Below are positions 1 to 41,687 of a stretch of 41,687 nucleotides of DNA, piece by piece (position 1 is the first letter of the stretch; every line of letters begins with the position of its first letter). The stretch spans positions 1-41,687 of the forward strand of contig CALRGQ010000006.1 in assembly GCA_943357915.1 (NCBI GenBank), written 5' to 3'. Under the pieces are notes generated by a model, which did not search any database, was not told the origin of the DNA, and was given only the letters and a program-made list of their open reading frames with translations. The stretch is from Candidatus Peribacteria bacterium (lineage in GTDB: Bacteria > Patescibacteriota > Gracilibacteria > Peribacterales > Peribacteraceae). Position numbers and translations under genes: made by a program.

Positions 1-217
1 GCATTTTCCTGTCACTCTTTGCCGAAAGCCACTGCTTCAAATGCTCTTGAAATATGCTTTTTTTGGTTGCCATAGTCATAGGGCAACACGGTAACCGAAT
101 TAGTATCTACCCGAAGGTTTTGGGTAACCTTTTCATTTATCTACAGCGACAGCTGTATTTCAAGCCGTTTTTCTGATATAATAATCAGATGCTGTCTGTA
201 CAGTGTCATAACGAAAA
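1..217. other. Intergenic start of window with a weak hairpin
   Basis: No coding region is supported here. TACCC at 108-112 and GGGTA at 122-126 can pair, followed by a short T-rich stretch, which could be a weak terminator for a gene upstream of the window. The last 50 bases carry the promoter listed separately. Confidence 0.4.
174..188 (+). promoter_or_regulatory. Extended -10 promoter of the VirD4-like ATPase gene
   Basis: A perfect TATAAT at 177-182 is preceded by TGA, giving the extended -10 form TGnTATAAT. The hexamer is framed by the inverted repeat CTGAT (173-177) and ATCAG (184-188), so a repressor could cover it. The predicted transcript start near 189 leaves a leader of about 29 nt before the ATG at 218. 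No good -35 is visible, as expected for an extended -10. Confidence 0.6.
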
Positions 218-2827
218 ATGTTCACACTTCTTCGCTTCCTCTTTTGGCCCATTCTACTCGGAATCATTTCTCTGGGTGCCTACATGCTCAACCTCAATAT
301 CTGGGGCATTTTTGGTCGGTGGTTTATCCAGAGTCCGATCGAGAATATATTCTTGATACTGCTCGCAATTTCGTTGGTGTACTACGGAATCTGTACGATG
401 CGTTCCTGGTATGCGTACTCTGCCGGAAAAAAGCTGATCTCTATGAAGGTTATCCTGCCACGGAGTGACAGCAAAATGGATCAAGAAAAGCGCACGGAGA
501 AAGACTTCAAGGAAAAAGTTGCGATCATGGAGCAGCTCTTTCGCGCGATTAACGAAGTGAAGGATCTGACATTCTGGCAGGTGGTCCACTTCTGGATTTT
601 TCGCTACATCACCATCAGCTTTGAGCTTTTCGTTGAGGACGGAATGATCACGTTCTATGTGCTCTGTCCGAAAAATCTCATTTCCATCGTTGAAAAACAA
701 ATCACATCCTACTATCCCAATGCAGACGTTGCGCTCACGCCAACGCCGGATATTTGGCCAAAGGGCTACAAACTTTCGATCTACAATATGATCACGAAGA
801 AACCGTACATGTATCCGCTACGGTTTTTTGATAGCATGCAGGATGATCCGTTAAACGACATCACGAATGCCTTGAGTAAGCTTCAGCCAGACGAGAAAGC
901 ATCCGTTCAGGTCATCATCACACCGGTCTTCTATGAACGTTGGTCCAGAAAGACGAAGGCAATTGCTTCATCAAGTTTCAAAGGACAAAAAGCAACAATG
1001 TTCGACAAAATTCCCGGACTCAAGTTACTGGGTAGCATCCTCGGTATGATGGGTTCTTCCGACTCATCCACGATGGCACCGGGTGCGAAGTCCGGTGATT
1101 CGTTCGTCCGTATGATTCAGCCCGAGGAAGAGCTCTATAAACGCATGGGAGAAAAGGCCGGTATGAGCGGATTTCACACGACTATTCGTATCATGGCTGC
1201 GGCCAAAACGTGGGAGCGAGCCAATGACATTACCAATAATTTGCAGGTGTCATTTAACGTCTTTAAAGATTTGTACGGGAACTTCCTGAAAAACCGTCGG
1301 ATGATCGTGGATTTTCTGCCACTGAGTATCAATCAACATTTGCTCTATCCACTGTGGAAACGTCGCATGAACGGTTTTGGTCATCGTCGAAATCTCCTCG
1401 TTGAAAAAGAACTGGCGTCTATCTTTCATTTCCCGGACAGCCGTTACAATACGATCCCAAATATCCAGTGGATTCTCTATAAAATTCTGCCACCACCACC
1501 CAATGCCCCGCGTGAAGGCGTTGTTCTCGGTATCAACCGTCATCGTGCAGTAGACACGAAGATTCGTTTTTTGGATGGCGATCGTACGCGTCATCAGTAC
1601 ATCATCGGTAAATCTGGTTCCGGTAAATCCGCACTCTTAAACTACCAAGCTCGGCAGGACATAGCGAATAACGAAGGTCTCTGCATTATCGATCCACATG
1701 GAGATCTCATTGAAGATGCACTTGCCCACACCATCAAAGAACGTGCGAAAGACGTTGTGGTGTTTGATCCTTCGGATGGCGAACGCCCGATGGGCCTGAA
1801 TCTTCTTGAGGCAAAAACTCCGGAGGAAAAAGACCGTGCTTCTTTGGACGCCATGGAAATATTCATCAAGCTGTTCGGTAACGAGATTTTCGGACCACGC
1901 ATTCAGCATTACTTCAGAAACGGCTGTCTGACCTTGATGGATGATGAAGAAGAAGGCGCAACTCTTCTCGATGTGCCAAGACTTTTCGTCGATGATGAAT
2001 TCCAGCATTACAAAGTTGCCAAATGTAAAAACGCCGTTGTGCGCAGTTTCTGGGAAAATGAAATCGCGAAGACCGGAGCGAGAGAAAAAGAAGAAATGAT
2101 TCCGTACTTCTCGGCAAAATTCGGACCGTTCGTGACAAATACAACGATGCGTAACATCATCGGCCAACCAAAATCTGCATTTAATATTCGTGAGATTATG
2201 GATACCGGAAAGGTGTTACTTGTGAACCTGAGCAAAGGAAAAATAGGTGATGTGAATGCGCAGCTGCTTGGGCTCATCTTCGTGAACAAAGTGAACATGG
2301 CAGCGCTTAGCCGTGCAGACGTTCCGCAGCGTGATCGTAAGCGATTCTACTTGTACGTCGACGAATTCCAGAACTTCATCACGGACGCCTTTGCGACGAT
2401 CTTGAGTGAGGCTCGCAAGTACGAACTTGGTCTCATCATGGCTCACCAGTACATCGGACAGCTCGTCGGCAAAACAGAGAGTTACGGACAGTCCAGCACC
2501 AAAATGCGTGACGCTGTTTTCGGTAACGTTGGTACCATCATGAGTTTCAAGATCGGTGCCGAAGATGCCGAGTACATGGCTAAAGAATTCGCACCGGTAC
2601 TCAGTGAACAAGACGTCATCGGTATTCCGAACTTTAACTGTTACGTAAAGCTAAATATTAATAATACGACCTCACGTCCGTTCTCACTCGCGACGATCTA
2701 CGACGAATCTGAACGAAACGAGAAACTCGGTGGGCTGATCAAAGAATACAGCCGCATGAAGTACGGCCGCAAGAAGGCTTTCGTCGATCAGGAGATTGAA
2801 GATCGTATAGGCATCACGAAATCATAA
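218..2827 (+). CDS. Membrane-anchored VirD4/TraG/HerA-like P-loop ATPase
   Basis: 869 residues. Two hydrophobic segments lie near the N-terminus (about 5-30 and 40-60), followed by a long domain without recognised motifs (about 80-430), then a RecA-like motor. Walker A is GKSGSGKS at 464-471. Walker B is FYLYVDEF at 710-717, with D715-E716 as the likely catalytic pair, followed by a Q-bearing MAHQYIGQL segment near 743. This order matches type IV secretion coupling proteins and HerA/DUF87-type DNA pumps, which in CPR genomes often occur without a full secretion locus. No other secretion genes are next to it, so the substrate (DNA or protein) is unknown. The start has no Shine-Dalgarno. Family assignment is firm; its role as a coupling protein is inference. 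Confidence 0.85.
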   Translation: MFTLLRFLFWPILLGIISLGAYMLNLNIWGIFGRWFIQSPIENIFLILLAISLVYYGICTMRSWYAYSAGKKLISMKVILPRSDSKMDQEKRTEKDFKEKVAIMEQLFRAINEVKDLTFWQVVHFWIFRYITISFELFVEDGMITFYVLCPKNLISIVEKQITSYYPNADVALTPTPDIWPKGYKLSIYNMITKKPYMYPLRFFDSMQDDPLNDITNALSKLQPDEKASVQVIITPVFYERWSRKTKAIASSSFKGQKATMFDKIPGLKLLGSILGMMGSSDSSTMAPGAKSGDSFVRMIQPEEELYKRMGEKAGMSGFHTTIRIMAAAKTWERANDITNNLQVSFNVFKDLYGNFLKNRRMIVDFLPLSINQHLLYPLWKRRMNGFGHRRNLLVEKELASIFHFPDSRYNTIPNIQWILYKILPPPPNAPREGVVLGINRHRAVDTKIRFLDGDRTRHQYIIGKSGSGKSALLNYQARQDIANNEGLCIIDPHGDLIEDALAHTIKERAKDVVVFDPSDGERPMGLNLLEAKTPEEKDRASLDAMEIFIKLFGNEIFGPRIQHYFRNGCLTLMDDEEEGATLLDVPRLFVDDEFQHYKVAKCKNAVVRSFWENEIAKTGAREKEEMIPYFSAKFGPFVTNTTMRNIIGQPKSAFNIREIMDTGKVLLVNLSKGKIGDVNAQLLGLIFVNKVNMAALSRADVPQRDRKRFYLYVDEFQNFITDAFATILSEARKYELGLIMAHQYIGQLVGKTESYGQSSTKMRDAVFGNVGTIMSFKIGAEDAEYMAKEFAPVLSEQDVIGIPNFNCYVKLNINNTTSRPFSLATIYDESERNEKLGGLIKEYSRMKYGRKKAFVDQEIEDRIGITKS

Positions 2828-2864
2828 GCTGATGTAGCCGATAGAAGTAGCCTGCTCTCTGGGG

Positions 2865-2870
2865 TACACT
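2865..2870 (+). promoter_or_regulatory. -10 element for leaderless NUDIX transcript
   Basis: TACACT ends 7 nt before the ATG at 2878, so transcription would begin at or next to the start codon. There is no Shine-Dalgarno and no clear -35. Confidence 0.5.
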
Positions 2871-2877
2871 CTTCTCC

Positions 2878-3393
2878 ATGGAAGAACTGTATAATGATCA
2901 TGGCTTAAAAGTCATACTTGATTCCGCCACTCTTCCTGACGGACGGGTCAAAAAAATAGCACGCGTCGTGCGACCTGACGTTGTGCATATCATCGCTTTT
3001 GCAACCGAGACAACAATTCTTCTTCTGCGTGAATACAGACCGTTCTACGGTACGTACATTTGGATGTTGCCTAGTGGTAAAGCTGATAAAGAAAAAAATA
3101 TGGCAAGTGCTGCGCAGCGAGAACTGCAGGAGGAGACCGGATTTCGGGCCGAAGAGCTAACGCTCTACTGCAGCACACATCATTCGGAGAGTCTCGTTAT
3201 GTCCAACCATATTTTTATTGGGAAAAATTTAACGCATGCTCCACTACCGCAGGATGAAGATGAAATGATCGAGGTGCATACGCTCAGCCTCAATGACGCA
3301 CTCGAGAAGGTTTTGGCGTCTGAATACGTCCATACTGCAAGTGCGTACGGTCTTTTGCGTTACTGTCGAGAGCATCACATACCTACGAAATGA
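2878..3393 (+). CDS. NUDIX hydrolase, ADP-ribose pyrophosphatase-like
   Basis: 171 residues, normal for ADP-ribose pyrophosphatase-type NUDIX enzymes, which cleave nucleoside-diphosphate-X substrates. The Nudix box starts at G67 and includes R81-E82-L83, E85-E86 and G88. The glutamate expected seven residues into the box is K73 here, with E72 beside it, so the metal site may be altered. The stop TGA overlaps an ATG (ATGA at 3390-3393) that begins a 21-nt stretch resembling the mutY start, suggesting that NUDIX and mutY were once directly coupled. A role beside MutY in oxidised-nucleotide sanitation is plausible but inferred. A leaderless transcript is predicted. Confidence 0.85.
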   Translation: MEELYNDHGLKVILDSATLPDGRVKKIARVVRPDVVHIIAFATETTILLLREYRPFYGTYIWMLPSGKADKEKNMASAAQRELQEETGFRAEELTLYCSTHHSESLVMSNHIFIGKNLTHAPLPQDEDEMIEVHTLSLNDALEKVLASEYVHTASAYGLLRYCREHHIPTK

Positions 3394-3395
3394 AG

Positions 3396-3410
3396 CGCTC
3401 AGATCGCATC
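3396..3410. repeat. 15-bp direct repeat, left copy, flanking the TA module
   Basis: CGCTCAGATCGCATC here is repeated exactly at 3981-3995, inside codons 3-7 of mutY. The two copies bracket the toxin-antitoxin module. The toxin stop codon overlaps the last two bases of this copy. Confidence 0.75.
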
Positions 3411-3663
3411 AGTAAATTTTTGATCGAAGTCCGATGGCTGTTATTTTCACATTCTGACCTTCTATCTTGTATAAAATGCGATACTCGCCAATGCGAATTC
3501 GTCGGTAACCGCGAAGGGAAAAACGAAGCGGCTTACCAAAACGTTCGGGTTCGGATCCTAACTTTTCTCTTATGATCTTTAGAATGTTTTCTCTGTCATT
3601 TTTCGGAAGACGATTAAATTTTTTCCAGTCAACGGTATCGGAAAACTGAATGGTATAGTTCAT
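3409..3663 (-). CDS. RelE/ParE-family toxin
   Basis: 84 residues, the usual size for the RelE/ParE fold. The C-terminal half, with the basic run RFSLRGYRRIRIGEYRILY followed by a beta strand, is typical of RelE-type mRNA interferases, which cut mRNA on the ribosome; ParE gyrase poisons share the fold, so the target cannot be fixed from sequence. The start overlaps the antitoxin stop by 4 bp (ATGA), implying translational coupling. The gene ends convergently 16 bp from the NUDIX gene, with its stop at the edge of a 15-bp direct repeat, so the module looks like a transferred cassette. Confidence 0.85.
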   Translation of the reverse strand: MNYTIQFSDTVDWKKFNRLPKNDRENILKIIREKLGSEPERFGKPLRFSLRGYRRIRIGEYRILYKIEGQNVKITAIGLRSKIY

Positions 3664-3890
3664 AAAACTTTGGCTGCAAATTCGTCATAGCTCATCCAAT
3701 TCTTTGTTTTTTTATCTCGTTCATCTGCGATCGTACTCAGGGTAAAATCTTCCTCCATCTCGAGAGCTACCTCTATCAGTTCGCTGGCTTTTGTTGATTC
3801 TGGAACATCATCCCGTAGTGCAAGTTGCTTAATAAAAAAAGCAGTATCTTTCTTCAGAGTGATATTGAGTCTCCGCTTTTTCGTTGGCAT
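3660..3890 (-). CDS. Ribbon-helix-helix-type antitoxin of the RelE-like toxin
   Basis: 76 residues from the chosen ATG at 3890. The N-terminal RRLNITLKKDT strand followed by two helices (about residues 15-45) fits a ribbon-helix-helix DNA-binding fold. The acidic C-terminal tail (about 45-76) would wrap and neutralise the toxin. Translation could be extended upstream to 3935, but that stretch holds the operator repeats and has no family resemblance. The gene precedes the toxin and overlaps it by 4 bp. Three direct repeats upstream suggest autorepression by the antitoxin-toxin complex. Confidence 0.8.
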   Translation of the reverse strand: MPTKKRRLNITLKKDTAFFIKQLALRDDVPESTKASELIEVALEMEEDFTLSTIADERDKKTKNWMSYDEFAAKVL

Positions 3891-3901
3891 AGAGTGATGG
3901 G

Positions 3902-3933
3902 AAAGTGTGCTATAAGTGTAGCTAAAGTGTAGC
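3902..3933 (-). promoter_or_regulatory. Antitoxin operator: three repeats with 11-bp period, overlapping a -10
   Basis: AAGTGT occurs at 3903-3908, 3914-3919 and 3925-3930, each followed by GC or AGC; the spacing is exactly 11 bp, one helical turn. On the reverse strand this reads (GCTACACTT)-like repeats. TATAGC (3914-3909) lies within the array and could be the -10 of the module, giving a short leader before the ATG at 3890. Such phased repeats are typical operators of RHH antitoxins. Confidence 0.6.
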
Positions 3934-3962
3934 ACTAAGTCAACTGATTTCTAGTGATTGTC

Positions 3963-3968
3963 TATAAT
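3963..3968 (+). promoter_or_regulatory. Consensus -10 of mutY, leaderless
   Basis: A perfect TATAAT with a 6-nt spacer to the ATG at 3975, placing the predicted transcript start on the A of the start codon. It decides the start: the upstream in-frame GTG at 3954 would put this hexamer inside the gene. Confidence 0.7.
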
Positions 3969-3974
3969 ACCAGC

Positions 3975-4970
3975 ATGCACCGCTCAGATCGCATCCGCAT
4001 CTTCTGCACCGAACTCTGGTCTTGGTTCGAAAAAAATAAACGCACACTCCCGTGGCGCGATATCACAGAAAAAAATCTGGATCACAAAGCATATTTGATT
4101 TTGGTTTCAGAAGTGATGCTGCAGCAGACACAGGTATCAAGAGTCATTATTCTGTATAAAAACTTTATACAGCAATTTCCTTATATAGAAGCGCTTTCAA
4201 AGGCTTCAAATCGTGAGATTCTGATCGCATGGCGGGGTCTTGGCTATAACAACCGCGCAATCAGACTAAGAGATGCTGCTAAAACTATTGTCGATAAGTA
4301 TCACGGAAAATTTCCACGTGAGATGACAGAGTTGCAGGAATTACCCGGAGTTGGTCATTACACCGCGGGCGCGATCCGGAATTTTGCATTCGGCATTCCG
4401 ACGCCGTGTATGGATGTGAATATTCGTAGGATTCTTCACAGATTTTTTGTCGGGCCTGAAAATGCGGATGGGACGTGGAAGAAAAATGATGCGTATCTGC
4501 TCGAACTATCACAAGAAATTCTGACTGAAGCTCTTCGTACCGGATCAACCCAGAACTGGCATGCGGCACTCATGGACTTTGGGTCACTTATTTGTACCAA
4601 AAATAATCCTCAATGGCAGATGATGAGCAAAAAGATGGAATCTGTATGTATGGCTTACGGTAAACGAATGGTACGAACCCCAGTACCAGATTGCTCGAAG
4701 CAATCGGTACGGGGCGCAGCAAAAAAAGTGAACAAAGAACCAGGACGCATGATGGCCGGCAAGTTTATTCCGAATAGAATTTTCCGAGGACGCATCATAG
4801 AAACGTTACGAGATGCACGAAATCAGCTCACGCTTGAAGAGCTTGGCTCACAGGCGATAGGGGATTGGACTCTCGAAGATAATAGAGAGTGGCTCGAAGC
4901 TCTTCTAAAGAAATTGCAGAGTGATGGTTTGATCGAAAAAAAGAGGGGCAAATACCTTTTGCATGGCTAA
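3975..4970 (+). CDS. mutY: A/G-specific adenine glycosylase, lacking the Fe-S ligands
   Basis: 331 residues. MutY removes adenine mispaired with 8-oxoguanine. The HhH-GPD core is clear: catalytic glutamate E46 in SEVMLQQTQV, helix-hairpin-helix LPGVGHYTAGAI (123-134) and the conserved aspartate D147 in CMDVNIRRIL. The usual cluster motif C-x6-C-x2-C-x5-C has only its first member: C207, then W214, M217 and S223, so no [4Fe-4S] cluster is expected. Cluster-less MutY proteins are known from other bacteria. The C-terminal NUDIX-like 8-oxoG domain is not recognisable; instead about 100 residues end in a winged-helix-like segment (about 262-331). The start was set at the ATG behind TATAAT. It sits downstream of the TA cassette, with a NUDIX gene beyond. 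Confidence 0.88.
   Translation: MHRSDRIRIFCTELWSWFEKNKRTLPWRDITEKNLDHKAYLILVSEVMLQQTQVSRVIILYKNFIQQFPYIEALSKASNREILIAWRGLGYNNRAIRLRDAAKTIVDKYHGKFPREMTELQELPGVGHYTAGAIRNFAFGIPTPCMDVNIRRILHRFFVGPENADGTWKKNDAYLLELSQEILTEALRTGSTQNWHAALMDFGSLICTKNNPQWQMMSKKMESVCMAYGKRMVRTPVPDCSKQSVRGAAKKVNKEPGRMMAGKFIPNRIFRGRIIETLRDARNQLTLEELGSQAIGDWTLEDNREWLEALLKKLQSDGLIEKKRGKYLLHG
3981..3995. repeat. 15-bp direct repeat, right copy, inside mutY codons 3-7
   Basis: Exact copy of 3396-3410. With its partner it brackets 570 bp containing the toxin-antitoxin pair and the present mutY promoter. Confidence 0.75.
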
Positions 4971-5005
4971 AACAAGCGCTATCCGTGGTGTTACTGAGAA
5001 ATAAA

Positions 5006-5033
5006 TTGCCAACGTCTATTTTCGTTGTATATT
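5006..5033 (+). promoter_or_regulatory. -35/-10 promoter of the 160-residue membrane-anchored protein
   Basis: TTGCCA at 5006-5011, a 16-nt spacer, and TATATT at 5028-5033, which ends 6 nt before the ATG at 5040. A leaderless transcript is predicted. This is one of the few sites here with a recognisable -35. Confidence 0.6.
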
Positions 5034-5039
5034 CGCGCT

Positions 5040-5522
5040 ATGTCTGGAAAAGGCATGTTGCTGGCTACGGGTCTTGCTCTGTTATGGGCAACTACTTTGC
5101 TTGAAAAGCCTGATGTCGAAAAGACAGAAATGACGGGCGAATCGAGAGACTCTCCCATTGATAGGCTCACCTTGGAAGTCAAAACATTAGCCTTAGCCCA
5201 GAGCCAATTGAATTTTGAAGTGAGTAGAAATCGGCAAGATTCGTCGGATGACGAAAAAATACGTGATCTGATTATTTCTATCAATAGTACTGTCCAATCT
5301 ATTGTGAAGTGGGTTTCCATGGTTTATGGAGAAGGTATGAATAGTGGAAATATGCCCACGGAATTTGAATCCCGTATTGCGGGGGCTCGAAGTGCTATTC
5401 AGCGTGCGTTACCTGAACTTCAGGATCCAGCCACAAACGCGTGGGCCACAGATCTGGCAAATAATTTGAATACAGCGACATTATTTGCGAAGAGCCAGGG
5501 ATCAGACGAAACCAATGAGTAA
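5040..5522 (+). CDS. Membrane-anchored helical protein, unknown
   Basis: 160 residues from the ATG at 5040; the in-frame TTG at 5025 is rejected because it would contain the -10 hexamer. A short hydrophobic segment (about residues 4-19, MLLATGLALLWATTLL) could be a signal anchor. The rest is polar and helix-prone, with a possible coiled coil around 40-75 and a second helical region around 110-155. I do not recognise a family. It sits between mutY and ybaB in the same direction, 41 bp before the ybaB start, but each has its own -10, so co-function is not implied. Confidence 0.6.
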   Translation: MSGKGMLLATGLALLWATTLLEKPDVEKTEMTGESRDSPIDRLTLEVKTLALAQSQLNFEVSRNRQDSSDDEKIRDLIISINSTVQSIVKWVSMVYGEGMNSGNMPTEFESRIAGARSAIQRALPELQDPATNAWATDLANNLNTATLFAKSQGSDETNE

Positions 5523-5528
5523 GGGTGC

Positions 5529-5557
5529 GTGACTTTGGCGCGCAGGCACTTTACACT
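5529..5557 (+). promoter_or_regulatory. Promoter of ybaB, leaderless
   Basis: GTGACT at 5529-5534, 17-nt spacer, TACACT at 5552-5557, then exactly 6 nt to the ATG at 5564. It supports that ATG over the in-frame GTG at 5525. Confidence 0.6.
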
Positions 5558-5563
5558 CCGTGC

Positions 5564-5854
5564 ATGCCTTCTCTCTCCGATCTCAAAAACTCGTTTTCAT
5601 TTCAACGGCGAGCAAAAAAAGTCCAAAGTGAACTCAAGAATATTCACGTGGAAGCTGAGGCGTCTGGCGTACACGTTGTCGTATCTGCAGCGATGGAAAT
5701 TATCGAGATAACTGTTGGCCCTGATGTTCCTCGTGAGAGGATTGGTGATTTACTAAAAGATGCAATGAACCGTGCGATGAAGAAAGCACAGATAGTATCT
5801 GCTGAGCGCATGCAAGGTGTTATGGGGGAATTGGGACTTGGCATGAAGAGCTAA
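5564..5854 (+). CDS. YbaB/EbfC-family nucleoid-associated protein
   Basis: 96 residues, close to the usual 100-110. The family forms small dimers that bind DNA and are often encoded near dnaX and recR; neither neighbour is present here. The match is in the pattern: an N-terminal helix with QRRAKKVQSEL, the central strand pair (GVHVVVSAAMEIIEITVGPDV) and the C-terminal amphipathic helix rich in A, M and K with a final GLGMKS, comparable to the family ending. The start was moved from 5525 to 5564 because of the promoter spacing and family length. The stop codon TAA is part of the -10-like element of mltG. Confidence 0.75.
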   Translation: MPSLSDLKNSFSFQRRAKKVQSELKNIHVEAEASGVHVVVSAAMEIIEITVGPDVPRERIGDLLKDAMNRAMKKAQIVSAERMQGVMGELGLGMKS

Positions 5855-5857
5855 TAT
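5852..5857 (+). promoter_or_regulatory. Possible -10 of mltG overlapping the ybaB stop
   Basis: TAATAT at 5852-5857 has the 6-nt spacer to the ATG at 5864 seen at many genes here. It matches the -10 consensus at four of six bases and overlaps the ybaB stop codon, so read-through from ybaB is an alternative. Confidence 0.4.
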
Positions 5858-5863
5858 TTTCGT

Positions 5864-6883
5864 ATGCGTCGCCTCATCCTCATTTTTTCGGCTTGCGTCC
5901 TGATGTTTGGGTTGTGGTTCTGGCACGCGCTGTGGCCTGTGAATAGCGGAGATGCAAAAGATGTGTCGTTCACAGTTCAGCCCGGCGAGTCCATTGGCAT
6001 CATTGCAGCGAATCTCAAAGATCGCGGATTTATTCGTTCTCCGTGGGTCTTCAAGACGTATGCGCGTATCACCGGTGTCGCAGGCAAATTGCAGGCAGGA
6101 TCATTCGCGCTCAGCCCATCGGCATCATCGGCTGACATTATTGTCGTGTTGCACTCAGGCAAAACGCAGGAATTTCTCGTGACGATTCCGGAGGGATATA
6201 CGGTTGCGGACATCGATGCGCTGTTTGTCTCCAAAGGCCTCGGCAAGCCTGGTGACATTATTGAGTGTGCGTTTCGGTGTGATTTCAGTTCATTTGATTT
6301 CCTGCCCGCAGCACCCGCCCAGGGAGGTGAAGCATTTAAGATCGGCTCACGTCTGGAAGGCTATCTCTTTCCGGAGACCTATTCAGTTTCACCAGCTGAT
6401 TACGGTCCGAAGTTCGCGCTCGAGCGCATGCTCGGTACATTTCGTGAACGTATTGTTGTGGAGTATGCCTCGGATATAGCCAAAAGCGGACACACGATTC
6501 ATGAGACTATTACGATGGCGTCATTGGTTGAAGAAGAATCGCGTCATGATGAAGAGCGTGCGCAAATTGCCGGTATTCTCTGGAAACGGCTTGCAAATAA
6601 AGTCGCTCTCGGTGTGGATGCGACAACGCGCTATCGCCTGAATAAGAAGCGAGACGTTCTGACGAAGACAGACGTAGAAATCGACTCAGCGTACAACACC
6701 CGTCGTACGCAAGGACTGCCTCCATCACCCATCGCAAATCCCAGTGAGGCATCGGTCATTGCTTCGCTGAATCCTATCGAGTCACAGTACTGGTATTACC
6801 TGCATGATCCGTCAGGCGTTATTCATTATGCGGTGACGAATGATGAGCACAATGTGAATAGGGCGAGGTATTTGGGGAGGTGA
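5864..6883 (+). CDS. mltG: Endolytic murein transglycosylase MltG (YceG-like)
   Basis: 339 residues, the normal length. MltG cleaves nascent peptidoglycan strands at the outer face of the inner membrane and so sets glycan chain length. One N-terminal membrane helix (about 4-24) anchors it. A LysM-like part follows (about 35-100: FTVQPGESIGIIAANLKDRG), then the catalytic YceG domain with LEGYLFPETYSV (164-175), the active-site segment ASLVEEES with E223 aligned to the catalytic glutamate of E. coli MltG, and the conserved ends YNTRRTQGLPPSPIANPS and WYYLHDPSGVIHYA. It is intact. The start at 5864 lies 9 nt after the ybaB stop. Confidence 0.93.
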   Translation: MRRLILIFSACVLMFGLWFWHALWPVNSGDAKDVSFTVQPGESIGIIAANLKDRGFIRSPWVFKTYARITGVAGKLQAGSFALSPSASSADIIVVLHSGKTQEFLVTIPEGYTVADIDALFVSKGLGKPGDIIECAFRCDFSSFDFLPAAPAQGGEAFKIGSRLEGYLFPETYSVSPADYGPKFALERMLGTFRERIVVEYASDIAKSGHTIHETITMASLVEEESRHDEERAQIAGILWKRLANKVALGVDATTRYRLNKKRDVLTKTDVEIDSAYNTRRTQGLPPSPIANPSEASVIASLNPIESQYWYYLHDPSGVIHYAVTNDEHNVNRARYLGR

Positions 6884-6921
6884 AAATCTGGCATGTAGTA
6901 CTTCTAATCTAAGGATTTTTG

Positions 6922-6930
6922 TGCTATAAT
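6922..6930 (+). promoter_or_regulatory. Extended -10 promoter of the LOG-family gene
   Basis: TGCTATAAT is a perfect extended -10 (TATAAT at 6925-6930). Transcription should start near 6937, giving a leader of about 66 nt, unlike the leaderless neighbours. AGGAG lies at 6981-6985, but 17 nt from the ATG at 7003, too far for a standard Shine-Dalgarno. Confidence 0.65.
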
Positions 6931-7002
6931 GATAAGAAATCCAAAACCCATTTTTGCGCTTCATTCCAACGCTCAGACAGAGGAGTAGAATCAAATAAAC
7001 CT

Positions 7003-7608
7003 ATGCATAATAGACGAATCAAAATCGGCGTGATGGGGTCTGCAAGCGGTCCGCAGATCGAGGATCCGGTTGCACGCCAGAAGGCGACTGTTCTCGGACG
7101 GGAAATCGGAAAGAGAAATCATATTCTGATTAGCGGTGCGTGCCCCGGCCTTCCGCATGATGCGTTACTCGGTGCCAAGGAATTCAATGGACTCACGATT
7201 GGTATTTCGCCGGCATTTTCCGAGTATGAGCATATTAACGAATACTTATCGCCTGCCGGTCATGACATTATTATTTTCACGGGCATGGGTTTCATGGAAC
7301 GTGACATTATCAATATCCGTTCTTCTGACGCTGTCATCATCATCGGTGGTGGCATCGGCACGCTCAATGAACTGACGATTGCCTATGAGGAAGGCCGTGC
7401 CATTGGCATCGTCACGAATTCCGGAGGCATTAGTAATTCCATTCCGCACGTCGTGGAAGAACTGTGTCGTCGTAAAATTCCGCCAAATATGGTGTTTGAT
7501 GATGATCCGATAAAACTGCTTGATAAGCTCGAAGTTGTCATCCGTGAGTATCCGTTACCGATCCATGAAGATGGACGAGTAAAGGATAGAAAGGAGGGAA
7601 GGGGATAA
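7003..7608 (+). CDS. LOG/SLOG-family Rossmann protein (TIGR00725-like)
   Basis: 201 residues from ATG 7003. The N-terminal KIGVMGSASGP begins a Rossmann-like fold; ILISGACPGLPHDALLGAK (about 43-61) and IIIGGGIGTLNELTIAYEEG (about 111-130) correspond to the phosphate-binding GGGxGTxxE region of the LOG (cytokinin-activating phosphoribohydrolase) superfamily. The G-G-G-I-G-T-L-N-E order retains the glutamate. Whether it acts on nucleotide monophosphates or merely binds a nucleotide is unknown. Translation could be opened back to a TTG at 6919, but that stretch encodes the promoter. The acidic/basic tail after residue 185 is low complexity. A strong hairpin follows. Confidence 0.78.
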   Translation: MHNRRIKIGVMGSASGPQIEDPVARQKATVLGREIGKRNHILISGACPGLPHDALLGAKEFNGLTIGISPAFSEYEHINEYLSPAGHDIIIFTGMGFMERDIINIRSSDAVIIIGGGIGTLNELTIAYEEGRAIGIVTNSGGISNSIPHVVEELCRRKIPPNMVFDDDPIKLLDKLEVVIREYPLPIHEDGRVKDRKEGRG

Positions 7609-7615
7609 GAAGTGA

Positions 7616-7647
7616 CCCCACTACGCTCCTGAGGGAGCTTCGCGGGG
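7616..7647. repeat. Imperfect palindrome after the LOG gene
   Basis: CCCC (7616-7619) and GGGG (7644-7647) enclose GCTCC (7625-7629) and GGAGC (7634-7638) with loop TGAG. The pattern resembles the GC-rich palindrome found inside the helicase-nuclease gene at 25532-25554, suggesting one dispersed repeat family. Confidence 0.45.
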
Positions 7648-7680
7648 CAACAAGTTGAAAGTGCAAAGTGAAGAATAAGA

Positions 7681-7706
7681 GCGGGTCTACTGACCCGCGG
7701 TTTTCT
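7681..7706. terminator. Bidirectional hairpin terminator between LOG gene and der
   Basis: GCGGGTC (7681-7687) pairs perfectly with GACCCGC (7692-7698) around TACT and is followed by GGTTTT on the + strand; on the - strand TCTTATTC follows. It sits between two convergent genes and can end both. Confidence 0.75.
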
Positions 7707-7744
7707 GACCCACGGTAATCGAGGTGTCGCGCCCGCTGTGATCG

Positions 7745-9121
7745 TTATTTGATCTTTCTCTTTTTTTCGAGTCCATCTTTCTCCGTTGGCTTCATCAAAA
7801 AGCGTATAGGCGTGCCGTCAAAGCCGAAGGTTTTTCTGAGCTGATTTTCCAGATAACGCAGCTGTGACGCTTGGACATTGCGTGGATTTTTAACGAAGAG
7901 GACGAACGTCGGAGGGATTTCATCAGCTTGTGTGATGTATTTGGTCTTTGCGATTTCACCGAGTGGCTTGCCATGGACGCTTTCCTCAAACCAGCGATTC
8001 AGCTGATTTGTCGGTATACGACGGATACGGCTGAGCTGGACTGACTCCACCATGTCGAAAAGTTTCACGAGACCTTCACGCGTCACAGCCGAGCAGGGAA
8101 TGACGCGGGCAAACTTGGTGACGAAATGCAGCGTATCGGTGACAAATCCAATGCCATCGGTTCTCTTTTCGCCCTTGAGTGTATCAATTTTATTGAGCAG
8201 AACGAGCAAGCCTTTGCCACTCTCCACAGCCAATGCAGCAATGCGTTTGTCTTGTTGAGTCGGCGGTTCTGCAGCACTCAGAACCAAGATGACGATATCA
8301 GCTTGTTCGACAGCAGTAAGCGTGCGCATCGCTGAAAAACGTTCGATCTCATCATCGCGCCGGGCTTGTTTCTTGAGTCCAGCGGTATCGATCAAAATAT
8401 AACGCTTGTCGTGATACATCACTTCCGTATCGATGCTATCACGAGTTGTGCCCGCCACTGGTGACACAAGAACCGGAGACTTCTCGCGTTGTCCATCGGA
8501 CATCAGCGCATTCACGATCGAGCTTTTTCCAACGTTGGGCCGTCCGATGATCGCAATCCGAGGCGGCTCATCACCCGTTTCTTCCGGTGCTTTCTCAAAG
8601 TTCAGAAGTTTCAGGTGTTTGACGATCAAGTCATTCAAATGATCAATCCCGATGCGATGCGGCGCACTGACAGTCAAGATATCTTCACCGATGTCAGTCT
8701 CATGGAAATCGAGAATCAGCGCATCACGTCTTTCCGGCGTATCAGCTTTGGTGAGTGCAACAATGACCGGTACATGCCGGCGGCGTTTTTTTCTGATGAT
8801 GTCCATGACTTTGCGGTCATCCCCCGTGATCTCTTCTTTTGCGTTGACGGTAAAGACGATGACATCTGCAAACTCGAGTGCAAGAAGTGACTGTTCGGCT
8901 ACGTCTTCTTCAAAATCTTTATCGGCAGTGGATCCTATACCACCGGTATCTACCAGCAGATACGACATTTCCTCAAGGTCTACTCTGTGGCTGATAAGGT
9001 CCCGCGTTGTGCCTGCGATATCGCTTTCGATTGATCGCCTTTTGCCAATAAGCCTATTAAAAAGCGTGGATTTGCCGGTATTCGGTCGGCCGATAATTGC
9101 AACAGTTGGTAGCTTAGGCAT
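7745..9121 (-). CDS. der: Ribosome-assembly GTPase Der (EngA)
   Basis: 458 residues, typical. Der carries two tandem GTPase domains and a KH-like C-terminal domain and acts in 50S subunit maturation. Domain 1 begins at residue 1 with P-loop GRPNTGKST, has DTGG and TKAD; domain 2 has P-loop GRPNVGKSS, DTAG and NKID. The KH-like part contains FVLFVKNPRNVQASQLRYLENQLRKTF. The chosen ATG at 9121 gives the classic start MPKLPTVAIIGRPN; an ATG at 9160 and a TTG at 9184 are in frame but add residues foreign to the family. Unlike most genes here it has no good -10 at 6 nt, so the start is the least certain part. Confidence 0.95.
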   Translation of the reverse strand: MPKLPTVAIIGRPNTGKSTLFNRLIGKRRSIESDIAGTTRDLISHRVDLEEMSYLLVDTGGIGSTADKDFEEDVAEQSLLALEFADVIVFTVNAKEEITGDDRKVMDIIRKKRRRHVPVIVALTKADTPERRDALILDFHETDIGEDILTVSAPHRIGIDHLNDLIVKHLKLLNFEKAPEETGDEPPRIAIIGRPNVGKSSIVNALMSDGQREKSPVLVSPVAGTTRDSIDTEVMYHDKRYILIDTAGLKKQARRDDEIERFSAMRTLTAVEQADIVILVLSAAEPPTQQDKRIAALAVESGKGLLVLLNKIDTLKGEKRTDGIGFVTDTLHFVTKFARVIPCSAVTREGLVKLFDMVESVQLSRIRRIPTNQLNRWFEESVHGKPLGEIAKTKYITQADEIPPTFVLFVKNPRNVQASQLRYLENQLRKTFGFDGTPIRFLMKPTEKDGLEKKRKIK

Positions 9122-9289
9122 AAGTGATGGGAAGTGGCCGAATTGCCGTGCGGAGCTCATCAGAGCGTAGTAGGGTGATCGCAACAGTTGCTAGCTTGTG
9201 CATGCGGAAGCGCTATTGTAGCAGAAGTATCCGCGTTTACCGTATCGGGGTTTGTAAATTGCCACGATTTGTTCATCCCCATTTTCCGT

Positions 9290-9311
9290 AGCAGCGGTTC
9301 GCAAACCGCTG
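9290..9311 (-). repeat. REP palindrome, left copy A (inverted)
   Basis: A 22-nt imperfect palindrome with arms CAGCGGTT and AACCGCTG. It is the exact reverse complement of 9897-9918 on the other side of the transposase gene. Confidence 0.8.
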
Positions 9312-9336
9312 GCTTCAAAGAATATGCAAACCGCCA

Positions 9337-9360
9337 CGATTTGCGAATCGCGGCTGCGGG
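9337..9360 (+). repeat. REP palindrome, left copy B
   Basis: CGATTTGCGAATCG followed by CGGCTGCGGG. Compared with the right copy (CGGTTTGCGAACCG then CTGCTGCGGG), the stem shows a compensatory pair change (G to A on one arm, C to T on the other), so the hairpin itself seems conserved. With copy A it forms an inverted pair like a BIME. Confidence 0.7.
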
Positions 9361-9406
9361 AGAAAAACGAACCATGATTTTCTATTCGCGCCTGCGGAGT
9401 AAAGGT

Positions 9407-9856
9407 CTATAACCAAACCTCCATCGGATCCAACATCTCAGGAAAGTGCAGTGATGTCCAAGGCCAATCCGTAATATCTGTGACCAGATTGTGTTTCATC
9501 GCATTTCCCTGAATGTATCCGATGACCGTCCCTCGTTGTTTATCATCACGAATCCGTTCGTCGTAATATCCTTTCTGCCAGAAAAGACTGGGAATATCAC
9601 GTGAACTATTTTTCTTGAAAGCATGGAGGAACGCACTGAGTCCTTTCTTTCCAGGACTCAAGAGAAGATGGATGTGATCAGGGAGAATACAGAATGCGAA
9701 GAGTTTTGCGCCTTGCATGCCTCTTGTCTCGCCAAGATGATGGATTAAACGTTCGGGCATACCAGATTCCGTGCAGATCGGCATGCGATCTCGCACAGCG
9801 GTTGTGATGTGAAATGTGCCCTGTTGCTGACGGTGCTTTTGAGGCATGGATGACAT
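9407..9856 (-). CDS. REP-associated tyrosine transposase (RAYT, Y1/HUH family)
   Basis: 149 residues, usual for the family. The HUH motif is seen as LPDHIHLLLSP with H61 and H63; the catalytic tyrosine is Y114 in IGYIQGNAMKHNLV, and WPWTSL (131-136) is the usual C-terminal signature. RAYT proteins cut single-stranded REP hairpins and are thought to spread them. REP-like palindromes lie on both sides of the gene, so this is a complete RAYT-REP unit. All key residues are intact, so it may be active. A second in-frame ATG at 9847 could be the start. The ORF ends only a few bases from the left repeats. Confidence 0.88.
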   Translation of the reverse strand: MSSMPQKHRQQQGTFHITTAVRDRMPICTESGMPERLIHHLGETRGMQGAKLFAFCILPDHIHLLLSPGKKGLSAFLHAFKKNSSRDIPSLFWQKGYYDERIRDDKQRGTVIGYIQGNAMKHNLVTDITDWPWTSLHFPEMLDPMEVWL

Positions 9857-9896
9857 GCTAACATGATCATTGAAATTTGTGTTATACGCGTAGATT

Positions 9897-9918
9897 CAGC
9901 GGTTTGCGAACCGCTGCT
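9897..9918 (+). repeat. REP palindrome, right copy
   Basis: Exact reverse complement of 9290-9311. GTAG at 9890-9893 precedes the hairpin by three bases, as the tetranucleotide does in E. coli REP sites recognised by RAYT. Confidence 0.8.
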
Positions 9919-10005
9919 GCGGGGATAGGCGGTGAGGGGTTGCGGTGATAGATGGTGATTTGCAGCGAAGATAGATGATGAATTGCGGTGATAGGCCGTG
10001 GCTGA
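9918..10005 (+). repeat. Degenerate tandem repeat, about 22-nt period, four copies
   Basis: Units begin near 9918, 9940, 9960 and 9983 and share the core TGCGGTGATAG; TTGCGGTGATAG is exact at 9940-9951 and 9983-9994. The array fills the space between the right REP palindrome and leuS and shows no coding potential. Confidence 0.6.
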
Positions 10006-10052
10006 TCCTTAACCTCCGCTTATGGGGGTGTATTTCTATTATCGCGCATCTG

Positions 10053-10058
10053 TATACT
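10053..10058 (+). promoter_or_regulatory. -10 of leuS, leaderless
   Basis: TATACT with exactly 6 nt to the ATG at 10065. This places the start downstream of the in-frame codon at 9975, whose extra 30 residues are encoded by the tandem repeats and promoter. Confidence 0.7.
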
Positions 10059-10064
10059 CTCAAC

Positions 10065-12488
10065 ATGTCCAATCCTTACGACCCGACTCCGATCGAAGCA
10101 AAATGGCGCAAGAAGTGGGAAGAAAACGGCGTGTATACAGCTGCTCTCGCAAAGGCCAAGAAGCCATATTATTCGATGGTGATGTTCCCGTATCCGTCCG
10201 GCGACAAGCTGCACGTTGGTCATTGGTATAACTACGCACCCGCAGATTCATACTCACGGTTCAAGAAAATGCAGGGGTATGACGTCTTTGCTCCGATGGG
10301 CTTTGACGCATTCGGACTTCCTGCAGAAAACTATGCCATCAAAACAGGAGTGAAGCCTGCTGAGTCAACGGCCAAGAACGTGCAAACGATGATTGAGCAA
10401 CTGAAGCGCATTGGCTGCATGTACGACTGGGACAAAACACTGAGTACGACTGATCCTGGCTACTATCGGTGGACCCAATGGCTATTTTTAGAGATGTACA
10501 AAAACAAGCTGGCGTACAAGAAGCTCGGGAACGTGAACTTCTGTCCGAGCTGTCAGACGGTGCTTGCCAATGAACAGGCGCAGGATGGCAAGTGTGAACG
10601 CTGTGGAACAGATGTCATCCAGAAGCCGCTGGAGCAATGGTTTTGGAACATCAAGAAGTATTCGCAGAGGCTTCTTGATGGGCTTACAGGTCTTGATTGG
10701 CCCGAGAAGACCAAGCTGATGCAACGAAACTGGATTGGTAGAAGTGAAGGTGTCAATTTCACATTGAAGCTCAAGGATATCGATTTTTCATTTGAGGTGT
10801 ACGACTCCATTCCTCAAACATTCAATGCCCAAACATTTACCGTCATCGCACCTGAACATCCGATGGTGGAAACAATGGTCAAGGGAACGCCGTACGAGAA
10901 AGACGTTCTGGCATTCGTTGCGCGTATGAAAAAATTGAAGGCAACGGAGAAATATAAGTTTGAAGAGCATGTAGAAGGAATTTTCACCGGTCGATATGTG
11001 GATAATCCATTTGGTACCGGAGATCTACCGGTCTGGGTCGCATCATTCGTTGTGATGGACTACGGAACCGGCATCGTGAACTGTTCGGCACATGACGAGC
11101 GTGACTTTGCATTTGCCAAAAAATACGGCATTCCGCTCAAAACTGTCATGGCGCCTGCTGACCCAGTCGAAGCTAAAAAAGTACGTGCATTGGAATACTG
11201 CTACACAAAAGATACCGAAGGCGTCATGGAATATCCTGAGGAATTTAAAGGACGCAAATGGGGAGAAGTCCGTGAGGATGTCATCGATTATATTGTCAAA
11301 AAGAAGATTGGAACCAGGCAGATTAACTATCGTCTGCGTGACTGGCTTGTCTCGCGTCAGCGCTATTGGGGTGCGCCGATTCCGATCGTTTATGACCCTG
11401 AAGGCAAGGCACACCCGGTACCAGACGAGCATTTGCCATGGCTACTTCCGACTGATGTGGAATTCAAGCCAACGGGAAAATCACCACTCACGGATTCCAA
11501 AGAATTTATCACGCGCACTGAAAAAATATTCGGAAAAGGCTGGCGTCCGGAATTTGATACGATGGACACGTTTGTGTGCAGTAGTTTTTATTATTTGCGT
11601 TATTTGATGGAAGGGGACTCAAAGAAATTCATTGATCCTGCGCTCGAAAAAAAGTGGATGCCCGTCGATATGTACATCGGTGGGCCTGAGCATGCTTGCA
11701 TGCACCTGATTTACGCACGTTTTGTCATGATGGCACTCAAGGATTTTGGCCATGTGTCGCATGAAGAGCCGTTCAAAAAATTAGTTCATCAGGGTTTGAT
11801 CACGAACAAAGGAGCCAAGATGAGTAAGTCCAAGGGCAACGTCGTCAGTCCAGACGCTTTCGTGGAACAGCATGGTGCCGACGTTTTCCGAATGTACCTC
11901 ATGTTCATGGGTCCGTTCACCGATGGCGGTGATTGGAGTGATACGGGTATCAACGGGATCGTTCGGTTTGTGCAGCGCTTGTTTCGAACGATTACCGAAA
12001 AGTCGAACAAAAAAGTAATACAGGATAAACCGCAAGTGTTAGCTGCTCTTCATAAAACTATTCAGAAAGTTTCAGCCGACATCGAGTCATTGCATTTCAA
12101 TACGGCCATCAGTTCTCTCATGCAACTTCTGAATGTCCTCGAGAAAGAGGATTCTTTCTCAGAAGAGCTTGGTCGAACGGTTGCAGTACTTCTTGCTCCT
12201 CTCGCTCCACATCTAGCAGAAGAGATGTGGTCAATTCTTGGAGGTCTTGGATTTGTTATTAATCAGCAATGGCCAATATTCGATCCTGCCCTGACCGTTG
12301 AAGCGACAATTACGATTGTTGTCCAAGTGAATGGCAAGTTGCGAGGCAGTATTCTTGTGCCCAAAGATGAACCAGCGGAGTCGATTCTGAAGCAGGCCAA
12401 AGAATTGGAGAACGTGCAGAAGTATCTGACGGGTGAGATCAAGAAAGAAGTGTATGTTCCGGGGAAGTTGGTGAGTTTGGTAGTGTAA
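10065..12488 (+). CDS. leuS: Leucyl-tRNA synthetase
   Basis: 807 residues, somewhat short compared with about 860 in E. coli. It charges tRNA-Leu. The class I signature HIGH appears as KLHVGHWYNY near residue 46, and KMSKS as AKMSKSKGN near 585. A zinc-ribbon-like segment (CPSC...CERC) lies around 160-182. The CP1 editing domain follows, with the conserved threonine-rich and GTG-type motifs (MDYGTGIVNCSAHDERDFAFAKKY). The C-terminal anticodon-binding and small terminal domains are present (VVQVNGKLRGSILVPKD). The start is fixed by family alignment (MSNPYDPTPIEAKWRKKWEENG) and by the -10 spacing. Confidence 0.97.
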   Translation: MSNPYDPTPIEAKWRKKWEENGVYTAALAKAKKPYYSMVMFPYPSGDKLHVGHWYNYAPADSYSRFKKMQGYDVFAPMGFDAFGLPAENYAIKTGVKPAESTAKNVQTMIEQLKRIGCMYDWDKTLSTTDPGYYRWTQWLFLEMYKNKLAYKKLGNVNFCPSCQTVLANEQAQDGKCERCGTDVIQKPLEQWFWNIKKYSQRLLDGLTGLDWPEKTKLMQRNWIGRSEGVNFTLKLKDIDFSFEVYDSIPQTFNAQTFTVIAPEHPMVETMVKGTPYEKDVLAFVARMKKLKATEKYKFEEHVEGIFTGRYVDNPFGTGDLPVWVASFVVMDYGTGIVNCSAHDERDFAFAKKYGIPLKTVMAPADPVEAKKVRALEYCYTKDTEGVMEYPEEFKGRKWGEVREDVIDYIVKKKIGTRQINYRLRDWLVSRQRYWGAPIPIVYDPEGKAHPVPDEHLPWLLPTDVEFKPTGKSPLTDSKEFITRTEKIFGKGWRPEFDTMDTFVCSSFYYLRYLMEGDSKKFIDPALEKKWMPVDMYIGGPEHACMHLIYARFVMMALKDFGHVSHEEPFKKLVHQGLITNKGAKMSKSKGNVVSPDAFVEQHGADVFRMYLMFMGPFTDGGDWSDTGINGIVRFVQRLFRTITEKSNKKVIQDKPQVLAALHKTIQKVSADIESLHFNTAISSLMQLLNVLEKEDSFSEELGRTVAVLLAPLAPHLAEEMWSILGGLGFVINQQWPIFDPALTVEATITIVVQVNGKLRGSILVPKDEPAESILKQAKELENVQKYLTGEIKKEVYVPGKLVSLVV

Positions 12489-12515
12489 GGACGTCAAATT
12501 CTTTCCATAGCTACG

Positions 12516-12779
12516 ATGGCGGTGCATAATCCCCTTTACATGTGTGATCCTGAGAGAACTCAAGTCGATGATGATGTTATTACGCCAAGCCCTGATCAAG
12601 GGTTGGCTGAGCTTGGAGATTTTCTGTCTCGAGCGATAATGGCTGCACGTGCTACATCCGGATATCAAGCCGCATGCAGAAGAAGCGAATGCCCAGCGGC
12701 ATCAGCCATTTTGTATGATGATGAAGAAGAAACAGCAATTCAATGCGCTGAAACGGATGTTCATGAGTCCAAAAATTGA
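12516..12779 (+). CDS. Small hypothetical protein, doubtful
   Basis: 87 codons from ATG 12516, 27 bp after leuS. No family is recognised. The first 45 residues look protein-like (acidic and helical); the tail is cysteine- and acid-rich. A second frame starting at 12649 overlaps it and is equally open, so either a frameshifted relic or non-coding DNA is possible. No good -10 at the usual distance. Confidence 0.3.
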   Translation: MAVHNPLYMCDPERTQVDDDVITPSPDQGLAELGDFLSRAIMAARATSGYQAACRRSECPAASAILYDDEEETAIQCAETDVHESKN

Positions 12780-12799
12780 CATATTATGGAATAGCAATT

Positions 12800-12837
12800 A
12801 TAGTATGAATACTATGAAAAAGGCACGGTACGGTCTC
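12800..12837 (+). other. Promoter and first codons of a gene cut by the IS30 element
   Basis: TATAGT at 12800-12805 lies 8 nt before an ATG at 12814 (MKKARYGL), in the leaderless arrangement common here, and the IS begins eight codons in. Rejoining the flanks after removing the IS and one target copy gives only a 28-codon reading frame, so the victim may have been a short or already decayed gene. Confidence 0.35.
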
Positions 12838-13853
12838 AATCCGAACACTCACTTTTTTCAGATTTCAGCATTTCTCTGCGCTTTTTTCTCATTCTAAACG
12901 CTTCTAGCATTTCTTTCGGTGTCGCATAATTGAGGCATTTCATTGCCCTTCGGTTGAGTTTTTCTTCAAGGGACGCAATGAATTTTTTAGAATAACGAGA
13001 AAGATCTGAACTCTTTGGGATATCTTTTCTGATGTACTTATTTACATTTTCAACGGCACCTTTTTCCCATGAATGATACGGGTTGCAGAAGTAGATTTTG
13101 ATCCCAAGAAGCGCCTCAAGTTTTTTGTGATGCTGGAACAGGATATCGTTATCCGTTGTGAAGGTTCGCATTTCTGGATATCGCTTTTTGATTCGCACAA
13201 ATGCCTTATGAACTTCTGCAATCGTAACTATGAGTATCAGTTCAAGAAAGGATGTCCGCAGCTTTCGATCAACAACGATGAGAAGAATGCCATGACCGCT
13301 TTTTCCGGAAACAATAAAGTCCGCTTCTGCATGACCACTGCTTGTTCTTTTGTTTATGTACTGCGGTCTTTCATGGATGGATACTCTCCCATCAAGTTTC
13401 TGCAGTTTTGCTCTTCTGCTCCTCTTTCTCGGCCTCTTCATCTGTCGATGTATTTCAATATTTCGACCATACGGACTCTTGATGTAACGATAAATACTTT
13501 CTTTTGAGACAGAAGGTAAATCTTTTTCCTTCTTACGAAGTCTACCTGCGATAGCATACGGGGATTGATCGTCCATCAACTTTTCTTCCACAAATTTTCG
13601 CAATCGAGAATGTAGCGCTATTTTCTTTCCTTGATACTTTGCATTCCTTCTGCGGAGGTACGATTTCTGTTGTGCCTTGATTGGATCATAAATGGCTTTT
13701 ACCATATTTCTTTTCAACTCATCAGAAATAGTTGAGACAGATCTTTGCAGCGACTTTGCTATAGATCGAAGAGAATATTTCTTCTGTTTCAGAATCGAAA
13801 TTTCATGACGTTCACTTTTAGAAAGTTGTGAGAACTTAATAGGTGTTTTTCAT
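12836..13853 (-). CDS. IS30-family transposase with a 1-nt frameshift near its start
   Basis: The long open part runs from 13717 to 12836 (293 codons) and has the DDE core: D in HAEADFIV, D in RTFTTDNDILF and E in the WEKGAVENVNKYIRKD segment, as in IS30. In the same frame upstream, codons back to about 13840 encode the expected N-terminal HTH (FSQLSKSERHEI...SLRSIAKSLQRSVSTISDELKRN), but no ATG or GTG exists there. An ATG at 13853 is out of frame by one base; a run of five A (13850-13846 on this strand) would restore MKTPIKFSQLSK if it had four. So the gene is broken, needs slippage, or the run is a sequence error. The stop TGA comes from the target duplication. Confidence 0.85.
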
Positions 13854-13879
13854 TCACTTATTCTAACGAGTGTTCGGAT
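12839..13879. mobile_element. IS30-family insertion sequence, 1041 bp, with TCA target duplication
   Basis: Terminal inverted repeats ATCCGAACACTC at 12839-12850 and its complement at 13868-13879. TCA flanks both ends (12836-12838 and 13880-12882 equivalent position 13880-13882), a 3-bp duplication typical of the family. Only the first 12-13 bp of the ends are identical. The single gene is the transposase. Confidence 0.82.
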
Positions 13880-13882
13880 TCA

Positions 13883-14298
13883 AAAGAGATTCTAGGAAAG
13901 TTATCCATCTCAGTGCCGGAAGCTGCTCAGCTAGTCTTAGGTAAAATCACAACAGAGACTCATGAAGGTGGTTCACTTCATGGCAGAATCATTGAGAGGC
14001 GTGACATCGATGCAGTGCTTTCCGACACGCTACGCGATTACCAGAGAGTTTTAGAACCAGTTCGATACCAAATAGTAAATAAAGTTTTCTATACCCTTCA
14101 TGGCAACTCGCATGGCATATAACGGTTCGATAAGCCTGAAATGGATGGTTGGATGAAATTCTACGTAAGCGTCAGAAAGAATTAAGCGCTGCCAGTGAGT
14201 ATCTTTTTGATGCTTTGGACGTTGATATCGGTTGATTTCAGTCGAATAAGTCCCAAGATACCCTTTAGTATCACTGGTCATTCTCGTACCATGCATTC
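13883..14298. other. Non-coding or relic DNA right of the IS
   Basis: A + strand frame stays open from 13883 to 14122 without an ATG (residues such as LSISVPEAAQLVLGKITTETHEGGSLHGR), which looks like the tail of a truncated gene. On the - strand a frame from 14296 to 14051 is open but recognised as nothing. I cannot support an intact gene here. Confidence 0.4.
14287..14292 (+). promoter_or_regulatory. Possible -10 of the RNA methyltransferase gene
   Basis: TACCAT, 6 nt before the ATG at 14299. Four of six consensus matches; listed because the spacing equals that of the other leaderless genes. Confidence 0.4.
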
Positions 14299-15744
14299 AT
14301 GGCGCATCCCTTTGACCGCTACAGCGATTTTACCGATCTCACAGCCCTCAAAGAGCTGAGCGGAAAGCCGCTGCGCAAATCCTTGCGGGTCAACACGCTC
14401 AAGTGTTCTGTCGCTGATATGCTTAAGTGGGGCAAAGCGAAGAATTGGACTCTGGAACCTGTGCCTTGGTGTGAGGAAGGTTTTTTCGTGGATAGAATCG
14501 ATAGAGAAGAGGCGCTGGGCAAAGACTTCATGCACCTCATGGGCGGGTTCTATCTGCAAGAAGCGGCAAGTATGCTTCCCGTTGCGCTACTGGATCCTAA
14601 GCCTGGTGAACGAATCCTGGACATGTCTGCTGCACCAGGAAGTAAAACCACACAGATTGCAGCGCGTATGCAGGGTAGGGGAGTGTTGATAGCAAACGAT
14701 GTGCAGGAAAAGCGCATTTGGTCTCTGCTGACAAATCTGCAACGTTGCGGCGTGACGAATGCGTGTGTGACACGCAAAGTGGGCCAATGGTTTGCTGGCA
14801 ACATGACCGAAGTTTTTGATCGTGTGCTGTGTGATGCGCCATGCACTGCCCAAGGGACGGCGCGCAAAGACAGCGATGCGCTTGATTATTGCTCGATGGA
14901 TAACATAGGCAAGATGGCAAAATTGCAGCGCGAACTTTTGGAGTCCGCGGTGCATGCTTGCAAGGTTGGCGGACGAATCGTGTATTCGACATGCACGCTG
15001 ACACCGGAAGAAAATGAGGATGTGGTTCTATCGATATTGAACAAATTTAGTGATCAACTTTCTATTCTGAATCCTGCGGAAATTTTAAAGTCTGACTTTG
15101 TAAGACCGCTAGAAGATTCCATGCGAGTGCAATCACACCTTGGGCGCGGAAAACCTGAGCCGATGATCCGGCTATGGCCGCAGACTCTGGATACTGAAGG
15201 CTTTTTCTCGGTCGTGATCGAGAAGCGCGCGCCGACGCGGGATCGTGCGCCCAAAAAAAATCTGGAGCCGCACCGTTGGACGTTTCTTCCGAAGTCTCGT
15301 CAGAAAAAAATTGGAGATGATTTGGAGGATTGGTTCGGTACGACGTTTTTGCATGAAGGCGACATGCTGTACGAGATGAAAGAACAACTGTTTTTGCTCC
15401 CGGCTGAATACATGGATTTTTTCTTGCCCGTGAACCCGTATATGGGCGGACTGCCGTTTGGTAAATCTACCTCGCATGGTCTTACTCGTGTGTCTCATGA
15501 GATTGCAACACTACGCGGCCATGAAGCGACGAAACAGGTTCTGAAGGTCAGCGAAGACGAGATGCGTTCGGTTCTGAAAGGAGTGAATATCAGTGCTGCT
15601 CCGGTTGGTTTTGACGACGGCGATGTGCTTTTCTCCGTTCATGCACCTTCTATCGGCCGAGATCTGATCTTTGGCCGTGGAATGCTCAAAGCAGGAACGG
15701 TGCTGAATAGACTCCCGAGGGATATTGTGAGGATGTTTTCATGA
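14299..15744 (+). CDS. RNA m5C methyltransferase, NOL1/NOP2/Sun family (RsmF-like)
   Basis: 481 residues, close to E. coli RsmF (479). It should transfer a methyl group from SAM to a cytosine C5 in rRNA or tRNA. An N-terminal segment (RKSLRVNTLK, about 28-37) precedes the Rossmann SAM domain with LDMSAAPGSKTTQIAARM (about 107-124). Both cysteines of the mechanism are present: DAPCTAQG (motif IV) and YSTCTLTPEENEDV (motif VI). The last 180 residues form an extra domain resembling the RsmF/NSUN C-terminal part, so RsmF is a better fit than RsmB. Target specificity is not readable. It lies 22 bp upstream of dnaG in the same direction. Confidence 0.88.
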   Translation: MAHPFDRYSDFTDLTALKELSGKPLRKSLRVNTLKCSVADMLKWGKAKNWTLEPVPWCEEGFFVDRIDREEALGKDFMHLMGGFYLQEAASMLPVALLDPKPGERILDMSAAPGSKTTQIAARMQGRGVLIANDVQEKRIWSLLTNLQRCGVTNACVTRKVGQWFAGNMTEVFDRVLCDAPCTAQGTARKDSDALDYCSMDNIGKMAKLQRELLESAVHACKVGGRIVYSTCTLTPEENEDVVLSILNKFSDQLSILNPAEILKSDFVRPLEDSMRVQSHLGRGKPEPMIRLWPQTLDTEGFFSVVIEKRAPTRDRAPKKNLEPHRWTFLPKSRQKKIGDDLEDWFGTTFLHEGDMLYEMKEQLFLLPAEYMDFFLPVNPYMGGLPFGKSTSHGLTRVSHEIATLRGHEATKQVLKVSEDEMRSVLKGVNISAAPVGFDDGDVLFSVHAPSIGRDLIFGRGMLKAGTVLNRLPRDIVRMFS

Positions 15745-15751
15745 TACCCGC

Positions 15752-15757
15752 TATACT
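15752..15757 (+). promoter_or_regulatory. -10 of dnaG
   Basis: TATACT, 9 nt before the ATG at 15767 across a pyrimidine run. The predicted leader is 0-3 nt, with no Shine-Dalgarno. Confidence 0.6.
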
Positions 15758-15766
15758 CTCCCCCTC

Positions 15767-17521
15767 ATGGACATCAAAGACGAAATTCGTGCACGGCTTC
15801 CGATCGATCAACTGGTCTCCCAGTACTGTCAGATCAAGCGTAAAGGCCGGAACTTCGTTAGCTTGTGTCCGTTTCACAGTGACAGTAATCCGAGTTTTTT
15901 GATCTCACCGGATAAAGGCATCGCGTACTGTTTTGCATGTCAGAGCGGCGGCGACATTTTTAGTTTTTTTCAGAAGATCGAGTCAGTCGACTTTCCGACT
16001 GCGGTGAAGATGCTCGCGGAAAAAGCCGGTGTCGATATTCCTAAAGAAAACTTCAGTAAGAAGCCATCAGTGACGAAAGATGAAAAAGAGAGGCTGAGAG
16101 AATGCCTGGCGGCTGCAGCCAAATTTTATGAGTCTAAACTGCAAGCTGTGCCTACCGCACTGAGTTATGTGCAGAACCGCGGTGTGCCGCCGGAACTCAT
16201 GACGAAGTTTGGCGTCGGTTACGCGCCGGATTCGTTCTCGGAAACATATGATCATCTTCTGAAACTTGGTTACAGTCGTACCGAAATCGTATCAGCTGGT
16301 CTTGGTGTTCAAAAAGAAATAGAAGGCAAGATCTACGACAGGTTTCGTCACCGAATCATGTTCCCGATTCGTGATGCTCAAGGCGTCATCATCGGTTTTG
16401 GTGGCCGCGCGATGGGTGATAGTGACGCCAAATACGTGAATTCGCCGGAGAGCCCGCTGTACAACAAATCAGCTGTTCTCTTCGGTCTGTTTCAGGCTCG
16501 TGATGCCATCAGAAAAACCAGAAAAGTTGTCCTGGTGGAAGGCTATTTTGACTGTATTGCAGCGCACAAAGCAGGGATAGAACACGTCACCGCCGTCAGC
16601 GGTACGGCGTTGACCGAAGAACACGTGAAGATACTACGTCGTCATGCTGATGACATCATCCTGTGTCTGGACCAAGACAATGCAGGCCAGTTGGCTGCCG
16701 TTCGTGCGTTTGATTTACTCAGCCGTGCCAATCTTCGGATCAACTCTGTGACATTGCCCGCGAAAGACCCGGATGAACTTGTGCAGCGCGACGCCAGAAT
16801 GTTTGCGTATCTTATTAACGAGACCGCGGTTCCGTATATCGATTCTGTGATTGATAGACTCAAGGAACGACCGGACATTGGTGAGCCTGCCGGAAAGCGT
16901 CTGGTAGCAGAAACATTATTCCCGCTGCTTGATGCTGTGCCGACCTCGGTAGAAGTCCGTGCTTACATGCAGAAAGCGGCGCAGAGTTTTGGCGTTGTAG
17001 AAAGTGAGTTTGATCGTGATTACCGAGCGTGGAAAATACAATCCGGACCGATCAAAAAGATAGAAAATGCGGGAGCCATGGTCGCTGGTCCTTATAGTCG
17101 GTACGAGCTATGTCTGGGCTTTGCACTCTTGTACCCAGCGGTTCGGCCACTCGTGACGGAGCTCATCGCTGTTGATCCTGATCCGTATACTGCTCTTCGT
17201 GACGCACTTCCACCGTCTGGCGAACGTTCGGCTGCAGACGTTCTCTCACCCATCGATATCGATCCGCTCCTCAAAGAAAAACTGAATGTGCTTGCGCTAT
17301 ATTGTGAAGAGAATTTTCCGCTGTGGTCTGAGAATATGGCGACCAAAGAATTCCGAAAACTCGTGCTTTCTAGTAACCGTGAAAAGATGCTCGAAAAGCA
17401 ATTTGCGATTGTGAAAGAACTGAAGGCCGCACGCGAGAAAGGCCGACCAGATGAAGAGGCCCGGCTCCTTACCCAGTATCAGCAGCTACTGAAACTGACA
17501 AAAATGGCATCTGGATCATAA
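15767..17521 (+). CDS. dnaG: DNA primase
   Basis: 584 residues, typical. It makes RNA primers at the replication fork. The N-terminal CHC2 zinc ribbon is complete: C34, H37, C55, C58. The catalytic TOPRIM domain has the glutamate in VEGYFD (E258) and the metal-binding D302-Q303-D304 in LCLDQDNAG. The C-terminal part (about 430-584) should bind DnaB helicase. In many bacteria dnaG sits directly before rpoD; here the two are in the same direction but 3.1 kb apart with a reverse-strand block between them. Confidence 0.97.
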   Translation: MDIKDEIRARLPIDQLVSQYCQIKRKGRNFVSLCPFHSDSNPSFLISPDKGIAYCFACQSGGDIFSFFQKIESVDFPTAVKMLAEKAGVDIPKENFSKKPSVTKDEKERLRECLAAAAKFYESKLQAVPTALSYVQNRGVPPELMTKFGVGYAPDSFSETYDHLLKLGYSRTEIVSAGLGVQKEIEGKIYDRFRHRIMFPIRDAQGVIIGFGGRAMGDSDAKYVNSPESPLYNKSAVLFGLFQARDAIRKTRKVVLVEGYFDCIAAHKAGIEHVTAVSGTALTEEHVKILRRHADDIILCLDQDNAGQLAAVRAFDLLSRANLRINSVTLPAKDPDELVQRDARMFAYLINETAVPYIDSVIDRLKERPDIGEPAGKRLVAETLFPLLDAVPTSVEVRAYMQKAAQSFGVVESEFDRDYRAWKIQSGPIKKIENAGAMVAGPYSRYELCLGFALLYPAVRPLVTELIAVDPDPYTALRDALPPSGERSAADVLSPIDIDPLLKEKLNVLALYCEENFPLWSENMATKEFRKLVLSSNREKMLEKQFAIVKELKAAREKGRPDEEARLLTQYQQLLKLTKMASGS

Positions 17522-17538
17522 AAAAATCTTGCTTGTAC

Positions 17539-17554
17539 GCAGGTAGAAACCTGC
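17539..17554 (+). terminator. Hairpin after dnaG
   Basis: GCAGGT (17539-17544) and ACCTGC (17549-17554) pair around AGAA, 18 nt after the dnaG stop. There is no T-run, so it could stop the polymerase weakly or stabilise the mRNA end. Confidence 0.4.
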
Positions 17555-17556
17555 TC

Positions 17557-17601
17557 CCAATTGCATAAAATACCTTCTACCAATTGCAAAAATACCTTCT
17601 C
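17557..17601. repeat. Two tandem 22-24 nt repeats
   Basis: CCAATTGCATAAAATACC... (from 17557) and CCAATTGCAAAAATACC... (from 17580) differ by a small indel and each contains the palindrome CAATTG and ends in CCTTCT. They lie between two hairpins in the convergent dnaG/DUF2157 space. Confidence 0.6.
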
Positions 17602-17609
17602 TCAAGGGA

Positions 17610-17625
17610 GCGGGATTCTTCCCGC
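17610..17625 (-). terminator. Hairpin after the DUF2157-like gene
   Basis: GCGGGA (17610-17615) pairs with TCCCGC (17620-17625) around TTCT, 10 bp beyond the stop of the reverse-strand gene. No T-run follows, so termination strength is unclear. Confidence 0.45.
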
Positions 17626-17634
17626 GTAAGGCAA

Positions 17635-18606
17635 TTATTCCCTAATATACCTCTTGTTGATCGTAATCGAGGCAAAGCCAAGTCCGATAAAGACAAAGCC
17701 GAGAAGAATCAACGAGATAGGCCAACCGATGGAATCTGCAAAATATTCACCGGTGATATATGAAACATGCGCAATGAGGAACAGCGTACTGACGACCAAG
17801 ATACTCCGACTTTTCAGGAATACTGATACCCAAAGACCCCCCAGTATGAGGAGGAAATAGAAGAGCTGCCATGGCACAGAATCAAAGACCTGAGAAAACG
17901 CCGCACCGAGTAGACCTGTGATACCAAAGAAATACAGAATGCCGACCAGAATCTTATTCCAGCCATTGCGGAAGCCATAGCCGAGCAGAAGATAGCTCAC
18001 GCCTATCGCCATCGTTAGATACGCGAAGATGTCATCGTTATAGTATGTTCCATCCATCATCGCATGGAGCGCTAGATAGACGAAAGCTGTGCCATTGAGT
18101 ATCGCGAAGAACGTCAGTACTGCATTTTTTTGAACAAAGTTTAAGAGCATATAAAACGCAAAAATAGCTCCGAAAGTGAAAGCCACGACCCATGGGCGAT
18201 CTACCCCAGTACTCAGCTCAGACAGCGTTACAAGGGCTCCTCCAGGAATGATCGCTCCTCCAATGCAGTGGAATGCTGCTCCAAGTGCGTCCTCCGGCTT
18301 CTGCTTTAAAAGCATGGTGCCAAGGCCTGCAAACAGAAGACCGAGACCAAGCGTTACTGCGATACGTCCAGCAGATCCTATGTCATCCCACACTTGAGAC
18401 ACGAAGAAAATAATACCGATGACCACAATGGCTGCACCCAAGACATACAGCATATTTGCCACGGTAAAATATGAGGCAGTCTTCGGACTTCCCCTATGAG
18501 ATTTATTCTCTGGAGATGCCGGAAGATGGCGCATTACTTCCTCACGACTGATCTCTCCTGCTCGTATTTTGGCAGAAAGTTCTTGTAGTAATTCTGCTTT
18601 GTTCAT
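17635..18606 (-). CDS. DUF2157-like multi-pass membrane protein
   Basis: 323 residues. A soluble N-terminal helical part (about 1-45; KAELLQELSAKIRAGEISREEVMRHL) resembles the short oligomerisation-like segment that precedes DUF2157 proteins. About nine hydrophobic helices follow (from residue 48 to the end), ending in a basic KRYIRE tail. The function of the family is unknown. It starts 20 bp after the stop of the last of the three tandem paralogs and has no clear -10 of its own, so it is probably cotranscribed with them, suggesting a common membrane role. Confidence 0.7.
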   Translation of the reverse strand: MNKAELLQELSAKIRAGEISREEVMRHLPASPENKSHRGSPKTASYFTVANMLYVLGAAIVVIGIIFFVSQVWDDIGSAGRIAVTLGLGLLFAGLGTMLLKQKPEDALGAAFHCIGGAIIPGGALVTLSELSTGVDRPWVVAFTFGAIFAFYMLLNFVQKNAVLTFFAILNGTAFVYLALHAMMDGTYYNDDIFAYLTMAIGVSYLLLGYGFRNGWNKILVGILYFFGITGLLGAAFSQVFDSVPWQLFYFLLILGGLWVSVFLKSRSILVVSTLFLIAHVSYITGEYFADSIGWPISLILLGFVFIGLGFASITINKRYIRE

Positions 18607-18625
18607 ACAGAGCTTTGGGAAGGAG

Positions 18626-19147
18626 TTATGAGTTTCGGCCAGGGACTACCCAGCCGAGGAATTGGAAATGATATCGGTAATGAAACTGATAATCAATCAG
18701 ATTGATCTTGCTCTTGCTATTTCCCTTTCTGAGATAGTAACCGAAGGACGAAGAACCGCCAAAGGGAAAGAAGTCCCCTGCGCCACTCCTGTGACTTGAA
18801 ACAGTCACGTCATCCGGTGATGTGCGGGAACTGTTGAGAGTCAGTGCCTTGGCTTCCGCGAGTGTGATCTCTCTGCCTTCATTCTTTTTCGTATCATGTA
18901 AAAAAATCCGATCCGTATAGCTTGGATTATAGTCCACTTGAACCAACGAGTTATTTTCAACAATATAGCCTTGCTTCGAAGAGTCGTCACAGCTGGTTCC
19001 GGAATTGCACGCTATATAGACAAAATTGTAATCAGTCTTCAGGAAAAGCGACGGTAGGTACAGGCTCAAAGCAATGATCACTATGAGCGCGACTGGCAGC
19101 AGAAAAGCAAGAATGATGATGAAGTTTTTCTTGATCAAATCTTTCAT
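18626..19147 (-). CDS. Tandem paralog 1: membrane-anchored extracytoplasmic protein, shortened
   Basis: 173 residues. An N-terminal anchor MKDLIKKN plus a long hydrophobic helix (about 9-33) is nearly the same in all three copies; the rest should lie outside the membrane. Shared motifs are TDRIFLHDT, EITLAEAKALTLNS, SPDDVTVSS, the glycine-serine run FFPFGGSSSFGYYL and the end FQFLGWVVPGR. Two cysteines (IACNSGTSC) may form a disulfide. This copy lacks about 22 residues that in the other two hold a DxDxDG calcium-loop-like motif. No family is recognised. The upstream TACAAT sits 6 nt from the ATG. Confidence 0.75.
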   Translation of the reverse strand: MKDLIKKNFIIILAFLLPVALIVIIALSLYLPSLFLKTDYNFVYIACNSGTSCDDSSKQGYIVENNSLVQVDYNPSYTDRIFLHDTKKNEGREITLAEAKALTLNSSRTSPDDVTVSSHRSGAGDFFPFGGSSSFGYYLRKGNSKSKINLIDYQFHYRYHFQFLGWVVPGRNS

Positions 19148-19245
19148 GGACGTATTGTAGTCTGGACGGGCTTTGTAAACAATGAACTCTCGGCTAACTA
19201 CTTCAGTAGTTCTGCCTTGTTTATAGAATGCTTTCGTAAAAATAA
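19148..19245 (-). repeat. 98-bp spacer, copy 1, nearly identical to 19834-19931
   Basis: The two spacers differ at about three positions. Each contains the promoter and a perfect hairpin AACTACT/AGTAGTT (19196-19202 and 19205-19211) about 50 nt upstream of the ATG. Confidence 0.75.
19154..19182 (-). promoter_or_regulatory. Promoter of tandem paralog 1
   Basis: On the - strand TTGTTT (19182-19177), 17 nt, TACAAT (19159-19154), 6 nt, ATG at 19147. The same arrangement precedes paralog 2. Confidence 0.6.
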
Positions 19246-19833
19246 TCAGCTTCGGCCAGGGACTACCCAGCCGAGGAATTGAAAATTAATTTGGTAGGGA
19301 TATAGCTCATTGCTATTGATCAGGTTCAGTTTGCTCCTGCTACGTCCTTTGGTGAGATAGTAACCATGTGAGGAAGATCCTCCGCCAAATGGGAAGAACT
19401 CTCCGCCGTTTCTGCTATAGCGGCTTGAAACTGTCACGCCATCGGGTGATGTGAGCAGATTATTAAGGGTAAATTGCTTAGCTCTCTTAAACGTTATCTC
19501 TCTGGCTTCATTCAATTCTGTGTCATACAAAAAGATGCGATCCGTGAATCCTGAATTGAAATCAGGCTTACCGTCTTTATCCTGATCCAGAGTAGTATCT
19601 ACAGTTTTCTGAACCAACGTTTCGTTCTCAACGCTATAACGTAGCTTCAGGTAGTCATTACAGCGATACAGATAATAATCACTCATGTCTGTGCATGTTG
19701 TAAAGATAAAGTTGTAGTCAGTCTTTAGGAAAAGCGACGGAATATATGTACTCAAAGCCACGATGGCTAAAAGCCCGACTGGTAACAGAAAAGCAAGAAT
19801 GATGACGAAGTTTTTCTTGATCAAATCTTTCAT
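19246..19833 (-). CDS. Tandem paralog 2: membrane-anchored extracytoplasmic protein
   Basis: 195 residues, same plan as its neighbours: MKDLIKKN, one hydrophobic anchor (about 9-33), then an outside domain. Two cysteines frame a tyrosine-rich stretch (TTCTDMSDYYLYRCNDYL). DQDKDGKPD (about 82-90) matches the DxDxDG calcium-binding loop seen in dockerins and thrombospondin type 3 repeats. Then TDRIFLYDT, SPDGVTVSS, FFPFGGGSSSHGYYLTKGRS and the end FQFLGWVVPGRS. No known family; an envelope or surface role is inferred. Confidence 0.75.
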   Translation of the reverse strand: MKDLIKKNFVIILAFLLPVGLLAIVALSTYIPSLFLKTDYNFIFTTCTDMSDYYLYRCNDYLKLRYSVENETLVQKTVDTTLDQDKDGKPDFNSGFTDRIFLYDTELNEAREITFKRAKQFTLNNLLTSPDGVTVSSRYSRNGGEFFPFGGGSSSHGYYLTKGRSRSKLNLINSNELYPYQINFQFLGWVVPGRS

Positions 19834-19931
19834 GGACGCATTGTAGTCTGGACGGGCTTTGTAAACAATGAACTCTCGGCTAACTACTTCAGTAGTTCTG
19901 TCTTGTTTATAGAATGCTTTCGTAAAAATTA
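19834..19931 (-). repeat. 98-bp spacer, copy 2
   Basis: Contains TACAAT (19845-19840) 6 nt before the ATG at 19833, and the hairpin at 19882-19888/19891-19897. Almost identical to 19148-19245. Confidence 0.75.
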
Positions 19932-20519
19932 TCAGCTTCGACCAGGGACTATCCAGCCAATAAATTGAAAATTATTTTGGTAGTAATACGATTTATTGCT
20001 ATTGATAATATTGAGCTTGCTCCTACTATTCCCCTTTGTAAGGTAGTAACCATACGAGGAAGATCCTCCACCAAATGGGAAAAACTCTCCGCTGCTTCTG
20101 CTATCGTGGCTTGAAACGGTTATGCCATCCGGTGACGTCAGGAGGCTATTCAGGGTCAATGCCTTGGCTTCCGCAAGTGTTATCTCTCTACTTTCGTTTT
20201 TTTCTGTGTCATGCAAAAAGATACGATCCGTATATGTAGCATTATAATCAGGCTTACCGTCATTATTGAGATCCTGCGTGTAATCCACCGGTTTCTGAAC
20301 CAACGTGTTGTTTTCAACGCCATAGCGTAGCTTCAAGTAGTCATCGCAGCGATACGGATAATAATCGTTTCCGTCAGTGCATGCTGTATAGACAAAATTA
20401 TAGTCAGTCGATATGAAAAGCGACGGTAGGTACAGGCTCAAAGCAATGATCACTATGAGCGCGACTGGTAGCAAAAAAGCGAGGATGATAACAAAGTTTT
20501 TTTTGAGCAATTCTTTCAT
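19932..20519 (-). CDS. Tandem paralog 3: membrane-anchored extracytoplasmic protein
   Basis: 195 residues, first of the three in transcription order. Hydrophobic anchor about 9-33. Two cysteines in TACTDGNDYYPYRCDDYLK, then the calcium-loop-like DLNNDGKPD, TDRIFLHDT, EITLAEAKALTLNS, SPDGITVSS, FFPFGGGSSSYGYYLTKGNS and FQFIGWIVPGRS. TACAAT (20531-20526) is 6 nt before the ATG, but the rest of its upstream region has diverged from the other spacers, and only a shorter ACTA/TAGT hairpin remains. It is transcribed away from rpoD, sharing the 100-bp intergenic space with its promoter. Confidence 0.75.
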   Translation of the reverse strand: MKELLKKNFVIILAFLLPVALIVIIALSLYLPSLFISTDYNFVYTACTDGNDYYPYRCDDYLKLRYGVENNTLVQKPVDYTQDLNNDGKPDYNATYTDRIFLHDTEKNESREITLAEAKALTLNSLLTSPDGITVSSHDSRSSGEFFPFGGGSSSYGYYLTKGNSRSKLNIINSNKSYYYQNNFQFIGWIVPGRS

Positions 20520-20600
20520 GAACGTATTGTAGTATTGATGTGCTTTGTAAGCAATCGACTCTCGGCTTACTATTGGTAGTTGCCAAGCTTTTCTTTAGCG

Positions 20601-20606
20601 TATACT
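20601..20606 (+). promoter_or_regulatory. -10 of rpoD
   Basis: TATACT, 15 nt before the ATG at 20622. The short pyrimidine-rich leader (about 9 nt) has no Shine-Dalgarno. TTGCCA at 20580-20585 is a possible -35 at 15-nt spacing. Confidence 0.55.
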
Positions 20607-20621
20607 CTCCTTCTACTCTCT

Positions 20622-22043
20622 ATGGCCTCACACCCACGAAGTTTCATTCATCAGCCGACTGATGACGAATTGAAGGCGTTTCCCGACGAGATCAAGCATC
20701 TCGTGAAAAAAGGCCGTGAACAACGGTATGTTACGCATCAGGAAGTACAACGTGCTGTGCCGAATGCTGAGGATAATATCGACCTTCTGGATCGGGTGTA
20801 CTCGCTCTTCATGGAGCTTGGTATTGATGTGATCGACGTGAAGGACACGTTGATTTGGATGCGTAAGACGAACCCGGGAGCAGAGGGGCAGCTTGCCGAT
20901 AGTGAAGCTGGCTCCGGAGCTACGACCGCCGCCGATACGGATGATGCGTCGCTTGAGGTGGTAGCGAGTGCGGGCATCAGCCATAAGAATGATCCCAAAA
21001 AAGTAGCTACCGATGACAAGAAAAAGCGCAAAGAACGTGAGGTGGACCTTCTGGAGATCAGTAACGACTCTGTCCGTATGTATTTGTCCGAAATTGGTCG
21101 CGTGCCTTTGATTGATGGACGCAAAGAGGTAGAGCTTGCTCGCAGAATTCGTAAGGGCGATGCGGGAGCTAAGCAGCAGCTGGCTGAAGCTAACCTACGT
21201 CTTGTGGTATCTATTGCAAAAAAGTATATCGGTCGTGGTCTTTCATTTCTTGATCTCATCCAGGAAGGCAACATTGGTCTCTTCCGTGCCGTTGAAAAAT
21301 TTGATCCTGAGCGCGGTTTTAAATTTTCCACGTATGCTACGTGGTGGATTCGCCAGGCCATCACGCGTGCGATTGCCGATCAGGCACGTACGATTCGTAT
21401 CCCGGTTCACATGGTGGAGACCATTAATAAGCTCACGCACACGCAGCGGCGTCTGGTACAAGAGCTTGGTCGTGAGCCAACGGTAGAAGAACTTGCGGTC
21501 GAAATGGAAATGGACATCAAGAAAGTTCGTCACATTCAGAAGATCAGCCAGGACATTATTTCATTGGAGGCTCCGGTCGGTTCTGAAGAGGATTCAAAAT
21601 TAGGCGACTTCATCGAGGATGAGGAAGCAGTGAATCCGTTTGATGCGACGAATCGGCAGCTCCGCAAAGAGAATGTCCATGCGATGCTCGAGTATCTCAC
21701 GCCTCGTGAACGCAAAATCATCGAAATGCGTTTCGGACTGAAAGATGGCATCGGACACACGCTGGAAGAAGTAGGCAAAGAGTTTAACGTGACACGTGAA
21801 CGTATTCGCCAGATTGAAGCAAAAGTCTTGCAGAAATTGCGTGATCATCCACGATCAGTCTCGATCCGCGAGCATGCACCTGGTAAAGCTGCAGCTGCAT
21901 TTGCTGCATCATCATTCATGAGTGGCAAGCTCTGCCCCGAGTGTCGCAAAGGAACATTGGTTGATATTCATCAGGCCGGAAAACTTATTATGAAGTGTGA
22001 CCATTGTTCATACACGCTCACGCCAGCTACGAGTAAAGATTAG
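20622..22043 (+). CDS. rpoD: Primary sigma factor (sigma-70) with C-terminal zinc ribbon
   Basis: 473 residues from ATG 20622. Region 1.1 is at the N-terminus (about 10-75), followed by an acidic linker without the long non-conserved insert of E. coli. Regions 2.1-2.4 include [18 protein letters not shown] and [20 protein letters not shown]; region 3 follows, and region 4.2 is [33 protein letters not shown] normal sigma ends there. Here about 50 residues follow: an alanine-rich linker and C438-x2-C441 ... C459-x2-C462, a treble-cysteine-pair zinc ribbon. This extension is unusual for a primary sigma. Intact region 2.4 agrees with the TATAAT-like -10 elements seen throughout. Confidence 0.96.
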
Positions 22044-22061
22044 AGCCTTCCTGACACTTGC

Positions 22062-22916
22062 ATGAACACATCTTCTCGGGCGCCGATTTCCGACGTATTT
22101 CTCGGAGTTTCCGCTCTTTTGTCACGAAAGAAAGTGCCAGTGGCAATCGCAGTTCTTTCCTTTGCGATGTTACTAGCTGTTGGCTCGTCTGCACTGCAGT
22201 TTAAGGTGATGCACATTGAGGAGGGCCTCATGTCTGAGCTTGCTCTTGATCAAGAAGCACTGCGTACCACAGTGGACGCTGATCTCGGCGTTATTTCTAC
22301 GATGGAATTCGGCGAATTCATCCAGCAATCAGGTTATCGTTTTGGCGCTGAGAGCCTACAGCCGGTAGGAGAGCATGCGGTCGGGATGAAATTCATGCTC
22401 CGCGTGGCTCCGTTCATTGCGCTACAGGTTCTGTTCAATATCACCGTGATGTTCTGTGCCGGAGTTTTCTTTTTACTTCTGTTCACACGAGGATCCGAGT
22501 CTGCGTACCAAACCGCACAGCGCCTGCCTGCAAACATACTTAGGATGTGCGGGCTTATGATCTGGATGCTTGTCCGTTCGTTGATCTGGATTCCGTTTAT
22601 TGGCCCTGTTCTGGGGATTTATATGGTGCCGCGGCTATCTCTTGCTCCAGTATTTCTTGCGAGTGGTGAGGCTGGTGTCTTTCAGAGTTTGCATTTGAGC
22701 ATGCGTCGGACATCAGGCCACTGGTTTACGGTTTTCCTGCGTTTGGTTCTTATTCTCATTGTCGGATGCATCATCCTCTGGCCGATGCTAGTGCTCGCTG
22801 TCGGTGTTTCACTACTGTCTGCAAAACTCGGGTTCATGCTATTACTGCTGGCACTCATGTTCATGATTGCATTTCTGTGCGCGTCGCTGACGGTACTGGG
22901 GGCGATGATGGCGTGA
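22062..22916 (+). CDS. Multi-pass membrane protein, unknown (YciC/DUF4013-like in layout)
   Basis: 284 residues, 18 bp after rpoD. Hydrophobic segments lie at about 25-45, 110-145, 165-195, 220-250 and 258-283, with an extracytoplasmic loop (about 48-105) between the first two. The long paired helices and the sequence GPVLGIYMVPRLSLAPVFLAS resemble membrane domains of the YciC/GdpD-membrane type, but I see no diagnostic motif. There is no -10 at the usual distance, so it is probably read from rpoD. Confidence 0.6.
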   Translation: MNTSSRAPISDVFLGVSALLSRKKVPVAIAVLSFAMLLAVGSSALQFKVMHIEEGLMSELALDQEALRTTVDADLGVISTMEFGEFIQQSGYRFGAESLQPVGEHAVGMKFMLRVAPFIALQVLFNITVMFCAGVFFLLLFTRGSESAYQTAQRLPANILRMCGLMIWMLVRSLIWIPFIGPVLGIYMVPRLSLAPVFLASGEAGVFQSLHLSMRRTSGHWFTVFLRLVLILIVGCIILWPMLVLAVGVSLLSAKLGFMLLLLALMFMIAFLCASLTVLGAMMA

Positions 22917-22931
22917 AGGTCTGTACTCCGT

Positions 22932-22937
22932 CATACT
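22932..22937 (+). promoter_or_regulatory. -10 of the helicase-nuclease gene, leaderless
   Basis: CATACT, exactly 6 nt before the ATG at 22944, no Shine-Dalgarno and no -35. Confidence 0.5.
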
Positions 22938-22943
22938 TTTACC

Positions 22944-25928
22944 ATGCGCATTTTTGAGAAAGAATATGACAGGCTCAATCCAGGCCAGAAACAAGCCGTC
23001 GATACCGTGGAAGGTCCGGTGATGGTCATTGCGGGCCCTGGAACCGGTAAGACGCAAGTTCTTGCGATGCGAGTTGCAAATATTCTCAAGAAAACGCAGG
23101 CCAAGCCCAGTAATATTCTGTGTCTGACATTTTCAAATTCCGGTGCGACCGCCATGCGCGAGCGGCTCCGTGAGCTGATTGGTCCCGATGCGTACGGCGT
23201 CTCTGTGAACACGGTGCATGGATTTTGTGATGCGGTCATTAGCCGCAATGCACCCGTATTTTCTTACTGGTCAGCGAAGAAACAAATCTCGGATCTTGAA
23301 AAATACCAGACCATGCAACGCATCGTTGATGCTGTAAGTGAAGGATCGGCACTGATTAATCCTAAAAATCCATATGAGAAAATTTCGGGGCTACTTAGCC
23401 GTGTGAGTGATTGCAAACGCGAAGGACAAAATCTGAAAGATCTTCAGAGTGTCGCATTGCAGTACGACACTGTCATGTCCGAAAAGAGTAAACCCGGCAC
23501 GAAGATTCACGAGAAAAATTTGCTCTCAGCCCGGAAATTTCGTGATTTTGTTGATATTTTTAAACGATACTCAGAGTTATTGGAAGAAAAGGGTTTGTAC
23601 GATTATGACGATATGATCTTAACGGTTCTGAAAGTGCTGAACGTTGAGGATTGGCTTCTTCAAGCGCTTCAAGAACGATATCAGTATATTCTGGTCGATG
23701 AAGCGCAGGACTTGAACGGCGCGCAGTGGGCGGTGATTGATCGGTTGACGACGTATGACACAGTACCGCACGAACCGAATTTTTTTGTGGTCGGTGATGA
23801 TGATCAAGCGATCTACCGATTTCAAGGAGCGAATGTATTACACATGCTTGCGTTTCATGCTCGTTTTCCAAAAGCTCCCATTATTGCTCTCACGGAAAAT
23901 TATCGCTCGACGCAGACGATTCTTGATGCGGCTGGTCGGCTTATTTCCCGCAATGACGAACGTTTAGTCGGCAAACTTCCGGGACTCAAAAAAGATTTAA
24001 ACGCGTATACACAAGAGAAAGGCGAGGAACCGGCATTGTTGCGCGCCGCATCAGACTCGGCAGAACCGTGGCTCATTGCAGATCTGATTGAAGAACGGAT
24101 ACAAAAAGGCATTCAGGCACAGGAGCTTTGCGTACTGGTGCAGACCAATAGTGAACTTCGTCCGATCTACGATGTTTTGAGAGTGCGAAATATTCCGGTC
24201 GTACTTCACGGCAAGGCTGACTTGCTCGCCCATCCGGTTGTGCGGCAAGCGCTGACGATCCTCAAAAGTACCGAAGGCCATGGTGACGGTCCGTTTCTGC
24301 ATGCCCTGGCGTGTGAATGTTTTGGCTGTCATCCGGCGGATATTGCACGGATTATCGCCGCTGCGAGAGCCGATAAGCTGCCAGTGCATGACCTGACACT
24401 GGAACTTGAGACCTACGAATTGCCGTTTCTCAACCGTGAAACGCTTATCCGTGCCAGAGACATGCTGTTTGATGTCCGTCAGAAACAGGAATCCCGCACC
24501 GTACTTGAAACCGTAGAACACGTACTTCGTGAGTCCGGTATCTCAGACAGTGCCAAAGACCTAGATCCGCTGGATCTTGCAGTTGTGGAAGAATTCTTCC
24601 GGTATGTGAAACAGCGCTGTTTTGACTCGCCACTACTGACACTGAAGAAATTTCTGAACGATCTCAAGTTTTATGATGATGAAGACTTCGGACAGATTCG
24701 CCTCACGTATCAGATTCCGCATCTTGTTTCAGAAGGCGTGCAACTTCTGACCGCGCACCAAAGCAAAGGCTTAGAATTTCATACTGTGATTCTCTCAAGT
24801 TTCAGAGATGGCCATTGGGATAAACGCAGAAATCCGTCATCACTATCGCTTCCGGAAGATTTACTTTTCGGGTGGGAAACCGAACAGAAAAAGTTTGAGA
24901 AACACCAAGACGAACGCCGTGTTGCATATGTTGCCATGACCCGCGCCAAGCGTGAGCTGATCTTTATTTGCCCGCGTGAATTTGCAGTAGGGGAGCGGGC
25001 TCGTGCGGTTTCACCGTCGGCATTCTTTGCGGAGGCTGGACCGCTACCTGAGCGTGATGTTGCACTGAAGTCGCCAGAAACATCATCACTACTTCTACTG
25101 AAGCCAGAAGAAAATTCTGATGCTGAGCTGACGGCGTATTTGCACGAACGACTCAAGAATTTCGCTCTGTCGCCAACATCTCTGAGCCGGTTTTTAGAGG
25201 ATCCACTCGCATTCAGACGCGTTGATCTTTTAGGTCAGCCGGAAGAACTGACAGAATCTTCCGTTCGTTCCTTCGGATACGGCAGCGCCGTGCACTGGGC
25301 TCTGAAAGAATGGGCGACGGCGGTGCAAAGTAAAAGAAAATTTTCAGTGGAAGATTTTTTAAAAGCTTTCGAGTGGCATCTGATGGAACGAAATATTCTT
25401 ACGCAGAAACAGCGGAGTGATTTGCTGGCACAGGCGCAAGACGCCTTGCCTAAATATTTCGCGGCAAAATTAGAACATGCGACGCCGTTCATTCATGCAG
25501 TGGAGCGAGATCATCGTGGTCGTCTCGGTGACCCCTCGACCCCGCTCGGGGCAGGCATACCTCTGAAGGGCAAAATTGACCGTATCGACCGACGATCAGA
25601 CATTTCTGCTGACGCTTTTATTATCGACTACAAAACTGGCGCGCCGAAAGCACCTTCTGCTATTCGTGGAGGAGTGGAAGCTGGAAAAGTTTCGCGCTCA
25701 GGTCGTGACGGAGCAAACTTCCGTCAGCTTGTCTTCTACGCACTTCTGCTTGAAATCGCCGATCCGATGCTCGTACCACAAGTATTCACTTTGGAATTTA
25801 TTGGTGAGCGAGGTGAGGATCCGTTAGCGCGTGAATTCTCAGTCACCGAGCAGGAAAAAGATGATCTTAGAGCGCTTATCCGTCAGGTATGGGCAAAAAT
25901 TGTTGCGCTGGACTTCACACCGCTTTAG
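22944..25928 (+). CDS. UvrD/AddA-like helicase fused to a PD-(D/E)XK nuclease
   Basis: 994 residues. Superfamily 1A helicase motifs in order: Walker A GPGTGKT (31-37), DEAQD (252-256), GDDDQAIYRFQG, LTENYRST, LLTAHQSKGLEFHTVIL and VAYVAMTRAKREL. The C-terminal third (about 730-994) is a RecB-type nuclease domain with GKIDRID (876-882) and IDYKTG (D895, K897). Such fusions process double-strand breaks like AddA or AdnA. No AddB partner is in the window. Residues 863-871 (DPSTPLGAG), just before the nuclease motif, are encoded by a GC-rich palindrome that looks like a dispersed repeat inserted in frame. The start is fixed by the -10 spacing and the normal helicase N-terminus. Confidence 0.9.
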   Translation: MRIFEKEYDRLNPGQKQAVDTVEGPVMVIAGPGTGKTQVLAMRVANILKKTQAKPSNILCLTFSNSGATAMRERLRELIGPDAYGVSVNTVHGFCDAVISRNAPVFSYWSAKKQISDLEKYQTMQRIVDAVSEGSALINPKNPYEKISGLLSRVSDCKREGQNLKDLQSVALQYDTVMSEKSKPGTKIHEKNLLSARKFRDFVDIFKRYSELLEEKGLYDYDDMILTVLKVLNVEDWLLQALQERYQYILVDEAQDLNGAQWAVIDRLTTYDTVPHEPNFFVVGDDDQAIYRFQGANVLHMLAFHARFPKAPIIALTENYRSTQTILDAAGRLISRNDERLVGKLPGLKKDLNAYTQEKGEEPALLRAASDSAEPWLIADLIEERIQKGIQAQELCVLVQTNSELRPIYDVLRVRNIPVVLHGKADLLAHPVVRQALTILKSTEGHGDGPFLHALACECFGCHPADIARIIAAARADKLPVHDLTLELETYELPFLNRETLIRARDMLFDVRQKQESRTVLETVEHVLRESGISDSAKDLDPLDLAVVEEFFRYVKQRCFDSPLLTLKKFLNDLKFYDDEDFGQIRLTYQIPHLVSEGVQLLTAHQSKGLEFHTVILSSFRDGHWDKRRNPSSLSLPEDLLFGWETEQKKFEKHQDERRVAYVAMTRAKRELIFICPREFAVGERARAVSPSAFFAEAGPLPERDVALKSPETSSLLLLKPEENSDAELTAYLHERLKNFALSPTSLSRFLEDPLAFRRVDLLGQPEELTESSVRSFGYGSAVHWALKEWATAVQSKRKFSVEDFLKAFEWHLMERNILTQKQRSDLLAQAQDALPKYFAAKLEHATPFIHAVERDHRGRLGDPSTPLGAGIPLKGKIDRIDRRSDISADAFIIDYKTGAPKAPSAIRGGVEAGKVSRSGRDGANFRQLVFYALLLEIADPMLVPQVFTLEFIGERGEDPLAREFSVTEQEKDDLRALIRQVWAKIVALDFTPL
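25532..25554. repeat. GC-rich palindromic element inside the nuclease domain
   Basis: CCCC (25540-25543) and GGGG (25548-25551) pair around GCTC. The flanks match the style of the palindrome at 7616-7647 (ACCCC... CGCTC... GGGGCA). It adds about nine residues without breaking the frame. Confidence 0.5.
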
Positions 25929-25939
25929 AGTTGTGATAT

Positions 25940-26449
25940 ATGACTTTAGAAAAGTATACTCTTCCATGTAATCATCATTTTTTGAAGCACTATTTTAGTA
26001 ATCAAGAATCTGAAGTTACCGGTGAAACTTCAGAAGATTACTGTGCCAATTTGTGTCTCAGAATAAAACATAAGAATGATGAACTTCTCTCGTTGCAAGA
26101 GTATTTAATTTCAAGACTACCAATGATAACGACTAAAGAAATCAGACATTATATATGTACTGTTCTGCACTTTTCACATTGTATGAATAGTATTGGTTTT
26201 ATTCTTAGCTTTGCCAGCATTGCTGTCTATAAAACTTTTCAATTAGGCTACACTAGAGATAAAGAGATTCAGACTACGCATCACAAGATTAGAGACATTG
26301 AAATCATCATACTTCACTACATGGATTTGTTGCGTACCTTGCTTGCCGAACATCCTCATCTACTTAATTACATAGATCTTCCAGAAGACTTATATTGTCT
26401 TTGCACAAAGGGAATATTGAGCGCGAATGATCTGCGTTCTTTACGGTAA
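25940..26449 (+). CDS. Hypothetical helical protein, AT-rich
   Basis: 169 residues, starting 11 bp after the helicase-nuclease stop. Mostly helical, with histidines and cysteines scattered through the first two thirds and one moderately hydrophobic stretch (about 85-105, SIGFILSFASIAVYKTF). Its base composition is clearly more AT-rich than the flanking genes, which suggests recent acquisition. No family is recognised. TAGAGT 8 nt upstream may be a poor -10; otherwise it depends on the upstream gene. Confidence 0.5.
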   Translation: MTLEKYTLPCNHHFLKHYFSNQESEVTGETSEDYCANLCLRIKHKNDELLSLQEYLISRLPMITTKEIRHYICTVLHFSHCMNSIGFILSFASIAVYKTFQLGYTRDKEIQTTHHKIRDIEIIILHYMDLLRTLLAEHPHLLNYIDLPEDLYCLCTKGILSANDLRSLR

Positions 26450-26587
26450 AAGAACGTATTTTTCCTCTACCCATAGCCTCATCATCAATACATCCTCTCA
26501 AACACTTATCGGACCGCTTTTTAGAGGTGAATACATTGACTATATTGTTTTAGAAAGAATGTTCGATATTGCTTATCTAGATTCAAA

Positions 26588-27322
26588 ATGTCTTCGTTAT
26601 CATTCACTTCCATGTTCATTCTGCATCACCTTCGAACCGCCAGCATTCTTCGCCTAGTTTTTATAGTCTTTATTTCCATCATGCCGATGTTCACGCCTAC
26701 CGCATCAGCTGCGATCGGTCACAACACAAAAGTGTATATGGCTACCGCCAATTTCGTTGCTGCAGGCTATGGTTTGGACACAACATCTTCGAGGGGTTCG
26801 GACGTACCATTGAGCACAGCAGAAGTGGATTATATTTGCTCCATGCAGCGGGTGTTGCCACAAAGCGCTGACATGTCTCTTATCGAATGGTTGGGTGTGA
26901 CGATGGCCGAGATCAGTGGGCGGGACACGAAGCAGATCATGCCTGCACTGAAAGATCCGGCATTCTGCGCTGCACGAGTTTTACACACCAGCATCAATAA
27001 AGCCGATAGGATCGTCCATCTGAACTCTAAAAATATCGTCGTCTCGACGAATCCGGTCTGGAATGCGTGTGTCAGCGGCGTACCCGTGAGCCTTGCACTT
27101 ATTCGCAGCAACCAAGATACATTTGCGCATCGCCAAGGTTCGCTTAGAACATTGTTTGCCAAGACCTGCCGAGACTATCACCGTGGAGATATCAGCATGT
27201 GGCAGCATCCGGACTTTCCGGGCCTTGAGGTTCAGCTGGATGCCAAAGGTCGGCTACTTGGAGGTTTACCAACTGGATTCATCGTAAAAAAAGATGTGAA
27301 GAAGTCAGTCGTGAAGAACTAG
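26588..27322 (+). CDS. Secreted protein of unknown function
   Basis: 244 residues. The N-terminus has a typical signal peptide: a basic segment, a hydrophobic core (about 20-36, ILRLVFIVFISIMPMF) and a likely cleavage site after TASA at about residue 41. The mature part has five cysteines, which could form disulfides, in a mixed sequence with no recognised motif; the tail is lysine-rich. The stop TAG overlaps the stop of rdgB on the other strand in the palindrome CTAG (27319-27322). Function not known. Confidence 0.65.
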   Translation: MSSLSFTSMFILHHLRTASILRLVFIVFISIMPMFTPTASAAIGHNTKVYMATANFVAAGYGLDTTSSRGSDVPLSTAEVDYICSMQRVLPQSADMSLIEWLGVTMAEISGRDTKQIMPALKDPAFCAARVLHTSINKADRIVHLNSKNIVVSTNPVWNACVSGVPVSLALIRSNQDTFAHRQGSLRTLFAKTCRDYHRGDISMWQHPDFPGLEVQLDAKGRLLGGLPTGFIVKKDVKKSVVKN

Positions 27323-27909
27323 CGTTTACGTAAAAAATCATGCAGTTTTTGCAGTGCCTGACCGCGGTGACTGACGCTATTTTTTTGTTCTACGCTCATC
27401 GCAGAATAGACTGTGTCGTAGCCATCTGGCTTAAAACATGCAGAAATTGGCAAACCCGGAAGATAACTAGCTTCCAGAGTTTTAGTGATCACGCCTTTGC
27501 ATTCGCCTTCGAAGATATGCGTTTCTCCTGATGCATCGATATACGCTAAGCAGCAAATAAACGTTGCCTGTTTATTCGTTTCTGTTTCCATGCGCTTCAG
27601 GAAAAAATCGATCCATTCCTGATCCGAAGCGTCGGCTCCGGCTCCCCACCTTCTGGTTTGTACGCCAAGTTCATTCTTCAGTGCATCTATAACGATGCCA
27701 GAGTCATCTGCAAGCGTCGGAACCCGTGCTAGTTCAAAGTAATGCGCAGCTTTGATGATGGCATTATCACGATACGTTTCACCGTGTTCGTGTGGCGAAT
27801 CAGTAATGCCAAAGTCTGCAGGAGTTTTGATTGTGAGCGGGATATCCGAAAGAACCTCACTCATTTCGATGATCTTTCCTTTGTTGGTGGTGGCGAGGAG
27901 GAGTTGCAC
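27319..27909 (-). CDS. rdgB: XTP/dITP diphosphatase (RdgB/HAM1)
   Basis: 196 residues, the normal size. It hydrolyses non-canonical purine triphosphates (dITP, XTP) to keep them out of DNA and RNA. Motifs are LLATTNKGKIIEMSEVL at the N-terminus (substrate binding), ETYRDNAIIKA, LADDSGIVIDAL (metal-binding aspartates) and SVSHRGQALQKL near the end, all as in the family. The start is GTG at 27909, supported by TACACT 6 nt upstream and by the family N-terminus. It converges with the secreted-protein gene, sharing four bases. Confidence 0.93.
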   Translation of the reverse strand: MQLLLATTNKGKIIEMSEVLSDIPLTIKTPADFGITDSPHEHGETYRDNAIIKAAHYFELARVPTLADDSGIVIDALKNELGVQTRRWGAGADASDQEWIDFFLKRMETETNKQATFICCLAYIDASGETHIFEGECKGVITKTLEASYLPGLPISACFKPDGYDTVYSAMSVEQKNSVSHRGQALQKLHDFLRKR

Positions 27910-27915
27910 GGTTTT

Positions 27916-27945
27916 AGTGTACTAGTCACTCATTACTTTGGTCAT
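27916..27945 (-). promoter_or_regulatory. Promoter of rdgB, leaderless with GTG start
   Basis: On the - strand ATGACC (27945-27940), 18 nt, TACACT (27921-27916), 6 nt, GTG at 27909. It shows that the leaderless spacing also applies to a GTG start. Confidence 0.55.
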
Positions 27946-27949
27946 CAGA

Positions 27950-28147
27950 TCAATCAATATCAAAATCATCGGCGTACCCCTTGAATATTTCTTGGAGCAC
28001 GAGTGTATGATCCCTGCGAAAAGAATTTACTATTTGAGTTTTAACGTCACCTACTGTTGGCTTATGTAAGGCTTCTACTTGTTCGGGCGTTAGAGTACGT
28101 ACTCTTTGTGCTTCTAGACGTTCGAAATCTAAATCTTCTTGATCCAT
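27950..28147 (-). CDS. Small acidic hypothetical protein
   Basis: 65 residues from ATG 28147 (an upstream in-frame start at 28201 is possible but unlikely). It is helical and charged, with the composition of a small cytoplasmic regulator or adaptor: MDQEDLDFERLEAQRVRTL, a central TPEQVEALHKPTVGDVK and the acidic end GYADDFDID. No family is recognised. CAGAAT lies 6 nt before the ATG, fitting the leaderless pattern. It lies between ftsK and rdgB on the same strand. Confidence 0.55.
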   Translation of the reverse strand: MDQEDLDFERLEAQRVRTLTPEQVEALHKPTVGDVKTQIVNSFRRDHTLVLQEIFKGYADDFDID

Positions 28148-28215
28148 AAAGGTATTCTGGAAAAGGAGCCACAGAGTAGTTAAAAAGTAAGAGCTTGTCA
28201 AGTGTTGATATTATG

Positions 28216-30453
28216 TTATGAAGACACTTCTGCTTCAGCCAATCTATCAATAAAGACTTTGCGTGGCTTAGCGCCATCAGAAGGCCCAACAACGCCTTTC
28301 TCTTCCATAATATCCAGTAAACGCGCAGCGCGTGCGTAACCTACTTTGAGCTGACGCTGGAGCAGTGATGCCGAGGCTCGGCCAGTTTCTTGGACGACGC
28401 GTACGGCTTCAAAGAAAAGGTCATCGCCGCCGTTGTCATCAGCATCTAAATTGATCATATTGGTTGCTCCGTCGACAGCTCCGTTCTCGTTATTGTCATC
28501 TCCATTACCGAGCGAGATTTCCTCAGTGAACATGCCACCACCGGCGATCTTCACGACATTGATGACTCGTTCGATTTCTTTCGTGGAAATATAAATGCCC
28601 TGAATGCGCACCGGCTTAGGGGTCGACGCATTCATATAGAGCATATCGCCTTTACCGAGAAGATCTTCCGCGCCGATCGAATCCAAAATCGTCCTCGAGT
28701 CCACGGCTGAGACAACACGGAAAGCGATGCGGGTTGGGATATTTGCTTTGATCAGACCGGTGATGACATCCACGCTCGGACGCTGCGTGGCGATGATGAG
28801 GTGCATGCCGACTGCGCGAGCCATCTGCGCGATGCGCGCAATCATCGTCTCGGTATCTTTCCGATGCTGACGCATCATGAGGTCTGCTAGCTCGTCGATC
28901 ACGATCACGATCCGCGGCAACTTCTTTTCTTCTTCGGTTTGCTTTTCATTGTATTCGGCCAGGTTTCGTACACCGAGTTCTGAGAATCTGTGGAGCCGAC
29001 GTCCCATTTCAGCAATTGCCCATCTGAGTGCCTGCAGCGCCTTATCAGATTCTGTGATGACCGGCGTCAGCAAATGCGGAATGCCGTTATAGGGCATGAG
29101 TTCCACGCGCTTTGGGTCGATCAGAATGAACTTCAGTTCGTGTGGTGCGTTCTGAAATAGCAGCGAGATCAAGAACGTATTCATAGCGACGGACTTACCG
29201 GCACCGGTTGCTCCCGCGATGAGAAGGTGCGGCATGTCCTCGATCGTCGCCACGTACGCATCGCCACTCACACCGCGGCCAAGTGGGATCGTGAGCGGGG
29301 AATCAGACTGTTTGAACTGCGGAGCTTCAAGCATCTCACGCAAATACACTGTGGAACGCTTTTCATTCGGCATCTCGATGCCAACGAGTGCCTTGCCAGG
29401 AATCGGCGCTTCTATTCTCAGGCTCTGGGCAGCTAGTGCAAGTGCTAGGTCATTTTTCAAGCTTCCGATCTTACTCAGCTTAATGCCTTCCGCTGGTTGC
29501 AACGTAAACTGCGTGACTGTCGGACCAGGGTGGGCGTCTTTCATCGTCACTTCGATGCTGAATTCACTGAGCTTTTCTTTGATCCGCCCTGCCTGACGTT
29601 TGAGCTCTGCATCATCCACTGTAAGTTCACTACGCTTATTCTCGAGTAGTTCCATCTCGGGGAATTTCCATTCCTCAAAACGCGTATCTTTCATCTCCAG
29701 TAGTTCCCGTGTCTTTGCTTTCGTTACCGCTTGCACCGCAGCTTTACCGGATGGTTTCGGAGGCTCAGTTGCGAATGCCGGACGAACAATATTGATGTCT
29801 GGAGCGTTGTTATCCCGTTCGATCAAATCGATGGTCGCTTCAGCAAGTTCATCATCTAGTTCATCCTCTTCGTCATCCTCCTCTTGTTGTACACGGCGCT
29901 GTTTTACCTCTTTCACAGCCGTCAAACTCCGAAATATTGCCGGGAGATCAGGCTCAAATGTGATGAAAACACCAGCGATGAAGAGCACCGAAAGCATGAT
30001 GAAACCAGCTGTGACACTCAGAAATGCCGCAAACGGGAATGCCATCATGAAGCCAATAGCGCCGCCAAGTTCATTGCGACTATCCGCAAGATCACTCATC
30101 GGAGCTGTCAGCTGCACGATGCCAAGAAAAGCAGCGAGACACATGGAAAGACCCACCGAGCGTTTGAGCTCAATATTCGGCGAATTGCCGATCATCAGCA
30201 GACAGCCAAGCAGAATGAGAGCTGTCGGGAAGAGCACACGCCAACTGCCCATGAAAAACGTCAGAGCTTTATTGACTGCCAGCCCTACTGGCCCGGGTGC
30301 CAAAAACAGCACCATGCCAAGTCCGATCGCGACGACCGCTTTCACTTGGCGCCGTGTGTGGTCTTCCAGCTCCAGATCAAGACTAAGATCGTTCTTTCGG
30401 GAACGTCGCTTCTTGGTTCTTACGACTTTGGTTTTTCGGCAGCGCTTGGGCAT
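28216..30453 (-). CDS. ftsK: DNA translocase FtsK/SpoIIIE
   Basis: 745 residues. It pumps chromosomal DNA through the closing septum. About four N-terminal membrane helices (about 35-180) are followed by a short acidic linker (EEDDEEDELDDEL), an alpha/beta domain, and the RecA-like motor with Walker A GATGAGKS (414-421) and Walker B RIVIVIDELADLM. The C-terminal gamma winged helix (about 675-735, EAVRVVQETGRASASLLQRQLKVGYARAARLLDIMEE) would read KOPS-like orientation sequences. Complete and ordinary in layout. The start is supported by TATAAT 8 nt upstream. Confidence 0.95.
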   Translation of the reverse strand: MPKRCRKTKVVRTKKRRSRKNDLSLDLELEDHTRRQVKAVVAIGLGMVLFLAPGPVGLAVNKALTFFMGSWRVLFPTALILLGCLLMIGNSPNIELKRSVGLSMCLAAFLGIVQLTAPMSDLADSRNELGGAIGFMMAFPFAAFLSVTAGFIMLSVLFIAGVFITFEPDLPAIFRSLTAVKEVKQRRVQQEEDDEEDELDDELAEATIDLIERDNNAPDINIVRPAFATEPPKPSGKAAVQAVTKAKTRELLEMKDTRFEEWKFPEMELLENKRSELTVDDAELKRQAGRIKEKLSEFSIEVTMKDAHPGPTVTQFTLQPAEGIKLSKIGSLKNDLALALAAQSLRIEAPIPGKALVGIEMPNEKRSTVYLREMLEAPQFKQSDSPLTIPLGRGVSGDAYVATIEDMPHLLIAGATGAGKSVAMNTFLISLLFQNAPHELKFILIDPKRVELMPYNGIPHLLTPVITESDKALQALRWAIAEMGRRLHRFSELGVRNLAEYNEKQTEEEKKLPRIVIVIDELADLMMRQHRKDTETMIARIAQMARAVGMHLIIATQRPSVDVITGLIKANIPTRIAFRVVSAVDSRTILDSIGAEDLLGKGDMLYMNASTPKPVRIQGIYISTKEIERVINVVKIAGGGMFTEEISLGNGDDNNENGAVDGATNMINLDADDNGGDDLFFEAVRVVQETGRASASLLQRQLKVGYARAARLLDIMEEKGVVGPSDGAKPRKVFIDRLAEAEVSS

Positions 30454-30461
30454 CGGGCAGT

Positions 30462-30467
30462 ATTATA
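30462..30467 (-). promoter_or_regulatory. -10 of ftsK
   Basis: Perfect TATAAT on the - strand, 8 nt before the ATG at 30453, so the leader is 0-2 nt. Confidence 0.6.
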
Positions 30468-30512
30468 GAACAGAAACAGGGGGTGTGCGATAGCTCATGC
30501 AACGCTCATCGG

Positions 30513-31289
30513 CTACTCCTGAAACGTCTTTGCTCCGATGCTTGCAAGCTCAAAGAGGCTCGTGAGAACTCTGGCCATGTCCTTGTGGTAGATCTTCATC
30601 CCCGCGGGCTTGTCGCCGTGCGTTACGAAGAGTGCGATCATGTCGCCGATAATATTAAGTTCACAGTCGGCGGGGAACCGCTTGTGCGGTACAAGGAGCG
30701 TCGTGCGTAGCTCATTTTTATCGCGCTTCTGATACTGTTTCGCGTCCTTGCTATCCGGTTGGATGCTTCGGACATGCATTCCCTTTGCCACCCTTTTCTT
30801 GGTATATGACTGCCACGAATCATCTTTACTGCTTGTGTGAAACGTATTCAGACCGAAGCACAGCTGCTCTGGCTCGTTCTCATCGAGCGTTTCATTGATG
30901 AGAACCTGCACCGCCTCTGTGCCCTGGTAATACTTGAGCTCGCCTTTTACTTCAAGCACGGGCTTGAGCTGTTTTTCCTGCAATGTTCGGAGTGCAGGGA
31001 GCAAGCTCTCAGCTTCTTCCTCAAGATCGACCTGTCGTGCCACTTTTTCTTTACAGAGATGGACGATCTCCTCAGGCGTGGCTGCTTCGAAGTACGCGAC
31101 GCCATTTTTCTCGAATGATGAGACGAACATCTTTTTCTTCAGCGACCGAAGCGATGCGTACGCAGTGACGCGATTGAGGTTCAGCCGTTTGCCGACAATA
31201 CTGGCGATTGTTGGACCGGATTCTAGCAAGTAGAGGTAGATTTTCTCTTCGTTCGTTGTGAGGCCGAGTTGTGTGAAGAAAGTATGCAT
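30513..31289 (-). CDS. TrmB-family transcriptional regulator
   Basis: 258 residues. The N-terminal winged helix (about 1-75: LGLTTNEEKIYLYLLESGPTIASIVGKRLNLNRVTAYASLRSL) is characteristic of TrmB-type regulators. A coiled-coil helix (about 85-115) and an effector-like C-terminal domain (about 120-255) follow, the latter of the type seen in many small TrmB proteins of CPR bacteria and archaea. The effector is unknown. It is divergent from the 696-residue orphan gene, and palindromes in the shared 148-bp space suggest that it regulates itself and perhaps that gene. Confidence 0.82.
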   Translation of the reverse strand: MHTFFTQLGLTTNEEKIYLYLLESGPTIASIVGKRLNLNRVTAYASLRSLKKKMFVSSFEKNGVAYFEAATPEEIVHLCKEKVARQVDLEEEAESLLPALRTLQEKQLKPVLEVKGELKYYQGTEAVQVLINETLDENEPEQLCFGLNTFHTSSKDDSWQSYTKKRVAKGMHVRSIQPDSKDAKQYQKRDKNELRTTLLVPHKRFPADCELNIIGDMIALFVTHGDKPAGMKIYHKDMARVLTSLFELASIGAKTFQE

Positions 31290-31296
31290 AGCAGTA

Positions 31297-31318
31297 TGGT
31301 GTTAGAGTGATGACACCA
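31297..31318. promoter_or_regulatory. Inverted repeat upstream of the TrmB gene
   Basis: TGGTGT (31297-31302) and ACACCA (31313-31318), centres 16 bp apart, immediately upstream of the TrmB-type start, where its -10 should be. A plausible autoregulatory operator. Confidence 0.45.
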
Positions 31319-31364
31319 GATATTATACATGAAAAATGGCTTAGGATAAATAAAATATAGGTTT

Positions 31365-31409
31365 ACAATTAATATTGTTATTGACGTATAAACATTATTA
31401 TAACACAAT
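31365..31409 (+). promoter_or_regulatory. Palindrome and possible promoter of the 696-residue gene
   Basis: ACAAT-TAAT-ATTGT (31365-31378) is a palindrome directly before TTGACG (31381-31386), a good -35, with CACAAT 17 nt later (31404-31409). The ATG at 31438 would have a leader of about 22 nt without Shine-Dalgarno. The position of the palindrome suits an operator. Confidence 0.5.
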
Positions 31410-31437
31410 AGAAAACTATTTTTTATCAATTTCTTCT

Positions 31438-33528
31438 ATGGAATTTACTGTTGATACTTCCTCTGCCACTGATGTACCAGAAGGTGTACGTCAGGGTAAG
31501 GATGCTGTTGGTCAGCTCATTGGTCTCTTGGTAAATTCAACTTTGTCTTGGATGATGGAAAACGTTCGAGCCACTGATAATGTTGGAGAAATTGTATTCG
31601 ACTTTCCAGTATTATCAGAAAACCTTCCAGATCGTGTTAGTGGCGATATACGGAAAATCCTCCAAAACCTGTTTGATGGTGCGATAAATATGAAACCTAC
31701 ATACCTCAGCATTGAAGATGTTTCTCCTCAGACCAGTCGCATGGTGGAAAGTGGGGCTCTCCCCCGAGATATGTTTGATGCTCCATTTCCCAACACCTGC
31801 AGTATTGTAAGCGAAGCTTTTACACAATTTCTTGGTGTTTTTTCTGAGCTTGAAACAAAATTAACAGCAGATAAAGAAAAAAAAACTGCAGAAGTGCCTG
31901 TACTAATGCCAGATCTGTCATCAGAGACAAAACCCAAAGAATTATCTGTGGAACAAATAGAAGAACTCATAAGTAGATTCAGAGAACGTTTTATATTAAA
32001 TCGTTGTCAGCTTGAGCGTGGTACATTGACATTCGAACATATAGAAGAAATCCTGAGAACAAATCTGGATCTGGCATCCAGTATTCATGAAGCAGAACTT
32101 AAGCTTGGATCGGAATTTCATCCTATTCACGTGGACGATAAAATTGTTTTTGATGATCTTGCACTACGACTGGATATCCCAAAGGAGATTGCTTTTTTGA
32201 GGGATATTCCTCGAGACCGGCAAGAAGCGGCAATAAAGTTTCTTCACCAACAATATAAAAATGCCATTCCAGAAGATGCATTTCGTCGATCACCTGATGA
32301 TGAGGGAAAAGGTCCAAATGTATGGGAGGCTCATCTTATAGAGATACTGCTAGACATGAAATTTATACCAGAAAAAGACTATCGTTCAATGCAAGAAACA
32401 CTTCCACTAGAACAGCAGCTAGATGGTATTACCTGGCTCGAACCATCAGAAAAGTGGTTCTCGCCTTGCGGCAATCTCTATAAAGGCGACGTAGTCGTAG
32501 AGGATCGCAATCCGAACTACCGCACTGAGTTTCGTGGAGTTCGCCTTCGTGCTGAGGTTTTAAAAATTGAACGGCAGTACTGGAAGGGTATAGCGTTCGA
32601 AGCGCATCCACCAATTGAAACAACTTCACATCCACAAAATCGATATTTGCACATAGCGCACGCTATTATCGATAATCCGTTGAGGATTGGTGCTATCCTG
32701 ATGGGACTGGATAGGCCGATTGCGCCAGATGAACTGTACGTGATTGCAGAGACCATTACGACCTTTGCGAGCAGGCTGGATACATTACCTGAGGCTAACG
32801 GAGATGCCCTTCGGTTGGCTGCTGCAAGGATTGCGCACATGGCAATACGTGAAGATACAGAACCGAGTGATGATTTTGGTGTGAAGCTGACGAGAGTCAT
32901 CAGGGCACTTCAACACATTGCCGATGCTAAACAGTTTGCAGTGTTTCAAGAAGCTTTGTGTGATATCCAGCCCTCACTTATTCCAGACAATACGTTGCTT
33001 ATCGGAGCCGAGAATCGCAGTCTGGAGGACATTAGAGAGAGTGCATCATATGCTTTGAAAGAAGTTTGGAAACTAGAGAAACCTCTGAAACCCTCTTTCA
33101 GTTTCCTGGCAGCGATTTACAAATTATTGCCGAGTATTCTTAAGAAGTTTCTGAAGGCAGATTCCCCTACGTCTGTTCAGGAAACTCCAGAGGATGTGAA
33201 TAGTACTGCTGAATTGCTTGGTGATATTGCACACTTCCACGCAACAATGCTGGCAAACAACGCGGCAAGGATGACTGCTGAATTACATGCTAAAATGCTT
33301 CAAAGTGTCACATCAGCTCCGAAAGATGATTTTGAATATGCTCTACTCACAAGTAATATGCTGCATTTCGCTGCTCAAGGCGGACTCTATGATCAAGTAC
33401 TTCTCGAGTTCCTTCAGGCAGATCTTGAAAGAATTAAGAGATCAGACATGGGCACAAGACAAGTAGGGATCATGGTCGATTTTGTGCTGAGTGCGCTTAA
33501 AGCGAAGGCAGCATATGAGGCGCGTTAA
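31438..33528 (+). CDS. Large cytoplasmic orphan protein, unknown
   Basis: 696 residues from ATG 31438; a TTG at 31375 in frame is rejected as it would include the promoter. No signal peptide or membrane segment. Mostly helical and acidic, with a lysine- and glutamate-rich linker around 145-175. The centre contains a more beta-like part (about 330-395, EKWFSPCGNLYKGDVVVEDRNPNYRTEFRGVRLRAEV split over two strands), followed by a helical repeat-like C-terminal half. I do not recognise a family or catalytic motif. It diverges from a TrmB-type regulator and its stop overlaps that of the YgjP-like gene in TTAA (33525-33528). Confidence 0.6.
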   Translation: MEFTVDTSSATDVPEGVRQGKDAVGQLIGLLVNSTLSWMMENVRATDNVGEIVFDFPVLSENLPDRVSGDIRKILQNLFDGAINMKPTYLSIEDVSPQTSRMVESGALPRDMFDAPFPNTCSIVSEAFTQFLGVFSELETKLTADKEKKTAEVPVLMPDLSSETKPKELSVEQIEELISRFRERFILNRCQLERGTLTFEHIEEILRTNLDLASSIHEAELKLGSEFHPIHVDDKIVFDDLALRLDIPKEIAFLRDIPRDRQEAAIKFLHQQYKNAIPEDAFRRSPDDEGKGPNVWEAHLIEILLDMKFIPEKDYRSMQETLPLEQQLDGITWLEPSEKWFSPCGNLYKGDVVVEDRNPNYRTEFRGVRLRAEVLKIERQYWKGIAFEAHPPIETTSHPQNRYLHIAHAIIDNPLRIGAILMGLDRPIAPDELYVIAETITTFASRLDTLPEANGDALRLAAARIAHMAIREDTEPSDDFGVKLTRVIRALQHIADAKQFAVFQEALCDIQPSLIPDNTLLIGAENRSLEDIRESASYALKEVWKLEKPLKPSFSFLAAIYKLLPSILKKFLKADSPTSVQETPEDVNSTAELLGDIAHFHATMLANNAARMTAELHAKMLQSVTSAPKDDFEYALLTSNMLHFAAQGGLYDQVLLEFLQADLERIKRSDMGTRQVGIMVDFVLSALKAKAAYEAR

Positions 33529-34217
33529 GCTTTCGGCAGCTTAAATCCCAGCAACAGTTTCCGTATTCTTACATGATCAGGCGAATGCAGCGCTACGTGC
33601 TGCCAAAAATGTGCTGAGTGATTGGGGTGCTGCAGATGAGCAAGCTCGTGGATGATTACATAGCGGAGAATCTCCGGCGTTGTAAAAAGAAGAGGAGTAG
33701 AGAGAGCGATGACACCGGTGTGTGAACAGCTTCCCCAGCGGGAGCGCATATATTTGAGTGTTACTGCGGAAATATGTTCGTTATAGGTTTCGGCATTGAT
33801 ACTCCTGACGAGTGCTTCTATTTCTTTGTGTGCAGACTTAGCAAGTAACTTCCATAAGAATCTATGAAATGTCCGGTCATCAGTATTCAGGCCACGGAGT
33901 ACAGACCATCCTCCCCAAACCTGCAATGCTTTATTGCGCCTCCCGTCTTGTACCCGAAAGCTCAGAAGCGAACCGGTCGCAAGATTAGTAGTCACAGATT
34001 GTTCTCCAGTGAAGAGCGAACGAAAAGGATCAAGACGCTTTTTGGTTGCATCTTTGAGATACGCTTTTGACATGCGTTTCAGAAGTGACTGGATATGACG
34101 CTGCTCTTCTGCAGGCGGCAAACCTCGTGCTAAGCGAATCTGAATCATGCCGTCTCTGAGTACTGCCCGAGACGTACGGTTACGCGTTCGTTCAATGCTG
34201 TATCGGATCTCACTCAT
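33525..34217 (-). CDS. YgjP/DUF45-family metal-dependent hydrolase
   Basis: 230 residues from ATG 34217. The zinc site HELAHLQHPNHSAHFW (HExxH plus a downstream histidine) and the preceding RSRWGSCSHTGVIALSTPLLF are the signature of the YgjP/DUF45 family of putative zinc peptidases, often called WLM/SprT-like. The substrate is unknown. An extension to a TTG at 34238 is rejected because TACACT 6 nt before ATG 34217 fits the local promoter spacing. The gene converges with the 696-residue orphan and shares its stop. Confidence 0.88.
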   Translation of the reverse strand: MSEIRYSIERTRNRTSRAVLRDGMIQIRLARGLPPAEEQRHIQSLLKRMSKAYLKDATKKRLDPFRSLFTGEQSVTTNLATGSLLSFRVQDGRRNKALQVWGGWSVLRGLNTDDRTFHRFLWKLLAKSAHKEIEALVRSINAETYNEHISAVTLKYMRSRWGSCSHTGVIALSTPLLFTTPEILRYVIIHELAHLQHPNHSAHFWQHVALHSPDHVRIRKLLLGFKLPKA

Positions 34218-34223
34218 GAATGC

Positions 34224-34229
34224 AGTGTA
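34224..34229 (-). promoter_or_regulatory. -10 of the YgjP-like gene, leaderless
   Basis: TACACT on the - strand, exactly 6 nt before the ATG at 34217. It is divergent from the TATACT of the next gene, 25 bp away. Confidence 0.55.
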
Positions 34230-34254
34230 CCTACTCAAAAGTTTGGTTGCGTAC

Positions 34255-34260
34255 TATACT
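34255..34260 (+). promoter_or_regulatory. -10 of the sugar-nucleotide reductase gene
   Basis: TATACT, 8 nt before the ATG at 34269, so a leader of 0-2 nt. It decides for the ATG over the in-frame TTG at 34263. Confidence 0.55.
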
Positions 34261-34268
34261 ATTTGTCC

Positions 34269-35090
34269 ATGACAAAAATTCTTATCTTTGGAGGCAACGG
34301 CTATCTAGGCGGTAAACTCAAGGAACTGTATCCAGATGCTGTGACGCCACGCATTGACATTGCAGATCCGCTGGCTGTTCGGGCAATTTTTGATGAGGTG
34401 AAACCAGACATTGTCATTAATGCGGCTGGGAAAACCGGAAGACCGAATGTTGATTGGTGTGAGGATCACAAAGAAGAGACGCTGCAGAGTAATGTCACGG
34501 GTCCGCTGGTATTGCTTGATGAATGCATGAAGCGAAAAATCTATCTGGTACATATTGGCTCGGGTTGTATTTACAGTGGTTTTAAAGAAGGTGGATATAC
34601 CGAAGAGGATGAACTAAATTTTACGGGTAGCTTTTACTCACTGACGAAAGCGATGAGTGACCGCTTGCTCAAGCCATTTCCGGTTCTGCAGCTCAGGATC
34701 CGCATGCCATTTGATGGGACGAGAAGCCCGCGAAATTTACTCACGAAGCTTCTTGGCTATACGCGTGTGCTTGATGAAAAAAATTCGATCACGTACATGC
34801 CGGATTTTTATGTCGCACTGAAAAAACTGGTCGAAAAACGCGCAGTAGGGATCTATAACGTTGTCAGTCCAGGCCCCGTATCGCCTTATGAAATTATGGT
34901 TCGATATAAAAACGAGGTTGATCCGTCTCATATCTGTGAGAGGCTTACGGTTGATCATCTTTCCGATGTCGTTCGTGCCGCAAGGAGCAACTGCACCCTC
35001 TCCGGTGCGAAACTGGAACAAGAGGGGATCACGATGCGGTCATCATCTGAAGCGATCACAGAAGCTTTTGCATCATTGAAAAACTTCTAG
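34269..35090 (+). CDS. Sugar-nucleotide epimerase/reductase, NRS/ER- and RmlD-like
   Basis: 273 residues. An extended short-chain dehydrogenase with GxxGxxG (G8, G11, G14 in FGGNGYLGG) and the catalytic YxxxK (Y123, K127 in SFYSLTKAMS). The stretches NAAGKTGRPNVDWCEDHK (51-68) and NFTGSFYSLTKAM agree better with the bifunctional UDP-4-keto-6-deoxyglucose 3,5-epimerase/4-reductase of plants (NRS/ER) and of giant viruses than with ordinary bacterial RmlD. If so, the product could be UDP- or dTDP-rhamnose. No other rhamnose gene is adjacent, so the substrate is inferred from sequence alone. Confidence 0.82.
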   Translation: MTKILIFGGNGYLGGKLKELYPDAVTPRIDIADPLAVRAIFDEVKPDIVINAAGKTGRPNVDWCEDHKEETLQSNVTGPLVLLDECMKRKIYLVHIGSGCIYSGFKEGGYTEEDELNFTGSFYSLTKAMSDRLLKPFPVLQLRIRMPFDGTRSPRNLLTKLLGYTRVLDEKNSITYMPDFYVALKKLVEKRAVGIYNVVSPGPVSPYEIMVRYKNEVDPSHICERLTVDHLSDVVRAARSNCTLSGAKLEQEGITMRSSSEAITEAFASLKNF

Positions 35091-35148
35091 ATTCACAGTG
35101 AACATGCCTTGCCAGAATTAACATTTTCGATTATCATATTAGTTCCCT

Positions 35149-36924
35149 ATGCAACAACTTTTTTCCTCTATTTTTGGCCTCATCAAGCGCGGATATCGGT
35201 TTGTCCGTCGTCATATGAAATCCAGTATTGCCGTCGTCATTTTTGTCATCATTGGCTTATCAGCCTATGCGGTTACACGTCCAAGCAAACCGGAGTTCGT
35301 CACGGAGCTCGCACAGCGTAGAGATCTGAAACAAACTGTGGAAGCAGTTGGAACGGTTGTTTCAGAAAAAGATCTACAGTTGCAGTTTTCGTCGATCGAC
35401 GTTGTTGCGAAAGTTTCGGTGAAAGAAGGTGACCGTGTGAAGGCCGGGCAAATGCTTACAGCTCTTCGTTCCGGGACATTGTCCGCGAGCATCGCAAGTG
35501 CCAGTGCCAATGTACAGTCGGCGCAGGCAGCTCTGACGGCACTGGAGCAAGGCAGTCGTCCTGAAGACATCGCCATTGCTGAAGCTGGTGTGAATAATAA
35601 ACGTGCGTCACTGCAGGTTGCGGAGCAAACGAGGACAAGTGCTGATGCCAACCTGACCATCGCGCAGACTCAGCTGACGACGCTCAGAAACGAAGTTGAC
35701 ATCAATCTTGCCGGACAAGTTTCCGCGGTTGGTAGTACGATTTCTCAACAACTAGCGACTGCGAAAACAGCAGTTTTTGCAATTCGTGGAGTCTTTAACG
35801 CCAATGATGTGAGTGATGCGGTCTCAAAATCTCAGCCAACTGCTTACGACACGCTCGTTTTCAATATGAATTCGATCGAGACGGAGATTACTGCTGCGCA
35901 GAACACGAGCGCTCCCATCAACTACCAAGATGCGTTACAGAAACTACAACGTGCCCGCACACTTGTCTCACAGTCGACGGACATCGCCAACCGTGCGTAC
36001 GATATCGTCTCGAATCTTGCGCTGACGTCGTACTTCACAAATACCTCTCGCGAGACGAATAAAACGACGATCGCGACGCAGAAATCTGCAGTGCAGACAG
36101 CGCTCGGAACCATGGATAGTTCCATCAAATCACTTCAGGACGCTTCTGCTGGCTACGACTCGAAAATCGCAACGCAGCAGTCTACGATCGTGAGCCTTAC
36201 CGGTACTCGTGATCGTGCGAAGGCCGATATCATTACGTATCAGACATTACTCGTGATTGAGGAAGCGCAGCTCGCACTCAAAAAGGCGCCCGCCCGCCAG
36301 ACGGATATTGATGCCGCCCGCGCCCGCGTACGTCAGTCTCAGGCTGATGTGGCTCGTGCAGCTTCCCAATACAGAGATACGATTCTTACCGCTCCTGTTG
36401 ATGGTATTGTCACGAAAGTGAATGTAAAAGTAGGCGAGATTCGTCCATCCTCTGAGCCTTCCGTTACGATGCTCGGTAACTCACCGTATCGCATTGAAAT
36501 GTTCGTCTCTGAAGTAGACATTCCGAAAGTAGTACTAGGACAGACCGGATCCATCACTCTGGATGCATTCAGAGGAATGCCGATCAGTCTGCGAGTAGGT
36601 ACTATCGATACTGCTTTTACAGACAAAGATGGCGTACCAAAATACCGCGTGAAGCTTGATTTCCTAACGCCGCCTGAGGGGTTCAAAGTCGGTATGACTG
36701 GTGATGCTGAGATAACGACCGGTGAACGAAAAAACGTCATCACTGTCCCGCTTCGCTCTGTCATTGAATCCGCCAGCGGCAGTTTCATTGTTCGCGTACG
36801 GAAAGACGATGGCGTGAATTTTGAAGAGCGAGCGGTGACGACGGGTATGGAAGGCCAGGGCGGTAGCCTCGAAGTGACAGGGGTGAACGAAGGTGAAGTT
36901 GTGATTGTTCTCATCAAAGAATAA
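35149..36924 (+). CDS. MacA/HlyD-family membrane fusion protein
   Basis: 591 residues, longer than MacA (371). One membrane helix (about 24-42) anchors it, followed by a split lipoyl-like domain (about 55-105 and 405-440), a very long coiled coil in between (about 105-400, alanine-, glutamine- and threonine-rich), a beta-barrel domain (about 440-510) and a membrane-proximal domain. The extended hairpin suggests reach across a thick envelope or to another partner. The stop overlaps the ATPase start by one base (TAATG). The -10 could be TATTAG (35137-35142), 6 nt from the ATG. Confidence 0.87.
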   Translation: MQQLFSSIFGLIKRGYRFVRRHMKSSIAVVIFVIIGLSAYAVTRPSKPEFVTELAQRRDLKQTVEAVGTVVSEKDLQLQFSSIDVVAKVSVKEGDRVKAGQMLTALRSGTLSASIASASANVQSAQAALTALEQGSRPEDIAIAEAGVNNKRASLQVAEQTRTSADANLTIAQTQLTTLRNEVDINLAGQVSAVGSTISQQLATAKTAVFAIRGVFNANDVSDAVSKSQPTAYDTLVFNMNSIETEITAAQNTSAPINYQDALQKLQRARTLVSQSTDIANRAYDIVSNLALTSYFTNTSRETNKTTIATQKSAVQTALGTMDSSIKSLQDASAGYDSKIATQQSTIVSLTGTRDRAKADIITYQTLLVIEEAQLALKKAPARQTDIDAARARVRQSQADVARAASQYRDTILTAPVDGIVTKVNVKVGEIRPSSEPSVTMLGNSPYRIEMFVSEVDIPKVVLGQTGSITLDAFRGMPISLRVGTIDTAFTDKDGVPKYRVKLDFLTPPEGFKVGMTGDAEITTGERKNVITVPLRSVIESASGSFIVRVRKDDGVNFEERAVTTGMEGQGGSLEVTGVNEGEVVIVLIKE

Positions 36925-37661
36925 TGACCAAGTCCTTGCCTGTCCTGATCGAACTGCAGGATCTGTGTAAGTCATACATGAATGACGATGTTGTGACCCC
37001 TGTTTTGTACGATATCAATCTTCAGATCGCTAAAGGTGAATTTGTCGCCATCATGGGTCCGTCCGGTTCCGGCAAATCCACACTGATGCACATTCTTGGA
37101 TTTTTGGACGGCTATACGTCCGGCCGATATCTGTTTCAGGGTCAGTTCACGAATACGTTTGATGATAATGAGCTTGCCCGTATTCGCGCTACCAGAGTCA
37201 GCTTCGTCTTCCAGGCTTTTAACTTGCTTGCACGGACGACAGTCCTAGAAAACGTCATGCTGCCGCTCTTGTATCATCCGTCTATTCCGGTCTCTGAGCG
37301 TGTTTCACTTTCTGAGAAAGCCGTAAAAACAGTCGGTCTTCAGGATCGTTCTTCGTATCTCACAAGTCAGCTCTCCGGTGGACAAAAGCAAAGAGTCGCC
37401 ATTGCTCGTGCGCTCGTCACCAACCCTGATGTGATTTTTGCTGATGAGCCGACTGGTAACCTGGATTCAGCGTCCGGAGTTGCGGTGATGCAAGCACTTC
37501 AAAAGCTCAATGATGAAGGTCATACGATCATTCTGGTGACGCACGAACGTACAACAGCCGAACATGCTAAGCGTATCATCCATATTCGGGACGGCCGCAT
37601 CGTGAGTGACTCGACTGATTTTAAGAGAGTGATTGCAGGAGAAACGAAAAATTTAAAGTGA
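36924..37661 (+). CDS. MacB/LolD-type ABC transporter ATPase
   Basis: 245 residues. Walker [10 protein letters not shown] (45-53), signature LSGGQ (150-154), Walker B VIFADEP (D174, E175) followed by TGNLDS, and the H-loop histidine in ILVTHERTT. This is the MacB/LolD/FtsE subgroup, whose permeases work by mechanotransmission rather than by carrying substrates through the membrane. Its start overlaps the fusion-protein stop, so both are translated together. It should drive the two permeases that follow. Confidence 0.93.
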
Positions 37662-37715
37662 ATAATGAAAAACTATGGAGCATCTCATATTTCACCATTG
37701 GCATTCCGTTCGGTA

Positions 37716-37735
37716 TTTTTCACTTTTCACTATTA
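37716..37735 (+). repeat. TTTTCAC-type repeat between ATPase and permease 1
   Basis: TTTTTCACTTTTCACTATTA lies in the 90-bp gap of the operon. The same heptamer motif recurs in the next gap and, reversed, at 7654-7675. Confidence 0.5.
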
Positions 37736-37751
37736 GTTTTTCATTTGCTCG

Positions 37752-38978
37752 ATGAGATTATCAGATATTTCCCATGCGGCATTCAAAGGCGTCACAGTCA
37801 ACGCCATGCGTTCACTGCTGACGATGCTCGGCATCATCATCGGGGTGGGTTCTGTCGTGCTCATGAGTTCGGTCGGCGAGAGCATGGAAGGCGTGATTCT
37901 TGGGCAGATCTCGAGTCTTGGCCCGAAAAGTATGGTGATATTTCCAGGGAAACAGGAAGGCGGCGCTCAAGGTGTTATGGCCGGTTTTGATAGTCTGACA
38001 TTTGAGGATTTGCGGGAATTGGAGCAGCTGAAGAGTATCGACAAACTGGCTCCGGTGATTTTCATCACGGGCCGGACGTCGTACGGTAGAGAAGAAGGTA
38101 CGCCGCAGGTCTTTGGTGTTGATGATAATTTTTTCAAGAACCAAAATATCAGTGCGCGTGAAGGACGGCTTCTGGAAAAAGATGACAGTGACGGTGGTAA
38201 AGCAATCGCCGTACTTGGCAGTGATACTGCCGATAAGTTCTTTGGCTCCATCAACCCCATCGGAAAGCGCATCAAAGTGGGGAATAATCATTACACGGTG
38301 GTCGGAGTCGCAAAGGCGCTGGGGTCACAGTTCTTCCAAAATGCCGATGAGCGTGTCTACGTACCGTTCTCCGTTGCTCGTACGGTCACCGGTCAGAAAT
38401 ATTTGAACTACATTACGATGGTCGCGACTGATAGTTTTGATCTCGCATTTGATGACGTCAGATCATTACTTCGTCGTCGCCATGGTATTGATACTTCTTT
38501 AAACGATGAGAAAAAGGATGACTTCGTTGTGCGTTCCTCGGCGCAGGCAAATGAGATTTTGGGCTCGGTCTCGCTTGGCTTAACGCTCTTCATCACGACG
38601 ATTGCGGCAATCTCACTCCTTGTCGGTGGTATCGGTATCATGAATATCATGCTTGTATCTGTGACCGAGCGCACCCAAGAGATTGGTCTTCGTAAAGCTC
38701 TCGGTGCAAAAGGCAGAGACGTTCTTCTGCAGTTTCTTTTCGAGGCGATTCTCCTGACGATGATTGGCGGTGTCATCGGTCAGATTCTCGGTATCGGTCT
38801 CGCGTTCGTCATCGCGCTTATTGTGAAGAATTTTCTGGCCAAGTATGTTTTTGCGATTTCTTTGAACGCCGTTGTCGTTTCATTTTTCATGGCAGTTGCC
38901 ACTGGCATAGCCTTCGGCATCTCACCAGCCAGAAAGGCTGCTGCACTTCATCCCATCGAAGCTCTCCGTTATGAGTGA
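37752..38978 (+). CDS. MacB/FtsX-like ABC permease 1
   Basis: 408 residues. MacB fold: one N-terminal helix (about 17-40, SLLTMLGIIIGVGSVVLMSS), a large extracytoplasmic domain (about 50-265) and three C-terminal helices (about 275-300, 325-355, 365-395) with the conserved GGIGIMNIMLVSVTERTQEIGLRKALGA between the first two. The end ISPARKAAALHPIEALRYE is standard. The 90-bp gap from the ATPase contains a repeat; no separate promoter is seen. Confidence 0.92.
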   Translation: MRLSDISHAAFKGVTVNAMRSLLTMLGIIIGVGSVVLMSSVGESMEGVILGQISSLGPKSMVIFPGKQEGGAQGVMAGFDSLTFEDLRELEQLKSIDKLAPVIFITGRTSYGREEGTPQVFGVDDNFFKNQNISAREGRLLEKDDSDGGKAIAVLGSDTADKFFGSINPIGKRIKVGNNHYTVVGVAKALGSQFFQNADERVYVPFSVARTVTGQKYLNYITMVATDSFDLAFDDVRSLLRRRHGIDTSLNDEKKDDFVVRSSAQANEILGSVSLGLTLFITTIAAISLLVGGIGIMNIMLVSVTERTQEIGLRKALGAKGRDVLLQFLFEAILLTMIGGVIGQILGIGLAFVIALIVKNFLAKYVFAISLNAVVVSFFMAVATGIAFGISPARKAAALHPIEALRYE

Positions 38979-39000
38979 GTATAGTTTGCAGAAAATCTTA

Positions 39001-39036
39001 TTCACTTTTCACTTTCCACTTTTCACTTCTCACTAA
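39001..39036 (+). repeat. TTTTCAC-type tandem repeat between the two permeases
   Basis: Five consecutive variants of TTTTCAC (7-8 nt period). They lie between the stop of permease 1 and the likely start of permease 2 and would be read as SLFTFHFSLLT if translation began at GTG 38975. Confidence 0.6.
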
Positions 39037-39040
39037 TACC

Positions 39041-40255
39041 TTGCTTCTCTCCGACATCTTTCAGACGGCAGCCAAAGCGATTCTCGTGAATAAGAATCGT
39101 TCACTCCTGACGATGCTCGGCATTATTATCGGAGTTGCGTCCGTGGTGCTCATGGTCAGCGTCGGCCGTACGTTCCAGAGCTATATTTTGTCGCAAATTG
39201 AGTCCATTGGTACGAACATGGTGGAAGTCATCCCTTCTGGTCTGGACAAATTTGGCGGAAATCTTACCGGACTTTCGTACGATGACTACGTTGCCGTGAA
39301 AGGACTTTCTACCGTGGAACGTGTGTCACCGGTCATTCTCGTCGGCAAGCCTATCACGTATGGCAAAGAAGAAATCTCACCTATGATCATGGGCGCCTAT
39401 CGTGAATTCGCAGGAAACTACGGTCTGACGGTTGATCAAGGTCGAGAACTCAGCCAAAGCGATGAACAAGGAGCGTCAGCAGTTGCGGTTATCGGAGCAC
39501 AAACTGCTGAGGACCTCTTTGGCAATGCGGAGCCACTTGGTAAACGCATGACGATTGGCGATGCAACGTTTACCGTCGTCGGTGTGCTCGTGAAGAAAGG
39601 CTCACTGCTGCTACAGGATTTCGATAAAATCGTTCTTATTCCTTTCAGTACCGCGCGATCTGTTACGGGCCAGCGGCATCTGACGTACATGACAATGCGA
39701 GCCGTCGGAGACCCTGATCTTGCGCAGCAGGACATCACCGAGCTTCTTCGGCAACGCCATAACATCAAAAATCCTGAGAATGATCCGGATAAAGATGACT
39801 TCATCGCACGTTCAGCTGAGCAAGTCACAGAAACCATCAACGCCGTAACGCTCGGACTGACGGTGTTCCTGTCACTCGTCGCAGCTATCTCACTCCTGGT
39901 TGGCGGTATCGGCATCATGAATATCATGCTTGTGTCTGTCACCGAACGGACGCGCGAAATAGGCCTCAGAAAAGCACTGGGTGCACGTCGGCGGGATATT
40001 CTTCTGCAGTTTCTGCTTGAGGCCGTCAGCTTAACGGTCAGTGGCGGAATTATCGGACTTGTGATCGGCATCTTTCTTGGTTGGTTTTTGACACAGCTTG
40101 CAGCCAAGGCTCTTGGTGAGATTCATTTTATTCTCTCTATCTCTTCAGTCATCCTGGCGCTCATCATGGCCATCGGTACCGGACTTGTCTTCGGTATTTT
40201 CCCCGCTCGCAAAGCGGCTTTGCTGAGTCCAATGGAAGCGTTGCGATATGAATAA
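39041..40255 (+). CDS. MacB/FtsX-like ABC permease 2
   Basis: 404 residues from a TTG at 39041, whose product (MLLSDIFQTAAKAILVNKNR) aligns with permease 1 (MRLSDISHAAFKGVTVNAMR). A GTG at 38975 overlapping the previous stop (GTGA) is also in frame, but its first 22 codons are repeat-derived. Same fold as permease 1: N-terminal helix, outside domain, three C-terminal helices and GGIGIMNIMLVSVTERTREIGLRKALGARR. Clearly a paralog of permease 1 but well diverged, so the pair may form a heterodimer over one ATPase. Confidence 0.9.
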   Translation: MLLSDIFQTAAKAILVNKNRSLLTMLGIIIGVASVVLMVSVGRTFQSYILSQIESIGTNMVEVIPSGLDKFGGNLTGLSYDDYVAVKGLSTVERVSPVILVGKPITYGKEEISPMIMGAYREFAGNYGLTVDQGRELSQSDEQGASAVAVIGAQTAEDLFGNAEPLGKRMTIGDATFTVVGVLVKKGSLLLQDFDKIVLIPFSTARSVTGQRHLTYMTMRAVGDPDLAQQDITELLRQRHNIKNPENDPDKDDFIARSAEQVTETINAVTLGLTVFLSLVAAISLLVGGIGIMNIMLVSVTERTREIGLRKALGARRRDILLQFLLEAVSLTVSGGIIGLVIGIFLGWFLTQLAAKALGEIHFILSISSVILALIMAIGTGLVFGIFPARKAALLSPMEALRYE

Positions 40256-40283
40256 AAAAAACGCCACCCTTGCGGATGGCGTT
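40254..40283 (-). terminator. Strong rho-independent terminator of the histone-fold gene
   Basis: AACGCCACCC (40260-40269) pairs with GGATGGCGTT (40274-40283) with one mismatch around TTGC. On the - strand eight T follow. The 5' bases overlap the stop of permease 2, so it also lies where the operon transcript ends. Confidence 0.85.
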
Positions 40284-40302
40284 CTTGAAAGTCGTTAGGA
40301 AA

Positions 40303-40467
40303 TTAGCAGTCGCAGCCGTAAACGGTCTGGCGCTTGTTCTCCTTGCAGCGGGAAGCTGCCTTCTTGACGAGGTTCTCACACTCCTTGGCGAGAGCATCGC
40401 AGAAATCACCGCCGCAGCGGAGACCCATCTTGGATAGAGTTTCCTTAACGTGGGACTGAACGATCAT
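40303..40467 (-). CDS. Cysteine-rich bacterial histone-fold protein
   Basis: 54 residues. The plan fits a single histone fold of the short bacterial type (Bd0055/DUF1931-like): helix 1 MIVQSHVKETLSKMG, loop 1 LRCGG, long helix 2 DFCDALAKECENLVKKAASR, loop 2 with KENKRQT, then a short helix 3. The R-x-T pair in loop 2 is the usual DNA-contact feature. Unlike known relatives it has six cysteines, at positions where polar or hydrophobic residues are usual, including the ending CDC. It could be metal-binding or redox-controlled. A longer in-frame start at 40563 adds 32 unrelated residues. A strong terminator follows; TACTAT (40489-40484) is a possible -10. Confidence 0.72.
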   Translation of the reverse strand: MIVQSHVKETLSKMGLRCGGDFCDALAKECENLVKKAASRCKENKRQTVYGCDC

Positions 40468-40627
40468 GGGGAATAGGGGAAAGATAGTAGATGAACGAGA
40501 TTCTAGAGTGCTCTTATGAACCAGCGCAAGGCTGTATTGCGACAGGAATTGACAATAAATCACAAAATTGTGAATGAGTAGTACATTGCTTGGCTACTTT
40601 TCCACACAAAATGTGATGATTTTTGCA

Positions 40628-41521
40628 TTATACAAACCGTAATCCGACTATTCCGAAGAGTATCAGTGCCATGCCTAGAAGCTGTTTACGGTCGAGCGAT
40701 TCACCGTACCAGATCCACGCCAGAAGCGTCATAACCACCAACCCGGAGGTGCCAATAGCACTCACGATGGCGACAGGTCCGGTACTGATAGCCAGACAGA
40801 AAAATCCCGTACCAAGCAGGGTAGGGGAGCTATAGAGAGTGATACTCATACATTCTTTCACGCTAACTCGGTGCAAAGATTTTCCGGTGATCCAAAAGCG
40901 CAGCACCAGCAAGATCGCGCAGGCAATACCGATCGACCCCTCCCACACATATCCGCTTATAAACGGACTCGTCTCACGGCTGAGTACGGTGACCGCGAAT
41001 TTGGACAGCGCGGTGAATATGCCGCCACCAAGCGCCATCAGCAGACCCAGAGCGAACGTACTATCAAGGTGAGGCAGATGTTTGTAATGAAAGCCAAGAA
41101 TGAGGACGCCAAGAAGAGTGAGTGCTAGAAATACAATGCCGAAGAGCGAAAGTTGTTCTGAAAAAAGAACGCAACCAAGTGCAGCGGTGATGAGAGTGGC
41201 GATGGCAGCTGAAAGCGCGCCTGAAAAGCTGACGCTGAGAAACCGATATGCTCCAAAAGTTAGCGCCATGGAGAGGCCGCCAGCCACGGCTGAAAAAAGT
41301 ATTGTCTGCCACTCTACGGCGGTTTTGAGGAGGTCTTCCGTTGATGCACCGATGAGCAGGGGTGACAGTGTTACCAGAAAGGAGATATTCCGGTAGAACG
41401 CCAAACTGAAGCCGTCCATCGTACGTGCTTGCCGTACAAGCAGTGTTTGCTGCAGCGCATACGCGAGCATTGAGCCAATGGCGTAGACGTAGAACATGAA
41501 ATGAAAGGCTGATGTGGGCAT
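40628..41521 (-). CDS. EamA/DMT-family transporter
   Basis: 297 residues with ten hydrophobic helices in two EamA repeats (about 10-135 and 150-295), the layout of drug/metabolite transporters. These move small metabolites or amino acids across the inner membrane; the substrate cannot be read from sequence. Motifs such as GALSAAIATLITAALGCVLFSEQLSLFGIVFL and its second-repeat counterpart GPVAIVSAIGTSGLVVMTLLAWIWYGESLDRKQLLGMALILFG (described here in part) are typical. GAGGTAGG just before the ATG is the only Shine-Dalgarno-like stretch at a usual distance in this window. Confidence 0.9.
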   Translation of the reverse strand: MPTSAFHFMFYVYAIGSMLAYALQQTLLVRQARTMDGFSLAFYRNISFLVTLSPLLIGASTEDLLKTAVEWQTILFSAVAGGLSMALTFGAYRFLSVSFSGALSAAIATLITAALGCVLFSEQLSLFGIVFLALTLLGVLILGFHYKHLPHLDSTFALGLLMALGGGIFTALSKFAVTVLSRETSPFISGYVWEGSIGIACAILLVLRFWITGKSLHRVSVKECMSITLYSSPTLLGTGFFCLAISTGPVAIVSAIGTSGLVVMTLLAWIWYGESLDRKQLLGMALILFGIVGLRFV

Positions 41522-41531
41522 CCTACCTCAA

Positions 41532-41565
41532 GTGGGTCGGCCAGCCTTCGCATCTGGGCTACGGC
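41532..41565. repeat. GC-rich hairpin between the transporter gene and tRNA-Tyr
   Basis: GGCCAGCC pairs with GGCT-AC-GGCC (two-base bulge). Two 9-mers in it, GTGGGTCGG (41532-41540) and CAGCCTTCG (41542-41550), also occur in the tRNA (41617-41625 and 41668-41676), as if the middle of a tRNA copy had been lost. Confidence 0.4.
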
Positions 41566-41618
41566 CGGTGAGTAGCTCTGTCATTTTTCTTGGAGCATCG
41601 GTAAGATTTGTTATACGT

Positions 41619-41687
41619 GGGTCGGTAGCGAAGTGGCCAAACGCACCAGACTGTAAATCTGGCGGCTCAGCCTTCGAAGGTTCGAAT
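41619..41687 (+). tRNA. tRNA-Tyr (GUA), 5' part, cut by the window end
   Basis: Acceptor 5' strand GGGTCGG (41619-41625), D arm GCG/CGC with GTGGCCAAA in its loop, anticodon stem CCAGA/TCTGG around CTGTAAA with anticodon GTA at 41653-41655, a long class II variable arm, and the T arm through its loop TTCGAAT, which is where the window ends. All bases seen agree with bacterial tRNA-Tyr. Upstream, TTATAC (41611-41616) is too close to be a normal -10. Confidence 0.93.

Follow-up and report, generated by a model that had tools for sequence, protein, structure and literature searches.

Positions 40303 to 40467 of the 41,687-nucleotide stretch of DNA that was analysed ('the window') encode, on the minus strand, a real and conserved protein of 54 residues. 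Judging by its sequence and predicted structure, this protein is an alpha3 face-to-face (FtF) histone, and it is one that carries six cysteines. The histone type, i.e., tetrameric FtF, is known. What is new is that six cysteines have been added to it, and kept, in one sub-lineage of an uncultured group of bacteria. The gene can be described as follows:

40303..40467, minus strand: coding sequence of the 54-residue, six-cysteine FtF-type histone, with its ATG at 40467-40465 and its stop codon at 40305-40303

Translation of the minus strand gives MIVQSHVKETLSKMGLRCGGDFCDALAKECENLVKKAASRCKENKRQTVYGCDC followed by the stop. A preliminary description, made from the letters alone, had proposed a 54-residue protein with an R-x-T loop and with cysteines in loop 1, along helix 2, and at the end (CDC), and on each of these points it holds. 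The cysteines, that is, are C18 in loop 1, C23, C30, and C41 in helix 2, and C52 and C54 at the protein's end, with R46-Q47-T48 as the R-x-T motif. The frame is taken to be real because length and start are the same in the eight closest genomes, of three genera, and because dN/dS among them is low. Particularly, the protein is exactly 54 residues long in all eight, starting at the same ATG, with a pairwise dN/dS of 0.02-0.18 and a dS of 0.3-1.3 except in one near-identical pair, in which the histone shows zero amino-acid changes. Homologs with a conserved frame, upon which the preliminary description had staked its claim, thus exist. Seven relatives, at 91-98% identity, come from Peribacteria MAGs, and in some relatives the ATG equivalent to that at 40467 is indeed the sole possible in-frame start. 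The list of open reading frames holds an 86-residue, GTG-initiated version as well (40303-40563), a longer start which conservation does not support.

That this protein has the short layout of a bacterial histone, as was also proposed, is what sequence and structure comparisons both point to. With the single sequence, the top matches in the PDB were HTkC (9F2C; E 1e-3) and HLp (9QT0; E 4e-3). A profile of 26 relatives gave HLp at E 8e-15, HTkC at 2.6e-12, and HBb at 2.6e-10. An AlphaFold2 model, run as a single chain from 127 sequences, has a pLDDT of 92.6 and helices at 2-13, 22-43, and 51-53, which is a histone fold with helix 3 shortened to one turn. Foldseek again puts HLp (9QT0) first in the PDB, at a TM of 0.92, a full-length rmsd of 1.4 A, a probability of 1.00, and an E of 6e-4; HTkC comes next and then HBb. 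This model supersedes an earlier one from 26 sequences (pLDDT 79), for which the Foldseek matches were nearly all histones, though not significant.

The residues said to define FtF histones are an R-x-T-x4-D motif, R48 and N52 of the tetramer, and a lysine in helix 1 (PMC11390915). The motif, or 'RD clamp', is complete here as R46-Q-T48-VYGC-D53. The tetramer residues, R48 and N52 in the numbering of the HMM, are R40 and N44, which precede R46 by six and two residues, respectively, just as in D4GZE0/HLp. The helix-1 lysine (K16 of the HMM) is K8, 32 positions before R40, and every homologue tabulated has K or R there. R40, N44, R46, T48, and D53 are invariant across 127 homologues.

Other histone types fit less well. 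'Bacterial dimer' histones, i.e., those of the HBb type, are without the R and N by which an FtF tetramer is held together (PMC11390915), and as both R40 and N44 are present and conserved, that type is ruled out. DUF1931 (PF09123), the family which the preliminary description had offered, does not stand, since its members are pseudodimers with two folds per chain while the present protein is of 54 residues and one fold, and since its relatives are instead alpha3 face-to-face histones (HLp, HTkC). The window protein gave no DUF1931 match, and the best of any A1 member was at E 0.0055. A ZZ-type zinc-finger histone is excluded as well, there being no residues before the histone fold and the cysteines lying inside of that fold. 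Scanned by itself against Pfam and NCBIfam, the protein returned no meaningful match, these curated models missing the FtF family, and homologues match only weakly to CBFD_NFYB_HMF, DUF1931, and archaea_histone.

Where the cysteines would lie in an assembled histone can be read by analogy from HLp, to which the alignment is gap-free, with position n of the six-cysteine histone corresponding to n+9 of HLp (numbering and residue roles as in PMC12701072). C18 thus equates with T27, which touches the DNA backbone in each of the two HLp-DNA crystals; C23 with V32; C30 with L39, of the dimer core; C41 with T50, which adjoins the tetramer residue R49; C52 with T61; and C54 with F63. T61 and F63 belong to the dimer-dimer hydrogen-bond network, F63 also to the dimer core (PMC12701072). 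If HLp is a good guide, then these cysteines would be divided among the loop that contacts DNA, the core of the dimer, and the interface between dimers. In a histone dimer, furthermore, loop 1 of one chain sits beside loop 2 of the other, which in HLp means M26 and S28 against T56 and V58 (PMC12701072). Loop 1 therefore would neighbour the partner's helix 3 as well, plausibly bringing C18 and C23 near to the partner chain's C52 and C54, and near also to the opposing dimer.

The reading preferred here, to which I would give somewhat less than even credence, is of a DNA-wrapping FtF tetramer, abundant and working beside HU, in which the six cysteines serve as thiolate 'staples' between subunits, most probably with Zn2+ bound. 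Histone-fold dimers would pair into a ring of four subunits with DNA wrapped by it, as in HLp (~60 bp), and the protein would act as a general chromatin protein. The tetramer, the wrapping, and the nucleoid role are all extended from HLp. One sub-lineage would then have gained six cysteines where subunits and DNA meet: C18 and C23 at loop 1 and the start of helix 2, C30 in the dimer core, and C52 and C54, on the short helix 3, along with C41, at the end of helix 2, at the dimer-dimer interface. Zn2+, or another soft metal, might be held jointly by C18/C23 from one chain and C52/C54/C41 from its neighbour. The assembly of this histone on DNA could thereby come to depend on metal or on thiol state. 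Pairs of cysteines that sit at subunit junctions and that a cytosolic protein never loses are typical of structural metal sites. Metal is favoured on that basis together with a precedent, which is that C110 of histone H3, at the H3-H3' dimer interface, contributes to the binding of Cu2+ (PMC11988410). The stricter version, i.e., that thiolate sites for zinc or a soft metal lie between the subunits of the FtF tetramer and that DNA wrapping depends upon metal or thiol state, is more doubtful, though a real possibility. Metal binding, the cross-linking of dimers, and the sensing of redox state had each been suggested in the preliminary description, and the sequence would be compatible with any of the three.

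The same cysteines could instead constitute a redox switch, with a C18-C23 disulfide within the chain and C52/C54/C41 disulfides between dimers that would form under oxidative conditions, thereby locking the tetramer on DNA, loosening it, or cross-linking it. The mapping to subunit junctions and to the DNA-contacting loop suits this explanation, as does the conservation of the pairs C18-C23 and C52-C54; the archaeal histone MJ1647 moreover tolerates an engineered interdimer disulfide (PMC10516927), and the sister genomes are from lake and groundwater samples. The bacterial cytosol, however, is normally reducing, a disulfide between the two C110 of H3, which are separated by 6.2 A, is considered improbable (PMC11988410), and the locus has no linked gene for a redox enzyme or sensor, its conserved neighbour being an ABC exporter. 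A redox switch is rated as unlikely, if still to be taken seriously.

A further possibility is that this is an ordinary FtF histone in which the cysteines are tolerated, doing nothing more than packing, with no ligand or redox role and with their invariance only a matter of strong constraint, within a young clade, on a protein that is small and abundant. All six cysteines are invariant in eight of eight genomes, and among 148 relatives they occur together in seven distinct sequences, every one from that eight-genome clade. Yet the clade shows no variation at 46 of 54 positions in any case, such that invariance there is, on its own, weak evidence for a special role. The residues of relatives, too, are mainly S, T, or A at 18, 23, and 41 (P also at 23) and L or V at 30, which are similar in size to cysteine. 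And C52 is common: among 60 distinct Peribacteria sequences from outside of the clade it is found in 22, as the sole cysteine in 15. (Roughly one in three of the other Peribacteria histones keeps this C52, in a 'PCDL'-type ending, and the residue is at a dimer-dimer interface position of HLp.) Against mere tolerance are the number of cysteines, the lack of their loss, and their pairing. Cysteine makes up 0.94% of residues in the open reading frames of the window, versus six of 54 here, and six or more would have a P of ~1e-5 for one protein, uncorrected for its having been chosen from many; the preliminary description was right to see these cysteines as unusual, and archaeal histones are reported to be poor in cysteine relative to expectation (PMC13260811). 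No cysteine has been lost in eight genomes at a dS that is mostly 0.3-1.3, and the pairing of C18 with C23 is repeated in both archaea and bacteria. Simple packing is placed just behind the redox switch, as improbable too but likewise to be taken seriously.

Recurrence of cysteine pairs in other lineages is stronger evidence than invariance within the clade. Across the 148 sequences, C18 and C23 occur together in 22, C18 alone in nine, and C23 alone in none. C52 and C54 likewise occur together in nine, C52 without C54 in 28, and C54 without C52 in none. That C23 is never seen without C18, nor C54 without C52, is a pattern to be expected of paired ligands. Fisher P values for this pairing are inflated by phylogenetic non-independence, and a sign test on independent tree pairs for C18/C23 offers only three well-supported contrasts, too few for significance; the C18-C23 pairing can in part reflect shared ancestry.

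A tree was built without the six cysteine columns, leaving 48, and because these are so few, branches away from the clade's own junction are poorly resolved. At that junction the six-cysteine clade joins, with 97% SH-aLRT, G005 (C29, C52, C54) and G037 (C52, C54), and G038, a near-twin of G037, likewise has C52 and C54. The simplest order of gain would be stepwise: C52, then C52 plus C54 along with K45, Q47, and Y50, and then C18, C23, C30, and C41. C30 and C54 arose once each and C52 many times. As C18-C23 and C52-C54 arose separately, and each exists alone in relatives, a four-ligand C18/C23/C52/C54 site is not something that the relatives require. Given the partial sets that exist (C18-C23 alone, C52-C54 alone, C52 alone), the family indeed shares no single four-cysteine site. 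Conservation in relatives, which the preliminary description had suggested looking for, thus is complete within the clade and partial elsewhere.

The sequences surrounding the gene are these:

40524..40529, minus strand: -35-like element, TTGCGC / TTGTGC, 18 nt from the -10 box, from a seven-genome alignment
40500..40505, minus strand: -10 box, TAGAAT, from the same alignment and kept in most sister genomes (CTCTAGAATC; CTCTACAATC in two)
40468..40499, minus strand: pyrimidine-rich leader of 32 nt without a Shine-Dalgarno sequence, with the same kind found before 68 of 68 Peribacteria histone genes examined
40257..40286, minus strand: Rho-independent terminator, 16 nt past the stop codon, with a 13-bp stem, a loop of 4, and a U-run

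As its match is weak, the -35-like element is absent from a scan for consensus promoters, and its evidence is conservation. The preliminary description had credited the gene with a strong terminator of its own and, from that, with good expression. The terminator is borne out by a folding energy of -20.1 kcal/mol (z = -4.7 against shuffles), and expression finds independent support in codon usage. Taking the codon choice of EF-Tu as the reference, codon adaptation is 0.67 for the histone, 0.75 for EF-Tu itself, ~0.61 for HU (counting an unlikely N-terminal extension), and 0.33-0.48 for 24 genes of the window, and none of 2000 random 53-codon stretches from window genes reaches the histone's value. 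EF-Tu-like codon use, a conserved promoter, and a strong terminator together suggest that the histone gene is probably highly expressed.

As a separate observation, the leaders of the 68 Peribacteria histone genes are almost free of G (21 G in ~1632 nt) and without a Shine-Dalgarno sequence, and leaders of tuf and HU from the genome that contains the window are similarly pyrimidine-rich and without one. The 3' end of this genome's 16S rRNA has a degenerate anti-Shine-Dalgarno sequence, GGAATATCTCCTTA in place of GGATCACCTCCTT. Most members read are degenerate there, with GGAACACTTCC and GGAACGTTTCC as other variants, while some other families of the class retain the usual GGATCACCTCCTT. This suggests that the order has shifted to Shine-Dalgarno-independent initiation.

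The histone is near order-wide and single-copy, present in 68 of 74 genomes (~92%) of the order Peribacteria and in 55 of 57 of those of good quality. One HU-family gene is carried by 67 of the 74. Histone and HU hence coexist in Peribacteria, unlike in Leptospira, from which HU is reported to be absent (PMC12701072). Within the class, the histone is in 70 of 353 genomes, all from that order except for two, which belong to a single other family. An even sample of the phylum adds a few further families, and among sampled genomes of the class Aenigmatarchaeota it is in 93 of 156. A scan of viral_contigs found no relatives and no sign there of phage homologues. Most descriptions of bacterial FtF histones concern Spirochaetota, Planctomycetota, Bdellovibrionota, and Myxococcota (PMC11390915, PMC12701072). 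No paper on Peribacteria histones was found in the literature searched; the surveys' supplementary tables, which lie outside of that search, may already list such sequences. Tandem histones, with two FtF-type folds in a chain of ~120 residues, were seen as well, in four genomes, and apparently are fusion pseudodimers separate from DUF1931.

A function outside of chromatin, i.e., as a histone-fold microprotein that stores or delivers metal or that is a subunit of some other complex, might be read from the cysteine content (11%), the modest positive charge (K+R 10, D+E 7), and the presence of HU for packaging DNA, but is highly improbable given retention of the FtF DNA-binding and tetramer residues, the nearly order-wide single-copy distribution, and the codon use of a highly expressed gene.

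The gene stands alone in the window. Downstream and tail-to-tail with it is the following:

35149-40255, plus strand: MacA/MacB-type exporter operon, in which an ABC ATPase is joined by two permeases resembling FtsX and by a gene resembling those of membrane-fusion proteins, as named from sequence inspection

This arrangement is kept in five sister genomes, and partly in one more, while the exporter was not seen beside the more distant histones examined. With the genes convergent, a terminator between them, and no such adjacency among those distant histones, a functional link to the exporter is rejected. Elsewhere in the window, at 18626-20519 on the minus strand, are three tandem paralogues of ~173-195 residues, each starting MK[DE]L[IL]KKNF[IV]IILAFLLPV. 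These are probably membrane-anchored and represent a local triplication.

What this means, in the first place, is that a whole order of Patescibacteria almost universally carries an FtF histone next to HU, which makes the division of labour between histone and HU a testable question. Six cysteines within the core fold could in addition make a histone metal-binding or redox-responsive. The six-cysteine clade, along with relatives possessing one, two, or three to four cysteines, supplies a natural series with which to ask if metal or redox state can come to control how a histone assembles. If the metal-site reading is true, then this would be, to my knowledge, the first histone whose core fold holds multi-cysteine metal sites.

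Among known systems, the closest is HLp of Leptospira perolatii (PDB 9QT0-9QT2), a bacterial FtF histone of the same fold, with 35% identity over the ungapped alignment. Shared are the truncated helix 3, the RD clamp (R46-D53), R40, N44, and R46, and the layout of loops 1 and 2. HLp differs in having ~9 additional N-terminal residues, whereas the six-cysteine histone is without a tail, in having no cysteine at any of the six aligned positions, and in coming from a genus reported to lack HU; the six-cysteine histone differs also in having a tyrosine, at 50, where R or K is usual. HTkC of Thermococcus kodakarensis (PDB 9F2C), an archaeal FtF histone, is of the same family, is tail-less, and keeps the equivalent of R40, but has a loop 1 that is two residues longer and no such cysteines in the aligned stretch. 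FtF histones of Aenigmatarchaeota reach ~52% identity, and 14 of 71 distinct sequences display the same C-[GAS]-[GS]-[DE]-F-C motif at loop 1/helix 2. These motif-bearing histones are archaeal, however, and without C30, C41, C52, and C54. Often they are found beside a second FtF paralogue which has no cysteines. HBb/Bd0055 of Bdellovibrio has the same alpha3 histone fold (TM 0.82-0.85), including a one-turn helix 3, but is without the tetramer R and N that the six-cysteine histone possesses. Lastly, going by the R-x-T register, C110 of histone H3 presumably adjoins C41. The copper site to which C110 contributes, in the H3-H4 tetramer, likewise involves a cysteine that ends helix 2 and lies where two dimers meet (PMC11988410), though with a different tetramer geometry and with one cysteine rather than six.
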